Virus record (IMG/VR): IMGVR_UViG_3300047445_000035
Span: 1-51,293 of that record
Reading direction: 5' to 3' (one strand)
Length of the DNA: 51,293 nt
Source: a virus
Numbering within the stretch: position 1 is the first letter of the stretch; each line of letters begins with the position of its first letter. The translations under genes were made by a program, and so were the position numbers. Of the stretch, positions 1 through 51,293 are shown piece after piece. Below the pieces are notes generated by a model that worked only from the letters and a program-made list of their open reading frames with translations, had not been told where the DNA came from and searched no databases.

Positions 1-1144
1 CATAAATGTATCCATCTGCATCTACCCCAATCACGACAATAGCGGTTGAGTCACTCTTTTTGCTGAGCGAGAATGCAAAGTCTACAGAAGCATAGATGTT
101 CAGTCTTGATTGTTTGTAATACCAATCTCCTCCCATCTGCTTCAAAAACTTTCTATCGTAATACTGGAACTTACTACGGTCAATACGATTGGAGCCAGGA
201 TCATTAGGATCGTTATAATACTGGGCAAAGAACTGAACACGGTCTTCATACTGTGCTCGAATCTTAGCCAATACTTGTCTATCAAATCCAAAGAACTTCT
301 TATCGTTTGCTCGCATGGTTTTAGGCCAGATGAATACACCGTCTCGCTCAACAGCATATTCTTTAACTTCCCAAACCTTCACCCTATCTACAACATTCTC
401 TTCCTCGTCGTAGATGTCATATTCCTGATTCTTCCATGTAGCATAAATATCACTAGGATGGTAACGAGTACCACAAGCCATAGTGAATCCGCCAGCATTA
501 AGAATAGACGTAAACTGAGAGGATTTCTTTGCCACACTGTCTCGTCCATCTTCTGTGTAAGCATTCTCAGGAACTACCAAGTCATCTGGAATCAAGATGT
601 CAGCGTGCCAGCCAGTAGTATTGGTTGTCAGACCTGCTGTACTAATTGTGGCGTCTCGAATACCTTCTGCTCTACGACTCTCGTGGTCGATGGAAATGGC
701 ATTCTGACTCCATCGTTCTCGCTTACCTTCTTGTGGATGGACATACTCAGGATAATAACGAGTATAAACACTAGAAGAAAGAATATTCTTAATAGCATAA
801 AGCTGGGTCTCCGCCAAGCCAGAAGTGGCTGATACGTACAAGATTGTAACTTCAGGATGCTTGGTAACAATCCAAGCTGCCCAGGTAGCCACCATATGGC
901 TCTTTAAATGGGCTCGTGGGAGCATAATAAGCTTGTTTGTAGTGGTTGCTAGTCCTTGACCAAACAAGCTGTATTCCTGCATCCATTTGAAAATCTCTTT
1001 ATGGATTTCCCCATAGACGTAACCGGGATTGACCAGACGAGCAAAGAGGAACAAGTCTTCCTTGGCGGCTTCTCTAAGCTCTCTAGCCTCCTCTGGCATC
1101 TTCTCTAGTTTTCTCTTTACATCAGCTAGCCATTTATCATCCAT
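1..1144 (-). CDS. terL: Terminase large subunit, N-terminal part (gene runs off the window at base 1)
   Basis: ATPase part of the DNA-packaging motor that pumps genome into the prohead. The ATG at 1144 overlaps the TAA of the small terminase (TAATG). Translated by eye, residues 71-82 contain LPRAHLKS, a Walker A variant, and about residues 185-192 contain ADILIPDD, a Walker B; after about 350 residues DFAFS opens the RNase H-like nuclease domain. There is no stop before base 1. One base is left over, and joining it to the last two bases of the window gives a codon in frame with the open frame at 51291-50863, which carries the C-terminal nuclease motif. The joined protein would be about 524 residues, a normal size for this family. 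Product is certain from motifs and position; only the exact junction is in doubt. Confidence 0.93.
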   Translation of the reverse strand, partial: MDDKWLADVKRKLEKMPEEARELREAAKEDLFLFARLVNPGYVYGEIHKEIFKWMQEYSLFGQGLATTTNKLIMLPRAHLKSHMVATWAAWIVTKHPEVTILYVSATSGLAETQLYAIKNILSSSVYTRYYPEYVHPQEGKRERWSQNAISIDHESRRAEGIRDATISTAGLTTNTTGWHADILIPDDLVVPENAYTEDGRDSVAKKSSQFTSILNAGGFTMACGTRYHPSDIYATWKNQEYDIYDEEENVVDRVKVWEVKEYAVERDGVFIWPKTMRANDKKFFGFDRQVLAKIRAQYEDRVQFFAQYYNDPNDPGSNRIDRSKFQYYDRKFLKQMGGDWYYKQSRLNIYASVDFAFSLSKKSDSTAIVVIGVDADGYIY

Positions 1145-1662
1145 TATTTCAACCTATAAATATCAGCAGAGAATTCATCAGCAGCCTTAGCTGCGAAAGC
1201 CTTTTCTTGTTCTATTTCTGCTTTGCTTGGGCGTCCAGCACCTCTGGTGCTCCAGCCTCTGTCAGCCAGCCATTTAGAAGCTTGCATTCCATTGCTTCCG
1301 TTAACTTCTGCGATGATTCGCTTGATGCCCTTGGCACGGAGTTTATATTCCAGCTCTTCACGCCATTCATCAATGTACTTCCTGATTCCTTTGTTATCCA
1401 ACAATCGCTGCCAATGCCTCCATCCACAAAAGTATGTTGTGGCAAACTCGTATTCTGTCGGGTCTTCCATTTCGAGATAGAGCCGTTTGATAGAAGGATA
1501 TAGTTTTCCGTTATATACATAATGATCGTCCTTCAGCGTATAAGCAGAATGATCTGTGTAATTGATTTCAAGGAACAGGGACTGGGTGATGAACCTCCCC
1601 ATGTCGTCCACCATCTTGTCCTTGCTTGGCAAGACTAATTCTTGCTTGTTCGTATCGGTCAT
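1144..1662 (-). CDS. terS: Terminase small subunit (DNA-recognition subunit)
   Basis: 172 aa. Expected to bind the packaging site and load the large terminase. The C-terminal part has ASKWLADRGW and RGAGRPSKAEIE, a signature I know from phage proteins next to the large terminase. The ATG at 1662 has an AAAGAGA Shine-Dalgarno 8 bases upstream; an upstream TTG at 1683 is less likely. The gene overlaps the end of Rz by 95 bases in another frame and joins the large subunit by TAATG, so the two are probably translationally coupled. Length is normal. The assignment rests on the C-terminal signature and on position. Confidence 0.8.
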   Translation of the reverse strand: MTDTNKQELVLPSKDKMVDDMGRFITQSLFLEINYTDHSAYTLKDDHYVYNGKLYPSIKRLYLEMEDPTEYEFATTYFCGWRHWQRLLDNKGIRKYIDEWREELEYKLRAKGIKRIIAEVNGSNGMQASKWLADRGWSTRGAGRPSKAEIEQEKAFAAKAADEFSADIYRLK

Positions 1663-2083
1663 AATAAAAATCTCTTTCAACAATCAAGGCTTCTGCTCTG
1701 GCAGCTTCCCTGATAAGAAACTCTCCATCTTCTTTGTAAAGCTCTCTACCGGTGCAGGCTTGGCTAACTGGGGAAGCTGGGGAATTGTCTGTGGGACGGG
1801 AAGGGCGCTTTGACAGCCTGCTAATAGAAGCAGACAACTCAGTGTTAATACTAGCGAGCTTCTCATTCTTTTCTTGTTCCTTGATAATAGTGTTTTGAGC
1901 TAATTGCTTCTCAATCTCCCTAGCTTTGCCTTCAGCAATCCTCACAGAAGTCTCTAAACGGGCTTTAAAGGAGTTTTCTTGAGCACGTAGGGCATACCCC
2001 TTGTCAATATAATGAAGAGCTCCTAGGGCTATTATAATGGCTCCTAGGGCTATTAGCTTAAGATAGACAGAGCTTAGATTCAT
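1568..2083 (-). CDS. Rz: Rz-like inner-membrane spanin subunit
   Basis: 171 aa from the ATG at 2083, which has GGAGA 5 bases upstream; a longer frame from 2122 has no better signal. Residues 5-22 form one hydrophobic segment (LKLIALGAIIIALGALHYI) and are followed by a long charged helical region (ARLETSVRIAEGKAREIEKQL), the layout of type II membrane spanins. With Rz1 it should bridge the periplasm and fuse the two membranes at the end of lysis. It overlaps the endolysin 3' end by 26 bases and contains all of Rz1 in another frame. The call rests on this architecture, since Rz proteins share little sequence. Confidence 0.8.
   Translation of the reverse strand: MNLSSVYLKLIALGAIIIALGALHYIDKGYALRAQENSFKARLETSVRIAEGKAREIEKQLAQNTIIKEQEKNEKLASINTELSASISRLSKRPSRPTDNSPASPVSQACTGRELYKEDGEFLIREAARAEALIVERDFYYDRYEQARISLAKQGQDGGRHGEVHHPVPVP
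1684..1866 (-). CDS. Rz1: Rz1-like outer-membrane spanin lipoprotein, nested inside Rz
   Basis: 60 aa, encoded wholly within Rz in another frame, the classic Rz/Rz1 nesting. Residues 1-17 are a lipoprotein signal sequence with the lipobox LLAGC, so Cys18 would be lipidated and sorted to the outer membrane. The mature part is rich in proline (PVPQTIPQLPQLAKPAP), as usual for Rz1. It should pair with the periplasmic end of Rz. A lipobox, a proline-rich body and nesting together make this a firm call, and they show that the host has an outer membrane. Confidence 0.85.
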   Translation of the reverse strand: MRSSLVLTLSCLLLLAGCQSALPVPQTIPQLPQLAKPAPVESFTKKMESFLSGKLPEQKP

Positions 2084-2531
2084 ATTGTCTCCGATTCTGT
2101 AGCCCTTGGTAGTATTTCCCACCTGAATAGCTCCAGGCTGGTTCTCCCTTGTAATTAACGTATAGACGCTTACAGGCTAGCTGGTGATTGTTCTTATTCA
2201 GTTCCTTAATAGCGGCTGAACTACAAGCGTTAGCCACTCCTACGTTATAAGCAAACAATGTGTATGCTTCATACTCATTCTTAGAGATAGGAACATTAAT
2301 ACAATCTAGAATGCCTTTGCCATGGAAGGCGGCTGCCTTAGTTACTAGCTCGTCACATTCCTTACGTGTGTAGGTTTTGTTCTCTTGGATGCCTCCTGTA
2401 ACGCCTTCACACACCGTTACAACATTATTCACATCCCGGTAGGGAACATATCTAGTTCCTTCCCAAAGGGATAGGGAAGCCAGCAAGCTGGCCCCCACCA
2501 CTCCCACATAAATCCTATTCGCTGGATTCAT
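2058..2531 (-). CDS. SAR endolysin, T4-type lysozyme (GH24)
   Basis: 157 aa muramidase cutting the peptidoglycan glycan strand. Glu24, Asp33 and Thr39 are spaced 8 and 5 residues apart, exactly the E-8-D-5-T catalytic triad of T4 and P21 lysozymes. Residues 8-22 (YVGVVGASLLASLSL) are a weakly hydrophobic segment rich in Gly, Ala and Ser directly before the catalytic Glu; this is the signature of a signal-arrest-release domain, which holds the enzyme inactive in the membrane until depolarisation. Several cysteines could take part in disulfide switching. It overlaps the holin 3' end by 17 bases. The lysozyme call is firm; the SAR mode is inferred from the N-terminus. Confidence 0.9.
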   Translation of the reverse strand: MNPANRIYVGVVGASLLASLSLWEGTRYVPYRDVNNVVTVCEGVTGGIQENKTYTRKECDELVTKAAAFHGKGILDCINVPISKNEYEAYTLFAYNVGVANACSSAAIKELNKNNHQLACKRLYVNYKGEPAWSYSGGKYYQGLQNRRQYESKLCLS

Positions 2532-2715
2532 CTTTCGTTTTCCATTCCTTGTACATCTTCCATGCCTTGTGAATAATCACTAGAATAATGTAGATGAAAG
2601 AACCTACATTAATCAAGACCGGAAGAACATCTGCAAACCAAGAGAGAAAGGAAGCTGTCCCCACTACGGGAACAGCAATTTGAGGATTTGTCACTGCATC
2701 CATATACTCTTTCAT
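2515..2715 (-). CDS. Holin
   Basis: 66 aa. It has a moderately hydrophobic stretch at about residues 15-28, a clear membrane helix at about 30-49 (VLPVLINVGSFIYIILVII) and a charged C-terminal tail (HKAWKMYKEWKTKDESSE), a common holin layout. The start codon overlaps the tailspike stop by ATGA (2712-2715), with AGGA upstream. Because the endolysin next door has a SAR segment, a small-hole pinholin that only collapses the membrane potential would be enough; that is inference. Its place between tail fibre and lysozyme supports the call. Confidence 0.8.
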   Translation of the reverse strand: MKEYMDAVTNPQIAVPVVGTASFLSWFADVLPVLINVGSFIYIILVIIHKAWKMYKEWKTKDESSE

Positions 2716-5700
2716 TTGTTTCCTTTCAAGACTTCAATCTCTGCCTTAAGTTCTTGAATGGCTTTTACCAAGATTGGAATGAGCTTAGTATCTGCAATAC
2801 CCTTCAGATTTTCATCCCCATCTTCGTTTGTTGCTACAACACTCTTCACATATTCCTTACCGTCCAAGACTTGTTCAATGTCTTGAGCGATAAAGCCAAC
2901 TTGATTGTCCTTAGAGAATTCATGCTTAGCATGTTCTTTAAAGTTGAATGTAACGGGTTGGAGCTTCATAACAACATCAAGCCCATCCTCAAGAGGCTTA
3001 ATGTCTTTCTTAACACGCCTATCCGATGTTGCGATAGTGGCGTTTGTTGCATAGATTTGGCTATTAACTTGGAGCTTATAAGACGATCCGTTAGTAGAGC
3101 CATATCCAATCAGCAGATTCCCATCAGTGTCAAAGAACGCTACGTTAGAACCACCCGTACCTGCTTTGAACGTAATAGTGGAACCACCGAGGTTAATAGG
3201 AACATACTGGCTAGAAGAACGATTGTAAGCAATTGCAAAACCTGCTGCCAATCCAGTATCATAATTGAGCTCCAAACCAACACCGCTACCAGGCGTACTA
3301 GTGGAAGTGGAACGGAATGTACCAGAATTACCTACAAGGCCATTAAAGGACGGAGAAGAGGTTCCTGCTGGGCTATACCCCAATGCAGATGTAACGTCTC
3401 CAGATGTCAGCGTAATCGCTCCTGTACGGCTGTTAAAGCTTGTAACACTTGCAGCAGACAGCTTGTTAATAACGTAGTCACAAGTGGCTACACGAGTTCC
3501 TGTAGTTGCTGTGGACGGTGTAGAAGCAAATGCTGCTCCACTAATCAGAGCATCCCCATTCACTTGGAGCTTGTAATTAGTTCCTTGTGTAGACCCGTAG
3601 TTGATGATGAGAGAACCATTGGCATCAAAGAAAGCTGCATTAGCTCCCGTTGTTCCCATCTTGAATCCGATAGACTCACCACCCAGATTCAGATTCTTAT
3701 ATACACTATTGGTACGATCGTAAGCATTAACAAAGCCAGCATTAATACCGGTATCGTAATTAACCTCAATACCTGTTCCACTAGATGGGGCAGACGATGC
3801 TGTAGAACGGATAGTTGTTGCGAAGTTACCAGAGCTAGAGCCACTAGAAATAGCATTCTGTACGAAAGCTGTTGTAGCAAACTTAGTGGAGCTGTCTCCT
3901 GCTGTTGCTGTCGTACCGAGGAATGCTCCTCCGATAATAGCATCACCATTCACTTGCAGCTTATAGCTACCTACGCTAGAACCATATCCCAGAAGGAACT
4001 GACCAGAGGTGTTAAATGCTGCTTGTGTAGTGCCAGATGTACCACTCTTGAAATTGACATTCAAACCAGCCAGGTTCAGGTCTTTATAAGTCGATCCAGT
4101 TCTATCGTAGCTCTGAAGGAATGCAGCATCCAATCCTGTGTCATACAGCATCTCCAAGCCCTTACCAGATACTGGGAGAGGAGTAGAACCTGCTGAACGC
4201 ACAGTGCCTGTAAACAGGGACGTAGAGGAGCTTGCTGGTGTATATCCGAGGGCAGTTGTTACATCTGCACTTGTCAGATTCACTGTACCCGTTCTAGTGT
4301 TAAAGCTAGACACACCATTAACGCCAGTGCCCGATGTAATCGTGCCAGTACCAAATGCTTGTGTAATCGGTGTAGTGGAGAGAGTTTCTACTACCAGATT
4401 AACATACTGAGCCTTCACCCCGTCATATACAGCAATACCTGGGAAAGAACCAGCAGACAGGTTGTAATCACGGATACGGATGTTAGACAGCTGGACATTC
4501 CCTTGCACTTCAAACCGCATTGCTTCAGCTTGAGAGCCTTGGAAATCTCCGTTAGACATATTCATACGGATAGGAACTTGTCCACCACCCAATACGGATA
4601 CGCCATGAACAGCACGGGAGTTAGCAATGTTACGGCAGTAGACATAGAAGTTGGACATATCCAATGTCACAGAGTCTTCCAGACGCAAGCCTACAGCAAT
4701 GTTGTCCAATCCCATATTGGTGATTTGCATACGCTCTGTACGCCCACCAATACTACCAGTATCAACAAATGTCTTAATACCGATATTCCCACCGAAGATG
4801 AATACGTTATGGAGGATTGGATTGTCTACACGTCCCAGAGCAATACCAACACCATTCAAATCCATCTGGCTTGTTACATTCGAATTCCCACTATAGAAAG
4901 GCCAGTTGAGGTGGATGTCTTCCATACGGAGAACGTCATAGCACTTAGTAACCTGAATGGCATTACCGAAGCATTGTCCGTAAATGTCTCGTAGGGTGCC
5001 CCTACTGGCTCCGTCCATATTAATACCATGCTTGTGATTACGAAGCATAATATTCTCAACCATAATTCCGTTAGCCCCTTGTTCATAGAACGGAGGACGG
5101 AAGAAGTCAAGAGCATACGGAGTGTTATTGCTTGTCCATCCCGGACCAGGAAGAGGCTGGAGAGTTTCAAACTCCATGTCTCGGATAATAGGACTATTAC
5201 CTTCAAAGTAGAAAGCAGAGCTATGGTTGGTGTCTGTGTTGGTGAAGTCGGTATAGATGATTGTACCAACAATCTGAGCTTGAGACCAATCCCTAGTTGT
5301 AGGGCCAGTCATATCCCTTACATCCTTCCAGCCATCCCCAAAGATTTCACATGTATTCGTAAAGACAATACGCTGAGAAATCTTATACTTACCACCAGGA
5401 ATGTAGCCCCTCTTACCGTTGATACACAGGAACGTAGCAAACGCTTGAAGGGTTGGATAGTCATTGGCTACGCCATCTCCTTTAGAACCAAACTGTCTAG
5501 CACTATATGTAATAGCCTTAGCCAGCTTCCAGCGTCCTCCATCCGTAGCTACAATAACACTACCCCCATCATCTGCTGAGGACGTATCAGTTGTATCCAG
5601 GTAGTAGTCTGCTGCTCCTCCGTCTCCATTGGTGTAATACCCTCGTGTGGAAACTGTTGTACCTCCTGTAGAGCTAGCAGCACGGAGAGCAGCTACATTC

Positions 5701-6230
5701 AGCAATGTAACGCTTCCACCACCAGCCGAAGGCGTAAAGCCCAATGCTGTTGTTACATCAGCACTCGTAAGCGTTACAGCCCCTGTACGGGAATTAAAGC
5801 TAGAGACACGAGGAAGCGTAGCAATCTGATCCATTGCTGTCTGTACGTTAGTACCAGTGATTGGGGCTGTAGGGGTGTAGCTTACACTAGCTGCTGTACC
5901 CCCACCTCCTCCACTACCACTTCCCTCATTCATTAGCTCTACAATAGCATCCTGTACATTCGTAGCACTAATCGTTCCTGTAGGAGCAAACACTACATCT
6001 TCTGCTAGGACAGGAGCAGGAGCAGGAACCCCACCACTAGTAATACTCCCTACATTAATAATACTATACCCATTCAGGTCTAATGTCTGATTCATAACAT
6101 TAGGATCACCTGATGGATTGGTTCTATAAAGAACCTTCTCATTCAAAGCTGTTTCAATCTTATTGAAATTAGAATTGATTGTTTCAAGATTGAAACCTCC
6201 TTGAACATCATTCAATACAATCTTAGTCAT
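2712..6230 (-). CDS. Tailspike: beta-helix receptor-binding protein with C-terminal S74 chaperone
   Basis: 1172 aa from the ATG at 6230 (AAGGA 5 bases upstream); the open frame reaches 6410 but the extra codons cover a structured intergenic region. Residues 1-60 are a virion-anchor segment also found in the second fibre at 32302-34428. Residues of about 235-620 resemble pectate-lyase-like beta-helix tailspikes (FGSKGDGVANDYPTLQAF), suggesting capsule or O-antigen binding or cleavage. A motif like SFNSRTGAVTLTSADVTTAL recurs, and a block of roughly 110-140 residues ending YKLQVNGDA occurs three times. The last 105 residues, starting at SDRRVKKDI, are an intramolecular chaperone of the peptidase S74 family that cuts itself off after trimer folding. 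The glycan substrate cannot be told. Confidence 0.88.
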   Translation of the reverse strand: MTKIVLNDVQGGFNLETINSNFNKIETALNEKVLYRTNPSGDPNVMNQTLDLNGYSIINVGSITSGGVPAPAPVLAEDVVFAPTGTISATNVQDAIVELMNEGSGSGGGGGTAASVSYTPTAPITGTNVQTAMDQIATLPRVSSFNSRTGAVTLTSADVTTALGFTPSAGGGSVTLLNVAALRAASSTGGTTVSTRGYYTNGDGGAADYYLDTTDTSSADDGGSVIVATDGGRWKLAKAITYSARQFGSKGDGVANDYPTLQAFATFLCINGKRGYIPGGKYKISQRIVFTNTCEIFGDGWKDVRDMTGPTTRDWSQAQIVGTIIYTDFTNTDTNHSSAFYFEGNSPIIRDMEFETLQPLPGPGWTSNNTPYALDFFRPPFYEQGANGIMVENIMLRNHKHGINMDGASRGTLRDIYGQCFGNAIQVTKCYDVLRMEDIHLNWPFYSGNSNVTSQMDLNGVGIALGRVDNPILHNVFIFGGNIGIKTFVDTGSIGGRTERMQITNMGLDNIAVGLRLEDSVTLDMSNFYVYCRNIANSRAVHGVSVLGGGQVPIRMNMSNGDFQGSQAEAMRFEVQGNVQLSNIRIRDYNLSAGSFPGIAVYDGVKAQYVNLVVETLSTTPITQAFGTGTITSGTGVNGVSSFNTRTGTVNLTSADVTTALGYTPASSSTSLFTGTVRSAGSTPLPVSGKGLEMLYDTGLDAAFLQSYDRTGSTYKDLNLAGLNVNFKSGTSGTTQAAFNTSGQFLLGYGSSVGSYKLQVNGDAIIGGAFLGTTATAGDSSTKFATTAFVQNAISSGSSSGNFATTIRSTASSAPSSGTGIEVNYDTGINAGFVNAYDRTNSVYKNLNLGGESIGFKMGTTGANAAFFDANGSLIINYGSTQGTNYKLQVNGDALISGAAFASTPSTATTGTRVATCDYVINKLSAASVTSFNSRTGAITLTSGDVTSALGYSPAGTSSPSFNGLVGNSGTFRSTSTSTPGSGVGLELNYDTGLAAGFAIAYNRSSSQYVPINLGGSTITFKAGTGGSNVAFFDTDGNLLIGYGSTNGSSYKLQVNSQIYATNATIATSDRRVKKDIKPLEDGLDVVMKLQPVTFNFKEHAKHEFSKDNQVGFIAQDIEQVLDGKEYVKSVVATNEDGDENLKGIADTKLIPILVKAIQELKAEIEVLKGNK

Positions 6231-6370
6231 AATTTCCTTGTAATAGTCTCTTCGAGACATTATTGCTGTTACGCACCTTCGGTGCACAGGTCGTAAGACA
6301 AGCTTACTGGTTTGCTTCTTATGCGTGCCTTTGACTGGCCGAAGGCGTCTTAGTGCGTAGCCTAAGAAAT

Positions 6371-6593
6371 AATCCTCAAGAGACATACTCAAGGATATTT
6401 GAAAATCCACTGATTAATATATTCACTCTTATAATCAATGGTCTTTCAGATTTGCATAATTTCTTGGGGAAATTTTTAAGGCTCAATGCACCAATGTACA
6501 CAAATGTAAAACCCCTGCTAGGGGGTCTAGCTCATGCCCTATTCCATTTGACATAAAATCTGTTATGCGAAATCCTCAAGCTTTGTTCTCAAG
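6371..6593. repeat. Paired direct repeat AATCCTCAAG-N7-CTCAAG, two copies exactly 200 bp apart
   Basis: AATCCTCAAG, seven variable bases, then CTCAAG occurs at 6371-6393 and again at 6571-6593. A third, half copy GATCCTCAAG is at 6694-6703. Between the units lie TAATCAAT-like stretches near 6431 and 6674. On the leftward strand each unit reads CTTGAG-N7-CTTGAGGAT, two half sites 13 bases apart. The position upstream of the late arm suggests protein-binding sites or origin repeats; the function is not shown. Confidence 0.6.
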
Positions 6594-6782
6594 AGTAATA
6601 ACTAGGGGCATACTATTGTAACATGGTCTGGTGAAATGCGAAATACCTACTTGCTCTCCCATTCATTACACTCATAATCAATACCTGGGGATTGATCCTC
6701 AAGAATATCCTTTGTAATCAAACACTTGTGTGACCGCTAGGGCACACGTCTAGCATTAATAGACACTACGTGTCACGCCTTC

Positions 6783-6793
6783 GGCAATGTATA
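6783..6793 (+). promoter_or_regulatory. GGCAATGTATA element, copy 1
   Basis: Exact 11-base match to 7457-7467. The core AATGTATA resembles, from memory, the single promoter element (tAATGTAtA) used by the phiEco32 sigma factor gp36. This phage also encodes an ECF-like sigma factor, so a phage-sigma promoter is possible, but no transcript evidence exists and the direction is toward the early genes. Confidence 0.3.
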
Positions 6794-6884
6794 TGCTTTA
6801 CGTATCACTCTTACACTCACATCAAACGCTATATACATCCTTGTAAGATGCTATGTTGCAACAATGCCATGAGCAAATTAATTG

Positions 6885-6914
6885 TTGACTTTCCAATTTT
6901 GTCCATGCTATAGT
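6885..6914 (+). promoter_or_regulatory. Strong sigma70-type early promoter with extended -10
   Basis: The -35 is TTGACT (6885-6890), the spacer is 18 bases and the -10 is TATAGT (6909-6914), preceded by TG at 6906-6907, an extended -10. Transcription would start near 6921 and run right into the early genes. It is the best promoter match I found in the gene-free region and probably the entry point for host RNA polymerase after infection. Confidence 0.7.
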
Positions 6915-7238
6915 TTGTCCCGTTGCAAGGTTGTTCCAGTTCAAGCTTAACTAGCAGTAACGAAAATGCTTGACACCACGGAATGATTCTGGCAAGATGT
7001 GAAACATTGCAAGGCGCTGCTAACGATGCAGCTTAGAGTAGCGGGACAGTAGAGCACATAGGCATTAGCCAAGCTTGCTTGAAATTAAACGTTACAGCCT
7101 AGCAAGTAGCAAGAGTGACCAGTAGTTACAGTTGTATATGCAAGTTGCAACGGTTAAGGGCTATCACGCTTAACAGGCAGCTAGTAGGTGTAGCGAGTTA
7201 TGTACTAACGAGCATCAGCCACAATGCGCTGAGGGTAT

Positions 7239-7258
7239 TGCTCTGTCTTTAAAAATTA
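7239..7258 (+). promoter_or_regulatory. boxA-like sequence 1 in the early leader
   Basis: GTCTTTAAAAATTA (7245-7258) resembles the boxA of bacterial rRNA leaders, which binds NusB-S10 and makes RNA polymerase resist termination. The match is 8 of 12 to the E. coli consensus TGCTCTTTAACA. A small hairpin with arms AGGAGA / TCTCCT (7275-7289) follows 17 bases later. Confidence 0.35.
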
Positions 7259-7331
7259 GCTTATACATAGACTTAGGAGAGTGTCTCCTTGTGTCCATGA
7301 TTGTCTGTCTGAATATGCGCTTGTGTCGCAG

Positions 7332-7378
7332 TGAGACTAGCAATACGTCTGGTTGTCCAGGTTATTGCTTATGTCTCA
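7332..7378 (+). ncRNA. Long interrupted hairpin in the early leader RNA
   Basis: TGAGAC (7332-7337) pairs with GTCTCA (7373-7378), AGCAATA (7339-7345) with TATTGCT (7363-7369), and CTGG (7349-7352) with CCAG (7357-7360) around a TTGT loop. That is 17 base pairs with two small internal loops. It is not followed by a T run, so it is not an intrinsic terminator; it may be a regulatory RNA structure or a processing site. Confidence 0.5.
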
Positions 7379-7456
7379 TTCTCCTTGCGTAAGCTACACG
7401 ACAGAAGGGAATGGAGTGCGCATTGATACACATGCCTAATGAACACGACCGTAACA

Positions 7457-7467
7457 GGCAATGTATA
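7457..7467 (+). promoter_or_regulatory. GGCAATGTATA element, copy 2
   Basis: Identical to 6783-6793 over 11 bases and directly upstream of the second boxA-like sequence. Same reasoning as for copy 1: a possible site for the phage sigma factor, unproven. Confidence 0.3.
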
Positions 7468-7471
7468 GCTA

Positions 7472-7487
7472 GTTCTTTAACAATTTA
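7472..7487 (+). promoter_or_regulatory. boxA-like sequence 2 in the early leader
   Basis: GTTCTTTAACAATTTA matches the E. coli rRNA boxA and its flank: AGTTCTTTAACA agrees with TGCTCTTTAACA at 10 of 12 positions, and the next bases AATTTAT also match the rRNA leader. Its place in an untranslated leader ahead of an operon with an early terminator (9037) fits an antitermination role. Confidence 0.5.
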
Positions 7488-7715
7488 TATTCATCCTCTT
7501 TCACGTTAGCACACGTATGCCGCATGTGATGATGCCTGCCTAGTATCTCTGTTCCCTTTGATTGGAAGACAACGGACTCTCATATAGCCTTGCTGAACAG
7601 CACGCTATCACGATTGCCTTGCATACAAATGACGTTATGGGAGGATGAATAAACCAATGAGCATTAATGTTAGTGTTCATTGCTTTATTCACGCTGTACA
7701 CATCAGGAGCTAAAC

Positions 7716-7895
7716 ATGCTTAAGTTTATTCTCGTTACTAAGGCTGATGACGCTAGCCCAATCATTGTTAATGCGTCTGACATTGCGTATGTAGCACAAG
7801 CTGGCGAACATACGGAAATTACCGACTTCAATGAGGAGTCAATCACCGTGCTGGAATCAGTGCAAGACGTATTTGCAATGCTTCAACAGGCGTAG
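7716..7895 (+). CDS. Small early protein, FlbD-like in outline
   Basis: 59 aa, the first gene of the rightward arm. The ATG at 7716 has AGGAG 6 bases upstream; an in-frame start 36 bases earlier lacks a good site. The pattern of a short beta-hairpin start (LKFILVTK), then IIVNASDIAYVAQ and TEITDFNEESITVLES, recalls the small FlbD family (flagellar and swarming motility proteins), but the likeness is weak and may only reflect a shared fold. As a first early gene it may act on the host. Function unknown. Confidence 0.7.
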   Translation: MLKFILVTKADDASPIIVNASDIAYVAQAGEHTEITDFNEESITVLESVQDVFAMLQQA

Positions 7896-7904
7896 GAGAA
7901 CAAC

Positions 7905-8036
7905 ATGGAATTCATGGTGAAAGATCAATACGGCAGGGTTGTATTCATTGGTAATGTAGATGAATGCGACGATTACATGATGAATATCTATCGTAATAAA
8001 GGTAGGGATGCTTATTACAAACTGTCCATTGTCTGA
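7905..8036 (+). CDS. 43-aa early protein, unknown
   Basis: Begins ATG at 7905 with AGGAG 6 bases upstream, nine bases after the previous stop, and ends TGA at 8034-8036. It is too short for routine gene callers. The sequence starts MEFMVKDQYGRVVFIGNVDE and holds several acidic and aromatic residues, with no membrane segment. A hairpin follows (AATGCC 8048-8053 / GGCATT 8065-8070). The ribosome-binding site and tight spacing support translation; no family recognised. Confidence 0.6.
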   Translation: MEFMVKDQYGRVVFIGNVDECDDYMMNIYRNKGRDAYYKLSIV

Positions 8037-8114
8037 CATTTCAGGCCAATGCCTCATTGATTGGGGCATTAACATGCAATGTCGCATGATCTAACATTAA
8101 TGGAGCACATTATC

Positions 8115-8651
8115 ATGGCCTTCGATAAAATTGTATTTGAACCACTGTTCAAGAAATCCGTAGCTAAGCTGGCATCTGCTGAAAAGGTTGTTAAGGCAGA
8201 GCTCTTGACGCTATCACGCTCTGTGCTGGAAGCGCACCACAGCACGGAAGATATTTCTTATATCAACCGTCTGATTAAGGCTCTGTCGCCTGTCAATCGC
8301 AAGGTGGCAGTGCTGTATTTCAAGCATTTCTCTGGCTTCCAATACAGCGAAGACACCCAGGAATTCACCCGTAAGGACAAGAAAGCCTATGAGGCAGCTA
8401 ATGCTGTGTCCAATGAATTCTTGGATGATCCGTTGAATAACATCTGGACTTGGGCAGAGCGTAATGTCGAAATGGAAGCTAAGCCCTTCGACTTGGCACG
8501 CATTAAGAAACAGTTTGAAAGCACGCTCAAGAAAGCTAAGGACAATGACATTAGCGAATTGGCAGTGCTGGAAGTGTTCATGGAAGCTGGCTTGTCCATG
8601 GATACGCTCATCGCCCTCATGGGTAAAATCGAAGGCAAGGCAGAGGCCTAA
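8115..8651 (+). CDS. Conserved phage-type early protein of unknown function
   Basis: 178 aa. The ATG at 8115 follows GGAGC by 9 bases; an upstream in-frame start at 8079 lies in the hairpin region and is less likely. The protein looks alpha-helical and charged. The stretch INRLIKALSPVNRKVAVLYF resembles a conserved region I remember from uncharacterised phage proteins, and EFTRKDKKAYE precedes a helical C-terminal half. No catalytic motif is visible. A copy of the GCTATCACG repeat lies inside at 8210 in a frame that does not read Ala-Ile-Thr. Confidence 0.75.
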   Translation: MAFDKIVFEPLFKKSVAKLASAEKVVKAELLTLSRSVLEAHHSTEDISYINRLIKALSPVNRKVAVLYFKHFSGFQYSEDTQEFTRKDKKAYEAANAVSNEFLDDPLNNIWTWAERNVEMEAKPFDLARIKKQFESTLKKAKDNDISELAVLEVFMEAGLSMDTLIALMGKIEGKAEA

Positions 8652-8652
8652 T

Positions 8653-8802
8653 ATGAACCGCGACATGGCCAAGGCAATTACAGATTACTATTGTGCTCTG
8701 AATGAGCTAGCGGCCATGTTGGCGGACAAAGTAATCTCTGAGCAAGACTGGACAGTACAAAGTGCAATGATGCACATGTACTGGAAAGACAACAACATTT
8801 AA
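8653..8802 (+). CDS. 49-aa early protein, unknown
   Basis: Starts one base after the preceding stop (ATG at 8653) and ends TAA at 8800-8802. Purine-rich AAGGCAGAGG upstream can serve as ribosome-binding site. The sequence begins MNRDMAKAITDYYCALNELA and looks helical and slightly acidic. Its tight spacing between two well-supported genes argues for translation. No homolog recognised. Confidence 0.55.
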   Translation: MNRDMAKAITDYYCALNELAAMLADKVISEQDWTVQSAMMHMYWKDNNI

Positions 8803-8819
8803 ACCCGAAGGGAAACATC

Positions 8820-9017
8820 ATGCAAACTCAAATGACTCAAGCATTCCGCAACGCTCAAGTATTCCCATCTGCATCTGCTGTATTGGTGGACAAGTGCATT
8901 GACGCTATCACGAAACAGGAGAAGCAAAAGCCCAATGCCGATCAACAACGTGGCTGGTCTGCACATCTGTCCTTCAAGACATACAATGAACTAAAGGCCC
9001 AAGGCATTATGCAATGA
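8820..9017 (+). CDS. 65-aa early protein, unknown
   Basis: ATG at 8820 with AGGG about 8 bases upstream. It starts MQTQMTQAFRNAQVFPSASA and ends RGWSAHLSFKTYNELKAQGIM, with a helical, polar character. It contains a GCTATCACG copy at 8904 that reads Ala-Ile-Thr. It is the last gene before the terminator at 9037, so it closes the first early transcript unless antitermination operates. Function unknown. Confidence 0.65.
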   Translation: MQTQMTQAFRNAQVFPSASAVLVDKCIDAITKQEKQKPNADQQRGWSAHLSFKTYNELKAQGIMQ

Positions 9018-9036
9018 GCCGATAGGTAAAAGAAAA

Positions 9037-9062
9037 GGGGCTAAATGCCCCTTGTTCTATTG
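9037..9062. terminator. Bidirectional intrinsic terminator between convergent genes
   Basis: GGGGC (9037-9041), loop TAAAT, GCCCC (9047-9051), followed by TTGTTCTATTGTTATTTT on the rightward strand and, read leftward, by CTTTTCTTTTACC. It separates the rightward gene ending at 9017 from the leftward gene ending at 9063. Confidence 0.8.
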
Positions 9063-9488
9063 TTATTTTAATGTCCTCGCCAAGTCGGCAAGCTTGTCAA
9101 TCTCCTCCTGCAAGTAGTTCTGTTTCGTCTTGACGCCTTTGATTGTCAGATCGAGGGCGTCTAGCTCATCGCTCATTTCCCAGAACATCGTGTTGGCTTG
9201 CCGGAATGTGTCAGCTTCCTTGCCTTCGTCTACTGTGGCCACAATGTTGCCGAACAGATCGAAGAACACAGGGAGGAATTTCCCTTCGTGCTTCACTACA
9301 ATCCCGTAGAGCAAGCCCTCATCGAGGACATATGCGCCTTTGACATCAGCCGATTCATCTACGTAGGTGGTGCGGCCTTCCAGATTGCGCTGAGCTTGCG
9401 ACAGAGGGAAGCCTGAGCGTTCACGGAACAGCTTAATACCAGCAGCCTCAATAGCTGCTACAACCTGAGCTTGCGAGAGCTTAGCCAT
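9063..9488 (-). CDS. Lone leftward early-region protein, unknown
   Basis: 141 aa, the only leftward gene in the early arm. The ATG at 9488 has AGGAG 9 bases upstream. The N-terminus MAKLSQAQVVAAIEAAGIKL looks like a short helical module, the middle (LLYGIVVKHEGKFLPVFFDL) is beta-rich, and the C-terminus (QNYLQEEIDKLADLARTL) is a likely coiled coil. It has its own -35/-10 pair and a palindrome at the start site, so it is expressed apart from its neighbours. A regulator or host-takeover protein would fit, but no known domain is visible. Base composition looks more GC-rich than the flanks. Confidence 0.7.
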   Translation of the reverse strand: MAKLSQAQVVAAIEAAGIKLFRERSGFPLSQAQRNLEGRTTYVDESADVKGAYVLDEGLLYGIVVKHEGKFLPVFFDLFGNIVATVDEGKEADTFRQANTMFWEMSDELDALDLTIKGVKTKQNYLQEEIDKLADLARTLK

Positions 9489-9512
9489 TTCAATTTCTCC
9501 TATTGGTGAGTG

Positions 9513-9562
9513 TGTACGGGGTGTACAAGCTCAAGCATAGGAGACTGTCCAACCTGTGTCAA
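9513..9562 (-). promoter_or_regulatory. Leftward sigma70 promoter with operator-like palindrome
   Basis: Read leftward: TTGACA (9562-9557), 17-base spacer, TATGCT (9539-9534). The inverted repeat TGTAC-GGGGT-GTACA (9513-9527) covers the expected start of transcription. It drives the gene at 9063-9488; the palindrome may bind a repressor, perhaps that gene's own product. Confidence 0.6.
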
Positions 9563-9569
9563 GGGGAAC

Positions 9570-9809
9570 ATGATGAAAGACATTGAGGAGAGCGTCCTCT
9601 TTAAAACGCTGTGTGAGAACGAAGATGTGATGAACGCTATCACGAAAGACCAGCTATTGCTTGAGCTTGGAACAGCTAAAGCTAATTATAGGGAAGATAG
9701 CTTCAATGAAGACGAACATGAGCTAATTGAGGCATTCACCTGGGATTTCACGCCACAAGGCGGTGATTACTGGTCTAGACTGAGTACCATACAGTTGTAT
9801 GGCCATTGA
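9570..9809 (+). CDS. Small phage protein of the TPQG type, unknown function
   Basis: 79 aa. Two adjacent ATG codons at 9570 and 9573 share one AGGGG site; the second has the better spacing of 6. The C-terminal part LIEAFTWDFTPQGGDYWSRL follows the pattern F-W-TPQG-FW that I know from many short phage and prophage proteins of unknown function. A GCTATCACG repeat copy (9636) reads Ala-Ile-Thr here. No rightward promoter is evident between the leftward gene and this one, so it may depend on read-through from upstream. Confidence 0.7.
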   Translation: MMKDIEESVLFKTLCENEDVMNAITKDQLLLELGTAKANYREDSFNEDEHELIEAFTWDFTPQGGDYWSRLSTIQLYGH

Positions 9810-9984
9810 CGCTGTGTTTGAGCATGAGGACGGATATAAGTTTAATGAAATATTCTCCACTGCTAGAAGCTTTCTGAGAGCTTTACGCAAGAGGAAAACC
9901 GTATTCATTCATGCTGTGGATTACGATAACTCATACATTATCTATCCATCCAATCTACCTGACTACAGGAGAGTTATTAGTTGA
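9799..9984 (+). CDS. 61-aa protein, unknown
   Basis: Overlaps the previous gene by 11 bases (ATG at 9799). No strong ribosome-binding site, so it would rely on translational coupling. The sequence has FSTARSFLRALRKRKTVF, a basic helical stretch, and VDYDNSYIIYP, beta-like. No family recognised. Support comes from the open frame filling the space to the next intergenic element. Confidence 0.45.
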   Translation: MAIDAVFEHEDGYKFNEIFSTARSFLRALRKRKTVFIHAVDYDNSYIIYPSNLPDYRRVIS

Positions 9985-9991
9985 GAGTATT

Positions 9992-10119
9992 TCTTAAGGC
10001 AGCTTCGCTGCTCTTAAGGATTAATATAACTAACTACTTACATTCATCCTTACGTGCTGCGCCCGCTAACGCTTACGTAAGCTAGTATCGGTTTTTTAAC
10101 CGTTTCTCTACAAATAGGA
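9992..10119 (+). repeat. Structured intergenic element A, related to 48711-48860
   Basis: Begins with a strong hairpin, CTTAAG-GCAGC (9993-10003), loop TTC, GCTGC (10007-10011), one bulged base, CTTAAG (10013-10018). A perfect 12-base palindrome GCTTACGTAAGC follows at 10071-10082 and a second hairpin CGGTT-TTTT-AACCG at 10089-10102. Order and wording (hairpin, TTACATTC, CTAGTA, a T run, TCTCTACAA) recur at 48711-48860. It directly precedes the amide-bond cassette and may control it. Confidence 0.55.
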
Positions 10120-10126
10120 GTAAAAA

Positions 10127-11902
10127 ATGTTTAAAATTGGTGATGTTGTAGCTCTTAAGCGTGAATTTGCACATAATTATGGTGCTGTTCATCCGGGTCG
10201 TGACTATACCGTTCTGAAAGTTAGCCCTAATGGTCGCTTCCAAGTGGATAACGGTAATGACTTTGCAGATTACATCCCTGAACGGTTTTCTCTTGTGCGT
10301 CCAGCTATTGTTCCTGCCGAAGGCGTTATTAAGCTCCGTGTAATCGAAGCCTATCGTCCTGCTCGTCTTCGCCTTGGTGACATTGTCACTGTTGCGAAGG
10401 AACATGCTACTACGTATCTCCTCGTCGAACACCCAGGTAAGCTGTTTAAGAAGGTACGGTTTGAGGTTGTACAGCAAGCTGTTCCTGCCCCCGTTCCTAA
10501 CATTCCTGCTCGTAGGGTGAAGATTGGGGATAAGATTAAAGTGGCTAATGTATATCGTGCTACTGGCCCACATGGTGGAGACAGGAAAGGTAATCCTTGG
10601 GGTTATACTGATAAGCTGCTGTCTCTTAACCAAGTAGTTACTGTCATGTCGGCTGAACCTGCTGATTACGGTGGCTATAAGGGAACAAAGATTAGGGTTG
10701 ATAAGGTTGGCTATAATTATTATTCCTATCCCCTCGATGCATTCGTGTTTGAGGATGGTTCCCTGATTGTAGGGGGCTTTGTACCTGCGGCAAAAGCTCC
10801 TCGTCCTGTTGGTGAGAACGTTAAGGCGGGTGAGAAGGTTGTTATTGTAAGCATTCCAGAAGTGTTTGCTGATAAATATCACCAGCGTCATAAGGTGAAA
10901 GACTCGTGCATTGGTAAGGTGTTTGAGATTAAATACGACTACACCACAGCACATAAAGACGGGCGATATGCCTATGTCTCTGGTATGGCTGCTCATGCCG
11001 GTCAAGACACCATCGCATTCCCAATTAAATGCTTGGTGTATGCAGACGAGGGCAGTGCTATCACGAATGCCAAGCCTGTCCCTCCTCCAAAGAAAGTGTT
11101 GCCTAACATATTCGATGAGATTGCTAAAGCTCCTACTGGTTCCCTTTGCCAGTACATCTACCTCAAGAAAGGGGCTGATGAATATATTGAAGACTTCTCT
11201 GCCCCTTGTTATGCCTCTCTGGGCCGTACAGGGGGCCCTGTAGAGCGTTTGGTGATTGGTATGGCTAAACCATATGCACGCCTCCCAGAACGCTCCCATG
11301 AGGCTTATAATCGCTGGCTGGAATATGTTGTAGAACAATCCCCATTCCGTTCTGCCTTCATCACTAAGACAGCAGATGAAGCTAAGAAGGGTTTGGAAAT
11401 GGATTGCTCCAAGAGCGTAGATGAAATCATCTGCTCTGCTACAGCTATGCGGGATGGCTATGAGCATAATGAGCGTCTGATTCCATTCACTCATTTCCTG
11501 GATGAAGGCTATTCAGGTCACACTGCCTATCTGCTGGCATTCATGCTGAACTACAATGCTGGTAAGTGGAGCGTATCTGGTATGTCTGATGGTCATAGCA
11601 ATATGGCTGGTGTTCAGAACATGGCTGAAATTATTAAGTTCTTTAAGCAGGGATACCATCGTCCTGAACTTAAAACTAAGAAGCCATTCAATGTAGGGGG
11701 CGGTGCGTATGGCTATTGGGTTAGCGATTGCATTACCAAGAATTACCATGGTAATGCAGTTAAGGGGGAATGTATGCGAGACTTCCTCATCCGTGCATCT
11801 GAAGCTAAGGTGGTAGGTGTAGGATGGAATCAGGCTGTCACCATCACCGAAGACAACGTAAAGAAACTGGCTGACACCCTCGAACAACTCATCAACGAAT
11901 AA
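10127..11902 (+). CDS. Large cassette protein with repeated SH3-like N-terminal modules and unknown C-terminal domain
   Basis: 591 aa, ATG with AGGAG 6 bases upstream. The N-terminal 300 residues look like four small beta-barrel repeats, each opening with a pattern such as FKIGDVVALK, LRLGDIVTVA, VKIGDKIKVA and VKAGEKVVIV, linked by proline-rich spacers (APVPNIPARR, PVPPPKK). Such KOW/SH3-like modules usually bind protein or nucleic acid. The C-terminal 270 residues are of a different, alpha/beta character with HTAYLLAFMLNYNAGKWSVS and NVGGGAYGYWVSDCITK; I recognise no family. First gene of the cassette, closely followed by the class I glutaminase, so it may scaffold or supply the substrate of the ligases. 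Confidence 0.8.
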   Translation: MFKIGDVVALKREFAHNYGAVHPGRDYTVLKVSPNGRFQVDNGNDFADYIPERFSLVRPAIVPAEGVIKLRVIEAYRPARLRLGDIVTVAKEHATTYLLVEHPGKLFKKVRFEVVQQAVPAPVPNIPARRVKIGDKIKVANVYRATGPHGGDRKGNPWGYTDKLLSLNQVVTVMSAEPADYGGYKGTKIRVDKVGYNYYSYPLDAFVFEDGSLIVGGFVPAAKAPRPVGENVKAGEKVVIVSIPEVFADKYHQRHKVKDSCIGKVFEIKYDYTTAHKDGRYAYVSGMAAHAGQDTIAFPIKCLVYADEGSAITNAKPVPPPKKVLPNIFDEIAKAPTGSLCQYIYLKKGADEYIEDFSAPCYASLGRTGGPVERLVIGMAKPYARLPERSHEAYNRWLEYVVEQSPFRSAFITKTADEAKKGLEMDCSKSVDEIICSATAMRDGYEHNERLIPFTHFLDEGYSGHTAYLLAFMLNYNAGKWSVSGMSDGHSNMAGVQNMAEIIKFFKQGYHRPELKTKKPFNVGGGAYGYWVSDCITKNYHGNAVKGECMRDFLIRASEAKVVGVGWNQAVTITEDNVKKLADTLEQLINE

Positions 11903-11912
11903 GGAGAAACAC

Positions 11913-12530
11913 ATGAAGAAGGTATTGATTATTAATGGCAGTGGTGCTTACATCCAGTTGTTTAAGGAACTGGGCTTTGAAGTGACACATAATGCGGGGA
12001 AAGCCAACTTGGCTGTGTTCACTGGTGGTGCCGATGTTACACCGGCCCTGTATGGTGACAAGCAACATCAATTTACTGGCATTGATTCTCACCGTGATGA
12101 GGAAGAGGCAATGTGGTTTAACACTCTTCTTGAACTGAATGTCCCTATGGTGGGTATCTGCCGTGGTGGTCAGTTCCTCAATGTAATGTCTGGTGGTCGT
12201 ATGTATCAGCATGTAGGCAATCACACCCGTTCCCATTCCATCACTGACCTGTACACAGGTGAAACTGTGTATGTCTCTAGTACACATCACCAGATGATGA
12301 TGCCATCTGAGCAAGCTGAGGTTATTGCTGTAGCTTCTGAGGGTGGCTTCCGTGAATGGTATGACGGCCAGGTATTCAAGCGGGATGTGTCTGACCAAGA
12401 CTATGAGGTAGTCTATTACAACCATACCAATGCTCTGTGCTTCCAGCCCCATCCTGAATTCAATGGTGCTGAATACGAAGGTATGAAGCGTTATTTCCAA
12501 CATCTGCTGTCTGCATATCTGGGGGTGTAA
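11913..12530 (+). CDS. Class I glutamine amidotransferase-like protein (peptidase C26 / PuuD type)
   Basis: 205 aa, ATG after AAGGAGAAACAC. The triad is intact: Cys83 in GICRGGQFLN, the nucleophile elbow, and His180 with Glu182 in PHPEF. FTGGADVTP at 36-44 is typical of the family. Members either release ammonia from glutamine or hydrolyse gamma-glutamyl amides, as PuuD does with gamma-glutamyl-GABA. In this cassette it could feed ammonia to a ligase or trim a gamma-glutamyl product; which one cannot be decided. No separate synthetase domain is fused. The family call is firm. Confidence 0.88.
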   Translation: MKKVLIINGSGAYIQLFKELGFEVTHNAGKANLAVFTGGADVTPALYGDKQHQFTGIDSHRDEEEAMWFNTLLELNVPMVGICRGGQFLNVMSGGRMYQHVGNHTRSHSITDLYTGETVYVSSTHHQMMMPSEQAEVIAVASEGGFREWYDGQVFKRDVSDQDYEVVYYNHTNALCFQPHPEFNGAEYEGMKRYFQHLLSAYLGV

Positions 12531-12531
12531 T

Positions 12532-12906
12532 ATGACTGAACATGAGTTTGCTATTAAGTATGGCTTCCACAGCACTTACTACCTCCGTCAATCGGATGAC
12601 CATCTCCCTTGCTTTGCTCATCGTTGGTCTGTAAACGACAACATTAAGACGGAGAAAGCTATCACGGAATACATTCAGGTGGCTACGGATAATGATGACA
12701 ATGATGTTATTGTCTTCTCCGTCACTGAAAATGACAAGGGATGGAACGCTTGGAAAGCTTACGCTAAGAAATATCCTCGTAAGTTTAAGGTGGTAGAGGG
12801 TGGAAGTATTCACGGTAAGTATCTGTGCCGTATGTACATCTACACTAAGCCTCCTAAGAAACGTAAGTTCCATCCCGATAACATCAAGGCTTTTAAACCT
12901 CGTTAA
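12532..12906 (+). CDS. 124-aa cassette protein, unknown
   Basis: Starts one base after the glutaminase stop. Sequence features: MTEHEFAIKYGFHSTYYLRQ at the start, an acidic middle (QVATDNDDNDVIVFS) and a basic end (TKPPKKRKFHPDNIKAFKP). It contains a GCTATCACG copy at 12658 reading Ala-Ile-Thr. No domain recognised. Its tight placement between two cassette enzymes suggests a role in the same pathway, but that is only guilt by association. Confidence 0.7.
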   Translation: MTEHEFAIKYGFHSTYYLRQSDDHLPCFAHRWSVNDNIKTEKAITEYIQVATDNDDNDVIVFSVTENDKGWNAWKAYAKKYPRKFKVVEGGSIHGKYLCRMYIYTKPPKKRKFHPDNIKAFKPR

Positions 12907-12914
12907 GAAACATT

Positions 12915-12991
12915 CTCACCTTAGCTCAGTTGGATAGAGCACGAGCCTTCTAAGCTTGTGGTCACTGGTTCGATTCCAGTAGGTGAGGCCA
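12915..12991 (+). tRNA. tRNA-Arg (anticodon UCU)
   Basis: 77 nt cloverleaf: acceptor CTCACCT / AGGTGAG, D arm GCTC...GAGC, anticodon stem CGAGC / GCTTG with loop CTTCTAA (anticodon TCT), T arm ACTGG / CCAGT with TTCGATT, discriminator G and an encoded CCA. It decodes AGA, a rare codon in many proteobacteria. It sits inside the cassette, between two coding genes and in the same direction, so it is probably cut from the operon transcript. Confidence 0.93.
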
Positions 12992-13007
12992 TTAATTGGA
13001 GAATGTC

Positions 13008-13112
13008 ATGTTTCAAACTATTTGTGAAGCACTATCTGTCGTAGCTTTTGCTACGATTATTGTAGGGATTTGGGTATTAATTTGGGCTTTCATTAGAGCT
13101 ATTCGGGAGTAA
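13008..13112 (+). CDS. 34-aa single-pass membrane protein
   Basis: ATG at 13008 with GGAG about 7 bases upstream, stop TAA at 13110-13112. Residues 9-28 (LSVVAFATIIVGIWVLIWAF) form one membrane helix followed by IRAIRE. It lies between the tRNA and the first ATP-grasp gene, three bases before the latter. Too short for routine gene calling. It could anchor a cassette enzyme at the membrane; that is speculation. Confidence 0.6.
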   Translation: MFQTICEALSVVAFATIIVGIWVLIWAFIRAIRE

Positions 13113-13115
13113 GGT

Positions 13116-13805
13116 ATGAAAATCTGTGTTCTCTATCCCGATGCATGTAGTGAGAGTGCTAGGGAATTAGCTAGGGCTTTAGGAGCCACAGCAGCTAATC
13201 CGTACAAAGACTATGCACCAAGGGCTGATTGGTATTTCAATTATGGTACGGAAGAGAATGCTTCCCTCCGTAAGCAGATTAATACAGGTGGTGCTGTTCT
13301 TCGTTGTATTGATAAGCATCGTACATTTGAAAAGCTTAGTCATGCTGGTGTTCCTGTTCCAACATTCACTACTGATTCAAAGGTAGCTAGTAAATGGGAA
13401 CGTGTTGTATGTCGTTCTACCGTTGAAGGACGGGGTAATGAGGGTATGTCCTATTGGTATCAATGGGATGGTGGCAAGCCACGAGGTAAATTATTTACCG
13501 AATATTTTGAGCACGTAGCTGAATACCGCATCGTTGTATTCATGGGTAAGGTTGTTGGTCGTTATCGTAAGGACATTCAGCCTAACGGTAATTGGAATTT
13601 CACATTGATGACCTTGATTGGCTTCAGGGATGTGGATAGGAGCTGTATACAGGCCGCACAAGCCCTTGGAATTGATTATGTGGGGTTTGATGTGCTTGAG
13701 AATAAAAAGGGCGTATACGTCGTTCTAGAGGCTAATAGCGGCCCTATTCTTACTGAGGAAAGTAAGAAGGCTATTGTTAAACATTTTAAACAACTGAATA
13801 AATAA
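13116..13805 (+). CDS. ATP-grasp ligase 1 (RimK-like)
   Basis: 229 aa. ATP-grasp enzymes join a carboxylate to an amine through an acylphosphate. Visible marks: CIDKHRTFEKL at 64-74 where the central domain begins, TEYFEHVAEYRIVVFMGKVV at 128-147 with the EYR-V-GK pattern, and VLEANSGP at 203-210, in which Glu205 and Asn207 match the metal-binding E-x-N; Asp192 is likely another ligand. The N-terminal 60 residues form a short Rossmann-like start (MKICVLYPDA). At 229 aa it is shorter than RimK (about 300) but resembles ATP-grasp 2 of this cassette (17661-18434), suggesting an old duplication. Confidence 0.85.
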   Translation: MKICVLYPDACSESARELARALGATAANPYKDYAPRADWYFNYGTEENASLRKQINTGGAVLRCIDKHRTFEKLSHAGVPVPTFTTDSKVASKWERVVCRSTVEGRGNEGMSYWYQWDGGKPRGKLFTEYFEHVAEYRIVVFMGKVVGRYRKDIQPNGNWNFTLMTLIGFRDVDRSCIQAAQALGIDYVGFDVLENKKGVYVVLEANSGPILTEESKKAIVKHFKQLNK

Positions 13806-13815
13806 GGAGCATCAT

Positions 13816-15123
13816 ATGTGTGGCATCGTTGGTATGGCAGGTAATATTCTCCCAGTGCATGAACGTGCAATGAAGACGCTGTTAGTTCTTGATTCCCTCC
13901 GTGGTGAGGACAGCACCGGGATTGTGTGTGTAGGTAAATGGAAGGATTGTGAAGTTAAGCTAGCCAAGAGTGTTGGCGATCCCTTTCAATTGTTTGACCA
14001 TAAGAGCTATGAGAATGCTATGCAAGGTTCTCAACGTGTCATCATTGGTCACAATCGTGCTGCCACGAGTGGTGCTGTAACACGTAATAATGCTCATCCA
14101 TTTGATCATCCTACCCTTGTTGGTGTACACAATGGTACGCTGAAGAACAAGCATGTCCTGGATGATGCTAAGGATTATAAGGTGGACAGTGATAATCTGT
14201 ACCACCACATTGAGAAGAGTGGGCTTCGTGACGCCATGAATAAGGTTGATGGTGCATGGGCCTTGGTATGGTGGGATAAGGTTGAGCATGAGCTTAACAT
14301 CCTGCGTAATAAGGAACGTCCTCTGTGGACTTGTGTAACTGCGGATAAGGATGGCAATCCTGATTTCAATGTAATCTTCTGGGCTTCTGAACCTTGGATG
14401 TTGCGGGTAGCGCTATCACGTCACGGTATTCAGACGGATACGCCAGTAGAAATTGATGAAGATGTACATGTACGTGTACCTATTCAGGATGGTGGTAAGC
14501 TTGGTAAGCCCACTATGGTGCCAATGGCTGGTACGTATAAGGATGCTTACCAAAATTTTACTCAAGGCCATGGCTATAGGGGGAATGTCCATCAACTGCC
14601 TAACAACTCCCATACCAAGCCTCAGGAGGACAAAACGCTCAGCGTAACAAAAAAGCTGGTAGAAGAAAGTCAAAGCTTCGTGGCAAGTTGCAACAACAAA
14701 TATCTGCAAGCGAAGAACGTGGTGTTCGAGATCATGGAAGGACGCAACGACAAGCGGGGAGAAGAATACTTGTTGATGTTTGACAAGAACATGCCTTATG
14801 ACGAGATTCGTGTTTATCCACGTAAGGATGACGAGATTTGGGACTTCGTAGGGGGTGAGTGTCAAGCAGACATTCAAGGCTATGCACAGCACGATCTGAC
14901 GCCTTCTAAGGGCTATTACACAGTGAGGGCAACCACTGTGAAGATTCTCCCTGTGTTGCTGGAGAAAACCCCTCCAAAAATCATGAAGGGTCAAACCTGT
15001 GACTGGTGTTCTGACCCACTGGATGAAAAGGTTTACAACCGCACTACAACTACCGGGGGCTGTTTCTGCCCTCATTGTGCAAAAGAACGTGATGTAACTT
15101 CGATGGTTACTTTTTCTAATTAA
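13816..15123 (+). CDS. Class II (Ntn) glutamine amidotransferase with C-terminal zinc-ribbon-like tail
   Basis: 435 aa. MCGIVG at the start exposes Cys2, the Ntn nucleophile, after removal of Met1. RGEDSTGI (29-36), GHNRAATSG (78-86) and HNGTL (105-109) are the glutamine-binding and oxyanion motifs of the GlmS/PurF glutaminase domain. The sugar-isomerase or PRTase domain usual in those enzymes is missing. Instead, residues 250-435 are unfamiliar and end in a putative zinc ribbon (Cys395, Cys398, Cys418, Cys421). It should make ammonia for a partner, most likely one of the ligases downstream. Ten bases separate it from ATP-grasp 1. Confidence 0.88.
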   Translation: MCGIVGMAGNILPVHERAMKTLLVLDSLRGEDSTGIVCVGKWKDCEVKLAKSVGDPFQLFDHKSYENAMQGSQRVIIGHNRAATSGAVTRNNAHPFDHPTLVGVHNGTLKNKHVLDDAKDYKVDSDNLYHHIEKSGLRDAMNKVDGAWALVWWDKVEHELNILRNKERPLWTCVTADKDGNPDFNVIFWASEPWMLRVALSRHGIQTDTPVEIDEDVHVRVPIQDGGKLGKPTMVPMAGTYKDAYQNFTQGHGYRGNVHQLPNNSHTKPQEDKTLSVTKKLVEESQSFVASCNNKYLQAKNVVFEIMEGRNDKRGEEYLLMFDKNMPYDEIRVYPRKDDEIWDFVGGECQADIQGYAQHDLTPSKGYYTVRATTVKILPVLLEKTPPKIMKGQTCDWCSDPLDEKVYNRTTTTGGCFCPHCAKERDVTSMVTFSN

Positions 15124-15134
15124 GGAGCTTTAAA

Positions 15135-15932
15135 ATGTCTCAGCTGATTCTCGTTGGTGCTGATCCGGAAGTGTTTGTTAAACAGAATGGTGTATTCCGT
15201 TCTGCCTACAACCTCATCAAAGGTGATAAGAAAAACCCATATAAGGTGAAGAATGGCGCAGTACAAGTGGATGGTATGGCTTTGGAATTTAATATCGATC
15301 CAGCTGCTACCGAAGATGAATTCTGCATTAATATTCAATCTGTGTATGACCAGCTCAAAGCTATGGTACCAGATTATCAGGTGATTGCCACACCTGTTGC
15401 AGACTTCCCATTTGAATATCTGAAAACTCAGCCCAAGGAAGCTCTTGAACTGGGTTGCGATCCAGACTTCAATGCTTGGAATGGCCAAGCCAATCCTCGC
15501 CCTGATGGTGAGCGTCCTATGCGTACTGCATCTGGTCACGTTCACATTGGTTTTACTAACGGGGAAAGCAGCAATGACTACAATCACGTACAGAAATGTA
15601 ATGCTGTAGTTAAACAACTCGACTTCTTCCTGGGCTTGCCTAGCCTGATTTATGACGGTGATGTACGTCGTCGTGAAATGTATGGTAAGGCTGGTGCTTG
15701 TCGTTACAAGCCTTACGGTGTGGAATATCGTACCCTGTCTAATGCTTGGCTGAATAGCCGGGAACTGATGGCATGGGTATTTCGCTCCGCCCAAAAGGGT
15801 GTTCAGGAACTGATTGCTGGTAATTCTCTGTATGAGAAGTATGGGGACATCCAAGCTATCATTAATTCCTCGGACGTTAAAGAAGCCAAGAAGATTATCA
15901 AAGCTGAGAAACTGGAGATTTGCTATGGCTAA
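15135..15932 (+). CDS. phiEco32-type COOH-NH2 ligase (glutamine-synthetase fold)
   Basis: 265 aa. Matches the family known as phage phiEco32-like COOH-NH2 ligase type 2: GADPEVF (8-14), VDGMALEF (45-52), SGHVHIGF (133-140) and RRREMYGKAGACRYKPYGVE (178-197), the metal- and ATP-binding strands of a glutamine-synthetase-like barrel. Enzymes of this superfamily use ATP to form an amide between a carboxyl and an amino group or ammonia. Substrate unknown. It follows the class II glutaminase by 11 bases and overlaps the next gene by 8, so a glutaminase-ligase pair is likely. Confidence 0.85.
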   Translation: MSQLILVGADPEVFVKQNGVFRSAYNLIKGDKKNPYKVKNGAVQVDGMALEFNIDPAATEDEFCINIQSVYDQLKAMVPDYQVIATPVADFPFEYLKTQPKEALELGCDPDFNAWNGQANPRPDGERPMRTASGHVHIGFTNGESSNDYNHVQKCNAVVKQLDFFLGLPSLIYDGDVRRREMYGKAGACRYKPYGVEYRTLSNAWLNSRELMAWVFRSAQKGVQELIAGNSLYEKYGDIQAIINSSDVKEAKKIIKAEKLEICYG

Positions 15933-16542
15933 GCCACCAAGCATGGAAGATTTGAAGACAATGTATCAGAATTGTCTGGTTATTGTTAAAAATAAGCCAT
16001 ATCTTGTCAACCGAATCTATGACCATCTGCGTTATGGCGTATTCGATTTGTCTGACCAGCGTAACAAGGACATCACTGTTACGTCTCACACTGATCTGAA
16101 GGCTCCAAGTCGTTGCTTTGGCTTTGTGAACATTGGTGGTGTTGTCTATTATCTGTCACGCCTCCCGGTACGTCGCTATAAGGCTGGTGCATGTGGTAAT
16201 GACAATATGCAATTTGAATCGCCTGATGACTATCGTGGCATTGCAGCTAACGTGAATGTTGATCCAATGTACAACCTCACTAGCCCACATGTAGCTGACA
16301 CAATCTACAATCGCTATCCATCCATTGTTGATGCTGTGGAACGCTGCAAGGCTGGTGATAAGATTGTTGCCTTCGACCGTCAATTCGCTGTTGACCATCG
16401 CGGCTATGTCTATTACAAGCTGTCTTGTGTAGGCAAAGTGGCTAAGCCTAAAACCGTTTACGACATTGCCTTTACCAAAGGCCGTGAATATCTCATCACT
16501 CTTCTGGACAACAATCATGAAAAAAGTATTCCAACTGCTTAA
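15925..16542 (+). CDS. 205-aa cassette protein between the two amidoligases, unknown
   Basis: The ATG at 15925 overlaps the stop of the upstream ligase and has GGAG 8 bases upstream. It starts MAKPPSMEDLKTMYQNCLVI and contains PSRCFGFVNIGGVVYYLSRL, RRYKAGACGNDNMQF and VAFDRQFAVDHRGYVYYKLS. It has a mixed alpha/beta look with many aromatic residues; no family is recognised. The gene after it overlaps by 26 bases, so all three are translated together. It is always a candidate for substrate binding or for being the acceptor that is modified. Confidence 0.75.
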   Translation: MAKPPSMEDLKTMYQNCLVIVKNKPYLVNRIYDHLRYGVFDLSDQRNKDITVTSHTDLKAPSRCFGFVNIGGVVYYLSRLPVRRYKAGACGNDNMQFESPDDYRGIAANVNVDPMYNLTSPHVADTIYNRYPSIVDAVERCKAGDKIVAFDRQFAVDHRGYVYYKLSCVGKVAKPKTVYDIAFTKGREYLITLLDNNHEKSIPTA

Positions 16543-17659
16543 GAAAGACGCCCCAATCAAGGGTGAAGTAGGTATTGAAATCGAATGTGAAGGCAAGAAC
16601 ATGGTGCCTGTCGATTTCGGTGGTTGGAAGACGGAGGATGATGGTTCCCTGCGGGGCCATTTCCCTGATTCCCGTGCTGAATATGTACTGGCCAAGCCTA
16701 TTATGGCTAAGGAAGTGCAAGAGAAGGTTGACTTCCTGCGTACTGAACTGAAGGAAGCAACGCTTGACTTCTCCTTCCGTACCTCTGTTCATATACACAT
16801 CAACGTACAAGACCTCACTGAAGCTCAGGTGATGAATTTTGTGTACACCTACCTACTGCTGGAAGAACCAATGGTGAACTTCTGTGGACGGGAACGTAAG
16901 GGCAATCGCTTCTGTCTGCGTATTGCCGATGCAGAAGGCATCATCGGCTATTACAGCAAGATGTTTGCTAAGGGCTTGGCCTACATCATGGCTGTGAATG
17001 AGAATGACCTTCGTTATGCTGGCATCAACCTGGCTAGCCTGAAGAAATATGGCAGCATTGAATTCCGTTCTATGCGTGGCTGTATGGATGCTGAAACGCT
17101 CCACATCTGGGCTAATAGCTTGATGGCTATTAAAAAATATGCGGAAGAGAAGAAAGTTCCTCTGGATATCAATCGGGAGTTTAGCAATGGTGCTCCTCGT
17201 GACTTCCTCCGCACTGTCTTGGGTGAATACGCTGTGTATTTTGAATATCCTCGTATGGCTAAGGAGATTCAGCGTAGCTTCTCTCTGACTCTTGAGCTTC
17301 CTTATATGTATAAGGAACAAGTGTACAAGGAAGAAGTGGCCTTGGAGGCTAAACAAAAGAGGGCTGACAATATTCCAGAACATCTTGTAGATCAACACAA
17401 GGAATTCATGGTAAGCCATATGTGGAACGGAGTTATCGGGGATAACATGTCAGACTTCGAGATTCGTGGAGCTCGCCTCTTTGTCAAGTATCAAGGTAAC
17501 TGGGTTGATGCAACCATTGCAAACAAGAAGGACATTGCCTTTGTAGAAGCTTGGCAAGCAGCTAAACAACCTGCACCAGCACAACCAGAGCCAGAACAAG
17601 CTCCTGCTGTACGTCCAGCCCGTCCTCGTCGTCCTGTTGCTCAACCAGTGGAGTTCTAA
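16517..17659 (+). CDS. Amidoligase (COOH-NH2 ligase, glutamine-synthetase fold) with proline-rich tail
   Basis: 380 aa from the ATG at 16517 (weak GGA site; overlaps the previous gene by 26 bases). GEVGIEIECEG (16-26), DDGSLRG (41-47), EYVLAKP (55-61), SVHIHINV (90-97) and GINLASLKKYGSIEFRSMRG (169-188) are the order and residues of the amidoligase family predicted to form amide links using ammonia or an amine. About 25 residues at the C-terminus are rich in Pro, Ala and Arg (PAPAQPEPEQAPAVRPARPR), an unstructured tail that could bind a partner. A second glutamine-synthetase-fold ligase lies two genes upstream, so two different amide bonds may be made. Confidence 0.87.
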   Translation: MKKVFQLLKKDAPIKGEVGIEIECEGKNMVPVDFGGWKTEDDGSLRGHFPDSRAEYVLAKPIMAKEVQEKVDFLRTELKEATLDFSFRTSVHIHINVQDLTEAQVMNFVYTYLLLEEPMVNFCGRERKGNRFCLRIADAEGIIGYYSKMFAKGLAYIMAVNENDLRYAGINLASLKKYGSIEFRSMRGCMDAETLHIWANSLMAIKKYAEEKKVPLDINREFSNGAPRDFLRTVLGEYAVYFEYPRMAKEIQRSFSLTLELPYMYKEQVYKEEVALEAKQKRADNIPEHLVDQHKEFMVSHMWNGVIGDNMSDFEIRGARLFVKYQGNWVDATIANKKDIAFVEAWQAAKQPAPAQPEPEQAPAVRPARPRRPVAQPVEF

Positions 17660-17660
17660 C

Positions 17661-18434
17661 ATGAAGATTTATTCCTACAACAATGGCTCGGCTAGTGCGA
17701 AAGCACTGGCTGCTGCCCTCAACATCAAGCTGGTTAAACATGAAGGAAAGCCTCTCCGCTTTAAAGGCCCTCTTATTAATTGGGGCAATAGCAAGCCTAT
17801 TGCTCGTCATATTGAATGTGGGGGCTGTCTCAATCCACCCGATGCCGTTAGGAACGCTGTAAACAAACTACAAGCGTTTAAATTAATGGAGGGAAAGGTA
17901 GCCCTACCGGGCTGGACAGAAGACCGTGAAGAGGCTATAAAGTGGCTTGCTGGGGATTTTGATGTAGTTGTCCGACATAAGCTTAATGGTCACAGTGCAG
18001 AAGGGCTGGAGATTGTTAAGCACAATGATCCAGATGTTATTCCATTTGCCCCTCTCTACACCAAGTACATCAAGAAAGACCAGGAATGGCGTATTCACGT
18101 ATTCAAAGGGAAGGTGTTCTTTGAACAGCGTAAAGCTCGTAAGAAGGATGTTCCTGATGAAGAAGTGAACTGGCAGGTACGTAACTTGAAGGGTGGTTTC
18201 ATCTATGCCCATCAGGATGTACAAGCAAGTGAGGAAGTGAAGAAGCAAGCTATCATGGCTATTGATGCATTGGGGCTTGATTTCGGAGCTGTAGACATCA
18301 TCACTAACAAGCGTGGAGAAGCTTATGTCCTCGAAGTTAATACAGCCTGTGGGCTCGAAGGTACCACGCTGGCTAAATACGTTGAACAGTTTAGAGGTTT
18401 GGAAGCCAACAAGCCTCTGGAGAACAATCCGTGA
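17661..18434 (+). CDS. ATP-grasp ligase 2
   Basis: 257 aa, ATG at 17661 with GGAG 8 bases upstream. YTKYIKKDQEWRIHVFKGKV (133-152) matches the EYRIVVFMGKVV region of ATP-grasp 1, and YVLEVNTACGLEGTT (222-236) holds the metal-binding E225-x-N227; Asp212 is the preceding acidic ligand. The N-terminal 60 residues contain WGNSKPIARHIECGGCLNPP, a cysteine-bearing stretch absent from ATP-grasp 1. Substrate unknown, probably a peptide or amino acid. Last enzyme of the cassette. Confidence 0.85.
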   Translation: MKIYSYNNGSASAKALAAALNIKLVKHEGKPLRFKGPLINWGNSKPIARHIECGGCLNPPDAVRNAVNKLQAFKLMEGKVALPGWTEDREEAIKWLAGDFDVVVRHKLNGHSAEGLEIVKHNDPDVIPFAPLYTKYIKKDQEWRIHVFKGKVFFEQRKARKKDVPDEEVNWQVRNLKGGFIYAHQDVQASEEVKKQAIMAIDALGLDFGAVDIITNKRGEAYVLEVNTACGLEGTTLAKYVEQFRGLEANKPLENNP

Positions 18435-18567
18435 CATAGAACGTAGAGCTTATGCTGCTGGGCTGCAAGATGCCCAGCTTCTTATTGACAGTTTGGGAGA
18501 TTGTAATGAAGTTACTGAAGCAATTATCGAGCGTTATATCCGTGTGGACAGCGAAATTGGAAAATGA
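18382..18567 (+). CDS. Small helical protein, start uncertain
   Basis: The part after the ATP-grasp stop (DIERRAYAAGLQDAQLLIDS and on to IGK) reads like a real helical protein. No ATG lies in frame near a ribosome-binding site; the nearest regular start is the TTG at 18382, inside the ATP-grasp gene. GGAG at 18419-18422 precedes ATC (18427) and ATA (18436), so a rare start codon is possible. The stop overlaps an ATG (ATGA, 18564). Function unknown. Confidence 0.4.
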   Translation: MNSLEVWKPTSLWRTIRDIERRAYAAGLQDAQLLIDSLGDCNEVTEAIIERYIRVDSEIGK

Positions 18568-18757
18568 GAAACAAGCTCCTAGTGTTTCTCGTACTGTCAA
18601 TTCTGTGGGCTGGTGTGTTCAGCGATATAAATCAGGGAAGGGATGGCAACGATTTGGTAAAATCTATCCAAAGAAGTATCAAGCAATTAATGCCCTGATT
18701 GACTGGCAGAATATGTTTGTTGGGGAAGAATTCCGAGTGTATGAGGAGGTTGTATGA
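18506..18757 (+). CDS. 83-aa protein, unknown
   Basis: ATG at 18506 with GGGAG 6 bases upstream. The C-terminal part GWCVQRYKSGKGWQRFGKIY and FRVYEEVV looks like a compact beta domain; the first 30 residues, overlapping the previous gene in another frame, look less protein-like, so the real start may be further in. Its stop overlaps the next start by ATGA. Function unknown. Confidence 0.55.
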   Translation: MKLLKQLSSVISVWTAKLENEKQAPSVSRTVNSVGWCVQRYKSGKGWQRFGKIYPKKYQAINALIDWQNMFVGEEFRVYEEVV

Positions 18758-18951
18758 TTACACATGACCAAGCTCTTGTTGCTATTGGTAATCTTTCAGG
18801 TATTGATTACGATTCTTGGAAGGTTGTTGTAGACTATATCTGGCAACAAGTAGGTAATGACAACAAGAACAAAGCTGCTCTTCTTCGACCAACTCTCACC
18901 AAAGAACAATATGAAGGAATGAAAACACGATATCAGGAGAAGGATGGCTAA
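18754..18951 (+). CDS. 65-aa protein, unknown
   Basis: ATG at 18754 overlaps the previous stop (ATGA) and follows GGAGG. The sequence MITHDQALVAIGNLSGIDYD and LRPTLTKEQYEGMKTRYQEK looks helical and polar. It overlaps the helicase gene start by 8 bases, so it belongs to the replication transcript. No homolog recognised. Confidence 0.65.
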   Translation: MITHDQALVAIGNLSGIDYDSWKVVVDYIWQQVGNDNKNKAALLRPTLTKEQYEGMKTRYQEKDG

Positions 18952-20578
18952 AAGTAAATGTATTGAGAAAATTGGTAGCATCCAAATCTTCCAACAGGAA
19001 GACGGAAGCTATGACGGATTTGACTTTGCAACGGGTAAATATATTCCTGATCCGTACAAGGACAAGCCCCCAGGTTATAAGCCTGTTGTAATTAAGAAAA
19101 CTCAGGAGCAGATTGATGCTGAAATTGAGGAAATCTCCGAATTCGACACTGTGGATTTACCAGACAGGAAACTCCGTAAACAGTCTCTTGATTACTTTGG
19201 TATCAAGATTGGATTGTCCGAAGAGGACGGGACTACTCCCAACTCGCACTATTATCCGTATTATCGAGAGGGTGAACAAGTTGCCTACAAAGTTCGCATC
19301 ATCGAAGGCAAACGGATGTGGATTGTTGGTAGCTTTAAGGACGTAGACCTCTTTGGATGGGAACAAGCTGTCGCAACAGGAGCCAAGCGACTAATCATTA
19401 CTGAAGGTGAGCTAGATGCAGTTGCGTATTATCAGATTTGTAAGGATCAAACGAAGGGTACGCAGTATGCTGATTATAACCCGGCGGTGGTGTCTCTTTC
19501 TAATGGCGCTAGTAGTGCTGTCTCTATTCTTACCAAGAAACTAAGGGAAATCCGGCAGCATTTTAAAGAGATTGTCCTAGCTTTCGATATGGACGAAGCT
19601 GGTAAGAAAGCTGTAGAAGATGTAATCAAGGTGATTCCTGACGTTATTGTAGCTGCTTTGCCCTCCAAAGACATCAACGATTGTCTCATTGAGGGCAGGT
19701 CTAAGGCTTGCTATAACGCCATTCAGTTTAACGCTAAGAAGCCCAAGAATAGCCGGATTGTTTCCGGTAATGAGCTGCATGAAGCAGCTAAGGAAGTAGC
19801 AGCACATGGGCTATCATATCCGTGGAACTGGCTTACTGAGAAAACTAGGGGGATGAGGTTTGGTGAAACCATCTACCTGGGTGCAGGCCAGAAGCAAGGC
19901 AAGAGTGAGATTGTAAATACACTTGCAGCCTATTGTATGAAGGAACATGGCTTGAAGGTGTTCCTTGCTAAGCCTGAAGAGAGCAACAAGAAAACTTATA
20001 AGCTTGTAGCTGGTAAGCTTATGGGGAAATTCTTCCATGATCCTAATAAGCCCTTTGATGAGGAAGCTTATGAGGAAGCAGGGGAGATTATGAAGGACAA
20101 ACTCTTCATGCTCAATCTCTACCAGCACGTAGGATGGGACTCTCTTAAAGCTGATATCCGTGAGGCAGCAACTGACGGATGTAAGGTGATTATGATTGAT
20201 CCAATTACCAATCTCACTAACGGCATGGATGCCGCTTCTGCTAATGTCAAACTACAAGAAATTGCCCAAGAGCTTAGTGCTATGGCTCTTGATCTTAACG
20301 TGGTTATTTTCATCTTTTGCCACTTGCGCAATCCTGATGCTGGCCCCCCTCATGAACGGGGTGGTGAAGTTCTCAGTAGCCAGTTTGCTGGTTCCCGCGC
20401 TATGGCTCGTTCCTGTAATCTCATGCTGGGCTTGGAAGGAAACCGAGACCCCAACTTAGACCCCATCGAAAGAAACATGCGTACTCTGGTATTGCTGGAG
20501 GACAGGGAATACGGTGAGGTGGGTAGGTTTAAGTTGTATTGGGATGATGCTACAGGTTTGTTTAATGAAATCAAATAA
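18944..20578 (+). CDS. T7 gp4-like primase-helicase with degenerate zinc ribbon
   Basis: 544 aa, ATG after AGGAG. TOPRIM primase core: Glu154 in LIITEGELDA and Asp215/Asp217 in AFDMDEAG. Helicase: Walker A GAGQKQGKS (313-321), Walker B VIMIDPI near 417, and FIFCHLRNP further on, as in the DnaB/gp4 ring helicases that move 5' to 3' on the lagging strand. In T7 gp4 a four-cysteine zinc ribbon reads the priming site. Here residues 5-45 align with that module by eye (DGSYDGFDFATGKYIPDPYK) but only Cys6 remains, so priming may be lost or altered. The polymerase, sigma factor and SSB-like genes follow. Confidence 0.9.
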   Translation: MAKSKCIEKIGSIQIFQQEDGSYDGFDFATGKYIPDPYKDKPPGYKPVVIKKTQEQIDAEIEEISEFDTVDLPDRKLRKQSLDYFGIKIGLSEEDGTTPNSHYYPYYREGEQVAYKVRIIEGKRMWIVGSFKDVDLFGWEQAVATGAKRLIITEGELDAVAYYQICKDQTKGTQYADYNPAVVSLSNGASSAVSILTKKLREIRQHFKEIVLAFDMDEAGKKAVEDVIKVIPDVIVAALPSKDINDCLIEGRSKACYNAIQFNAKKPKNSRIVSGNELHEAAKEVAAHGLSYPWNWLTEKTRGMRFGETIYLGAGQKQGKSEIVNTLAAYCMKEHGLKVFLAKPEESNKKTYKLVAGKLMGKFFHDPNKPFDEEAYEEAGEIMKDKLFMLNLYQHVGWDSLKADIREAATDGCKVIMIDPITNLTNGMDAASANVKLQEIAQELSAMALDLNVVIFIFCHLRNPDAGPPHERGGEVLSSQFAGSRAMARSCNLMLGLEGNRDPNLDPIERNMRTLVLLEDREYGEVGRFKLYWDDATGLFNEIK

Positions 20579-20586
20579 GGACACAT

Positions 20587-20919
20587 ATGCCTATTAATGA
20601 AGGTGAAATTCAGATTCAAGAGAATCCATTTGGCTTTGCTGTAGCGGATGCTCATATTCCTAAGTTTGCTTTTAGGGAGCTAGGTATTAAACCTCCTCCT
20701 GTTTTTCAAATGCCGAAGCACATGATGTTCCAAGAGGAAGTGTTTGTTGTTCCTGATTGGGCTGAATGGATTACCCAGGACAAGGATGGTTCTATTAGGG
20801 TTTGGGATAATGAACCTGTTAGGATTCTTAACACCAAGTATGTCCGAGCAGGAGCTGCTGATAAGATGAAAATCATTGCCAATGGCCCATATGAGGCGGT
20901 GAAGCAGCGTGTCGTCTGA
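20587..20919 (+). CDS. 110-aa protein, unknown
   Basis: ATG at 20587 after AAGGACACAT. Sequence has FAVADAHIPKFAFRELGIKP, PPVFQMPKHMMF and VVPDWAEWITQDKDGSIRVW. It overlaps the sigma-like gene by 11 bases, so the two are probably co-translated. No known motif. Partner of the sigma factor is one possibility because of the overlap, without further evidence. Confidence 0.7.
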   Translation: MPINEGEIQIQENPFGFAVADAHIPKFAFRELGIKPPPVFQMPKHMMFQEEVFVVPDWAEWITQDKDGSIRVWDNEPVRILNTKYVRAGAADKMKIIANGPYEAVKQRVV

Positions 20920-21379
20920 TCTAGAACAACATTATAAGGAGAATCGTCTAAGGCTTCTTAAGCGTTTGACATTCCGAGCAGGTACGGAATGGGATGCTGA
21001 GGACGTTCTCCATGATGCATATGAGCGTGCCCTTAAATATGCCTCTAGCTTCAACGGAGAGGGCTTTGGAGCGTGGTTTAGCACAATCCTGAACAACTCC
21101 CTTAAGGAACATAAGAACGCCTCTAAAGGCCATTATGTCAGCTTGGATGACATAGAAGAAGAGGGCATCCCTTGTCCTCATTATAGCGATCGAATGTTGA
21201 AGGAGGTCTACCAACTTATCAAAGCTAAGACTCCTGCACAACAAGAGATTTTGTTCCTCTACATGAAAAACAACTACACTGCTGTAGATGTAAGTAGGAT
21301 TACTAATTATACCTATTCTAATTGTCATCAAACCATTAGACGATTTAGAGAGGAAATTAAGGAGAGGTATATGAATTGA
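20909..21379 (+). CDS. ECF-type sigma factor-like protein
   Basis: 156 aa. Residues 26-70 (WDAEDVLHDAYERALKY, then FGAWFSTILNNSLKEHKN) fit sigma region 2 of extracytoplasmic-function sigma factors: the AEDVLHDAYERAL helix binds core polymerase and the W-F-x-x-ILNN part reads the -10. Residues 108-156 (TPAQQEILFLYMKNNYTAVD, then YTYSNCHQTIRRFREEIKER) fit the region 4 helix-turn-helix. It probably redirects host RNA polymerase to phage promoters; phage phiEco32 does this with its sigma-like gp36. Its stop overlaps the TTG start of the polymerase (TTGA). Confidence 0.8.
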   Translation: MSSDLEQHYKENRLRLLKRLTFRAGTEWDAEDVLHDAYERALKYASSFNGEGFGAWFSTILNNSLKEHKNASKGHYVSLDDIEEEGIPCPHYSDRMLKEVYQLIKAKTPAQQEILFLYMKNNYTAVDVSRITNYTYSNCHQTIRRFREEIKERYMN

Positions 21380-23256
21380 AAATATGTGTAGCTGACGTCG
21401 AAGCGAATGGATTCCTACGACAAGCTACAAAGATTCACTGTGGCGTATTCAAGGATGTAAACACTAAGGAAGTTGTTTCTTTCCGTCCTCATCAAATTCA
21501 AGAAATGCTACATTACATGGACACAATCGATGTAATGATTGTACATAATGGATTTGGTTATGACTGGCCTTTGCTTAAACGCTTGTATGGATATGAATAT
21601 AAGGGCAAGAAAGTAGATACGCTCGTTATGAGTCGCCTATTCAATCCTAAGCGTCAAGCTCCGTACATTTGTCCGAATAAGAAAGCTCCTCACTCTATTG
21701 AGGCTTGGGGTTATCGTGTTGGACGAGGGAAGCCTGAACATAATGACTGGGAAAACTTCTCTGAAGAAATGCTACATCGCTGTGTAGAAGATGTAGAAAT
21801 CCTTGATTTGGTTTACCAAGAGCTTCTTAAAGAGATGCGTGGTGGATATTGGAAACCTGCCACTATGCTGTCCTTTAAATTGTTTGAAAACCTGGCAGCA
21901 CAGGAAGACTATGGATGGCTAGTTGATAAGCCTTACATGGAGAAATGTGTTAGTCAGCTTACTAAATGGATCGAGCGAATCGATAAAGCCCTAGCTCCTG
22001 CTCTTCCATTAATTATGGAGGTACAAGAGAATAAGAAAGATGGGGAATATCTATTCGTCAGAAAACCCTTCCTCAAAAGTGGAAGATACTCCGAAGCCTG
22101 TAATAAATGGATTAGTGATTGCAATCTTGATATGGACGTTCGGCCCGTTGCTGGGCCTTTTACTCGCATTCTATTTCGTCCAGTAGATTTAAATAGCAAT
22201 CTCGAAACTAAGGACTATCTATTAGCTGAAGGATGGGAACCTCTTGAATGGAATTACAATGATGAAGGAGAACGAACAAGTCCTAAGATGTCTAAAGATG
22301 ATCCGTTTGAAGGAATTAACGGTAAGATTGGAAAGCTTGTTGCTAAGCGTGTCCAATGTAGACAAAGACGATCCATCGTTGAAGGACTTATCCAGCTTAT
22401 ACGTGAAGACGGTAGAATTCCATCTGCTGTTGCAAGCCTTGCTGTTACAGGAAGAGCAACACATAGGAACATCGTAAACATCCCAGGAGCCAAAAGCTTC
22501 TATGGGAAACAGATGCGTAAGATGTTTATTGCTAAGGAGGGATTTGTACTTGTAGGTACTGACTCAGATGCATGTCAGATTCGTATGTTGTGTGGACGGA
22601 TGAATGATCCCGTATATACAGACAACGTCCTTAACGGAAAGAAAGAAGATGGAACAGACATCCATAGCGTCAATATGCGAGCAGCTGGACTCCCTGATAG
22701 AGACTCTGCAAAAACCTTCTTTTACGGATTCCTGTTCGGTGCAGGAGATGCAAAGGTTGGCAAAATCGTCAAGGGAACTGCTGCACACGGTCGTATTCTT
22801 AAAACTCAATTCCTCGAAGGACTCCCTGCTCTCGGCAAGCTCATGGAATCCCTCCAAAACGAATGGAGAGCAACAGCCAAAAAGCGATTCAACGCTAAGT
22901 TTAATCGAATGGAATACTACGACGGATACATTACAGGACTTGACGGTAGACCAATCCTCGTACCATCCGAACATCAAGTGCTAGTGTATCTCCTACAATC
23001 TGATGAAGCAATTATGATGCAGGCTGCTTACAATAAGTTTTGTAAGGATATGGCTAAGCGTTATACATGGGGAGTTGATTATGGGGTTGTATGCTGGTAT
23101 CACGACGAGTTCACGGCTGAGGTTAAAGAAGAAATTGCGGAGGAGGTTAAGACACTTTCTGAAGCGGCAATTAAATGGGCAGGAGAGTTCTATAAGATTT
23201 CATGCCCTCACTTGGGTCAAGGGAAGATTGGCTCTAACTGGTACGACATCCATTAA
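21376..23256 (+). CDS. Family A DNA polymerase with 3'-5' proofreading domain (T7 type)
   Basis: 626 aa, replicative polymerase. It starts with TTG at 21376, GGAGAGG 8 bases upstream, overlapping the sigma stop. Exo I: DVEANG with Asp7 and Glu9; Exo II: HNGFGYDW (57-64); Exo III: CVEDVEIL near 137. Polymerase motif A: GTDSDACQIRML near 393, with Gln where Pol I and T7 have Glu; motif B: RDSAKTFFYGFLFGAG near 447; motif C: YHDEF near 575 with the catalytic Asp. Lacks the thioredoxin-binding loop as far as can be judged from length (T7: 704 aa), so processivity may come from elsewhere. Confidence 0.93.
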   Translation: MKICVADVEANGFLRQATKIHCGVFKDVNTKEVVSFRPHQIQEMLHYMDTIDVMIVHNGFGYDWPLLKRLYGYEYKGKKVDTLVMSRLFNPKRQAPYICPNKKAPHSIEAWGYRVGRGKPEHNDWENFSEEMLHRCVEDVEILDLVYQELLKEMRGGYWKPATMLSFKLFENLAAQEDYGWLVDKPYMEKCVSQLTKWIERIDKALAPALPLIMEVQENKKDGEYLFVRKPFLKSGRYSEACNKWISDCNLDMDVRPVAGPFTRILFRPVDLNSNLETKDYLLAEGWEPLEWNYNDEGERTSPKMSKDDPFEGINGKIGKLVAKRVQCRQRRSIVEGLIQLIREDGRIPSAVASLAVTGRATHRNIVNIPGAKSFYGKQMRKMFIAKEGFVLVGTDSDACQIRMLCGRMNDPVYTDNVLNGKKEDGTDIHSVNMRAAGLPDRDSAKTFFYGFLFGAGDAKVGKIVKGTAAHGRILKTQFLEGLPALGKLMESLQNEWRATAKKRFNAKFNRMEYYDGYITGLDGRPILVPSEHQVLVYLLQSDEAIMMQAAYNKFCKDMAKRYTWGVDYGVVCWYHDEFTAEVKEEIAEEVKTLSEAAIKWAGEFYKISCPHLGQGKIGSNWYDIH

Positions 23257-23270
23257 ATATCGGAGGGAAC

Positions 23271-23864
23271 ATAAGAGTATTAGTAGCGTGTGAATATTCT
23301 GCTACCGTAAGGGAAGCATTTAGAAAGAAAGGACACGATGCGTGGAGCTGTGATTTACTGGATACCGAGATTCCTGGACAGCATTACAAGGGTGATGTAT
23401 TCGACATTATCCACGATGGGTGGGATTTGCTTATTGCTCATCCACCGTGTACATATCTAAGCGTATCAGGACTTCATTGGAACACTCGTGTTCCTGAGAG
23501 AGCAGCTAAGACGGAAGAAGGTTTGGAATTTGTTAGGCGTCTAATGAACGCTCCTATTGAACACATCTGTGTTGAAAACCCCGTAAGCTGCATTAGTACA
23601 CGTATTAGAGGTCCGGATCAAATCATCCAACCATACAACTTTGGTCACGATGCAAGTAAGAAAACATGTCTCTGGCTTAGAAAACTCCCTCTCCTAGTCT
23701 CTACTAAGTACATTCCTCCTCGTATTGTGAATGGAAAGAAAAGATGGAGTAATCAAACTGATTCAGGCCAGAACATCTTAGGCCCGTCGAAGGATAGATG
23801 GAAAGAGAGAAGTCGTACTTACCAAGGCATAGCTGATGCTATGGCAGAACAATGGACGATGTAG
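23271..23864 (+). CDS. C5-cytosine methylase-like protein, apparent ATA start
   Basis: 197 aa if it starts at ATA (23271), with GGAGGG directly upstream; no ATG, GTG or TTG occurs in frame before codon 53, yet residues 2-12 (RVLVACEYSAT) are what homologs show after their initial Met. AHPPCTYLS near 55-63 carries the Pro-Cys of motif IV of C5-cytosine methylases and VENPVS near 100 resembles motif VI. The end (DRWKERSRTYQGIADAMAEQ) is typical of this phage family, often annotated as a DNA cytosine methylase. It is much shorter than host methylases, so activity is uncertain. Confidence 0.75.
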   Translation: MRVLVACEYSATVREAFRKKGHDAWSCDLLDTEIPGQHYKGDVFDIIHDGWDLLIAHPPCTYLSVSGLHWNTRVPERAAKTEEGLEFVRRLMNAPIEHICVENPVSCISTRIRGPDQIIQPYNFGHDASKKTCLWLRKLPLLVSTKYIPPRIVNGKKRWSNQTDSGQNILGPSKDRWKERSRTYQGIADAMAEQWTM

Positions 23865-24001
23865 AACGTAAACAACTTAAAGAACACATTCAAACTCTTG
23901 AATGGGTTAAGGCAGAGCTACTTATGCAGCTTGATGCTCTTAAGGATCGCATCTTTAAACTCGAAGCAAACATTAAACAAACAAAGGAAAAACTGAAATG
24001 A
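23852..24001 (+). CDS. 49-aa coiled-coil protein
   Basis: ATG at 23852, overlapping the methylase-like gene by 13 bases; stop TGA overlaps the next ATG (ATGA). Almost wholly charged heptad pattern (VERKQLKEHIQTLEWVKAEL, then LKDRIFKLEANIKQTKEKLK), so a coiled coil. Too short for routine calling. Probably forms a complex with a neighbour; function unknown. Confidence 0.65.
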   Translation: MDDVERKQLKEHIQTLEWVKAELLMQLDALKDRIFKLEANIKQTKEKLK

Positions 24002-24216
24002 TTAAGATCCACCGTATTGATTCCGTTGATGGCATCATCAAACAATTCACCGATCTGGTGAAAAACCTCGAAGCAGTGAGTGAAAAGAATCAATTCAAAA
24101 TTGCTGGTAATCTTGAGCAAATTGATAAACTGGTGACGGATAATAAGGCTCTGGACGTAGAAGTGAAACGAGCTAAGTCTATTGCTAACAAAATTCAAAA
24201 TCTGATTAAGGAATAA
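23998..24216 (+). CDS. 72-aa helical protein, unknown
   Basis: ATG at 23998 coupled to the previous gene by ATGA. IIKQFTDLVKNLEAVSEKN and LEQIDKLVTDNKALDVEVKR indicate long helices, likely a coiled coil that may pair with the 49-aa protein before it. Two bases separate it from the SSB-like gene. No family recognised. Confidence 0.7.
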   Translation: MIKIHRIDSVDGIIKQFTDLVKNLEAVSEKNQFKIAGNLEQIDKLVTDNKALDVEVKRAKSIANKIQNLIKE

Positions 24217-24218
24217 AT

Positions 24219-24905
24219 ATGGGTCTGAACGCAAAGAAACCAAACAACAACGGTAACAAACAATTCGCTCCACAGAAGAACATTGCACCCGGCACCTATC
24301 CAGCCCGTCTGGTACAACTGATTGACTTGGGTGTACAACCACAACGAGCATACATGGGTAAGGACAAACCTCCCTGTCAAGAGATTATGCTGACGTATGA
24401 AATGGTGGATGAATACATGAAGGATGAGAAAGGGGCTGACATTGAAGACAAACCACGTTGGGTATCTGAGTCTCTTCCGTTCTTCGGTCTTCATGCAGAC
24501 AAGGCCAAGAGCACTCAGCGATATCTGGCATTCGATCCTAATCAAGATTATGACGGTGACTTCACTCGTGCGGTTGGTAGTCCCATCAATCTGACCATCA
24601 TCAACAACCCAGGGAAGGAAGGCAAGGTGTATGACAATGTTGCTAGCCTGTCTCCTATGCGTCCAAAAGATGCTGCTAATTGTCCAGAACTGAAAAACCC
24701 TACAAAGGTGTTTGATCTGGAGAATCCTGATATGGAAGTGTTCAACTCCCTGCCTGAATGGATTCAGGAGAAGATTAAGAACAATCTGAACTTCCAAGGT
24801 TCTCCTCTCCAGAAGGCTCTAGCTGGTCAACCTGAGAAACAGGACAAGCCCGCTAAACAGGAGGAGGCTCAGAAGGCTGAAGACGATGATGACAATCCTT
24901 ACTAA
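24219..24905 (+). CDS. Probable single-stranded DNA-binding protein
   Basis: 228 aa. The body (PGTYPARLVQLIDLGVQPQR, KPPCQEIMLTYEMVDEYM, KPRWVSESLPFF) resembles a phage protein that regularly sits between T7-type polymerase and exonuclease genes; beta-rich, OB-fold compatible. The last residues are strongly acidic and end EDDDDNPY, like the C-terminal tails by which SSB proteins recruit replication partners. Position in the replication block supports the call. No enzymatic motif. Assignment is by tail, fold outline and neighbourhood, not by a firm domain. Confidence 0.65.
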   Translation: MGLNAKKPNNNGNKQFAPQKNIAPGTYPARLVQLIDLGVQPQRAYMGKDKPPCQEIMLTYEMVDEYMKDEKGADIEDKPRWVSESLPFFGLHADKAKSTQRYLAFDPNQDYDGDFTRAVGSPINLTIINNPGKEGKVYDNVASLSPMRPKDAANCPELKNPTKVFDLENPDMEVFNSLPEWIQEKIKNNLNFQGSPLQKALAGQPEKQDKPAKQEEAQKAEDDDDNPY

Positions 24906-25849
24906 TGCAACCTCTTATTGATGCTGACGTATTAGCATATGAGTCTTCCTTTGCAGCAGAAGCTGCATGGAAATACGAAGGGCAGGAAGGAATTCCTCCC
25001 TTCGATAAAGTGGCAGATATCCTAGACGGACGTATAGAATCCATCTGTTTAGCAGTAGAAGCTACACAGCCTCCAACCTTATTCCTAACTGGTAAGACTA
25101 ACTTTAGGAATGACATTGCTAAGCGTCAGAAATATAAAGACCGGGCTGGTAATAAGCCTTGGCACTTTCAGAACATCCTTGCGTACATGAAGGGGAAATA
25201 TGACTATCGGATCACCGAAGGGCTGGAGGCTGATGACCTCATGGCCATTGAGCAAACGAGGAGCTTGGCTGAAGGCAAAGCGACAATCATCTGTACACGA
25301 GATAAAGATTTACGGCAGGTCTCCGGATGGCACTACGGATGGGAGTTGGGTAATCAGCCCAGCTTTGGCCCCGAATTTGTTGAAGGAATTGGAAGGCTGG
25401 AGCTTCAACCTTCTCGCAAGCTCAAAGGGACAGGTACTTACTTTTTCTACTCACAATGTATCACAGGCGATTCGGTGGATTCAATACCTGGACTACCAAA
25501 TTATGGCCCAGTCAAAGCCTACGAAATACTTGAAGGTGCGGAGACAGAGGAAGAATTGTTCTCACGAGTCTATGCGGCTTATCAGGTGGTATTCGGGGAA
25601 AGAGCAAGTGAAGAACTCCTCGAACAAGGGAGACTATTGTGGATGACCAGAGAGCTTCAATCGAACGGGCAACCGGTCTTATGGGAATTTCCATTCCCGC
25701 CTATGAAGCAGGCTATTGGGCGGGAAGAGACGGAGAATGTGATTGGTCAGACAATCCCTTCTACCACAACACCAATGAAGCAGAATCATGGGATGCTGGA
25801 TTCGTCATCGGAGTTAAACAGTCTGAGAGATGGGCCAATTGACACGTAG
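24905..25849 (+). CDS. 5'-3' flap exonuclease (FEN / T5 type)
   Basis: Open frame of 314 aa; the start touches the previous stop. Metal-binding acids of the FEN family: IDADVLAYE at 5-13, EGLEADDLMA near 105, CTRDKDLRQV near 136, and GDSVDSIPGLPNYGPVKAYE near 190, the helix-hairpin-helix DNA-binding element. It should remove RNA primers and degrade host DNA. The conserved fold seems to end near residue 260 (PVLWEFP); the last 50 residues overlap a small gene in another frame and look like a run-on tail. Confidence 0.88.
   Translation: MQPLIDADVLAYESSFAAEAAWKYEGQEGIPPFDKVADILDGRIESICLAVEATQPPTLFLTGKTNFRNDIAKRQKYKDRAGNKPWHFQNILAYMKGKYDYRITEGLEADDLMAIEQTRSLAEGKATIICTRDKDLRQVSGWHYGWELGNQPSFGPEFVEGIGRLELQPSRKLKGTGTYFFYSQCITGDSVDSIPGLPNYGPVKAYEILEGAETEEELFSRVYAAYQVVFGERASEELLEQGRLLWMTRELQSNGQPVLWEFPFPPMKQAIGREETENVIGQTIPSTTTPMKQNHGMLDSSSELNSLRDGPIDT
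25639..25842 (+). CDS. Small RMF-like protein nested in the exonuclease 3' end
   Basis: 67 aa in another frame inside the exonuclease gene. GTG start at 25639 with GGGAG 7 bases upstream. AYEAGYWAGRDGECDWSDNP and NEAESWDAGF follow the pattern of ribosome modulation factor-like phage proteins (A-x-x-x-G-x-x-AG, DNPY-like core, W-x-x-GF). Stop TAG/TAA lies seven bases before the exonuclease stop. If real, it would explain why the exonuclease tail looks unconserved. Function in phage unknown. Confidence 0.55.
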   Translation: MDDQRASIERATGLMGISIPAYEAGYWAGRDGECDWSDNPFYHNTNEAESWDAGFVIGVKQSERWAN

Positions 25850-25862
25850 TTAAAATGTAGAG

Positions 25863-25903
25863 AAAGTGGCCAATAATAGGTATAAGTATTTGTTGGCCAC
25901 TTT
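25863..25903 (+). terminator. Perfect 11-bp inverted repeat, probable terminator
   Basis: AAAGTGGCCAA (25863-25873) and TTGGCCACTTT (25893-25903) pair perfectly around a 19-base loop; TAATTATTTT follows. It lies between the exonuclease and the inserted homing endonuclease and may shield the phage operon from it or mark the insertion edge. Confidence 0.6.
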
Positions 25904-25915
25904 TAATTATTTTAT

Positions 25916-26377
25916 ATGAATCAAGAAGAACTGAAGAAAATTGTTGAATATGATCCAGATACCGGAATCTTTACCAGAGACGGTAGGATTTTGGGAACTA
26001 AAACAGCACAAGGGTATTTAACTGCAACCATTAAAAGTAAACCATACTTGCTACATAGGCTGGCATTTATTTTTATGAATGACAAGTTACCCAAAGGACA
26101 GTGCGATCATGTCAACGGAACCAGGACCGATAATCGGTGGTGTAATCTTAGAGAGGTAACATGCCAACAGAACATGTTCAATAAACGCTCTAATCTGAAT
26201 AGAGAAGAGAATATGAAAAATGTGTATTGGATTCCAAAACTGAACAGATACCGTGTCAAGGTTAAAGTGAACGGAGAAACACGTCACTACGGATATTTTG
26301 ACAAACTGGAAGATGCAATTCACCAAGCTAAAGAAGTACAGAAAGTGCTTCATGGGTTTTATGCGAGAGGTGTATAA
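25916..26377 (+). CDS. HNH homing endonuclease with AP2-like domain
   Basis: 153 aa. HRLAFIFMNDKLPKGQCDHV, NGTRTDNRWCNLREVT and QQNMFNK are the HNH nuclease core (DH, N, DNR, NLR). The C-terminal YWIPKLNRYRVKVKV and HYGYFDKLEDAIHQAKE are an AP2-type DNA-binding domain, the common partner in phage homing enzymes. It cuts phage DNA lacking the insertion and spreads by repair. No good ribosome-binding site, AT-rich sequence unlike its neighbours, a hairpin upstream and its end overlapping the resident HNH gene all mark an insertion. Confidence 0.88.
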   Translation: MNQEELKKIVEYDPDTGIFTRDGRILGTKTAQGYLTATIKSKPYLLHRLAFIFMNDKLPKGQCDHVNGTRTDNRWCNLREVTCQQNMFNKRSNLNREENMKNVYWIPKLNRYRVKVKVNGETRHYGYFDKLEDAIHQAKEVQKVLHGFYARGV

Positions 26378-26747
26378 CGACGGTAAATGGACGAGTTCTA
26401 GATTTAACTCGTTCATTAAAAGTATTTTGAGATCAGGGTCTCGAAGATGGGAACCAAAATATACAACTCTAAATAAAGCATGTGTTGGTCAGAAAATAAA
26501 TATTAAAACAGGTAGATTAGCAAAGCACTATAAGTGTGCAGGGTGTCAACAAGACTTTCCAGCAAAGGAAATTCAGATTGACCACATCAGAGCTATCATC
26601 GATCCAAATATAGGGTTTATCTCATGGGATAGTGTAGTAGAAAACATGTTCTGTGAGGCAGATAATCTTCAGGCTCTGTGCTTGGCCTGTCACAAAATCA
26701 AGTCCAACGCTGAAAAGCAAATAGCTAAAGAAAGAAAAAATGGATAA
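26361..26747 (+). CDS. Resident phage HNH endonuclease
   Basis: 128 aa from the ATG at 26361 (another ATG at 26352 is possible). KCAGCQQDF and CLACHK give two CxxC pairs for a structural zinc, and QIDHIRAIIDP with NLQAL gives the HNH core. The long spacer with GFISWDSVVENMFCEADNLQ is typical of a phage HNH family found among replication genes. Distinct from the homing enzyme just upstream in sequence and zinc content. Likely role: nicking of DNA in recombination or host DNA breakdown. The AT-rich start overlaps the homing gene by 17 bases. Confidence 0.8.
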   Translation: MREVYNDGKWTSSRFNSFIKSILRSGSRRWEPKYTTLNKACVGQKINIKTGRLAKHYKCAGCQQDFPAKEIQIDHIRAIIDPNIGFISWDSVVENMFCEADNLQALCLACHKIKSNAEKQIAKERKNG

Positions 26748-26985
26748 TTACAAAGGCTTCGCACTGTTCAATGATGTACAAGATATTGCTCTTCGTAATC
26801 GCAATCGTGCCGTGGTGTTGGCTAATCTGGCCATCGATCACACCAAGAAAGCTACGAAACGAATTAGCCCTCGTGGGGCTGGTTTGGTACTTGGTTATTT
26901 TAATTGTATTCCTGATGATGACCGTGCTTCCGTTGAAGCTATGTTTAAACAACGGATGATGGAAGAGGGATATGTCCTTAGCTGA
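26740..26985 (+). CDS. 81-aa protein, unknown
   Basis: ATG at 26740 overlaps the HNH stop by 8 bases. MDNYKGFALFNDVQDIALRN and HTKKATKRISPRGAGLVLGY suggest helical, basic character; the end SVEAMFKQRMMEEGY is helical. A Shine-Dalgarno lies within the HNH end (AAAGAAAG region). It overlaps the next gene by 14 bases. No domain recognised. Confidence 0.65.
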   Translation: MDNYKGFALFNDVQDIALRNRNRAVVLANLAIDHTKKATKRISPRGAGLVLGYFNCIPDDDRASVEAMFKQRMMEEGYVLS

Positions 26986-27199
26986 TTGGGGACAACCAGA
27001 GCCACAGGAGAGCGAAAGCCCTCCTATGTGGCAATTGGTGAAGAGAGACATGCTTAGGCGTAATGCTTTCGGTGTAGAGAAATACGGGAAGCCATTACAA
27101 GCAAATAACGGGAGGGACGCATTGAAGGATGCTTATGAAGAAGCTCTAGATTTGTGTGTCTATTTACGACAGGCTATTTATGAGAGGGATAGTAAATGA
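26972..27199 (+). CDS. 75-aa protein, possibly all-alpha NTP pyrophosphatase-like
   Basis: ATG at 26972 with AGAGGGAT upstream. FGVEKYGKPLQANNGRDALK followed by DAYEEALDLCVYLRQAIYE is a conserved phage pattern in which the EE-x-x-D helix recalls MazG-type pyrophosphatases. It is too short for a full enzyme and may act as a dimer or tetramer. Lies in the nucleotide-metabolism block, which fits. Stop overlaps the next start by ATGA. Confidence 0.6.
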   Translation: MSLADWGQPEPQESESPPMWQLVKRDMLRRNAFGVEKYGKPLQANNGRDALKDAYEEALDLCVYLRQAIYERDSK

Positions 27200-27351
27200 T
27201 CGATAATAAAGAGATTGCAAAGATTATCAAAGAAGTTTTTGAGGAAGGCTATTACAGCTACGCAACCCCTGCTAATGCTTATAATACCATTAAAGAAGCA
27301 TGGGACGACAGTGCTGCCAAAGTCCTTGCGGATGCTTATGAAAATAGCTAA
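27196..27351 (+). CDS. 51-aa protein, unknown
   Basis: ATG at 27196 coupled by ATGA to the gene before; TAA at 27349-27351. MIDNKEIAKIIKEVFEEGYY and NTIKEAWDDSAAKVLADAYE are amphipathic helices with an acidic character. Overlaps the ThyX start by 14 bases. Too short for routine calling; the couplings at both ends support translation. Confidence 0.6.
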   Translation: MIDNKEIAKIIKEVFEEGYYSYATPANAYNTIKEAWDDSAAKVLADAYENS

Positions 27352-28045
27352 TATCGAAGTAACACTAATCGATCATATGGGTTCAGACCTTAGCGTTGTT
27401 AATGCTGCTAGGGTGAGTTTTGATAAGGAGAGCGAGTGGGAGCATATTAGTATTGTTGAGGGAGAGATTCTTAAACAATCAGATGCTAAGCTCATCAACT
27501 ACCTAGCCAAGCATAAACACTTCTCCCCGTTCAATCATGCTTTCCTGAGCTTCCGTGTTAAGGCCCCCATCTTCGTAGCAAGGCAATTGGTTAAACATAA
27601 ATTCATGCCTTGGAATGAAATCAGTAGGCGGTATGTAGATAGTGAGCCTGAGTTTTATTTCCCTAAATACTGGAGAGAGAAAGGGGAGAATGTAAAGCAA
27701 GGTAGTGGGGAGGGCCATACACCTAATTCTTATATTGAAGTTGGATATCGTTGCGATTACGCAGATGTAAAAAAAGAAGTTAATGAACGAGAACTAACTA
27801 AATATTTACTTCAGATGTATAAGCAGAAACTACAAGATGGCTGCTGCCCTGAACAAGCCCGTATGGTGTTGCCTCAAAACACAATGACTGAATGGTATTG
27901 GAGTGGCTCCCTTGGTGCATTCCTAGATATGCTTGTCCTCCGTCTAGACCCACATACACAGAAGGAAACTCGTGACGTTGCTGTATTGATTGCTGAACAC
28001 GTATCAAAACTATTCCCCGTATCCTATAAGGCTCGACTTAATTGA
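27338..28045 (+). CDS. thyX: Flavin-dependent thymidylate synthase
   Basis: 235 aa from the ATG at 27338. Makes dTMP from dUMP with methylene-tetrahydrofolate and FAD/NADPH. The ThyX signature reads VKHKFMPWNEISRRYVD (R-H-R replaced by K-H-K, as I recall from other phages), preceded by VARQL and HFSPFNHAFLSFRVKAP. QARMVLPQNTMTEWYWSG and FLDMLVLRLDPHTQKETRD complete the substrate site. Independent of host ThyA, it boosts thymidine supply together with the reductase downstream. Its TGA overlaps the TTG of the next gene. Confidence 0.93.
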   Translation: MKIANIEVTLIDHMGSDLSVVNAARVSFDKESEWEHISIVEGEILKQSDAKLINYLAKHKHFSPFNHAFLSFRVKAPIFVARQLVKHKFMPWNEISRRYVDSEPEFYFPKYWREKGENVKQGSGEGHTPNSYIEVGYRCDYADVKKEVNERELTKYLLQMYKQKLQDGCCPEQARMVLPQNTMTEWYWSGSLGAFLDMLVLRLDPHTQKETRDVAVLIAEHVSKLFPVSYKARLN

Positions 28046-28782
28046 AAATTCTCTTTCTCGATATCGAAACTGCCCCTACCACAGCTTATGTCTGGGGTAT
28101 GTGGGAACAGAATGTAGGCATGAATCAGATTGTAAAACCTGGCTATGTTCTCTCTTACGCTGCTCATTGGCTAAATTCTGATGAGGTTTTGTATAATTCC
28201 ATCCAAAGAATCGATAAAAGAACATTCCTACAATCGATTCATGAGCTTCTGACTGAAGCAGATGTTGTTGTCCATTATAACGGGAAGAAGTTTGACATTC
28301 CCACAATCAATCGTGAATTCGTACTGGAAGGAATGCTTCCTCCTGCTAATTATAAGCAGATTGACCTACTGACGGTAGTACGTAAACATTTCAAATTCCC
28401 TCACAATAAGCTGGACTATGTCTCTAGAGCATTGGGCTGTGGTGGTAAACTGAAACATGCTGGCTTTGAAATGTGGGTTGGGTGTATGAATGGAGACCAG
28501 GATGCTTGGCAACAAATGCAGGAGTATAACATTGAGGATGTTGTCATTCTTGAGAGGCTGTATCGTAAGCTGCTTCCTTGGATTAACAATCATCCCAATC
28601 ATGGTTTGTACGCTGATGTGGCTGATGTTTGTCCTAATTGTGGTGGGGTTCACCTGCAACGACGAGGATACAGCTACACTGCTGCTGGAAAGTATCAGCG
28701 CTACCAGTGCAACGATTGTGGAAGTTGGAGTCGTTCTAAGAAAACTGTGGCTGTGAAAGGAATCCTTGGTAATGCAGTTTAA
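28042..28782 (+). CDS. DEDD-family exonuclease with C-terminal zinc ribbon
   Basis: 246 aa, TTG start at 28042 overlapping the thyX stop. RNase H-like fold: LFLDIETAPT (Asp6, Glu8), VVHYNGKKFDIPTINREF near 82-99, and EYNIEDVVILERLY near 162-175 give the DEDD acids of YprB-type and DnaQ-type exonucleases. The last 50 residues hold a zinc ribbon, CPNCGG and CNDCGSWSR. Substrate could be RNA or DNA; a role in host nucleic-acid salvage fits the surrounding nucleotide genes. Confidence 0.82.
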   Translation: MKILFLDIETAPTTAYVWGMWEQNVGMNQIVKPGYVLSYAAHWLNSDEVLYNSIQRIDKRTFLQSIHELLTEADVVVHYNGKKFDIPTINREFVLEGMLPPANYKQIDLLTVVRKHFKFPHNKLDYVSRALGCGGKLKHAGFEMWVGCMNGDQDAWQQMQEYNIEDVVILERLYRKLLPWINNHPNHGLYADVADVCPNCGGVHLQRRGYSYTAAGKYQRYQCNDCGSWSRSKKTVAVKGILGNAV

Positions 28783-29098
28783 AGACTATGACAATCTGAC
28801 TAAAGACTTTGCAATCTATCCTGATGCTGGGGAAGGCTCTGATAAAGAGCTTTCTTATCTAGCTCTAGGATTGATGGGAGAAGCCGGTGAAGTGGCAGAG
28901 AAGATTAAGAAGAAGATTCGAGACGGTAAGTTTGACAAAGCTGAGACAGCTAAGGAATGTGGTGATGTGCTTTGGTATCTCACTCGCCTTTGTTCGGCCC
29001 TCGATACCAGTATTGGTGATGTCGCTTATAGTAATTATTGTAAGCTACTGGATCGTCAGAATCGTAATGTACTGCAAGGCTCAGGAGACAATCGATGA
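28772..29098 (+). CDS. MazG-like nucleoside triphosphate pyrophosphohydrolase
   Basis: 108 aa from the ATG at 28772 (a TTG at 28766 is possible). GEAGEVAEKIKKKIRDGKF and ETAKECGDVLWYLTRL carry the E-x-x-E and E-x-x-D metal-binding helices of MazG-type all-alpha pyrophosphatases. Such phage enzymes remove unwanted nucleotides or alter (p)ppGpp signalling. Stop overlaps the next start by ATGA. Confidence 0.85.
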   Translation: MQFKDYDNLTKDFAIYPDAGEGSDKELSYLALGLMGEAGEVAEKIKKKIRDGKFDKAETAKECGDVLWYLTRLCSALDTSIGDVAYSNYCKLLDRQNRNVLQGSGDNR

Positions 29099-29256
29099 TT
29101 ATTTATGACTTGGTGGCTAAATACCACTACTCCCAGGTAATTAACAATGAGAAATACCGTAAAGCTCTTGCACCTAAGCAGGAGCTAGATGTTGAAGAGT
29201 TTAAGAAATTCCTTCAACGACTTGAAGACATGAAAGAGGAAAATAATATTGGCTGA
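29095..29256 (+). CDS. 53-aa protein, unknown
   Basis: ATG at 29095 overlaps the MazG-like stop (ATGA); TGA at 29254-29256 overlaps the reductase start by 8 bases. MIIYDLVAKYHYSQVINNEK and ELDVEEFKKFLQRLEDMKEE are helical and charged. Too short for routine calling; its double coupling supports translation. Function unknown. Confidence 0.6.
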   Translation: MIIYDLVAKYHYSQVINNEKYRKALAPKQELDVEEFKKFLQRLEDMKEENNIG

Positions 29257-31210
29257 ACAAAGCTTGCGTAGTAAACTAATTGCTCGACGTACCTATAATC
29301 GCCCTCTGAACGATGAGGGCACTGTGTTTGAAACATTTGAACAAACTGTTGATCGTGTAATTGGTCATCAGGAATGGCTCTGGAACAGAGCTATGGGGTT
29401 GCCTGAGAACGATGATGGAGAATATGGAGAACTCGAAGAACTTAAACAACTCATGCTGGAACGTAAAGTCCTCATGTCAGGACGTACACTTTGGCTTGGA
29501 GGTACGGATGTTGCTAAGAAACGAGAAGCTTCTCAATTCAACTGTAGCTTCACTAACGTCGAAACAGTGTATGACGTTGTTGACGTCCTCTGGCTCCTCA
29601 TGCAAGGTTGTGGTGTCGGATTCCGTCCAATCATCGGACAGCTAACTGGCTTCCAGAAGCCTATTGAAGAGATTGAAATTATTCGATCTACCCGAAAGGA
29701 GAAAGGTGGAAAGACAGAAAACACAGAAACCTTTGAAGACGGGGTCTGGACAATCCAAATCGGAGACAGTGCCGAAGCTTGGAGTAAGAGTATCGGTAAG
29801 CTGGCCAGTCATAAGTTTCCCGCCGATAAACTTGTACTCGATTTCTCGCAAATCCGACCAGCAGGAGAAAGGTTGAAAGGTTATGGATGGATTTCGTCAG
29901 GTGATGAATCAATTTGTACTGCCTATATTGCTATTGCTAATATCCTTAATCGGCGTGCTGGTAGCTTGCTTACTCGTATTGACATTCTGGATATTGTTAA
30001 TTGGCTTGGCACCGTTCTATCTTCTCGTCGATCTGCTGAAATCGCCCTATTTGAATACGGTGAAGCGGAATGGGAAGAATTCGCTGTAGCTAAGGATAAA
30101 TGGTGGGAGAATAATGTACAACGTGCCCAGAGCAATAATTCTCTGCTCTTCAAACAAAAGCCTAGTAAGGCTGCCCTTACAGATATATTCAACCTTATGG
30201 TTGCTTCCGGAGGAAGTGAACCTGGATTCATTAATGGTGAAGCTGCAAGTAAGCGAGCCCCATGGTTTAAGGGAGTTAATCCTTGCGCCGAAATCCTACT
30301 GGGAAACAAATCATTCTGTAATTTGACGGAGGTAGATGTTGCAAAATTCAAAGGAGATTCCGCAGGACTTCGTAGGGCTGTACACCTTGCTGCAAGAGCT
30401 AACTACAGACAAACTTGTGTTAATCTCCAAGACGGCATCCTACAGGAAGCTTGGCATCTCAACAATGCCTTCTTGCGACTCTGTGGTGTGGGACTTACTG
30501 GTATCGTCCGAAGACCAGACTTGGCAGCATATGATTATAGTGAGTTGCAGCGAACAGCAGTTGCAGGAGCATATAGCATGGCTGACGAGCTTGGACTTCC
30601 GCGTCCAAAGAACGTAACCACTGTTAAACCTTCTGGTACATTGTCTAAGGTGATGGATACTACAGAGGGCTTGCATAAACCTCTTGGTAAATACATCTTC
30701 AACAATGTCAACTTCGGTAAGCATGATCCTCTTGTACCTCTGTGTCGTGCTGCTGGCTATAAGGTAGTAGAAAATCCAACTGACCCTGAGGCTGTCCTGA
30801 TTACATTCCCCGTTAAATGGGAAGATGTTCCATTCGATAAGTGGAACGGTATGGATGTAAATCTGGAGAGTGCTATTAGTCAATTGGAACGGTATAAGAT
30901 GCTGATGACTAACTGGTGCCAGCAGAACGTATCTGCTACAATTAGCTATAGTGTAGAAGAGGTTGACGGTATTGTAGACTGGCTGCTTAACAACTGGGAT
31001 AATTATGTTGGTGTATCTTTCCTGTTTAGGGCTGATCCTACTAAGCGTGCTAAAGATTTGGGTTATCTTTATCTTCCTCAGGAAGTCGTAACTAAGGAAG
31101 AATACGATGATTATGTTGTAAACCTCCAGCCAATTGAACTCGATAAGGCAAATGATATTGATGCTCCTATCGAGGATGAATGTGCTTCTGGTGCTTGTCC
31201 AATCCGCTAA
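29249..31210 (+). CDS. nrdJ: Class II (adenosylcobalamin-dependent) ribonucleotide reductase, monomeric type
   Basis: 653 aa, TTG start at 29249 with GAGGAAA upstream. Reduces ribonucleotides to deoxyribonucleotides using B12. FNCSF near 97-101 supplies one active-site cysteine, NPCAEILL near 343 the radical cysteine, and the C-terminal CASGAC (645-650) the pair that is re-reduced by thioredoxin. It resembles the one-chain Lactobacillus-type enzyme; no beta subunit or NrdG is encoded nearby. Activity depends on cobalamin made or imported by the host. Last gene of the rightward arm before the terminator. Confidence 0.92.
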   Translation: MAEQSLRSKLIARRTYNRPLNDEGTVFETFEQTVDRVIGHQEWLWNRAMGLPENDDGEYGELEELKQLMLERKVLMSGRTLWLGGTDVAKKREASQFNCSFTNVETVYDVVDVLWLLMQGCGVGFRPIIGQLTGFQKPIEEIEIIRSTRKEKGGKTENTETFEDGVWTIQIGDSAEAWSKSIGKLASHKFPADKLVLDFSQIRPAGERLKGYGWISSGDESICTAYIAIANILNRRAGSLLTRIDILDIVNWLGTVLSSRRSAEIALFEYGEAEWEEFAVAKDKWWENNVQRAQSNNSLLFKQKPSKAALTDIFNLMVASGGSEPGFINGEAASKRAPWFKGVNPCAEILLGNKSFCNLTEVDVAKFKGDSAGLRRAVHLAARANYRQTCVNLQDGILQEAWHLNNAFLRLCGVGLTGIVRRPDLAAYDYSELQRTAVAGAYSMADELGLPRPKNVTTVKPSGTLSKVMDTTEGLHKPLGKYIFNNVNFGKHDPLVPLCRAAGYKVVENPTDPEAVLITFPVKWEDVPFDKWNGMDVNLESAISQLERYKMLMTNWCQQNVSATISYSVEEVDGIVDWLLNNWDNYVGVSFLFRADPTKRAKDLGYLYLPQEVVTKEEYDDYVVNLQPIELDKANDIDAPIEDECASGACPIR

Positions 31211-31233
31211 TACATTCGTATAAGCAAAAAAAA

Positions 31234-31263
31234 AGCCCCTAGGGACTCTCATCCTTAGGGGCT
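31234..31263. terminator. Bidirectional terminator at the convergence of the two arms
   Basis: AGCCCCTAGGGA (31234-31245), loop CTCTCA, TCCTTAGGGGCT (31252-31263), a 12-bp stem with one G-T pair. Nine A residues on the left give a T run for leftward transcripts, so the late operon stops here; rightward transcripts from the reductase meet the same stem. Confidence 0.9.
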
Positions 31264-31268
31264 CTTCC

Positions 31269-32039
31269 TTACATCACATTCTTTTTAAGTTTCCCAAGCC
31301 ATGCTGCTGTCAAATCAACAGCTGCTGATTGGGCTGTAATCCTTAGGAAGAAGCTGTTCTTCTCCGTAGTAATAATCCCAGGTTCTGCATCATGTCTGTA
31401 TGGCCCACCAGAAGAGATTGTAAATTCTAGTGGCAAACGAATTGTACCGTTAGAAAGTCTCTGTCCAGTAGATACTGTAATGTAATTGATCTGACCACCA
31501 CCAGCCTGTCTGTTCACACAAGCAAACATAGAAATCTCAGACAAGGTGTACCCTGCTGGTACAGTGTAGACAGAAGATCGAGCAAAGGAATATCCCGCTT
31601 GAATAATCTGTCTAACTGTTCCACCACCTGTATCTCTAATACTAATATCTCCAGCATTAGTGAATCCACTACCTGTTGCTGTTACAAAGCAAGTGTTAAT
31701 AGCAATGTATGTATTAACCATAGCTACAGCAGTTGTGCCATTCATTATAACAGTTTCTTGAACCTCGTTATAATTAGCGTCCAGCCCTTGTACAAGAACT
31801 GTTTGAGCGCCTGTACCTGCTGCTGTGTCATTAGCACTAGAGGAAACAACCTCCATTAACGTAGCTGTAGTCTTGAACGGGTAGAGAATACCACCACGCC
31901 ATACATCTGTATTAGCTGCTGATACTGCTGTACTTCCTAGAGCAGCAACACGACGATACCCATTGACTTGTCCAAAGCCAATAGGATCACCAGCACCGTG
32001 CTCCATCATTGTTTTCATTACATCGTTAATAGAGGTCAT
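31269..32039 (-). CDS. Putative virion structural protein
   Basis: 256 aa, last gene of the late arm. Beta-rich and low in lysine at first (GQVNGYRRVAALGSTAVS), with VWRGGILYPF, VLVQGLDANYNEVQETVIMN and GGGQINYITVSTGQRLSNGT. The pattern resembles uncharacterised virion proteins I know from other podoviruses, in which a similar gene sits beside tail fibres. No cleavage or enzymatic motif. Role is inferred from position and composition: a minor head or tail-decoration protein. Confidence 0.6.
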   Translation of the reverse strand: MTSINDVMKTMMEHGAGDPIGFGQVNGYRRVAALGSTAVSAANTDVWRGGILYPFKTTATLMEVVSSSANDTAAGTGAQTVLVQGLDANYNEVQETVIMNGTTAVAMVNTYIAINTCFVTATGSGFTNAGDISIRDTGGGTVRQIIQAGYSFARSSVYTVPAGYTLSEISMFACVNRQAGGGQINYITVSTGQRLSNGTIRLPLEFTISSGGPYRHDAEPGIITTEKNSFFLRITAQSAAVDLTAAWLGKLKKNVM

Positions 32040-32048
32040 ATTTCCTTT

Positions 32049-32300
32049 TTATTTAAATTGTAAACGTAAATAAGCACATTCGGCTTCAAGAGCTTGAATG
32101 CGTTCTTGATTTCCTTCCCGCAATGCTCTGATGCTTTTAGAATCCAATTCTTTCAATTGCCTAATAATATCTTTATTGAAATCAATGATATTTTTGGTTT
32201 CTGCATCTAGAGCATCCATTTGTACTTGTGCTTCTTCTTCGGCTGTCGCATCCCTTGTCAGCATGCTGTTTGTAGTTTTATCGTAGTATGCAATTTTCAT
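32049..32300 (-). CDS. Small coiled-coil protein next to the tail fibre
   Basis: 83 aa from the ATG at 32300; an in-frame start at 32339 lies inside the fibre gene. MKIAYYDKTTNSMLTRDATA then an acidic helix (EEEAQVQMDALDAETKN) and a coiled coil (IIRQLKELDSKSIRALREGN). Small genes right after fibre genes often encode fibre-assembly chaperones, which this could be. Starts two bases after the fibre stop. No firm family. Confidence 0.6.
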   Translation of the reverse strand: MKIAYYDKTTNSMLTRDATAEEEAQVQMDALDAETKNIIDFNKDIIRQLKELDSKSIRALREGNQERIQALEAECAYLRLQFK

Positions 32301-32301
32301 A

Positions 32302-34428
32302 TTAGCTATTCTTAAATCCCCACACAGTGACAGTTCCATTGGACGAAGACAGATTACCTGTGCTAGCCGAAAGCTGGAATCCAGTGACTACACTAGTTGT
32401 TGTTTGCCTACCAAAATTTCGGATCACTGTAGCACCCGAGCTGCCATCAAGCCATGTGTCAGAAACCATTGTCTTGACTCCTAATGAGGAATTGACTCCT
32501 CTAACCCAAATCTGAGAGAAAATTGCTGTACCCGAGCCAACGGCATTGTTTAAAGTGAAGGATGTCTGACCACTCTCATAAGAAGGTGAATTGGTACTTC
32601 CCGTTGTATCCCAAATGGTATATGCACGATTATAACCCCCGGTCACTGCGGAACCAGCCACAGCTAATCGAAGTCTTAAGTTTGCCGAAGACGCAGTAGT
32701 AATCCCAGAAATTATAATCAAATAATCATCATAACTAGAAGAGAACAGCGTCAGAAAGTCCATAGATGCAGCGGCTGGAATTGTTTGTTTTGTCAAAAAT
32801 GCCATCCCACTAGAGCCACCTGCTACTGTTTGGAACGTAGGATCAACACCAGCACCGTTAGAAGTTAATACCTGCCCCGCCGCACCAGCCGAAGTAATAC
32901 CAACCGCGCTAGTTCCATTCCCAAACAGGATGCCCTTGGAAGTTAGAGTGGCAACCCCTGTCCCACCATTAGCAACACTAAGCGTACCTGTCAAATCCGC
33001 TACTGGAATTGTAGCAGAGGCAGTGAACGCACTCGTTCCATTCCCCTTAGTATATCCAGTAAGTGTAGTTGCTCCGGTACCACCATTAGGGACTAGAACG
33101 GTTCCTGTTACGTTAGCAGCATTACCAGAGATATTACCAGAAACATCAGAGCCAGTAATTGTAGCAACGGTAGTGAAGGCAGAAGTACCATTCCCCTTGA
33201 CATACCCTGTAAGAGTTGTAGCTCCTGTACCACCGTTAGCTACAGCTACAGTGCCAGTGACATTAGAAGCTGTTCCCGTAGTGTTCTGGTTGAGTGTAGG
33301 GAAGTCTCCAGCTACAGCAATAGACAGGGCTCCAGTACCCGTGGTGGTCTTAACAATACCAGTAGCCAAAGAACTAGTACCAGCAGAGAAGTCTGTACCA
33401 CTAGTAGCCGCTACAAGGGCATTAGAAGAGCCTTTAAGCACACCAGAGGCTGTGGTCTGTAGGGTGATGGCAGGAGTGGTAGTTGCTGTCGCTACAGAGC
33501 CATTAAATCCGTTTGCGTTGACAACAGATACGCTAGTAACGGTACCAGCAGCAGCAGCTCCAGGAATAACCACTGTAACATCATTCCCTACATTAGAAGC
33601 TGTTACACCAGAGCCAGTAAAATTGATTGTACCGGTGGTTGTAGTAAGCGTTACTCCCTCATCCAAGACTGTAACGTTAGGACCGGCTGGGCCTGTAGCT
33701 CCTGTAGCACCTGTTGCCCCTGCTGGCCCTTGTGCTCCCATCGTACCGGATACATAGATGTTCCAGCTTGCAATAGTGCCAGAGCCATTGGTGGATTGAC
33801 TAGCCAGTACCAGAGTTGTAGCGGAATAGCTAACCACCTGACCAGACATCCAGTTGGTACTGTTGGCACTATCGATAACAGCAATGAACTGTCCTGTACC
33901 AAATTGCTTACCAGCTTGAGTGGAGAATGTCTTATTACCCGTTCCAATTGTGTTGGAAGTGGTGCTAGTGGCTACTAGAGCAGCAGCAAAATTAGCAGCA
34001 TTAGTTGCGCTAGTTGCAGCAGATGTAGCACTGGTAGCTGCATTTGTAGCACTAGTAGAAGCACTTGTGGCACTCGTAGCAGCATTAGTAGCTGATGTAG
34101 CTGCTGCTGTAGCAGACCCTGCTGCTGCTGTAGCACTAAGAGCAGCATTGTCAGCAGACTGTTGTGCATCATCTACGAGGTCAGTAATCAGGGACAAATC
34201 ACCTACGTCCTGAAGACGTAAGGGTTCACTACCGGATACAGGCTTAGGGAGATTGAGAATACGCTTACCATTCATATCCAGATTGGTAAGCATCCCATTA
34301 GGCTCACCAGTTGGATTGTTACGATATAGCACTTTGTTCTGGAATTCATTCTCAATAGCAGTGAAATTCCCGTTAATCAAAGTTGTATCGTATGTATTGA
34401 TAATGTCGTTTAGAGTGAGCTTAGCCAT
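32302..34428 (-). CDS. Second tail fibre with collagen-like segment
   Basis: 708 aa. Residues 1-60 resemble the tailspike N-terminus (INGNFTAIENEFQNKVLYRN, then NPTGEPN and LDMNGKRILNLP), so both attach to the same virion site. Residues 95-150 are an Ala/Ser/Thr coiled-coil run, and about 235-250 is a Gly-x-y collagen-like stretch (GAQGPAGATGATGATGPAGP). A module NGGTGATTLTGYxKGNGTSA occurs about three times. The last 160 residues form a separate beta domain (GMAFLTKQTIPAAASMDF) likely to bind the receptor. No S74 domain here. Start codon overlaps the stop of the tiny gene upstream (TAATG). Confidence 0.85.
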   Translation of the reverse strand: MAKLTLNDIINTYDTTLINGNFTAIENEFQNKVLYRNNPTGEPNGMLTNLDMNGKRILNLPKPVSGSEPLRLQDVGDLSLITDLVDDAQQSADNAALSATAAAGSATAAATSATNAATSATSASTSATNAATSATSAATSATNAANFAAALVATSTTSNTIGTGNKTFSTQAGKQFGTGQFIAVIDSANSTNWMSGQVVSYSATTLVLASQSTNGSGTIASWNIYVSGTMGAQGPAGATGATGATGPAGPNVTVLDEGVTLTTTTGTINFTGSGVTASNVGNDVTVVIPGAAAAGTVTSVSVVNANGFNGSVATATTTPAITLQTTASGVLKGSSNALVAATSGTDFSAGTSSLATGIVKTTTGTGALSIAVAGDFPTLNQNTTGTASNVTGTVAVANGGTGATTLTGYVKGNGTSAFTTVATITGSDVSGNISGNAANVTGTVLVPNGGTGATTLTGYTKGNGTSAFTASATIPVADLTGTLSVANGGTGVATLTSKGILFGNGTSAVGITSAGAAGQVLTSNGAGVDPTFQTVAGGSSGMAFLTKQTIPAAASMDFLTLFSSSYDDYLIIISGITTASSANLRLRLAVAGSAVTGGYNRAYTIWDTTGSTNSPSYESGQTSFTLNNAVGSGTAIFSQIWVRGVNSSLGVKTMVSDTWLDGSSGATVIRNFGRQTTTSVVTGFQLSASTGNLSSSNGTVTVWGFKNS

Positions 34429-34592
34429 TAGCCTTTTACTTTCTTCAATCGAGGGTTGGCCTTCTTAGCCTTCTTACTAGCTCCACGAGAAGCAGCAGCG
34501 AGAATGGCTCCAGCCTTATCCTTACTAATTCCTTCTTTCTTAGCAATCTTATTCTGGACTGCCTTAAAGCCTGGATGTGCTTTCTTAGCCAT
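34428..34592 (-). CDS. 54-aa basic phage protein
   Basis: ATG at 34592; TAA overlaps the fibre start (TAATG). MAKKAHPGFKAVQNKIAKKE then AGAILAAASRGASKKAKKAN: about one third of residues are Lys or Arg. A very similar small protein is common beside tail or head genes in phages, function unknown. Strong positive charge suggests DNA binding inside the head. Too short for routine calling. Confidence 0.75.
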   Translation of the reverse strand: MAKKAHPGFKAVQNKIAKKEGISKDKAGAILAAASRGASKKAKKANPRLKKVKG

Positions 34593-34864
34593 TATTTCTT
34601 TTTCCTCTTATCGTATTGGTTCATAGCCCGATTCTTACTCTTAGAGATAACCTGTAGATTCTTACCACTCTTATCACTAGTGTTGTGGTTCTTGTGGTCA
34701 ACATCCTTACCATCACCCTTGTGGGCTTTACCAGCCTTCACCATCTTTGCACGAGAGGCATTACGTTCTGCCCTCCGTTTCTTCTGAGCAGGCTGGCTAT
34801 TGTATTTACGCTGACGAATAGAATCAGCAGTAGCCCCCTTCTTAAATTGTCCCTTCTGCGGCAT
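34592..34864 (-). CDS. 90-aa basic protein with HNH-like remnant
   Basis: ATG at 34864 and TAA at the next start (TAATG). KDVDHKNHNTSDKSGKNLQV recalls the core of HNH-type proteins (DH, HN, NL), while the rest (RQRKYNSQPAQKKRRAERNA) is highly basic. No zinc cysteines and a short length make a working nuclease doubtful, yet similar proteins occur near phage structural genes. May be a DNA-binding virion component. Confidence 0.65.
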   Translation of the reverse strand: MPQKGQFKKGATADSIRQRKYNSQPAQKKRRAERNASRAKMVKAGKAHKGDGKDVDHKNHNTSDKSGKNLQVISKSKNRAMNQYDKRKKK

Positions 34865-34971
34865 TAATACATTCCCTTCTTCTTCTCTTTATTCTTCTTA
34901 GTACGTTCTCCTCGGTATGGCTTAGCTCGTTTCTTAGCCTTGTCCTTGGATGTCTTAAATTTATCTGGCAT
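34864..34971 (-). CDS. 35-aa lysine-rich protein
   Basis: ATG at 34971, stop overlapping the next start (TAATG). MPDKFKTSKDKAKKRAKPYR then GERTKKNKEKKKGMY: more than 40 percent Lys and Arg. Lies one base after the transglycosylase stop. Too short for routine calling, but three such basic genes are chained stop-to-start here, which supports translation of all three. Confidence 0.6.
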   Translation of the reverse strand: MPDKFKTSKDKAKKRAKPYRGERTKKNKEKKKGMY

Positions 34972-34972
34972 G

Positions 34973-35524
34973 TTATCGTCCTAAGATTTTAGAAATATAA
35001 TTCTGTGTTTCTGCTGGAAGCTTGTCCTTCCACGCATCCCCATTCTTCGTGATAGCCTTCTTCACGTTGCCAACTCCGTAGTTGTACGCAGCTAGCGCCT
35101 TCTCATAATCCCCATTAAACTCTGTAACCAAAGCTTTAAGATAGTCTTTGCCTACACGTCTATATTCAGATTCAGATGTGTCCTTAGCAGGAGCAATTCC
35201 ATATCCTGGGTCTTTAGCTGTAGCTGGGAGAAGCTGTGTAATCCCCTGAGCACCCTTAGGAGATGTCAGAAGTCCTCCCTTAGCGTCCAAGTGTTGCCCT
35301 TGGCTTTCAGCTTGCACTAGATTGGTGAACACACGGTCAAACTGATTCTTCTGTTTAGGAGCAGCTTCATTCCTATACTGAGGAGGAGGGGCTGTGAAGT
35401 CCATACCAAAGAACTCCATAGCATTCTGTACCAGCCCCTTCTTAGGAGCTTCAGGCGCAGCCTCAACCCTTACAGGCTTAGCCACCCCAAAGTCTTGACC
35501 GAAGAACTCATTCGCTTGATCCAC
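34973..35524 (-). CDS. Virion lytic transglycosylase (SLT domain)
   Basis: 183 aa from the GTG at 35524, with GGAGG 6 bases upstream; longer frames lack a signal. Residues 68-183 are a soluble-lytic-transglycosylase domain: LVQAESQG with the catalytic Glu, SPKGAQGITQLLPATAKDPG and ALAAYNYGVGNVKKA. The first 60 residues hold a repeated motif, NEFFGQDFG and MEFFGMDFT. It probably bores through peptidoglycan during DNA entry, as the T7 core protein gp16 does. Overlaps the previous gene by 17 bases. Confidence 0.88.
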   Translation of the reverse strand: MDQANEFFGQDFGVAKPVRVEAAPEAPKKGLVQNAMEFFGMDFTAPPPQYRNEAAPKQKNQFDRVFTNLVQAESQGQHLDAKGGLLTSPKGAQGITQLLPATAKDPGYGIAPAKDTSESEYRRVGKDYLKALVTEFNGDYEKALAAYNYGVGNVKKAITKNGDAWKDKLPAETQNYISKILGR

Positions 35525-37349
35525 TAGGCACCTCCATGTAGCTGGACTTGATATTATTAAAGTCGCCACCAATATACTTGTAAGACTTACCGTTCTTAGC
35601 TTTGACCACTTGACCCACTTTAAGCTTTGCGGGATCAGGGAATACCGAAGGCATGAGCAAGTGTTTATTGTCTTCCCAATACTTAGCATAATTCGTTGTA
35701 CCCTCCAAATGGGCTCCCATACGAATCACGGCATTCAAACCTTGTTCAGCTTCTTTGAGAGCGTCAGTTGTAGCGGAAGAAGAGATTGTTTGCTGAGCAT
35801 TAGGCTTTTCTACAAACGATACACCACTACCATTAAATTTAATATCTACATTATCAATGATACGCTGACCCCCTTGACGGAAGGGAGCCCCTCCTCGTGC
35901 TGGAGCATAATCGATAGACTGTAGCAAACGACCTTCAACAGCTTGTTTAACTGCTGGCTCATAATTAACTTGGAACACTTTCTTAGCGTTCTGCATTGTT
36001 CCAATGTCCAGCAGCCCTTGTTCAGACAGCTTACCAAACTCAGGAGAGCCATAGAAGCTTGTCAGTTCTTTAAGCTGAGAGGCAGGAATTGGGCCAGAGA
36101 GATTGCCAGTTTGTTTTAGAACATTGTTAACCGAGTTAACAGCTTCCAGTTGATTCTTATTCTTATCCCCAATAGCAGAGCCCTTCTGAATCAAAGAGAG
36201 GCTTCCTTTCAGCGTAGAAAGAACAGCTTTCTCATCAGGCGTACCAACCACTTGCGGTGAGTTGGTACCAGCATCAGGGCCAAGACCAAGTTGAGCGAGT
36301 AGGCCAGTAATAACAGGAGTACCAGCCAATTGAATAAGCGTGGGGTTATTACCGAAGAGAGAAGAGACAGCGACAGCATTTAGATATTTAGGTTCCGTAG
36401 TTACCATGAGCTTGGCTTTGTACATACGAGAGTCAAACTCATTCTTGAGAAGCTGAAGCTCTGTATCCGATTTAGTTTTAGGATCAGCAAGCTTAGTGAA
36501 GGAACTACCAATGTCATCAACCAGTTTCTGCCATGGAGCAGCAAGCTCAGGATTCTGAGCAGCAATAGCTTGCAGCCCTTGCTTGATACGGTTTACATTG
36601 TCATTGAACAGCAATTGTTTCTGTTCAAACGGAATGCTAGGATTGCCAAGCAAGTCCTTCTGAATGGAGTTGAGAGCATCAAAGTTCTTATCCGCAATGT
36701 CAACCAATCCTCGAATAGCGTTCTGCTTATTCACATGCTCTTGCATTGTAAACAGATGAGTTTGGGCAGAACGATTCTCAGCATTGACAGCACGGGTTTC
36801 AGCATTGGCTTTTAAAGCATCTGCTGTTTGTTTGTCTAGAGTGATCTGAGCCTTATTAGCTGCAATAGTCTTTTCTTTGGCATCCTTAGACATATTAGGG
36901 TAGATGGTGAAACCAGCAGCACTAGCCCTGTCTAAGTCATCATTGAAACGCTTTTGTTCATCTTGAACCTGTCTCTGAGCTTCACCAATCTCCGTACCCT
37001 CTGTGAGGCTCTTACGGGCTTCATTAAGCTCTGTAATATATTCAGGATAGGAAGCAGCAAACTTAGCGTAATTAGCTCGACTTGCTGTTCCCACCTGTGC
37101 TGCATTCCAAGAGCCAGATGTTAAAGCATCGGAATAGACATTCTGAGATTTAACATATTCGCCTACAACAGCATTCTTACGGTCGAGGGCATCTTGCTGT
37201 CTCTGATTGGCAATTCCTTTAGCGAAGATGTTAGTTACCACCTCCAGAAGAGGATTGGGCTGGAACGGTACTTGTTGCTCTTGTACTGGAGCTACAGGAT
37301 TAGCCCCAGCCCCCTGAGGGGCCGAGAGCGTTGTAGTAAAATCTGCCAA
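35508..37349 (-). CDS. Internal virion (ejection) protein
   Basis: 613 aa, largely helical and rich in Ala, Gln, Asn and Lys, with long coiled-coil runs (EAQRQVQDEQKRFNDDLDRA, ADALKANAETRAVNAENRSA). Starts two bases before the end of the space after the 1571-aa gene. Such proteins, between the T7 gp14-like protein and a transglycosylase, form the core that is ejected into the host. No enzymatic motif. C-terminus (KVGQVVKAKNGKSYKYIGGD) looks like a small beta domain. Confidence 0.75.
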   Translation of the reverse strand: MADFTTTLSAPQGAGANPVAPVQEQQVPFQPNPLLEVVTNIFAKGIANQRQQDALDRKNAVVGEYVKSQNVYSDALTSGSWNAAQVGTASRANYAKFAASYPEYITELNEARKSLTEGTEIGEAQRQVQDEQKRFNDDLDRASAAGFTIYPNMSKDAKEKTIAANKAQITLDKQTADALKANAETRAVNAENRSAQTHLFTMQEHVNKQNAIRGLVDIADKNFDALNSIQKDLLGNPSIPFEQKQLLFNDNVNRIKQGLQAIAAQNPELAAPWQKLVDDIGSSFTKLADPKTKSDTELQLLKNEFDSRMYKAKLMVTTEPKYLNAVAVSSLFGNNPTLIQLAGTPVITGLLAQLGLGPDAGTNSPQVVGTPDEKAVLSTLKGSLSLIQKGSAIGDKNKNQLEAVNSVNNVLKQTGNLSGPIPASQLKELTSFYGSPEFGKLSEQGLLDIGTMQNAKKVFQVNYEPAVKQAVEGRLLQSIDYAPARGGAPFRQGGQRIIDNVDIKFNGSGVSFVEKPNAQQTISSSATTDALKEAEQGLNAVIRMGAHLEGTTNYAKYWEDNKHLLMPSVFPDPAKLKVGQVVKAKNGKSYKYIGGDFNNIKSSYMEVPSGSSE

Positions 37350-37351
37350 AA

Positions 37352-40300
37352 TTATTTTCCTTGTAATTGCTGCTGATTGTATTCTCTCTGTGCTCTAATA
37401 GCTTTGAGACGATTCATCAGCTCAACTTTCTGATTGTCTGGAATAGGAGCTTTCTTAATCTGATCTATAGCACCTTCAATGTTAGGAATCTCAACAGCAC
37501 GAGCCATGTTCAGGAATGTATTCAAACCATCCTTACTCACCATGTCTCGTTGCCACTGTTGATAAACCAGTTGAAGATCTTTAGGATCAGTGAATGTACG
37601 CATAAGCATAGAAGAGACACGCTGAATGTGTTGTACATCTGCTCCTGGTTCTGCCAGAGAATTAGAATAATAACGGAGAATGTCTCTATACTTAGTCATT
37701 ACTTCCGCTTCATGTTTCTTTTTAGATTCTGTAGTGAACTTAGTAAGCTCGTACAGTTCCTTCTCGCTCTTAGTGCCAAAGCCTAGGAATGCTGCTGCAA
37801 CCTCAGGATTGGTTACGTAGCTGTCTACGGATTGGCCCAAGCTATTAAACTTCTTACGTGTCTCAAGCATAATCATTGCTTTATCAGCAGCAGACCAGCC
37901 AGATGTAATCTTAGCTACATCATTCAAGACACCACGGAAGCTTGTAGGATTCTGAGGATCAATCTCATCGATTACGTTGAAGAACCGTCCCAGAGACAAC
38001 AGAGCTGTAGGAATTCTACCGTTACGTGTAGATTTACCAGTTCCATCTACTGCCAGGATTTGACCTGTAGGAGAAGCTGCCAGCAATCCCAATGTACCAT
38101 CAGTCATCATTGCCGAATACATCTTAGCCCAGCCATCCAAGTCATAAGGCTTCAATGCACTGAAGTCGATACGGGAACGTTCTCCACTATCGTCAAACTC
38201 AGACACCATCTTGTTGTATCCAAAGCTTGTTACGCCATCAGTTACAATCTCTCGGAGTTGAGGATCATCAGGAAGTACGTTGTCTCCGTCTTGACCTGTA
38301 GCGTACAGGAAGTTGGAGATGATTCCTACTGGAGCACCCCACATGATAATGTCCCAACCAGTTAGCCGGGCTCGAACATCCCAAGGGAGTTTTCTATTAG
38401 TGGTTTGCAGCAAAGCCTTCTGAGGCATCTGCAAGAACTGTAAAATGGCTGCTGCACTTCCTTGCGTATAGTGAAGCTCACCTGCTTTGTTCAGATCGTA
38501 GCTCAATGCTCTAGCTTCTGCATAGGCTTGGTCTCTTACTGTAGCATCCAGCAGATTCATACCACCCCTCTTATATTTCTCATATACAGCAGAGAGATGT
38601 CCCAACTGGTTAGCCATTTCACCCACATCAAAGCCAATACGCTGTGGAAGACTAACTGCCTCAATAGCAAGCTTCTTAGCACCGTAAGAAGCATCAGCCA
38701 TATCCAAGCCCATACCTCTCACCAAGCTATTTTCATTAACACCAGCAACCATGCCGCTGTCGTCTACAAACTTAGTGAATGCTTGAGCTTCCTTAGTTCC
38801 AGCACCTAGGTTGGATTTAATCCACAGATACTCAGCAGCTTGTCCATGCACCTTACCATTAAGCCAGCCTACAGGATTGTATGCGAATGTCCTACTAGCC
38901 TGATGGCTCTGTACCAACCATTGACGAATAGGATTGGACATAGCAATGTAAGCTTGGAACACCGTAGCCTTAGCCAGGTGTGTAGGACGTACATTATCTC
39001 CAACAGCTCTAACAGCTTTCTCACCAGTGGACAGATGGTATTTACCAAGCGTATCAGCCAGAATCTGCATACCACCTTTGAAGATTTCATCAGCGGAGTT
39101 GATATAGCCTTGCTCCATAAACTGAATGTAACGCCAAGTGGTACGAGCATCAGCTACACGGGAAGTGAATTGTCCTTGCTCATCAACAATCTGAGCAATA
39201 CGAGAAGGGAAGTCTCTATCCCCGTATGCTGTAGGCTTGAGCAAATCACTGTATTGTTTTACGAATCGCTTCTTAGCTGTCTCAAGAGTTGGACGCATAA
39301 CAGTACGTCCTGCAATCGATTTAGCAGCCCTTACAGCACTCTTCATCGGGTTCTCTACATGAGGGCCAGTACCGAGCTGATTAGTCCCTGAAGCCTCTAC
39401 AAGGGGCTTACCACGCATTCTCTGAGCAATACGTCCAGAGGATTCATGCAAGTCCCAATAAGAGTCAGCATCCTTACGGAAACCACGATTGTCAGCACGT
39501 ACAATGTGACGCTTACCAGTAGAAGCTTCCATGCTCTGAGCGAACATATCAGCATCTTGTGTAGAGCCTGCCACACCAACTGTACGACGGGATTCAACTC
39601 CATTAGCATCTACATGCACTTCATCGATAAACTTAGGAGCTTTGTAATTAACTGTGTAATAGCCTTCACGGTAATTCAGGACAGAATCAGTTTCCTTAAT
39701 TCTACGTAGATACTCAGATGGTGTATTTCTCACCACAATATGATCTACTGTCTCACCGTTAATAGATACTGGCCTACGAGTCTTAGCGTAAGTACCACCA
39801 GTGTTGTAAAGAGCATCCATCTCATCTTTAGTCAACACCTTAACAGAATCAGAAGTAGGATCATAAATCTTACCAATATTCTGATTCTTAGCAACGGGCT
39901 TAGCAAAGAGCTTAGTATTAGCCGTATCGATAACTTGGAAACCTTGAGCGTTCATTGTACGAACCAAATCAAGATTCTCTAAGTAGTAATGACCATCCCA
40001 GATATCTCTCCACTGTTTCAATGCTGCAATCTCATCATCATTGAAACCACGTCCCTTCAGAACAAATGGATCATGCTTAAGAGCATTAGCATTTGCCTCC
40101 TTCATGTATTCTTCGATTGCCCCTCTACGTTCTACATTGAACTTAGTCATCATGTTACGCAGGTCTTTAACAGGCTTCAGCAGAACACGTTCAAACGTAA
40201 TAGAAGTGTCTGTAGCTACTGAGAAGCTTCCTGTCAGAGTTGGGTGGAGCATACTACCCGGATCAAACAACCAACCTGCTGTACTACCAGCTTGATCTGT

Positions 40301-42067
40301 TCCCGTAGCTGCAAACCTATCTACCCAGTTCAGACGGACATCCAGTGGATTCCAGCTTTGTACATCAGCATCTGCAATACGCTGACGGGTTTTCACCTTG
40401 ATGATGTAATCACCGGGTTGATTTCCCGTAGCAGGTACATACTCCATACCCCTGCGTTCCATCACCGTAATAGCATCATCCGGTACACCATATTCACGCA
40501 AGGCATACTGAGCTTGTGCCTTAGCAGCCTCAGGAGTAACCCAAGCACCACCTGCTGTACTATAATGGGCATCAACAGCCAGGTAATCCCCATCAACACG
40601 GAAGGAGGTCATAGCGTCATTAACAGACAATCCAGAAGCTGAACGGAAGTCATTAACCACCGTATCTACAGCACTCGACAATTCATCTGCTGTGTAGCGT
40701 GTAGCACCAGTGTTGCTGATGAATGGCTGCAAGTCCATGTTGGCTTTAGCCAGAACAGCTTCACTATCCGTACCAACCTGAGGAACAATCGTATTAGCTA
40801 CAGCTTGTTCTTTATTAACTCCAGTCATTGCTTGAGCAATTTCATCCCCACTGGAAGCCATAATAGTGTCTCGCATGGCAGCAGCTTTAGCAGGATTAAC
40901 CTGTTCTACGATAGACATAGGCGTGTTGGCATGTTCCCTACGTGCTACACCACCAAGCTCGATACGCTTCTGAATATCTTCAGGATTGTATGTCAGACGC
41001 TTCTGTCCACTAGGAACACGGGATGTAGGAGGAACCTGAGGAGTTACTAGCTCCCATTCAGCAGGATGTACTGTATCAGTAGCAGCTTGAGCACCACGTT
41101 GTTCTGCTCGTCCAGCTACACCAGCAGCTTTACCCACACCTTTGATGATGTCTGTAACCCAGAACGCATCCAGTACGGTAGACATATTAGAAGCCCATTC
41201 AGCTGTCTTAGTAGCTGCTGGTTCATCTAGAAGGGCTGTAGCTGTCTCATATTGAGCGTAATAGTTATCGCTATGGAAAATAGCTGCACTGTCTTTAACA
41301 GAAGCCAGAAGAGAGTTGGTAAAGGCTTGACGGTTCTCAGGAGGGATACTATTAAGCTTACGCTGAATGTCTGCTCGTGTAGAACCTGGGAGCAAGAAGT
41401 TCTTTACCCATTCACCCATGCCGGTAGGAACACCAAGCTTCTCATTCAGCTTAGCTGCCACCTTAGCGCCAATAATGTTCCGCCCGAAGGGTAATACTTC
41501 CGCTGCTGCCAAATCGGTTACTGTCGTAGCAGATACATCAGGATGTTGAGCAATGAATCCATTCAGGGCTTTCTGACGGTCTTCACGCTCCTTATACAGC
41601 TCACCAAGGGCATCTGCTGTACTGATACGAGCAGCTTCACCTCGAATGTTCTCACCCTTGTTAGCCTCTTCCAGAGCTTTAGATTGGAGAGAAACAGAAG
41701 GCTCTTCCTTGAAATTATCGTTACGTACAAAATTGAGAAGCTGTTGTTTCTGTGCCAGAGGAACATTCTTATCACCGAGGATACGAATCACTCCCTTCAT
41801 AGCTCCAGACTTATTCTGTGATGCAATAGCTTCTTGAATCTGATCGTGAGTAACAGAGGAGCCTTGCTGCCCCTCTGCCACCATCAATTGAAAGTTATCT
41901 ACTACCTTGTCTGGATTCCCTTGGAGCAGGGCACTTTGGGCAGCCCTGTTACGAATTGCTCCTTGAGGAGCTGTGATAGCAGGCGGCTCCGGAATGTTAA
42001 CTAGATCAGACATTGGGGCGTCATTACTAAATGCCGCTACTCCATAACCCTCGTTAAGAATATCCAT
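37352..42067 (-). CDS. Giant internal virion (ejection) protein, 1571 aa
   Basis: Largest gene of the genome. Mostly helical with no signal peptide; a few moderately hydrophobic stretches (GWDIIMWGAPVGIISNFLYA near 1280) could enter the membrane after ejection. Place and size match T7 gp16 and similar proteins of other podoviruses, but the transglycosylase domain present in T7 gp16 is a separate gene here (34973-35524). Contains RRDEIDP-like acidic repeats late in the chain. No other enzyme motif could be recognised by eye. Confidence 0.78.
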   Translation of the reverse strand: MDILNEGYGVAAFSNDAPMSDLVNIPEPPAITAPQGAIRNRAAQSALLQGNPDKVVDNFQLMVAEGQQGSSVTHDQIQEAIASQNKSGAMKGVIRILGDKNVPLAQKQQLLNFVRNDNFKEEPSVSLQSKALEEANKGENIRGEAARISTADALGELYKEREDRQKALNGFIAQHPDVSATTVTDLAAAEVLPFGRNIIGAKVAAKLNEKLGVPTGMGEWVKNFLLPGSTRADIQRKLNSIPPENRQAFTNSLLASVKDSAAIFHSDNYYAQYETATALLDEPAATKTAEWASNMSTVLDAFWVTDIIKGVGKAAGVAGRAEQRGAQAATDTVHPAEWELVTPQVPPTSRVPSGQKRLTYNPEDIQKRIELGGVARREHANTPMSIVEQVNPAKAAAMRDTIMASSGDEIAQAMTGVNKEQAVANTIVPQVGTDSEAVLAKANMDLQPFISNTGATRYTADELSSAVDTVVNDFRSASGLSVNDAMTSFRVDGDYLAVDAHYSTAGGAWVTPEAAKAQAQYALREYGVPDDAITVMERRGMEYVPATGNQPGDYIIKVKTRQRIADADVQSWNPLDVRLNWVDRFAATGTDQAGSTAGWLFDPGSMLHPTLTGSFSVATDTSITFERVLLKPVKDLRNMMTKFNVERRGAIEEYMKEANANALKHDPFVLKGRGFNDDEIAALKQWRDIWDGHYYLENLDLVRTMNAQGFQVIDTANTKLFAKPVAKNQNIGKIYDPTSDSVKVLTKDEMDALYNTGGTYAKTRRPVSINGETVDHIVVRNTPSEYLRRIKETDSVLNYREGYYTVNYKAPKFIDEVHVDANGVESRRTVGVAGSTQDADMFAQSMEASTGKRHIVRADNRGFRKDADSYWDLHESSGRIAQRMRGKPLVEASGTNQLGTGPHVENPMKSAVRAAKSIAGRTVMRPTLETAKKRFVKQYSDLLKPTAYGDRDFPSRIAQIVDEQGQFTSRVADARTTWRYIQFMEQGYINSADEIFKGGMQILADTLGKYHLSTGEKAVRAVGDNVRPTHLAKATVFQAYIAMSNPIRQWLVQSHQASRTFAYNPVGWLNGKVHGQAAEYLWIKSNLGAGTKEAQAFTKFVDDSGMVAGVNENSLVRGMGLDMADASYGAKKLAIEAVSLPQRIGFDVGEMANQLGHLSAVYEKYKRGGMNLLDATVRDQAYAEARALSYDLNKAGELHYTQGSAAAILQFLQMPQKALLQTTNRKLPWDVRARLTGWDIIMWGAPVGIISNFLYATGQDGDNVLPDDPQLREIVTDGVTSFGYNKMVSEFDDSGERSRIDFSALKPYDLDGWAKMYSAMMTDGTLGLLAASPTGQILAVDGTGKSTRNGRIPTALLSLGRFFNVIDEIDPQNPTSFRGVLNDVAKITSGWSAADKAMIMLETRKKFNSLGQSVDSYVTNPEVAAAFLGFGTKSEKELYELTKFTTESKKKHEAEVMTKYRDILRYYSNSLAEPGADVQHIQRVSSMLMRTFTDPKDLQLVYQQWQRDMVSKDGLNTFLNMARAVEIPNIEGAIDQIKKAPIPDNQKVELMNRLKAIRAQREYNQQQLQGK

Positions 42068-42076
42068 TTAATTCCT

Positions 42077-42592
42077 TTAAGCTGGTGCAGGTGTTCCAGA
42101 AGGAACAGGCTTTCCTTTAGGGGAGTATGCTGCACTAAAGATTGTTGTAGACAAGCCAAACAGATTTTGATTAGCTTGCATAGAGCTCAGACTAGATTGC
42201 GCAGCAGAGCCAAAGTTAGCTGCACTTTGTCCCAATTGCGTAATACGTTCTGCGCCAGCAAGTCTCCCAAGATTAGAACCAATGGCTGCACCCAGTTGTG
42301 TGGCAAACCCACCCTCTGCACCAAGTTGTCCAGAACTACCCTCCGTACCTGTGTTCTCAGCCGATTGAAGCAGACGTGCTCTACGAACACGCTCTTCTCT
42401 AATTTGCTGCCTACGTTCGTTAGCAGCAGCTTGAGCATTCAATGCTCTTTCTTCTTGACGTGCTTTACCTTGTTCAGCAGCTTGTGCTGCGTAATTGGCT
42501 TGAGCTTCTTTACGATTCTTTTCAGCTGATACGTAAGATGCTGCACCAACTACCAAAGCGCCAATAGCAGCAATGGTTGTTAAGGCCGCCAT
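42077..42592 (-). CDS. Internal virion protein, T7 gp14-like
   Basis: 171 aa. Residues 3-22 (ALTTIAAIGALVVGAASYVS) are a hydrophobic helix, followed by an Ala/Gln/Arg-rich coiled coil (KARQEERALNAQAAANERRQ) and a Gly/Ala/Ser-rich tail. T7 gp14, which makes the outer-membrane channel on ejection, has the same outline and position. ATG overlaps the stop of the GNAT gene (TAATG). Confidence 0.72.
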   Translation of the reverse strand: MAALTTIAAIGALVVGAASYVSAEKNRKEAQANYAAQAAEQGKARQEERALNAQAAANERRQQIREERVRRARLLQSAENTGTEGSSGQLGAEGGFATQLGAAIGSNLGRLAGAERITQLGQSAANFGSAAQSSLSSMQANQNLFGLSTTIFSAAYSPKGKPVPSGTPAPA

Positions 42593-43050
42593 TATGTTCT
42601 CCTGTGTTCTCTACGGAAGGCGTGCTCACAGAGCTTATATCCTTTCCGTTCAATTGATTTAATATTTACTTGGCTTGTTACTAGCAGGGAGAGAGAAGAC
42701 TCATCGGCCACCTTCTCACAAGCTTCTCCATAAGCCTGAAGAAGCATTAGTCCTGCTCGGGTGTTCCTGTATTCTGGAAGGACATACCAGAACACTTCTG
42801 TTACAATTGTAATGGACGGATTGAAGAGATTGGGAGAAACAATTCCTCCCAAAGCTCCCACTGGAACACCGTCACATTTAGCTACAAATGCTGTACCACT
42901 GAGAGCACCTGTAGAAGCCAGGACATATAGATTTTCAACGTCTACATACTCAGGCTTCTTAACTTCATCCTTAAGCATATTAACTGCTGCGGTTTCTACA
43001 AACCATTCCATATCCGCATCACTCAGATGCTCTACAGTGTATTTAGGCAA
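42592..43050 (-). CDS. GNAT-family acetyltransferase-like protein in the morphogenesis cluster
   Basis: 152 aa. GNAT outline: FVAKCDGVPVGALGGIV, then VFWYVLPEYRNTRAGLMLLQ (the beta4-alpha3 acetyl-CoA loop, here R-N-T-R-A-G instead of the usual Q/R-x-x-G-x-G/A) and a C-terminal YKLCEHAFRR. T7 has gp13 at this place and related phages have GNAT-like proteins, perhaps used in assembly instead of catalysis. Overlaps the nozzle gene by 8 bases. Confidence 0.75.
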   Translation of the reverse strand: MPKYTVEHLSDADMEWFVETAAVNMLKDEVKKPEYVDVENLYVLASTGALSGTAFVAKCDGVPVGALGGIVSPNLFNPSITIVTEVFWYVLPEYRNTRAGLMLLQAYGEACEKVADESSLSLLVTSQVNIKSIERKGYKLCEHAFRREHRRT

Positions 43051-45262
43051 TTTGATTTCCGTTCAATGTGATATTCCATCCTAGCAGATGGCATTCTTTC
43101 TTGGGCTCAGATTCCATATACAAAGCTAGAGCACGTCCTCGTCCTCTAATCTTGCTCTTAGAACTAACCACCTCGAAGCCATTCTCATATGTGGAATTAG
43201 GAGAAGCAATCAATGCTTTCCTGTAACGGTAAGCTTGTTGAAGCTGACCAATCTTATTAGACTCTGGTGAATTGAAAGACCAATCCCACAATGTCCTAAA
43301 CTTACAAGAGGACTGATTGAGAGGAACAGCATTGCTGTCTGTACCGGTCTCTGTCTTCTTCATGTGAATGACAATGTAAGGAGCTTGCTTCTCTACAGCA
43401 GAATCACCAGCAATCTGAGCACCTGTTAGTACGAATGCTTTAGCATCCACACCCACTCCGTTAAATGACTTCCAATCAATAAACTCTTCATCCTTGTACA
43501 GAGAGAATGTGTATTTATTGAATGTAGAGCCTGTCTTGAGATACGTAATATATTGCGTAGTTCCTTCGTAGAAGAAGGGAACCATAGCTTCTACAGAGAA
43601 CCCAGGAACGCTCTGGATGGTATTCATACTGAAATTACCAATCTCCAAATCGAAAACAAGCTCAACTGTCTTGCTTTGAGAGGAGAAGATTGTTCCAGTC
43701 TTATAAACCCATTTAGCTTTCTTCAACAGATCGTCATACGTACCAGCAGCTTCTCTACGACTAGCCAACGGGATAGAGTCGAATAGAGATTGGATTGTTG
43801 TCTTAGTGAGGCTACTCGCTGCAAGCTGACCAACCTTATCTCGACTGATTACGTAGATGCCACCTTCGTTCCAATACATGATGGATTCACCCTGCAACAC
43901 TACAGACTTAACAGAGCAGCATCCAAACGAAGACAGCTGAATCACACGGTAGTTAGTAGCACTGAATCCATAGTCATTACCTCCAGATACAGCCCAGATT
44001 CCGTTATCCGCTAGAATAACCAAATCATTCCCGATGTTCACCATAGAGACAATGTTATGGGCTCCAGAGATTTTGATGTATCCACCATCCGTATCAACTA
44101 CATCAGCACCCTCTCGTGAGGTTGGGTCACCCTCTTGATAACACTTAGGGACATCGTTATCGTTGATTACTAGCTTACTAAACAGCACATAGTTGTTCAG
44201 TGTAGGGCTTCTAGAATCACCATTAACCACTTCACCAGAGAAACCACCATACCACATCCTACCAGCGTATTCACATACAACTGTAGGGCCGCCAGGTGTC
44301 TTATCTTCTTCCGGAAGGAAGAAATCAGGAGACGGTAGCAAACCACCAGACCTATCCCAGTTCTTCTCATACTCAGTCTTCCTAGACGCTCCACGAGACA
44401 TTACATCAATGATGAAATAGCCCTTAGAGGCTAGAGGAGCCAATCCAAATACTTCCTCATACATATTCGGATAAAGACGCTCATATGGCGTTGTAGTGGC
44501 TGTAACAGCTTGGAATTGTAGAGCTGTCCATACCACTTCTGAGTTGCTTGGATATTTGCTATACTCACCAAAGTATTGGCCAATAGGATCAACCATTGTA
44601 CCACTTTGATACTTGCGGGGGATACCCCAAGATTGGTTCTCTAGATTGTAGGAGTGTAACGGGCTAAGAGAAGCTGGACGGAAGTAAATGTCATTCTCTA
44701 GGTTGTCATCGTTTGTGTCAACTCCCCAGAAATCTCTAACCTTCAGCGTAAGAGAACTAAGCTCAAATGATTGTTGAGGAAATGGAGGGGTGAACCCATT
44801 GAACACTACTTGGTATGTGAATAAACCACCAGTAGCAATAACGAGATTACCATTAATAGAAGCAAAGGAATATGTGTTGTTGTTAGCTACTAGATCAAGG
44901 GTAGTTAGATACCCTCCAGTAACGGAAACGGAGAGGGGAGTTTTAGACAGATCATACAAGTCGATGCTTGTACCATTCTGTACTACTAGGAAGTCTTGTC
45001 CAACCTTACCAGCTACAGCTTCCCAAATGAATGTATTGAAGCTTGGGGTGGTTGGAGGGAATGTACCAAAATTAGGACAGAAGCGTTCAGCATGTCCTGT
45101 TTCATAATCGATACCTAGCCTACGCTTCCTTGTACCGTCTCTGAACAACTCAAAATTCTCCTCCTGCTTGGAAGCATTAGGAGGAAAATTCAAGGGACTG
45201 GCTTCTGTAATCAGCCCCTGAATGAAGGTGTTTACCTCAGCACGTTGTCCCGGTTTAGTCAT
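43043..45262 (-). CDS. Tail tubular protein B / nozzle, T7 gp12-like
   Basis: 739 aa. The N-terminus NTFIQGLITEASPLNFPPNA followed by SKQEENFELFRDGTRKRRLG is typical of podovirus gp12-like tail nozzle proteins. The rest is beta-rich with repeated propeller-like strands (DFLVVQNGTSIDLYDLS, NIGNDLVILADNGIWAVSGG). Order gp11-like, small gene, gp12-like supports it. Start overlaps the stop of the small gene (TAATG). Confidence 0.85.
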   Translation of the reverse strand: MTKPGQRAEVNTFIQGLITEASPLNFPPNASKQEENFELFRDGTRKRRLGIDYETGHAERFCPNFGTFPPTTPSFNTFIWEAVAGKVGQDFLVVQNGTSIDLYDLSKTPLSVSVTGGYLTTLDLVANNNTYSFASINGNLVIATGGLFTYQVVFNGFTPPFPQQSFELSSLTLKVRDFWGVDTNDDNLENDIYFRPASLSPLHSYNLENQSWGIPRKYQSGTMVDPIGQYFGEYSKYPSNSEVVWTALQFQAVTATTTPYERLYPNMYEEVFGLAPLASKGYFIIDVMSRGASRKTEYEKNWDRSGGLLPSPDFFLPEEDKTPGGPTVVCEYAGRMWYGGFSGEVVNGDSRSPTLNNYVLFSKLVINDNDVPKCYQEGDPTSREGADVVDTDGGYIKISGAHNIVSMVNIGNDLVILADNGIWAVSGGNDYGFSATNYRVIQLSSFGCCSVKSVVLQGESIMYWNEGGIYVISRDKVGQLAASSLTKTTIQSLFDSIPLASRREAAGTYDDLLKKAKWVYKTGTIFSSQSKTVELVFDLEIGNFSMNTIQSVPGFSVEAMVPFFYEGTTQYITYLKTGSTFNKYTFSLYKDEEFIDWKSFNGVGVDAKAFVLTGAQIAGDSAVEKQAPYIVIHMKKTETGTDSNAVPLNQSSCKFRTLWDWSFNSPESNKIGQLQQAYRYRKALIASPNSTYENGFEVVSSKSKIRGRGRALALYMESEPKKECHLLGWNITLNGNQIA

Positions 45263-45438
45263 TATTTAGCCTTAGTGCTGATATAATTTGTGATAGCAGC
45301 TTTAGCAATTGTAGGGGTTGTGAATACACCATCAAGAACATCTGGAATCTTACCACCACGTCCTGCTGTTACAACAATGTAATTCGTTGGGATTTCTTTA
45401 TGGGGCTTAATTTGATAGCCCTCAAATTCAATAATCAT
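45262..45438 (-). CDS. 58-aa protein between the two tail tubular genes
   Basis: ATG at 45438 overlaps the stop of the gp11-like gene (ATGA) and TAA overlaps the nozzle start (TAATG). Sequence: MIIEFEGYQIKPHKEIPTNY, then VVTAGRGGKIPDVLDGVFTT and AKAAITNYISTKAK. Fully coupled on both sides, hence surely translated although too short for routine calling. A similar small gene occurs beside gp11/gp12 homologs in some podoviruses, role unknown. Confidence 0.75.
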   Translation of the reverse strand: MIIEFEGYQIKPHKEIPTNYIVVTAGRGGKIPDVLDGVFTTPTIAKAAITNYISTKAK

Positions 45439-46190
45439 CGTCTACTCTTTCTTCCGTAATTCGGATATTCAATACCACCATGTACTTGCCAAGCTTTACG
45501 GGCTAGCCAACGGTTTTGTCTTGCAGCTTTCTGTTCAGCTTTCTGATCGGCAGATTGTTTAAGCTGTACTGCTGCTGTGCTTTTAGATTCCTCAACCAAC
45601 AGGGCGAAGGCTTCATCAGGCAAATCTGGAATAGCGTCATCTTCATGTACCCATTGTGGAGACATATAGGCTAAGCATTGGGTCTTACTTCCTTGTAGCG
45701 TATCCTCAACAGCAACGTTGTAGGAGTCTGTTACAATGTGCTTATCGTCAAAGCTAGTCCAATACTGAGGAGGATAGTTATTGAAAACAGGAAGAGTAGA
45801 ACCGCTGAAATCAGTAATAGAGACAACATTCGTATTGTCCGTATTACGACCTGATACAAATCGAAGGAACGCATCCGGCTCCTTATATTTTACTTCTGTC
45901 CAAACTGTACGTGTTTGATCTTCTTTATGTTCTTCATATTTGAAGAACAAAAGCTCTTTCATAATTGTAGGAGCACGCAGATAGTTTGGCTTGTCCAGAT
46001 CAGATAGTCCTTCAAGCTGAATCAGTCTACGTTGCAATGGCCAGTTTCTATTGCTTGTAAGCTCATAGTAACAGTCCCTAACAATTAGGGCTACTTGCTG
46101 AGATTCTACAGTATCGCTAATGCTGTTTACTTCGTCGGAATCTAGCGCGTTCAGGACGGACTGAACAATGTCTAATAGAGACAGCTTCAT
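45435..46190 (-). CDS. Tail tubular protein A / head-tail adaptor, T7 gp11-like
   Basis: 251 aa. LDIVQSVLNALDSDEVNSIS, QVALIVRDCYYELTSNRNWP and YYELTSNRNWPLQRRLIQLE match the start of gp11-like gatekeeper proteins, and DEAFALLVEESKSTAAVQLK with KAARQNRWLARKAWQ the helical end. It docks below the portal and holds the nozzle. First gene after the internal terminator at 46213. Confidence 0.85.
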   Translation of the reverse strand: MKLSLLDIVQSVLNALDSDEVNSISDTVESQQVALIVRDCYYELTSNRNWPLQRRLIQLEGLSDLDKPNYLRAPTIMKELLFFKYEEHKEDQTRTVWTEVKYKEPDAFLRFVSGRNTDNTNVVSITDFSGSTLPVFNNYPPQYWTSFDDKHIVTDSYNVAVEDTLQGSKTQCLAYMSPQWVHEDDAIPDLPDEAFALLVEESKSTAAVQLKQSADQKAEQKAARQNRWLARKAWQVHGGIEYPNYGRKSRR

Positions 46191-46212
46191 TACTATCCTT
46201 AGATAAAAAGAA

Positions 46213-46239
46213 AGGGAGGAAGTTTTGAGCCTCCTCCCT
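46213..46239 (-). terminator. Internal terminator after the capsid genes (leftward)
   Basis: Read leftward, AGGGAGGA (46239-46232), an 11-base loop, TCCTCCCT (46220-46213), then TTCTTTTTATC. It sits between the decoration-like gene and the gp11-like gene, the same place as Tphi in T7. A leaky terminator here would keep capsid mRNA in excess over tail mRNA. Confidence 0.8.
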
Positions 46240-46246
46240 TCAGGTA

Positions 46247-46732
46247 TTACACTTTAGTTTTGTTGTAGAAGGTGAGGGTCAGGGTAGCCTTACCAACACC
46301 TGCTGTAACAGCCGGAGTAGTACCACCAAGAGCCTTACCAACCTTAGCCGATGCTGTAGTGCCAGTAGCAGAACCTTGAGCCCAGGTACCGGTTCCTGTC
46401 GATGCAGGAGTCTTAGTACCAATAGCTTCTAGTTCAGCCTCAGACAGAACAATACCGTTAGTAGCTTCAGAGCCAGCTTGGCCGAAGATTACAGTTGGTG
46501 TAGTACCGGTGATGTTGAATGCTTCGTCCACTCGCAGTGTTGCAGACTTGAACAGAGCACCTTTCGGTACATAGACCGGAGGAAGGAAACCACCATTCAG
46601 CGAGTTGTAATCGAAAGCAATGGACAGACGGTGGAGAGAATCTTCACCATGTTCCAGTCCAATCGAATTACCTGTGTCACGAGCACCGTAGTTATTATAA
46701 ACACCGATACCAGCTTGATTCAGAAATGTCAT
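46247..46732 (-). CDS. Putative head decoration protein
   Basis: 161 aa directly after the capsid gene. YNSLNGGFLPPVYVPKGALF and a Gly/Thr/Ala-rich C-terminal half (GTGTWAQGSATGTTASAKVG) suggest a small beta protein exposed on the head. Transcribed with the capsid gene and before the terminator, so made in large amounts. No homology firmly recognised; role inferred. Confidence 0.6.
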   Translation of the reverse strand: MTFLNQAGIGVYNNYGARDTGNSIGLEHGEDSLHRLSIAFDYNSLNGGFLPPVYVPKGALFKSATLRVDEAFNITGTTPTVIFGQAGSEATNGIVLSEAELEAIGTKTPASTGTGTWAQGSATGTTASAKVGKALGGTTPAVTAGVGKATLTLTFYNKTKV

Positions 46733-46744
46733 ATTGAGTCCTTA

Positions 46745-47686
46745 TTACGAGTTGACAGCAGAGGTGATGTAAATGCCCAGTGTGTCAACACGCTGAGTAC
46801 CAAAGCCCCAACGAGCCGAAGTGACAAACTCATCACGGCGCAGGTCTTTGTTACGTTCGCCTTCAGCCTTAGGCATACGACGCCATGCAGCCATAACAGG
46901 CTTGGTTTGATCGTCAGCAACGCACATGAACACGTTAGCAACTGCATTCGACACGGAGGTAGTACCATCCGAGAAGGTGCCAGTAGCCAGGCGGTTCGAG
47001 GTGATGATGTCCCAACCATACAGGTTCATTACGAACGTATGTTCACGAGCGAATCCGGATTCCAGAATACGTTCAGCGAACGGGGTTACATCACGGCCAA
47101 TCGAAATCAGACCATCCAGAGTAGCAGCAACAACAGGATCAACAATAGCGATACGACCAGCAGCAGGTACGTTGGCTTTGTCGAATGCAAGCTTCATCTT
47201 GATGAAAGCATCAAGGGTGGCTACGTTGTTAGCAGCAACAGAGGAGATACGGTGTGCGAAGCCATTTACTGCATTGGCATTAGCATTAGTTTGCGAAGTG
47301 TTGCACTTACGCAGGAAGCGAGACTCGAAGGTCTCTTGGATTGCACGGGTAGACTCGCTAGAACGGGCAGACATCAGGGCTTCAACCTGAGCACCGTCTT
47401 CACGCAGTTCATCAGTTACGTACCAAGCATCACCGACATAATCAGTAATGGTCAGAGTAACTTCACCCGATTCAATCGGAGTGTAGTCAAATGGAACTTC
47501 TTCAGCACCGTCCTGAATAGTGACAGTACCGACAGTTTTGATGTGCAGCGTGTTACCGGAACCGAAGTCAGAGACATTACGGTAGAAAGTACCGGGCAGC
47601 AGACCATCATGCAGATTGCGCAGAATGAATGCAGAATACTGTTCTGCTTCAATGAACGCTGTGCTATTAGCGCGATTTTGAGACAT
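46745..47686 (-). CDS. Major capsid protein
   Basis: 313 aa. Position after the scaffold and portal, plus text typical of HK97-fold shells: an N-terminal helical arm (TAFIEAEQYSAFILRNLHDG), a beta-rich E-loop region (HIKTVGTVTIQDGAEEVPFD), a central helix (LDAFIKMKLAFDKANVPAAG) and the P-domain strand RIAIVDPVVAATLDGL. The end (VTSARWGFGTQRVDTLGIYI) is also typical. Forms the icosahedral shell. Confidence 0.9.
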   Translation of the reverse strand: MSQNRANSTAFIEAEQYSAFILRNLHDGLLPGTFYRNVSDFGSGNTLHIKTVGTVTIQDGAEEVPFDYTPIESGEVTLTITDYVGDAWYVTDELREDGAQVEALMSARSSESTRAIQETFESRFLRKCNTSQTNANANAVNGFAHRISSVAANNVATLDAFIKMKLAFDKANVPAAGRIAIVDPVVAATLDGLISIGRDVTPFAERILESGFAREHTFVMNLYGWDIITSNRLATGTFSDGTTSVSNAVANVFMCVADDQTKPVMAAWRRMPKAEGERNKDLRRDEFVTSARWGFGTQRVDTLGIYITSAVNS

Positions 47687-47701
47687 TAATTATTTCCTTG
47701 A

Positions 47702-48523
47702 TTATTTTTTACCAAATGTTTTAAAGAACATTTTGGGATCAGTCAAATCGTGGACTGTATAACCAGCGGCATGTAGTTCATCTACCATTGCACGAGCATT
47801 CTTTGATTCTGCTTGTAGCTCTTCAGTAGTTGCACCAATCAATGCAGACCTATTATTACGTCCTACGAATGAATCTGTTTTAGGTTGATACGCAGCGGAA
47901 TTAACCGAGCTAGTGTGTGGTGCCACGTTCTGTTTCTGGGAATCACCAACTACACCCAACATAGTCAATACTGCTTTTGGAGATTTAGCGGCAAGAGCAT
48001 TCATCTCTTGCATATTCATACCAAGCTCTTGTGCCTTACCGTAGAAAGCCTTCTCTGCATCAGCTCCGAATACACGCTGGAGAGTTGAGACTACACTATC
48101 GATATTAGCTTTCTGAACCTGAACAGTTTGTTTCTGTTCGATGGTTTGATTCACTAAGTCCGCAATTTTCTTCTCATCGAATACAGGTGTCTGTGGGACA
48201 GCTGGTTCGTTCGATCGGGAAGTGAGGGCAAGTAGGGAGGCGTTTGCTTCTTCCAATTCTGCTGCTCGTGCCAGTGCGGCTGCTAGAGCCTGTTCCTTAA
48301 CTGTGAGTTCACTCTTCAGTGTAGGGATATATTCTTGGGCATGTTTCAGACCATTGAAAGCTTCGTTAACGTCACGATACTTTTGTTCTCCACGTTCATT
48401 CTTAACAGACGCAAGCAGGGTAGCAAATTGGTCAGTTGGAGGAACGGCTGCTGCTGCGGGAGCAGCGTTTACTGGCTGGGTAGCCGGATTTGATGCAAAG
48501 ATGTTGCTGTCTTGGTCGGACAT
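47702..48523 (-). CDS. Scaffolding protein
   Basis: 273 aa. Pro/Ala-rich N-terminus (NAAPAAAAVPPTDQFATLLA), a long charged helical middle (YIPTLKSELTVKEQALAAAL) and basic residues at the end (GYTVHDLTDPKMFFKTFGKK), the usual scaffold outline with capsid-binding C-terminus. Fifteen bases before the capsid start. Guides prohead assembly and is then lost. Confidence 0.82.
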   Translation of the reverse strand: MSDQDSNIFASNPATQPVNAAPAAAAVPPTDQFATLLASVKNERGEQKYRDVNEAFNGLKHAQEYIPTLKSELTVKEQALAAALARAAELEEANASLLALTSRSNEPAVPQTPVFDEKKIADLVNQTIEQKQTVQVQKANIDSVVSTLQRVFGADAEKAFYGKAQELGMNMQEMNALAAKSPKAVLTMLGVVGDSQKQNVAPHTSSVNSAAYQPKTDSFVGRNNRSALIGATTEELQAESKNARAMVDELHAAGYTVHDLTDPKMFFKTFGKK

Positions 48524-48548
48524 TATATTTTAATTCTTTCGTTGTTCG

Positions 48549-48623
48549 TGGAGCGGGATGAGGGACTCGAACCCTACATCTTTAGCTTGGAAGGCTAAGG
48601 CACAACCCTTATACCAATCCCGC
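48549..48623 (-). tRNA. tRNA-Gly (anticodon UCC)
   Basis: 75 nt: acceptor GCGGGAT / ATCCCGC, anticodon stem TTAGC / GCTAA with loop CTTCCAA (anticodon TCC), T arm AGGG-TTCGAGT-CCCT, discriminator T and encoded CCA. Decodes GGA. One base from the tRNA-Thr gene and in the late transcript. Confidence 0.93.
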
Positions 48624-48624
48624 A

Positions 48625-48700
48625 TGGTGCTGTCGATAGGAATCGAACCTATGACCTGTGGTTTACAAAGCCACTGCTCTACCTACTGAGCTACAACAGC
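48625..48700 (-). tRNA. tRNA-Thr (anticodon UGU)
   Basis: 76 nt: acceptor GCTGTTG / CGACAGC (one G-T pair), D arm GCTC / GAGC, anticodon loop TTTGTAA (anticodon TGT) with one mismatch at the base of the stem, T arm ATAGG / CCTAT, discriminator A and encoded CCA. Decodes ACA. Confidence 0.92.
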
Positions 48701-48710
48701 AAAGGATATA

Positions 48711-48860
48711 TCCTTGACTCGCTTCGCTCGAATCAAGAAGTAAATAACACTACTAATTACATTCTCACGTTACGTTCTTGATAGTTCACGTTACGCTCAC
48801 GATCAAGGATAATTCTAGTATATATCCTAGTACCGTTTTTTTAGACAAATCTCTACAACG
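48711..48860. repeat. Structured intergenic element B, related to 9992-10119
   Basis: CTTGA / TCAAG flank a GCTTCGC-type hairpin (48712-48737); CACGTTACG occurs twice (near 48767 and 48787); CTTGAT pairs with ATCAAG around the second copy; a T run and TCTCTACAA close the element (48834-48858). The same order is found before the amide-bond cassette. Upstream, AAGGATATATCCTT (48702-48715) is a palindrome. No gene here; it lies between an 80-aa gene and the two tRNAs. Confidence 0.5.
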
Positions 48861-48870
48861 ATTTTTAAAA

Positions 48871-49113
48871 TTATTCAGAAATAAGTGAAATAACCTCTAA
48901 AATAGCCTTTTCGTACCCAATAGCGTCAGCTTGTTGGTACGCCCAACTAGGATTGTCATAAGCGTCATTCTTGAATGCTGCTTTTCTACGTACCTCAGAT
49001 TTGTCCTCAAGTAGTTGTCGAAGACGTTCTCTGAAACGGGTAGCGTTGATGAACTCCTTTCGGAGCTCATCTGCCGCGTCTGGGGTTAACCCCTTAGTCC
49101 ATGTAGTTTTCAT
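48871..49113 (-). CDS. 80-aa protein after the portal, unknown
   Basis: ATG at 49113 overlaps the portal stop (ATGA). MKTTWTKGLTPDAADELRKE, RFRERLRQLLEDKSEVRRKA and YEKAILEVISLI form charged helices. A short helical gene right after the portal is common in podoviruses; role unknown, perhaps in assembly. Confidence 0.7.
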   Translation of the reverse strand: MKTTWTKGLTPDAADELRKEFINATRFRERLRQLLEDKSEVRRKAAFKNDAYDNPSWAYQQADAIGYEKAILEVISLISE

Positions 49114-50852
49114 TGTACTGGTACTTGTTGTTCAGCTTGCAAATCTTCACCTGCTTGATTCATCAGACGCTGAGTTTCTTGTTGTTCAAATACTGCTACG
49201 TTAGGCTTAAACAAGTCATAGCGTTTCAGTCCCATAGCATCCTCAATAAGCTTAGCCATTTGCCAACCAGATGTATGAGGAGCGATAATACCTGCTAGAT
49301 TCGTATTCCAAATCCCTGTAATATTCTGGATAAGCTGAGACTGAGCAGCAAAATGTCTAGCCCCAATTGGACGGAGCTTACCAGAAGCCGTAATATCTTC
49401 TTTCGTAATTTGGAGGAATTGCTGGACACCAATATCGTCATCCATTACCCTTACAACGTCTGTACTATCCAGATTACGCTTGGCCACTTCCAGCATTGCA
49501 TTGAGTAGGCGTTCCAGCATTTCAATCTCGAAAGTGTTGATTTTCTCTTGGAAGATACGTCCTGCTGCGTTCTGAAGTTGCTGCACTTCAAATGCTGTCT
49601 TCTCTCCTGCTGTACGAATGCCCATAGCCTCTCTAGGAGCGCCTGCATAAGCTTCCATACGTTGTTCCAATACGTTGATGGCATTCTCTGCCTGAATCAC
49701 CCATTGGACGTTCTTAGCCATCTCCTCAACATCTCCATTCTCATCGATATGAATCTCAGAGCCTGGGCCATATACGAATTGTTCCACTTCCCCTTTAATC
49801 TTCAGAGGAGGAAGAACAGCCAAGTCCATAGCATCAGCTTTCAAGTTCTCCAGATGGTCAATACGATATTGCATACCTACGAGGTTTTCCAGTGGCCCCA
49901 TAGCCCATGTATTGTCTGGGCGAAGCCTCCAGCCAGCATGGAAGATAGGAGCAGAGCCAGCCCAGCTAGGGATTTGGTCTTTGCGGATAATCCACATACG
50001 ATCCACTACAGAGATGATTAGGCCCTTCTCTAGCGTACCGGTAGATTGGTTGTGGATATCTCCGTAGAAGTCCAGGAACTCCACATAGCCAGATTGGAGA
50101 TACTCAATGTAATTACCAAAGCCATCCATCTGGAAGCCATCGTCCTTACCAGTATCCTCTACACCGTAGCTATTCATGTGAGCCATAAGCTTGTCACGCT
50201 GCGTGATAGCTTTCTGGAGATAGGCATTGTCAGGTTGTTCCTGAGCCATAGCTCGTAGCTCGCCAATTGTCTTGAGAGAGCGTACAATCTTGAAGCTGTC
50301 CTTAAAGGAACACAGGGGATTGAATACAATGTCCAGAGGACTGATTCTAACGGCTTTAGGGCCGATATAATCAATCACCTTACCTCCTGCTGCATCCAGG
50401 ATGAAAGAGTTCTCATAACTCACTGTAGCGAAGCAATTGCCATAATCGATGTAGTCATACAGCAGCTTGCTCATCTCAGTACGGAAGAAGCCTTCACGAG
50501 TCTTATTACCCATGTACGCCTCAATAGCTTCCACCTTAGCCTTAGTGGCATCCCCTTTAGTGTAGCCTTCCCACTTCAGCCAGTCATCATTAGGGAACAG
50601 GGCTGAGATATAATTGGAATGGAGATTGTCTCGAATCTGGCAAAGCTTAGGAAGCGTAGTGCTGTTCTTCCAAGGAAGCGAGCCATTAGTAGTAGTAGTT
50701 GTATCAGTTGCGAAAATGTAATTACGCAGCTCCTTCCACAAGTCTAGCTTAGTCTGACGTTGGGAATTATAATTAAACCATGTAAGGGCAATGAATTTAG
50801 CTTCATTATCTCGCCCAAAAGAGGCAATTGTTTCTAGAGGCTTACGGGCCAT
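49110..50852 (-). CDS. Portal protein (head-tail connector)
   Basis: 580 aa. Podovirus-type portal of the T7 gp8 size class: KLDLWKELRNYIFATDTTTT near the start, SMYDYIDYGNCFATVSYENS-like wing region, RIDHLENLKADAMDLAVLPP stem, and GMQYRID; near the end REAMGIRTAGEKTAFEVQQL and LRPIGARHFAAQSQLIQNIT are typical. Forms the dodecameric ring at the packaging vertex and binds the large terminase, whose gene ends ten bases upstream. Confidence 0.9.
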   Translation of the reverse strand: MARKPLETIASFGRDNEAKFIALTWFNYNSQRQTKLDLWKELRNYIFATDTTTTTNGSLPWKNSTTLPKLCQIRDNLHSNYISALFPNDDWLKWEGYTKGDATKAKVEAIEAYMGNKTREGFFRTEMSKLLYDYIDYGNCFATVSYENSFILDAAGGKVIDYIGPKAVRISPLDIVFNPLCSFKDSFKIVRSLKTIGELRAMAQEQPDNAYLQKAITQRDKLMAHMNSYGVEDTGKDDGFQMDGFGNYIEYLQSGYVEFLDFYGDIHNQSTGTLEKGLIISVVDRMWIIRKDQIPSWAGSAPIFHAGWRLRPDNTWAMGPLENLVGMQYRIDHLENLKADAMDLAVLPPLKIKGEVEQFVYGPGSEIHIDENGDVEEMAKNVQWVIQAENAINVLEQRMEAYAGAPREAMGIRTAGEKTAFEVQQLQNAAGRIFQEKINTFEIEMLERLLNAMLEVAKRNLDSTDVVRVMDDDIGVQQFLQITKEDITASGKLRPIGARHFAAQSQLIQNITGIWNTNLAGIIAPHTSGWQMAKLIEDAMGLKRYDLFKPNVAVFEQQETQRLMNQAGEDLQAEQQVPVQ

Positions 50853-50862
50853 GTGTTTCCTT

Positions 50863-51293
50863 TTAACGGAATGCTACGCCACCAAAACGGGGAGCAAACC
50901 TGATTACGTTATTAGGCTCAATCTCTCTTGAGCGTTTAGGCTTAATAGCAATTTCTACAGCAGATGCCAAAGCATCCTTGATGTCATCATGGGCAGGACG
51001 GGCTAAGACAAGCTCTTCTTCCAAGACATCAATATATCCTCCCTTGTAATGCCAGATAGATTGATTGTCATATCTGTGCTCCAAGGCTGCTGCAATACGT
51101 TCTTCTTTAGTACCTTCCTTACGTGTAGGACGATACTCATCAATAGAGAGCCTTAAGCCCTCCTCTCGGAGCTTATCTTTCAAATCCCTTACGATAACAG
51201 CCTGTGCAACTGTAACCTCAGCACGGAGCTTCCTAAACTCCCACTTAGAATGCAGAGAAGCCACCCTAGAGAAATACTCAGAAATTTTATCTG
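50863..51293 (-). CDS. terL: Terminase large subunit, C-terminal part (gene enters from the window end)
   Basis: Open from base 51293 without a start; ISEYFSRVASLHSKWEFRKL then RPTRKEGTKEERIAAALEHR and YDNQSIWHYKGGYIDVLEEE are the C-terminal nuclease half of large terminases, and PAHDDIKDALASA holds the last catalytic Asp. A GTG at 51264 could be taken as a start but codons before it (DKISEYFSR) are also conserved. In a circular genome it continues the gene that leaves at base 1 in the same frame. Together they cut concatemers and drive packaging. Confidence 0.93.
   Translation of the reverse strand, partial: DKISEYFSRVASLHSKWEFRKLRAEVTVAQAVIVRDLKDKLREEGLRLSIDEYRPTRKEGTKEERIAAALEHRYDNQSIWHYKGGYIDVLEEELVLARPAHDDIKDALASAVEIAIKPKRSREIEPNNVIRFAPRFGGVAFR

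Follow-up and report, generated by a model that had tools for sequence, protein, structure and literature searches.

An expanded amidoligase cassette with a probable gamma-glutamyl hydrolase in a Zobellviridae-like phage genome

Gene content of the locus

Nine genes form a rightward run on the + strand at positions 10127-18434 of the window (the whole 51,293-bp stretch of viral DNA analysed here), occupying 8308 bp, or 16.2% of it. The initial annotation had described one such run, with overlaps, as about 16 percent of the genome, and this proved accurate. All nine ORFs were confirmed on the + strand, ribosome-binding-like sequences precede most of them, and two gene pairs overlap (15925/15932 and 16517/16542). 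Corrected starts were assigned to P7, the unknown between the two ligases (15925), and to the amidoligase (16517).

The block opens with P1 (591 aa; 10127-11902), in which N-terminal KOW/SH3-like sequence repeats, recognised by eye, are followed by a C-terminal domain (11099-11902). Next to it lies a class I amidotransferase-fold protein of the PuuD/peptidase C26 type, a probable gamma-glutamyl hydrolase (11913-12530; Pfam Peptidase_C26/GATase class I, 8e-20). Then come the ORF of the accessory protein P3 (124 aa; 12532-12906) and, in an accessory slot, a tRNA-Arg (TCT) gene detected by ARAGORN (12915-12991), which the initial list of nine genes had missed. P3 was present in 8 of the 143 loci examined and is placed elsewhere relative to P1 in one locus (L067); over 61 bases, the tRNA shares 93% identity with a tRNA-Arg of Vibrio phage Kuja. 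P4 (13116-13805; Pfam RimK/R2K), an additional ATP-grasp protein from a distinct lineage, precedes the class II (Ntn) glutamine amidotransferase (13816-15123; Pfam GATase_6, 5e-15). The latter is the predicted ammonia supplier; its solved relatives are GlmS/PurF (1e-18), its C2 is kept in all 23 rows with a letter at that position, and it carries a C-terminal CxxC...CxxC.

Two ligases follow. The phiEco32-type COOH-NH2 ligase (PF14395; 15135-15932) matched Pfam COOH-NH2_lig at 6e-9, over the cut-off, and phrog_3815 at 1e-92, while the Amidoligase_2 ligase (PF12224; 16517-17659) matched Pfam at 4e-7, also over the cut-off, and phrog_7469 at 2e-64. There are 22 invariant columns over 30 relatives in the former and 12 in the latter, and in both, the charged motif residues vary little or not at all among relatives. 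Pfam and PHROGs thus bear out the two families of what had been annotated as two glutamine-synthetase-fold ligases; the common fold itself is a matter of published classification, and the two profiles aligned to each other with an hhalign probability of 1.5%, over the HxH motif alone. Sequence search returned no solved-structure relative for either ligase.

In most loci, the two ligases flank P7 (205 aa; 15925-16542; phrog_11055, 2e-23), a conserved companion. Its AlphaFold2 model (pLDDT 93) has a small N-terminal beta-barrel that is weakly SH3/KOW/Sm-like when compared with the PDB (Z about 5 over about 52 residues), which gives no usable fold assignment and does not thereby prove a new fold. 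P7 diverges faster than the COOH-NH2 ligase (13-52% versus 28-77% identity to the copies studied here), and a binding or scaffold role would be our guess. The block closes with P9, the main RimK-like ATP-grasp ligase (17661-18434; phrog_2599, 8e-83).

At the sequence level, the catalytic motifs are intact, as first reported, their residues being invariant or nearly so across the 26-39 aligned relatives of each protein. The search against Pfam and PHROGs found no Pfam family for P1, P3 and P7, the three proteins initially listed as unknown; P1 nevertheless reads as a cassette-specific family (see below).

The terminase large subunit frame stays open through the contig ends (1-1144 and 50863-51293), so the genome is closed, being either circular or circularly permuted. 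Judged from the cassette, whose nearest named relatives are Zobellviridae, this 51.3-kb phage genome appears Zobellviridae-like. The contiguous, one-strand block adjoins replication genes, with a primase-helicase (18944), a sigma-like factor and a DNA polymerase directly downstream. The N-terminal exonuclease-like part of the polymerase (21376-23256) also hits the family to which a separate gene for an exonuclease subunit belongs (28042-28782), ~5 kb downstream. Upstream of the cassette, 8079-8651 encodes a protein whose HEPN-like match is weak and falls below the cut-off (E 0.005), and a 1571-aa protein encoded at 37352-42067 matches phrog_18427 (E 5e-240). Promoter and terminator scans performed no better than shuffles. 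When the cassette DNA was searched at the nucleotide level, no close relative emerged; the matches were limited to a short amidotransferase stretch and the tRNA-Arg.

Linkage, distribution and published relatives

Among 50,697 phage records, 317 matched the COOH-NH2 ligase, 334 the amidoligase, 324 the class II enzyme and 314 the ATP-grasp protein, the host make-up of these four core-member match sets being near-identical. In 67 well-flanked loci, we found the amidoligase 64 times, the ATP-grasp and class II proteins 63 times each, P7 60 times, the class I protein 59 times and P1 46 times. The cassette genes stand together on one strand in all 67 of these loci, which excludes chance grouping and confirms the co-occurrence in related phages on which the first reading depended. 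Motif patterns for the ligases, derived from the phage family so that remote bacterial relatives could escape them, gave 14 loci in 84,980 species genomes versus at least 592 in viral contigs; several of the 14 are phage-sized contigs with the whole block. PF14395 was absent from 14 control genomes. Because of this disproportion and the empty controls, the cassette is, as far as these sequence surveys indicate, a pathway specific to phages and not host metabolism that they have borrowed.

Two main gene orders were observed. The first, P1-I-II-ligase-P7-amidoligase-grasp, is of the Zobellviridae type; the second, I-ligase-P7-amidoligase-II-grasp, is LUZ24-like, with class I sometimes missing.

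The block belongs, as an expanded version, to the known phage amidoligase ("peptidoglycan modification") cassettes, a kind of system that has already been published. The initial annotation was right in relating it to sets known from comparative genomics, as the same set recurs in named phages and in 314-334 records for core members, but it missed the name and proposed role of the module. In the literature, it is called a seven-gene peptidoglycan modification cassette and is predicted to stop superinfection or prepare lysis (PMC5498523, PMC6256558, PMC11945000, PMC10580990). The same literature traces the module to Iyer 2009 and Hardies 2013, with RIO-1, PA11, CW02, LUZ24, phiEco32 and Salmonella 7-11 as members (cited in PMC5498523, PMC6256558, PMC11945000). 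We found the set, or most of its members, in similar order in TC6 (PA11 type), T4S1, CW02, Klyazma, LUZ24, phiEco32, RIO-1 and GAP52.

Like the module of RIO-1, PA11, CW02, LUZ24, phiEco32 and 7-11, the block combines a COOH-NH2 ligase, P7, an Amidoligase_2, a RimK-like ATP-grasp protein and a class II enzyme on one strand just upstream of the primase-helicase. Unlike that module, it has a PuuD-type protein and no cyclotransferase, an added ATP-grasp lineage, P3 and tRNA-Arg before the class II gene, and a long N-terminal extension of P1. With the Zobellviridae cassettes (TC6/PA11, T4S1, Klyazma), it shares the order P1 - class I - class II - COOH-NH2 ligase - P7 - amidoligase - ATP-grasp, but it also carries the P4 lineage, practically absent from named phages. 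Hundreds of phages carry the module, among them therapeutic candidates against Pseudomonas, and it takes up about one sixth of this genome.

Apparently interchangeable members and a probable hidden one

Two glutaminases had been annotated in the block. The class II enzyme does look like an ammonia supplier, whereas the class I protein clusters with PuuD/C26 gamma-glutamyl hydrolases and behaves as if interchangeable with gamma-glutamyl cyclotransferase. Its best solved relatives, 3fij (6e-25) and PuuD 6vtv (3e-13), come ahead of ammonia-supplying subunits, and its triad C83/H180/E182 is invariant in 27 rows. By these comparisons, it is closest to PuuD-type gamma-glutamyl hydrolases and is probably a hydrolase itself.

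Scored with a cyclotransferase profile seeded with four of the cassette phages, 92 well-flanked loci comprised 68 with class I and no cyclotransferase, 14 with both, 10 with cyclotransferase alone and none with neither (Fisher 3e-7, a value that treats the 92 loci, related by descent, as independent). At full sensitivity, the ten loci lacking class I again yielded no class I protein and gave cyclotransferase scores of 71-198 bits, although two of them are the same sequence and three had supplied profile seeds. On a quick ligase tree, the absence of the class I gene requires about four changes, at least three of which are forced by well supported branches. Gamma-glutamyl cyclotransferase (PF06094) is absent from the genome studied here; published lists name it in some cassette members, not all. 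Since no locus of the 92 lacks both proteins and all ten class I-less loci carry the cyclotransferase, the cassette appears to require one of two gamma-glutamyl-cleaving enzymes and gamma-glutamyl trimming appears indispensable, the chemistry being deduced from the presence pattern. Such a pattern narrows the substrate question to gamma-glutamyl amides.

The two ATP-grasp enzymes were correctly recognised from the start. K69, E142, R144, D212, E225 and N227 are kept in P4 and P9 in alignments of their relatives, and both proteins are closest to RimK-type glutamate ligases, the solved relatives of P9 being RimK-type alpha-L-glutamate ligases (7e-16). In a quick tree, P4 falls in a clade of 19 rows (SH-aLRT 100) apart from P9, which has its own supported set. 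Eleven P4-clade loci carry both kinds, and in six others, whose downstream sequence extends for 6.9 kb or more, P4 stands alone; on the ligase tree, this pattern needs several gains or losses. The sole clear relative of P4 in named phages is in MW202697 (32%), the other matches listed being mostly P9-type genes at 24-32%. From the loci with P4 alone, the gains or losses and the single clear named relative, we read P4 as a mobile alternative or addition, and the present cassette is an expanded copy.

In the C-terminal 267 residues of P1, C361, R442, E446 and H490 are invariant in 30 of 30 aligned sequences, which share 12-32% identity. The AlphaFold2 model of this domain (pLDDT 92, pTM 0.91) found no match in the PDB (best E 0.38; Z at most 3.2 in a second search), which does not in itself prove a new fold. 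Against predicted viral structures, it gave 16 matches at E<=0.001, half of them without a name; the named ones are from CW02, CVT22, RIO-1, Aeromonas 4_4572 and LAh_8, Cronobacter GAP52 (two) and Proteus 3H10_20, and cassette genes turned up in each of these phages or in its genus. The P1-matching genes of RIO-1 and GAP52, identified by length and profile score, lie directly upstream of the cassette. Because tblastn retrieved only three records with the P1 C-terminal domain and one with P7, profiles and models are needed to follow these proteins. We read P1 as a hidden, cassette-specific member, as the alignments and models suggest, and perhaps a thiol enzyme. Its domain would mark a core protein that standard annotation calls "hypothetical".

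GAP52 has two adjacent P1-like proteins upstream of its cassette (GAP52_086 and GAP52_085; locus L073, 3652-5480). The pairs phiEco32 gp87/gp88 and LUZ24 gp14/gp15 lie at the corresponding position and could be divergent relatives; their kinship to P1, proposed from position and a Cys-aromatic-Gly motif, scored below significance and was set aside. Relative to the earlier descriptions consulted, the PuuD-type/cyclotransferase pattern, the P1 domain and the second ATP-grasp lineage are additions.

A proposed pathway and its alternatives

Hydropathy plots revealed no clear membrane segment or signal in any block protein, so the substrate is probably cytoplasmic. The reading that we favour, with some reserve, is a cytoplasmic pathway of gamma-glutamyl/peptide ligation and trimming, with peptidoglycan precursor peptides as the likeliest target; its reactions, step order and timing, and any benefit to the phage, are what we infer from the gene set. 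Expression of the pathway would precede or accompany replication. Ammonia would be released from glutamine by the class II enzyme, and the two amidoligases and the RimK-like ATP-grasp enzymes would spend ATP to couple carboxyl groups either to ammonia or to the amino groups of amino acids or peptides. A gamma-glutamyl group would be removed by the PuuD-type protein or, in other phages, by the cyclotransferase, while P1 and P7, as fast-evolving companions, would probably recognise or present the substrate. None of the sequence features singles out peptidoglycan; small peptides or metabolites, or a protein, would be the other candidate targets.

Known systems offer partial parallels. MurT/GatD (PMC3267633) and AsnB/LtsA amidate peptidoglycan by passing glutamine-derived ammonia to an ATP-dependent ligase that acts on wall precursors. 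The mechanism proposed here would likewise feed glutamine-derived ammonia to an ATP-dependent ligase, but the block holds no Mur-ligase-like protein and its ligase families differ from those of MurT/GatD and AsnB/LtsA. As in the E. coli Puu pathway (PuuA and PuuD), a ligase of the glutamine-synthetase superfamily, by published classification, is paired with a PuuD-type hydrolase; unlike that pathway, the block shows no oxidase or aldehyde dehydrogenase, and it has two ligases together with ATP-grasp enzymes.

A possible, though less probable, alternative is that the product of the cassette is a small gamma-glutamyl-linked metabolite or peptide acting in the cell (an effector, an anti-defence agent, or a redox or nitrogen store) and that the wall is left unchanged. 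The presence of a PuuD-type hydrolase or cyclotransferase in every well-flanked cassette would suit it well. PuuA/PuuD-like protect-and-release or gamma-glutamylamine chemistry needs a gamma-glutamyl-cleaving enzyme. The cytoplasmic look of all block proteins is equally in keeping with such a product; however, no linked transporter, regulator or receptor gene was seen, and the published proposal is wall modification (PMC5498523).

We consider it rather unlikely that the cassette modifies a host or phage protein by attaching glutamate or other residues to it, the way RimK acts on ribosomal protein S6. The affinity of both ATP-grasp proteins to RimK-type glutamate ligases points that way, as does the prediction that phage R2K ATP-grasp enzymes modify host proteins (PMC4431377). 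Nevertheless, the alignments show no conserved acceptor tail in P1 or P7, and two amidoligases, a class II enzyme and a gamma-glutamyl hydrolase exceed what this reaction needs.

It is similarly doubtful that the class I protein works as a normal glutaminase subunit feeding a ligase, which would give the block two ammonia suppliers. The class I amidotransferase profile does match it, and there are weak scores to the GATase subunits of CPS and GMP synthase, yet the best solved relatives are of the PuuD/C26 type. Moreover, absence of class I goes with the cyclotransferase in ten cases out of ten, and a cyclotransferase cannot supply ammonia. A role in base modification was given little weight, as the thymidylate synthase is an ordinary ThyX and no modification gene was noticed among the scanned proteins.

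We tentatively advance a more specific scheme, which we would not yet expect to hold as a whole. The P1 C-terminal domain might be an unrecognised Cys-Arg-Glu-His enzyme fold exclusive to the cassette, and the core chemistry a gamma-glutamyl protect-modify-release cycle, in which the PuuD-type hydrolase and the cyclotransferase would be interchangeable for release, and P4 and P9 would be interchangeable ligases of different specificity.

Follow-up and report, generated by a model that had tools for sequence, protein, structure and literature searches.

Knowledge of the phage amidoligase cassette goes back more than 15 years, and Iyer 2009 and Hardies 2013 are said to be the founding papers on this amidoligase or peptidoglycan modification cassette. 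Accounts of RIO-1-like podoviruses and their relatives describe, in the parts available to us, a "peptidoglycan modification cassette" for which superinfection exclusion or preparation for lysis has been proposed, and they name RIO-1, CW02, phiEco32, 7-11, PA11 and LUZ24 among its carriers (PMC5498523, PMC11945000, PMC10580990). Modification of peptidoglycan by the product of the cassette is a published hypothesis in the sections available (PMC5498523, PMC11945000), and both that product and its purpose, a change in the cell wall or superinfection exclusion, are presented there as proposals. In the same sections the genes named are the ligases, the glutaminase, the ATP-grasp ligase and gamma-glutamyl cyclotransferase (GGCT), not the gene that leads the cassette (PMC5498523, PMC11945000, PMC10580990); Iyer 2009 and Hardies 2013 may list it. 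The cassette itself is already known, and its lead component is known only as PHROG entries of unknown function.

The window considered here spans the whole of a 51,293-base virus record, and its gene content resembles that of Zobellviridae podoviruses (primase/helicase, DNA polymerase and amidoligase cassette). Its cassette has the same ligases, glutaminases and ATP-grasp ligases as the phiEco32-like amidoligase cassette, which often includes GGCT. The lead-gene family, called FAM below, is carried, or probably carried, upstream of the ligases in RIO-1, CW02, phiEco32, 7-11, PA11 and LUZ24.

The cassette and its lead gene

Matches to PF14395, PF12224, RimK and GATase_6 at 13116-18434 identify the genes of the window as a phage amidoligase cassette. 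The features are:

10116-10120, plus strand: AGGAG, a likely ribosome-binding site read from the sequence, before the ATG at 10127
10127-11902, plus strand: 591-aa lead gene of the amidoligase cassette, family FAM, related to PHROG 34254 (open reading frame, PHROG match, synteny)
11913-12530, plus strand: class-I glutamine amidotransferase (GATase)/peptidase C26-like gene of the PuuD-like superfamily, starting 10 bp after the lead gene (profile matches)
12532-12906, plus strand: 124-aa gene found only in the cassettes of near relatives (Pfam, PHROG, synteny)
12915-12991, plus strand: tRNA-Arg (TCT) inside the cassette
13116-13805, plus strand: RimK-like ATP-grasp ligase, first copy (Pfam, PHROG, NCBIfam)
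13816-15123, plus strand: class-II glutamine amidotransferase with a C-terminal CxxC...CxxC tail and a GATase_6 match (profile matches, alignment)
15135-15932, plus strand: phiEco32-like COOH-NH2 ligase type 2, PF14395 (profile matches, alignment)
15928-16542, plus strand: conserved cassette gene of about 200 aa, phrog_11055, start approximate (synteny, PHROG)
16466-17659, plus strand: Amidoligase_2, PF12224, whose real start may be near 16511 (Pfam, PHROG)
17637-18434, plus strand: RimK-like ATP-grasp ligase, second copy (Pfam, PHROG, NCBIfam)

The 591-aa frame on the plus strand is free of internal stops in translation, and an opposite-strand ORF of 470 aa (10082-11494) is taken to be its mechanical mirror. 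The original prediction had placed this gene at the head of a ligase cassette, and the gene order, with a class-I GATase directly downstream, bears this out. Among cassette loci, as judged from profiles for each neighbour, the order is nearly fixed: FAM, class-I GATase, in some the 124-aa gene and the first ATP-grasp ligase, class-II GATase, COOH-NH2 ligase, the gene of about 200 aa, amidoligase, second ATP-grasp ligase and primase. Among Zobellviridae-like phages there are 98 distinct amidoligase cassettes that have a class-I GATase together with 1.5 kb or more of upstream sequence, and 94 of them carry FAM immediately 5' of this GATase. The lead gene is a near-constant member of the podovirus amidoligase cassette, and distant phage groups keep it beside the same ligases. 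When bacterial and archaeal genomes were scanned with the ligase, 12 loci were found, three of which have FAM (L183-L185); all three are phage-type cassettes, and within the scanned genomes the family looks phage-specific.

The chemistry encoded around FAM comprises two GS-fold amidoligases, one or two RimK-like ATP-grasp ligases, two glutaminases and, in about one fifth of cassettes, GGCT. Of 96 cassette loci, 21 contain a GGCT gene, which frequently sits immediately 5' of FAM; the two genes are also adjacent in RIO-1 and Slicky01. The idea that GGCT and class-I GATase replace one another was rejected, since both are present in 19 of the 96 cassettes. The models nearest to the class-I GATase are those of gamma-glutamyl-GABA hydrolase and gamma-glutamyl-CDP-amidate hydrolase, with scores far below their cut-offs, which places it at superfamily level only. 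The PuuD-type gamma-glutamyl hydrolase and GGCT genes are neighbours of the lead gene and not its homologues. Gamma-glutamyl intermediates are familiar from the PuuA/PuuD and glutathione pathways, and by analogy these neighbours suggest that such intermediates may also arise here.

Other components of the cassette deserve mention. The phrog_11055 gene at 15928-16542 stands between COOH-NH2 ligase and amidoligase in almost every cassette seen and is as constant as the lead gene. The class-II glutaminases share an invariant, zinc-ribbon-like CxxC...CxxC tail (residues 395, 398, 418 and 421 in the window). The two RimK-like ATP-grasp ligases of the window have diverged from each other, and the first is present in only part of the relatives. 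A tRNA-Arg is also annotated in the related phages PPAT, CW02 and phiEco32.

The C-terminal domain and its relatives

The lead protein is laid out as four predicted SH3/KOW-like barrels joined by proline-rich linkers, followed by a domain of about 270 residues. The features of this domain are:

11090-11899, plus strand: conserved C-terminal domain, residues 322-591, of unmatched fold (conservation, confident model, structure searches)
11207-11209, plus strand: codon of Cys361, conserved in 97 of 97 sequences (two independent alignments)
11450-11452, plus strand: codon of Arg442, 97 of 97 (two independent alignments)
11462-11464, plus strand: codon of Glu446, 94 of 97 (two independent alignments)
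11594-11596, plus strand: codon of His490, 97 of 97 (two independent alignments)

No Pfam or NCBIfam model matches residues 322-591, and the protein as a whole matches phrog_34254, of unknown function, over residues 393-506 (E 6.6e-5). With the 591-aa protein itself as query no relative turned up in viral contigs, and none did with a subfamily alignment of Pseudomonas members. Relatives were gathered by way of named phages and of the neighbouring ligase and class-II GATase in viral contigs, and were found only through subfamily and neighbour-gene alignments. An iterated profile then recovered 102 distinct sequences with the C-terminal domain, most of them sharing 12-32% identity with the window copy, and conservation was counted on 97 of these at less than 80% identity. 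Beyond the four residues listed above, Ala467 is kept in 87 of 97, Ser405 in 81 and Pro406 in 79; His362 is kept in 64% of the core alignment. A second, independent alignment agrees on the conserved residues. Every one of the 61 aligned relatives matches phrog_34254 at E<=0.001; matches to phrog_27195 were obtained for 44 and to phrog_38092 for 30. These PHROGs cover the lead-gene family and carry no information on function, fold or residues; the window protein has four barrels in addition. At 299430-300911 of MT135025.1 (Vibrio phage V07) there is a lead gene that shares 90% identity with the one in 50-kb Vibrio podoviruses; this 349-kb record may be a composite assembly.

The domain alone was modelled with AlphaFold2 from 73 sequences at high confidence (pLDDT 93.3, pTM 0.91). 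No close likeness to it was found in the PDB, where the best Foldseek match has E 0.38 with query-normalised TM below 0.2, and VIA-align against solved structures gave Z 2.9 at most. Foldseek matches in the PDB to TFIIH, RNA-binding ribosome-assembly proteins, PopP2 and others were rejected at this TM. The sole PDB profile match, to RBL4 (E 0.0015), was attributed to chance, as it comes from a short repeated R-x-x-x-E helix worth 3.7-4.3 bits per copy. The part that had been called an orphan has kept that status: profiles return only PHROGs of unknown function, and Foldseek, VIA-align and profiles give no confident match to a known structural or enzyme family. Predicted viral structures gave 14 matches at E <0.001; among them are proteins of CW02, CVT22, RIO-1 and Proteus phage 3H10_20, and Cronobacter phage GAP52 contributes two distinct proteins.

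More divergent homologues were recognized by profile, with E-values scored as for a search of 20,000 sequences: Slicky01 (E 1.3e-10), RIO-1 gp7 (8.7e-9), Salmonella phage 7-11 gp107 (2.6e-7) and gp106 (3.5e-7), Proteus P59 gp109 (6e-4) and Aeromonas LAh_9 gp57 (2e-3). In 7-11, P59 and LAh_9 two lead-like genes stand in tandem directly upstream of the COOH-NH2 ligase, and in P59 and LAh_9 just one gene of each pair reaches significance. Grimontviridae and Aeromonas phage cassettes have such diverged pairs immediately 5' of the COOH-NH2 ligase (L195:3985-5971, L196:4146-5977, L197:4225-5990), and no class-I GATase is annotated at that place in these loci. In phiEco32 (gp88/gp87) and LUZ24 (gp14/gp15) genes at the same place in the cassette keep a C-F/Y-G motif by eye. 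No significant HMM match was obtained for these four proteins (E >0.4), and hhalign against the family gave E 0.08 for gp87 and 0.24 for gp88. They are likely members of the family because of their position, the Cys motif and the structure matches in Cronobacter phage GAP52, sequence alone falling short of proof. A MAG contig with phiEco32-like cassette order (L187:3713-4480) has, upstream of a class-I GATase, a very diverged lead-gene-like ORF with the motifs CFAQLQ ... RLLNE ... GH.

Throughout the divergent set the Cys motif can be matched by eye and the Arg in most, and Glu and His are often replaced; neither of these two is kept in RIO-1 gp7, 7-11 gp106/gp107, P59 or LAh_9. The C-R-E-H signature is therefore one of the core clade only, and an initial statement that His490 is invariant family-wide was narrowed accordingly, as RIO-1 and the Grimontviridae copies lack it. 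Common to the wider set are only the Cys and, mostly, the Arg.

The N-terminal barrels

The features of residues 1-311 are:

10127-10303, plus strand: SH3/KOW-like barrel 1, residues 1-59 (full-length model, VIA-align, repeat statistics)
10319-10483, plus strand: SH3/KOW-like barrel 2, residues 65-119 (full-length model, VIA-align, repeat statistics)
10499-10792, plus strand: SH3/KOW-like barrel 3, residues 125-222, of lowest confidence (full-length model, repeat statistics)
10805-11059, plus strand: SH3/KOW-like barrel 4, residues 227-311 (full-length model, VIA-align)

Strict matches to the motif [KR]xG[DE]x[VIKL]x[VI] lie at residues 82, 132 and 233, and KIGDVVAL at residue 3, in the first repeat, is a slightly degenerate fourth copy. 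In shuffles of residues 1-320 the mean expectation was 0.024, and three or more matches arose in one of 20,000. Likeness in sequence is clear between repeats 1 and 2 (Z 7.7) and marginal between 2 and 3 (Z 2.8) and 1 and 4 (Z 2.4); the remaining pairs show no significant pairwise Z. The proline-rich linkers are PAIVPAEG, AVPAPVPNIPA, VPAAKAPRPVGE and AKPVPPPKKVLP. In a full-length AlphaFold2 model from a 61-sequence alignment (mean pLDDT 79, pTM 0.57) four small beta-barrels precede a C-terminal domain rich in helices; confidence in the barrels is low to moderate (pLDDT 36-89 in 10-residue blocks). The original prediction of four repeats with proline-rich linkers has held up: the motif exceeds chance, the linkers are present and the repeats are modelled as beta-barrels.

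In fold the predicted barrels resemble SH3-like and KOW small barrels: VIA-align gave PetP (Z 7.0), DSIF KOW6-7 (Z 6.4), spectrin SH3 (Z 6.2) and the Mind bomb repeat (Z 6.1). Such values, at Z 6-7 between modelled and known structures, are suggestive of shared descent and not proof of it, as Z <8 can reflect mere barrel resemblance. Unlike the curated SH3/KOW families, the lead protein has no match to a Pfam SH3 or KOW model (no Pfam family at E<=0.1); weak, sporadic matches to SH3_2, SH3_15 and DUF4537 were seen in single relatives only.

The stretch before the C-terminal domain is shorter than 60 residues in 54 of 102 relatives and at least 220 residues in 17. These extensions range from almost none to about 420 aa and differ even between close relatives, the N-terminal sequence of the window is detectable only in its closest relatives (L022, L021), and barrels are missing or different in most. 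Because extension lengths vary and the shared N-terminus is limited to the closest relatives, the barrels appear to be an optional addition, and the C-terminal domain would therefore carry the constant function of the gene; it, rather than the barrels, is probably the working part of the protein. The four modelled barrels are probably a lineage-specific appendage that binds a partner or target. Recruitment of a substrate by the repeats, as first suggested, does not fit as the conserved role of a family in which more than half the members have an N-terminal stretch shorter than 60 residues, and a binding role of the predicted barrels is possible in this phage itself. Peptidoglycan had been offered as one of the possible substrates, but no signal peptide is evident by eye in the translated lead protein and direct binding is unlikely.

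Function of the conserved domain

We tentatively favour the reading, which may well be right, that the C-terminal domain is the conserved core of the protein and a cysteine-dependent enzyme of undescribed fold, the barrels being lineage-specific. An active site is the best explanation of near-invariant Cys, Arg, Glu and His in members mostly 12-32% identical to the window copy. The products of the neighbouring genes form or cleave gamma-glutamyl and amide bonds, and we infer a cysteine-dependent acyl or amide transfer step, which would have a cytosolic site and serve the gamma-glutamyl/amide chemistry of the cassette. Cys361 lies where a helix starts behind a beta-hairpin. In the proposed mechanism it would take up, as an acyl-thioester, the gamma-glutamyl group, or some other acyl group, that the GS-fold ligases, ATP-grasp ligases and glutaminases make or expose, and would hand it on to an amine or to water. 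Arg442 could bind a carboxylate, and Glu446 and His490 could help in acid-base catalysis. The confident compact model, the synteny with GATase, the GGCT neighbours and the variability of the extensions also count in favour of an enzyme; the loss of Glu and His in divergent homologues and the absence of a known enzyme fold count against it. A conserved Cys followed by a His would be expected of a papain-like or NlpC-type cysteine hydrolase; C361 and H490 are invariant in the 97 core sequences, the His being lost in divergent homologues. Comparison with solved structures gave best PDB values of E 0.38 and Z 2.9, a lack of match that leaves room for such a fold. A more specific version is rather doubtful, namely that the new fold defines a superfamily of cysteine-dependent gamma-glutamyl/acyl transferases confined to phage amidoligase cassettes. 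Such a superfamily would be present once, next to the class-I GATase, in Zobellviridae and as two diverged genes in tandem in Grimontviridae, probably also in phiEco32/LUZ24 relatives, and would supply a missing step of the pathway.

An unlikely alternative, though the one that survives best, widens the recruitment idea of the original prediction to a non-catalytic scaffold or adaptor. The C-terminal domain would hold the cassette enzymes together, for example to channel ammonia from glutaminases to ligases, and the barrels would bind the substrate polymer. FAM almost always adjoins a glutaminase, and its position is kept while Glu and His vary in divergent homologues; SH3/KOW-like barrels commonly bind peptides or RNA. 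Invariant Cys, Arg, Glu and His in the core clade are, however, more typical of an active site, and the barrels are absent or different in most relatives.

It is improbable that the domain is instead an acceptor or carrier for the amidoligase product, like a peptide-carrier protein, with attachment through Cys361 or a side chain close to it. A carrier is not obvious among the cassette genes, which include several ligases, and the Cys motif, as matched by eye in divergent homologues, is the most widely kept feature; but known carriers tend to be small proteins whose modified site is exposed, and here there is a folded domain of about 250 residues with conserved residues spread over 130 positions. 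Quite improbable is a role in host takeover or counter-defence, the gene being no more than a passenger of the cassette. The lead gene does open the cassette after many small early-type genes, and in the available part of the report on Pseudoalteromonas phage HP1 predicted peptidoglycan-modification genes are expressed immediately after infection (PMC7082346), but the gene is closely linked to the ligases across divergent phage groups and none was found in the scanned bacterial genomes outside phage-like contigs. The conserved Cys/His/Glu set could bind metal instead, but a structural zinc site of Cys361, His362, Glu446 and His490, whose residue types would suit it, is very improbable, as His362 (64%) is not invariant, Arg442 is conserved as strongly as Cys361, and the divergent branch lacks Glu and His yet keeps Cys and, mostly, Arg.

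The lead gene adds to the constant parts of the cassette one whose four near-invariant residues can be named and whose domain, modelled with confidence, has no solved relative. The question of its function is now specific and testable, since it concerns a single gene and a single cysteine and since small single-domain relatives (about 250-300 aa) are at hand. Should the domain prove to be an enzyme, it would bring a new fold and a further activity to a pathway of many marine and enteric podoviruses.

Elsewhere in the window, a 145-aa ORF at 23427-23864 matches positions 76-219 of a 247-aa DNA methyltransferase PHROG (phrog_757) and, from this alignment, may be an N-terminally shortened methyltransferase.
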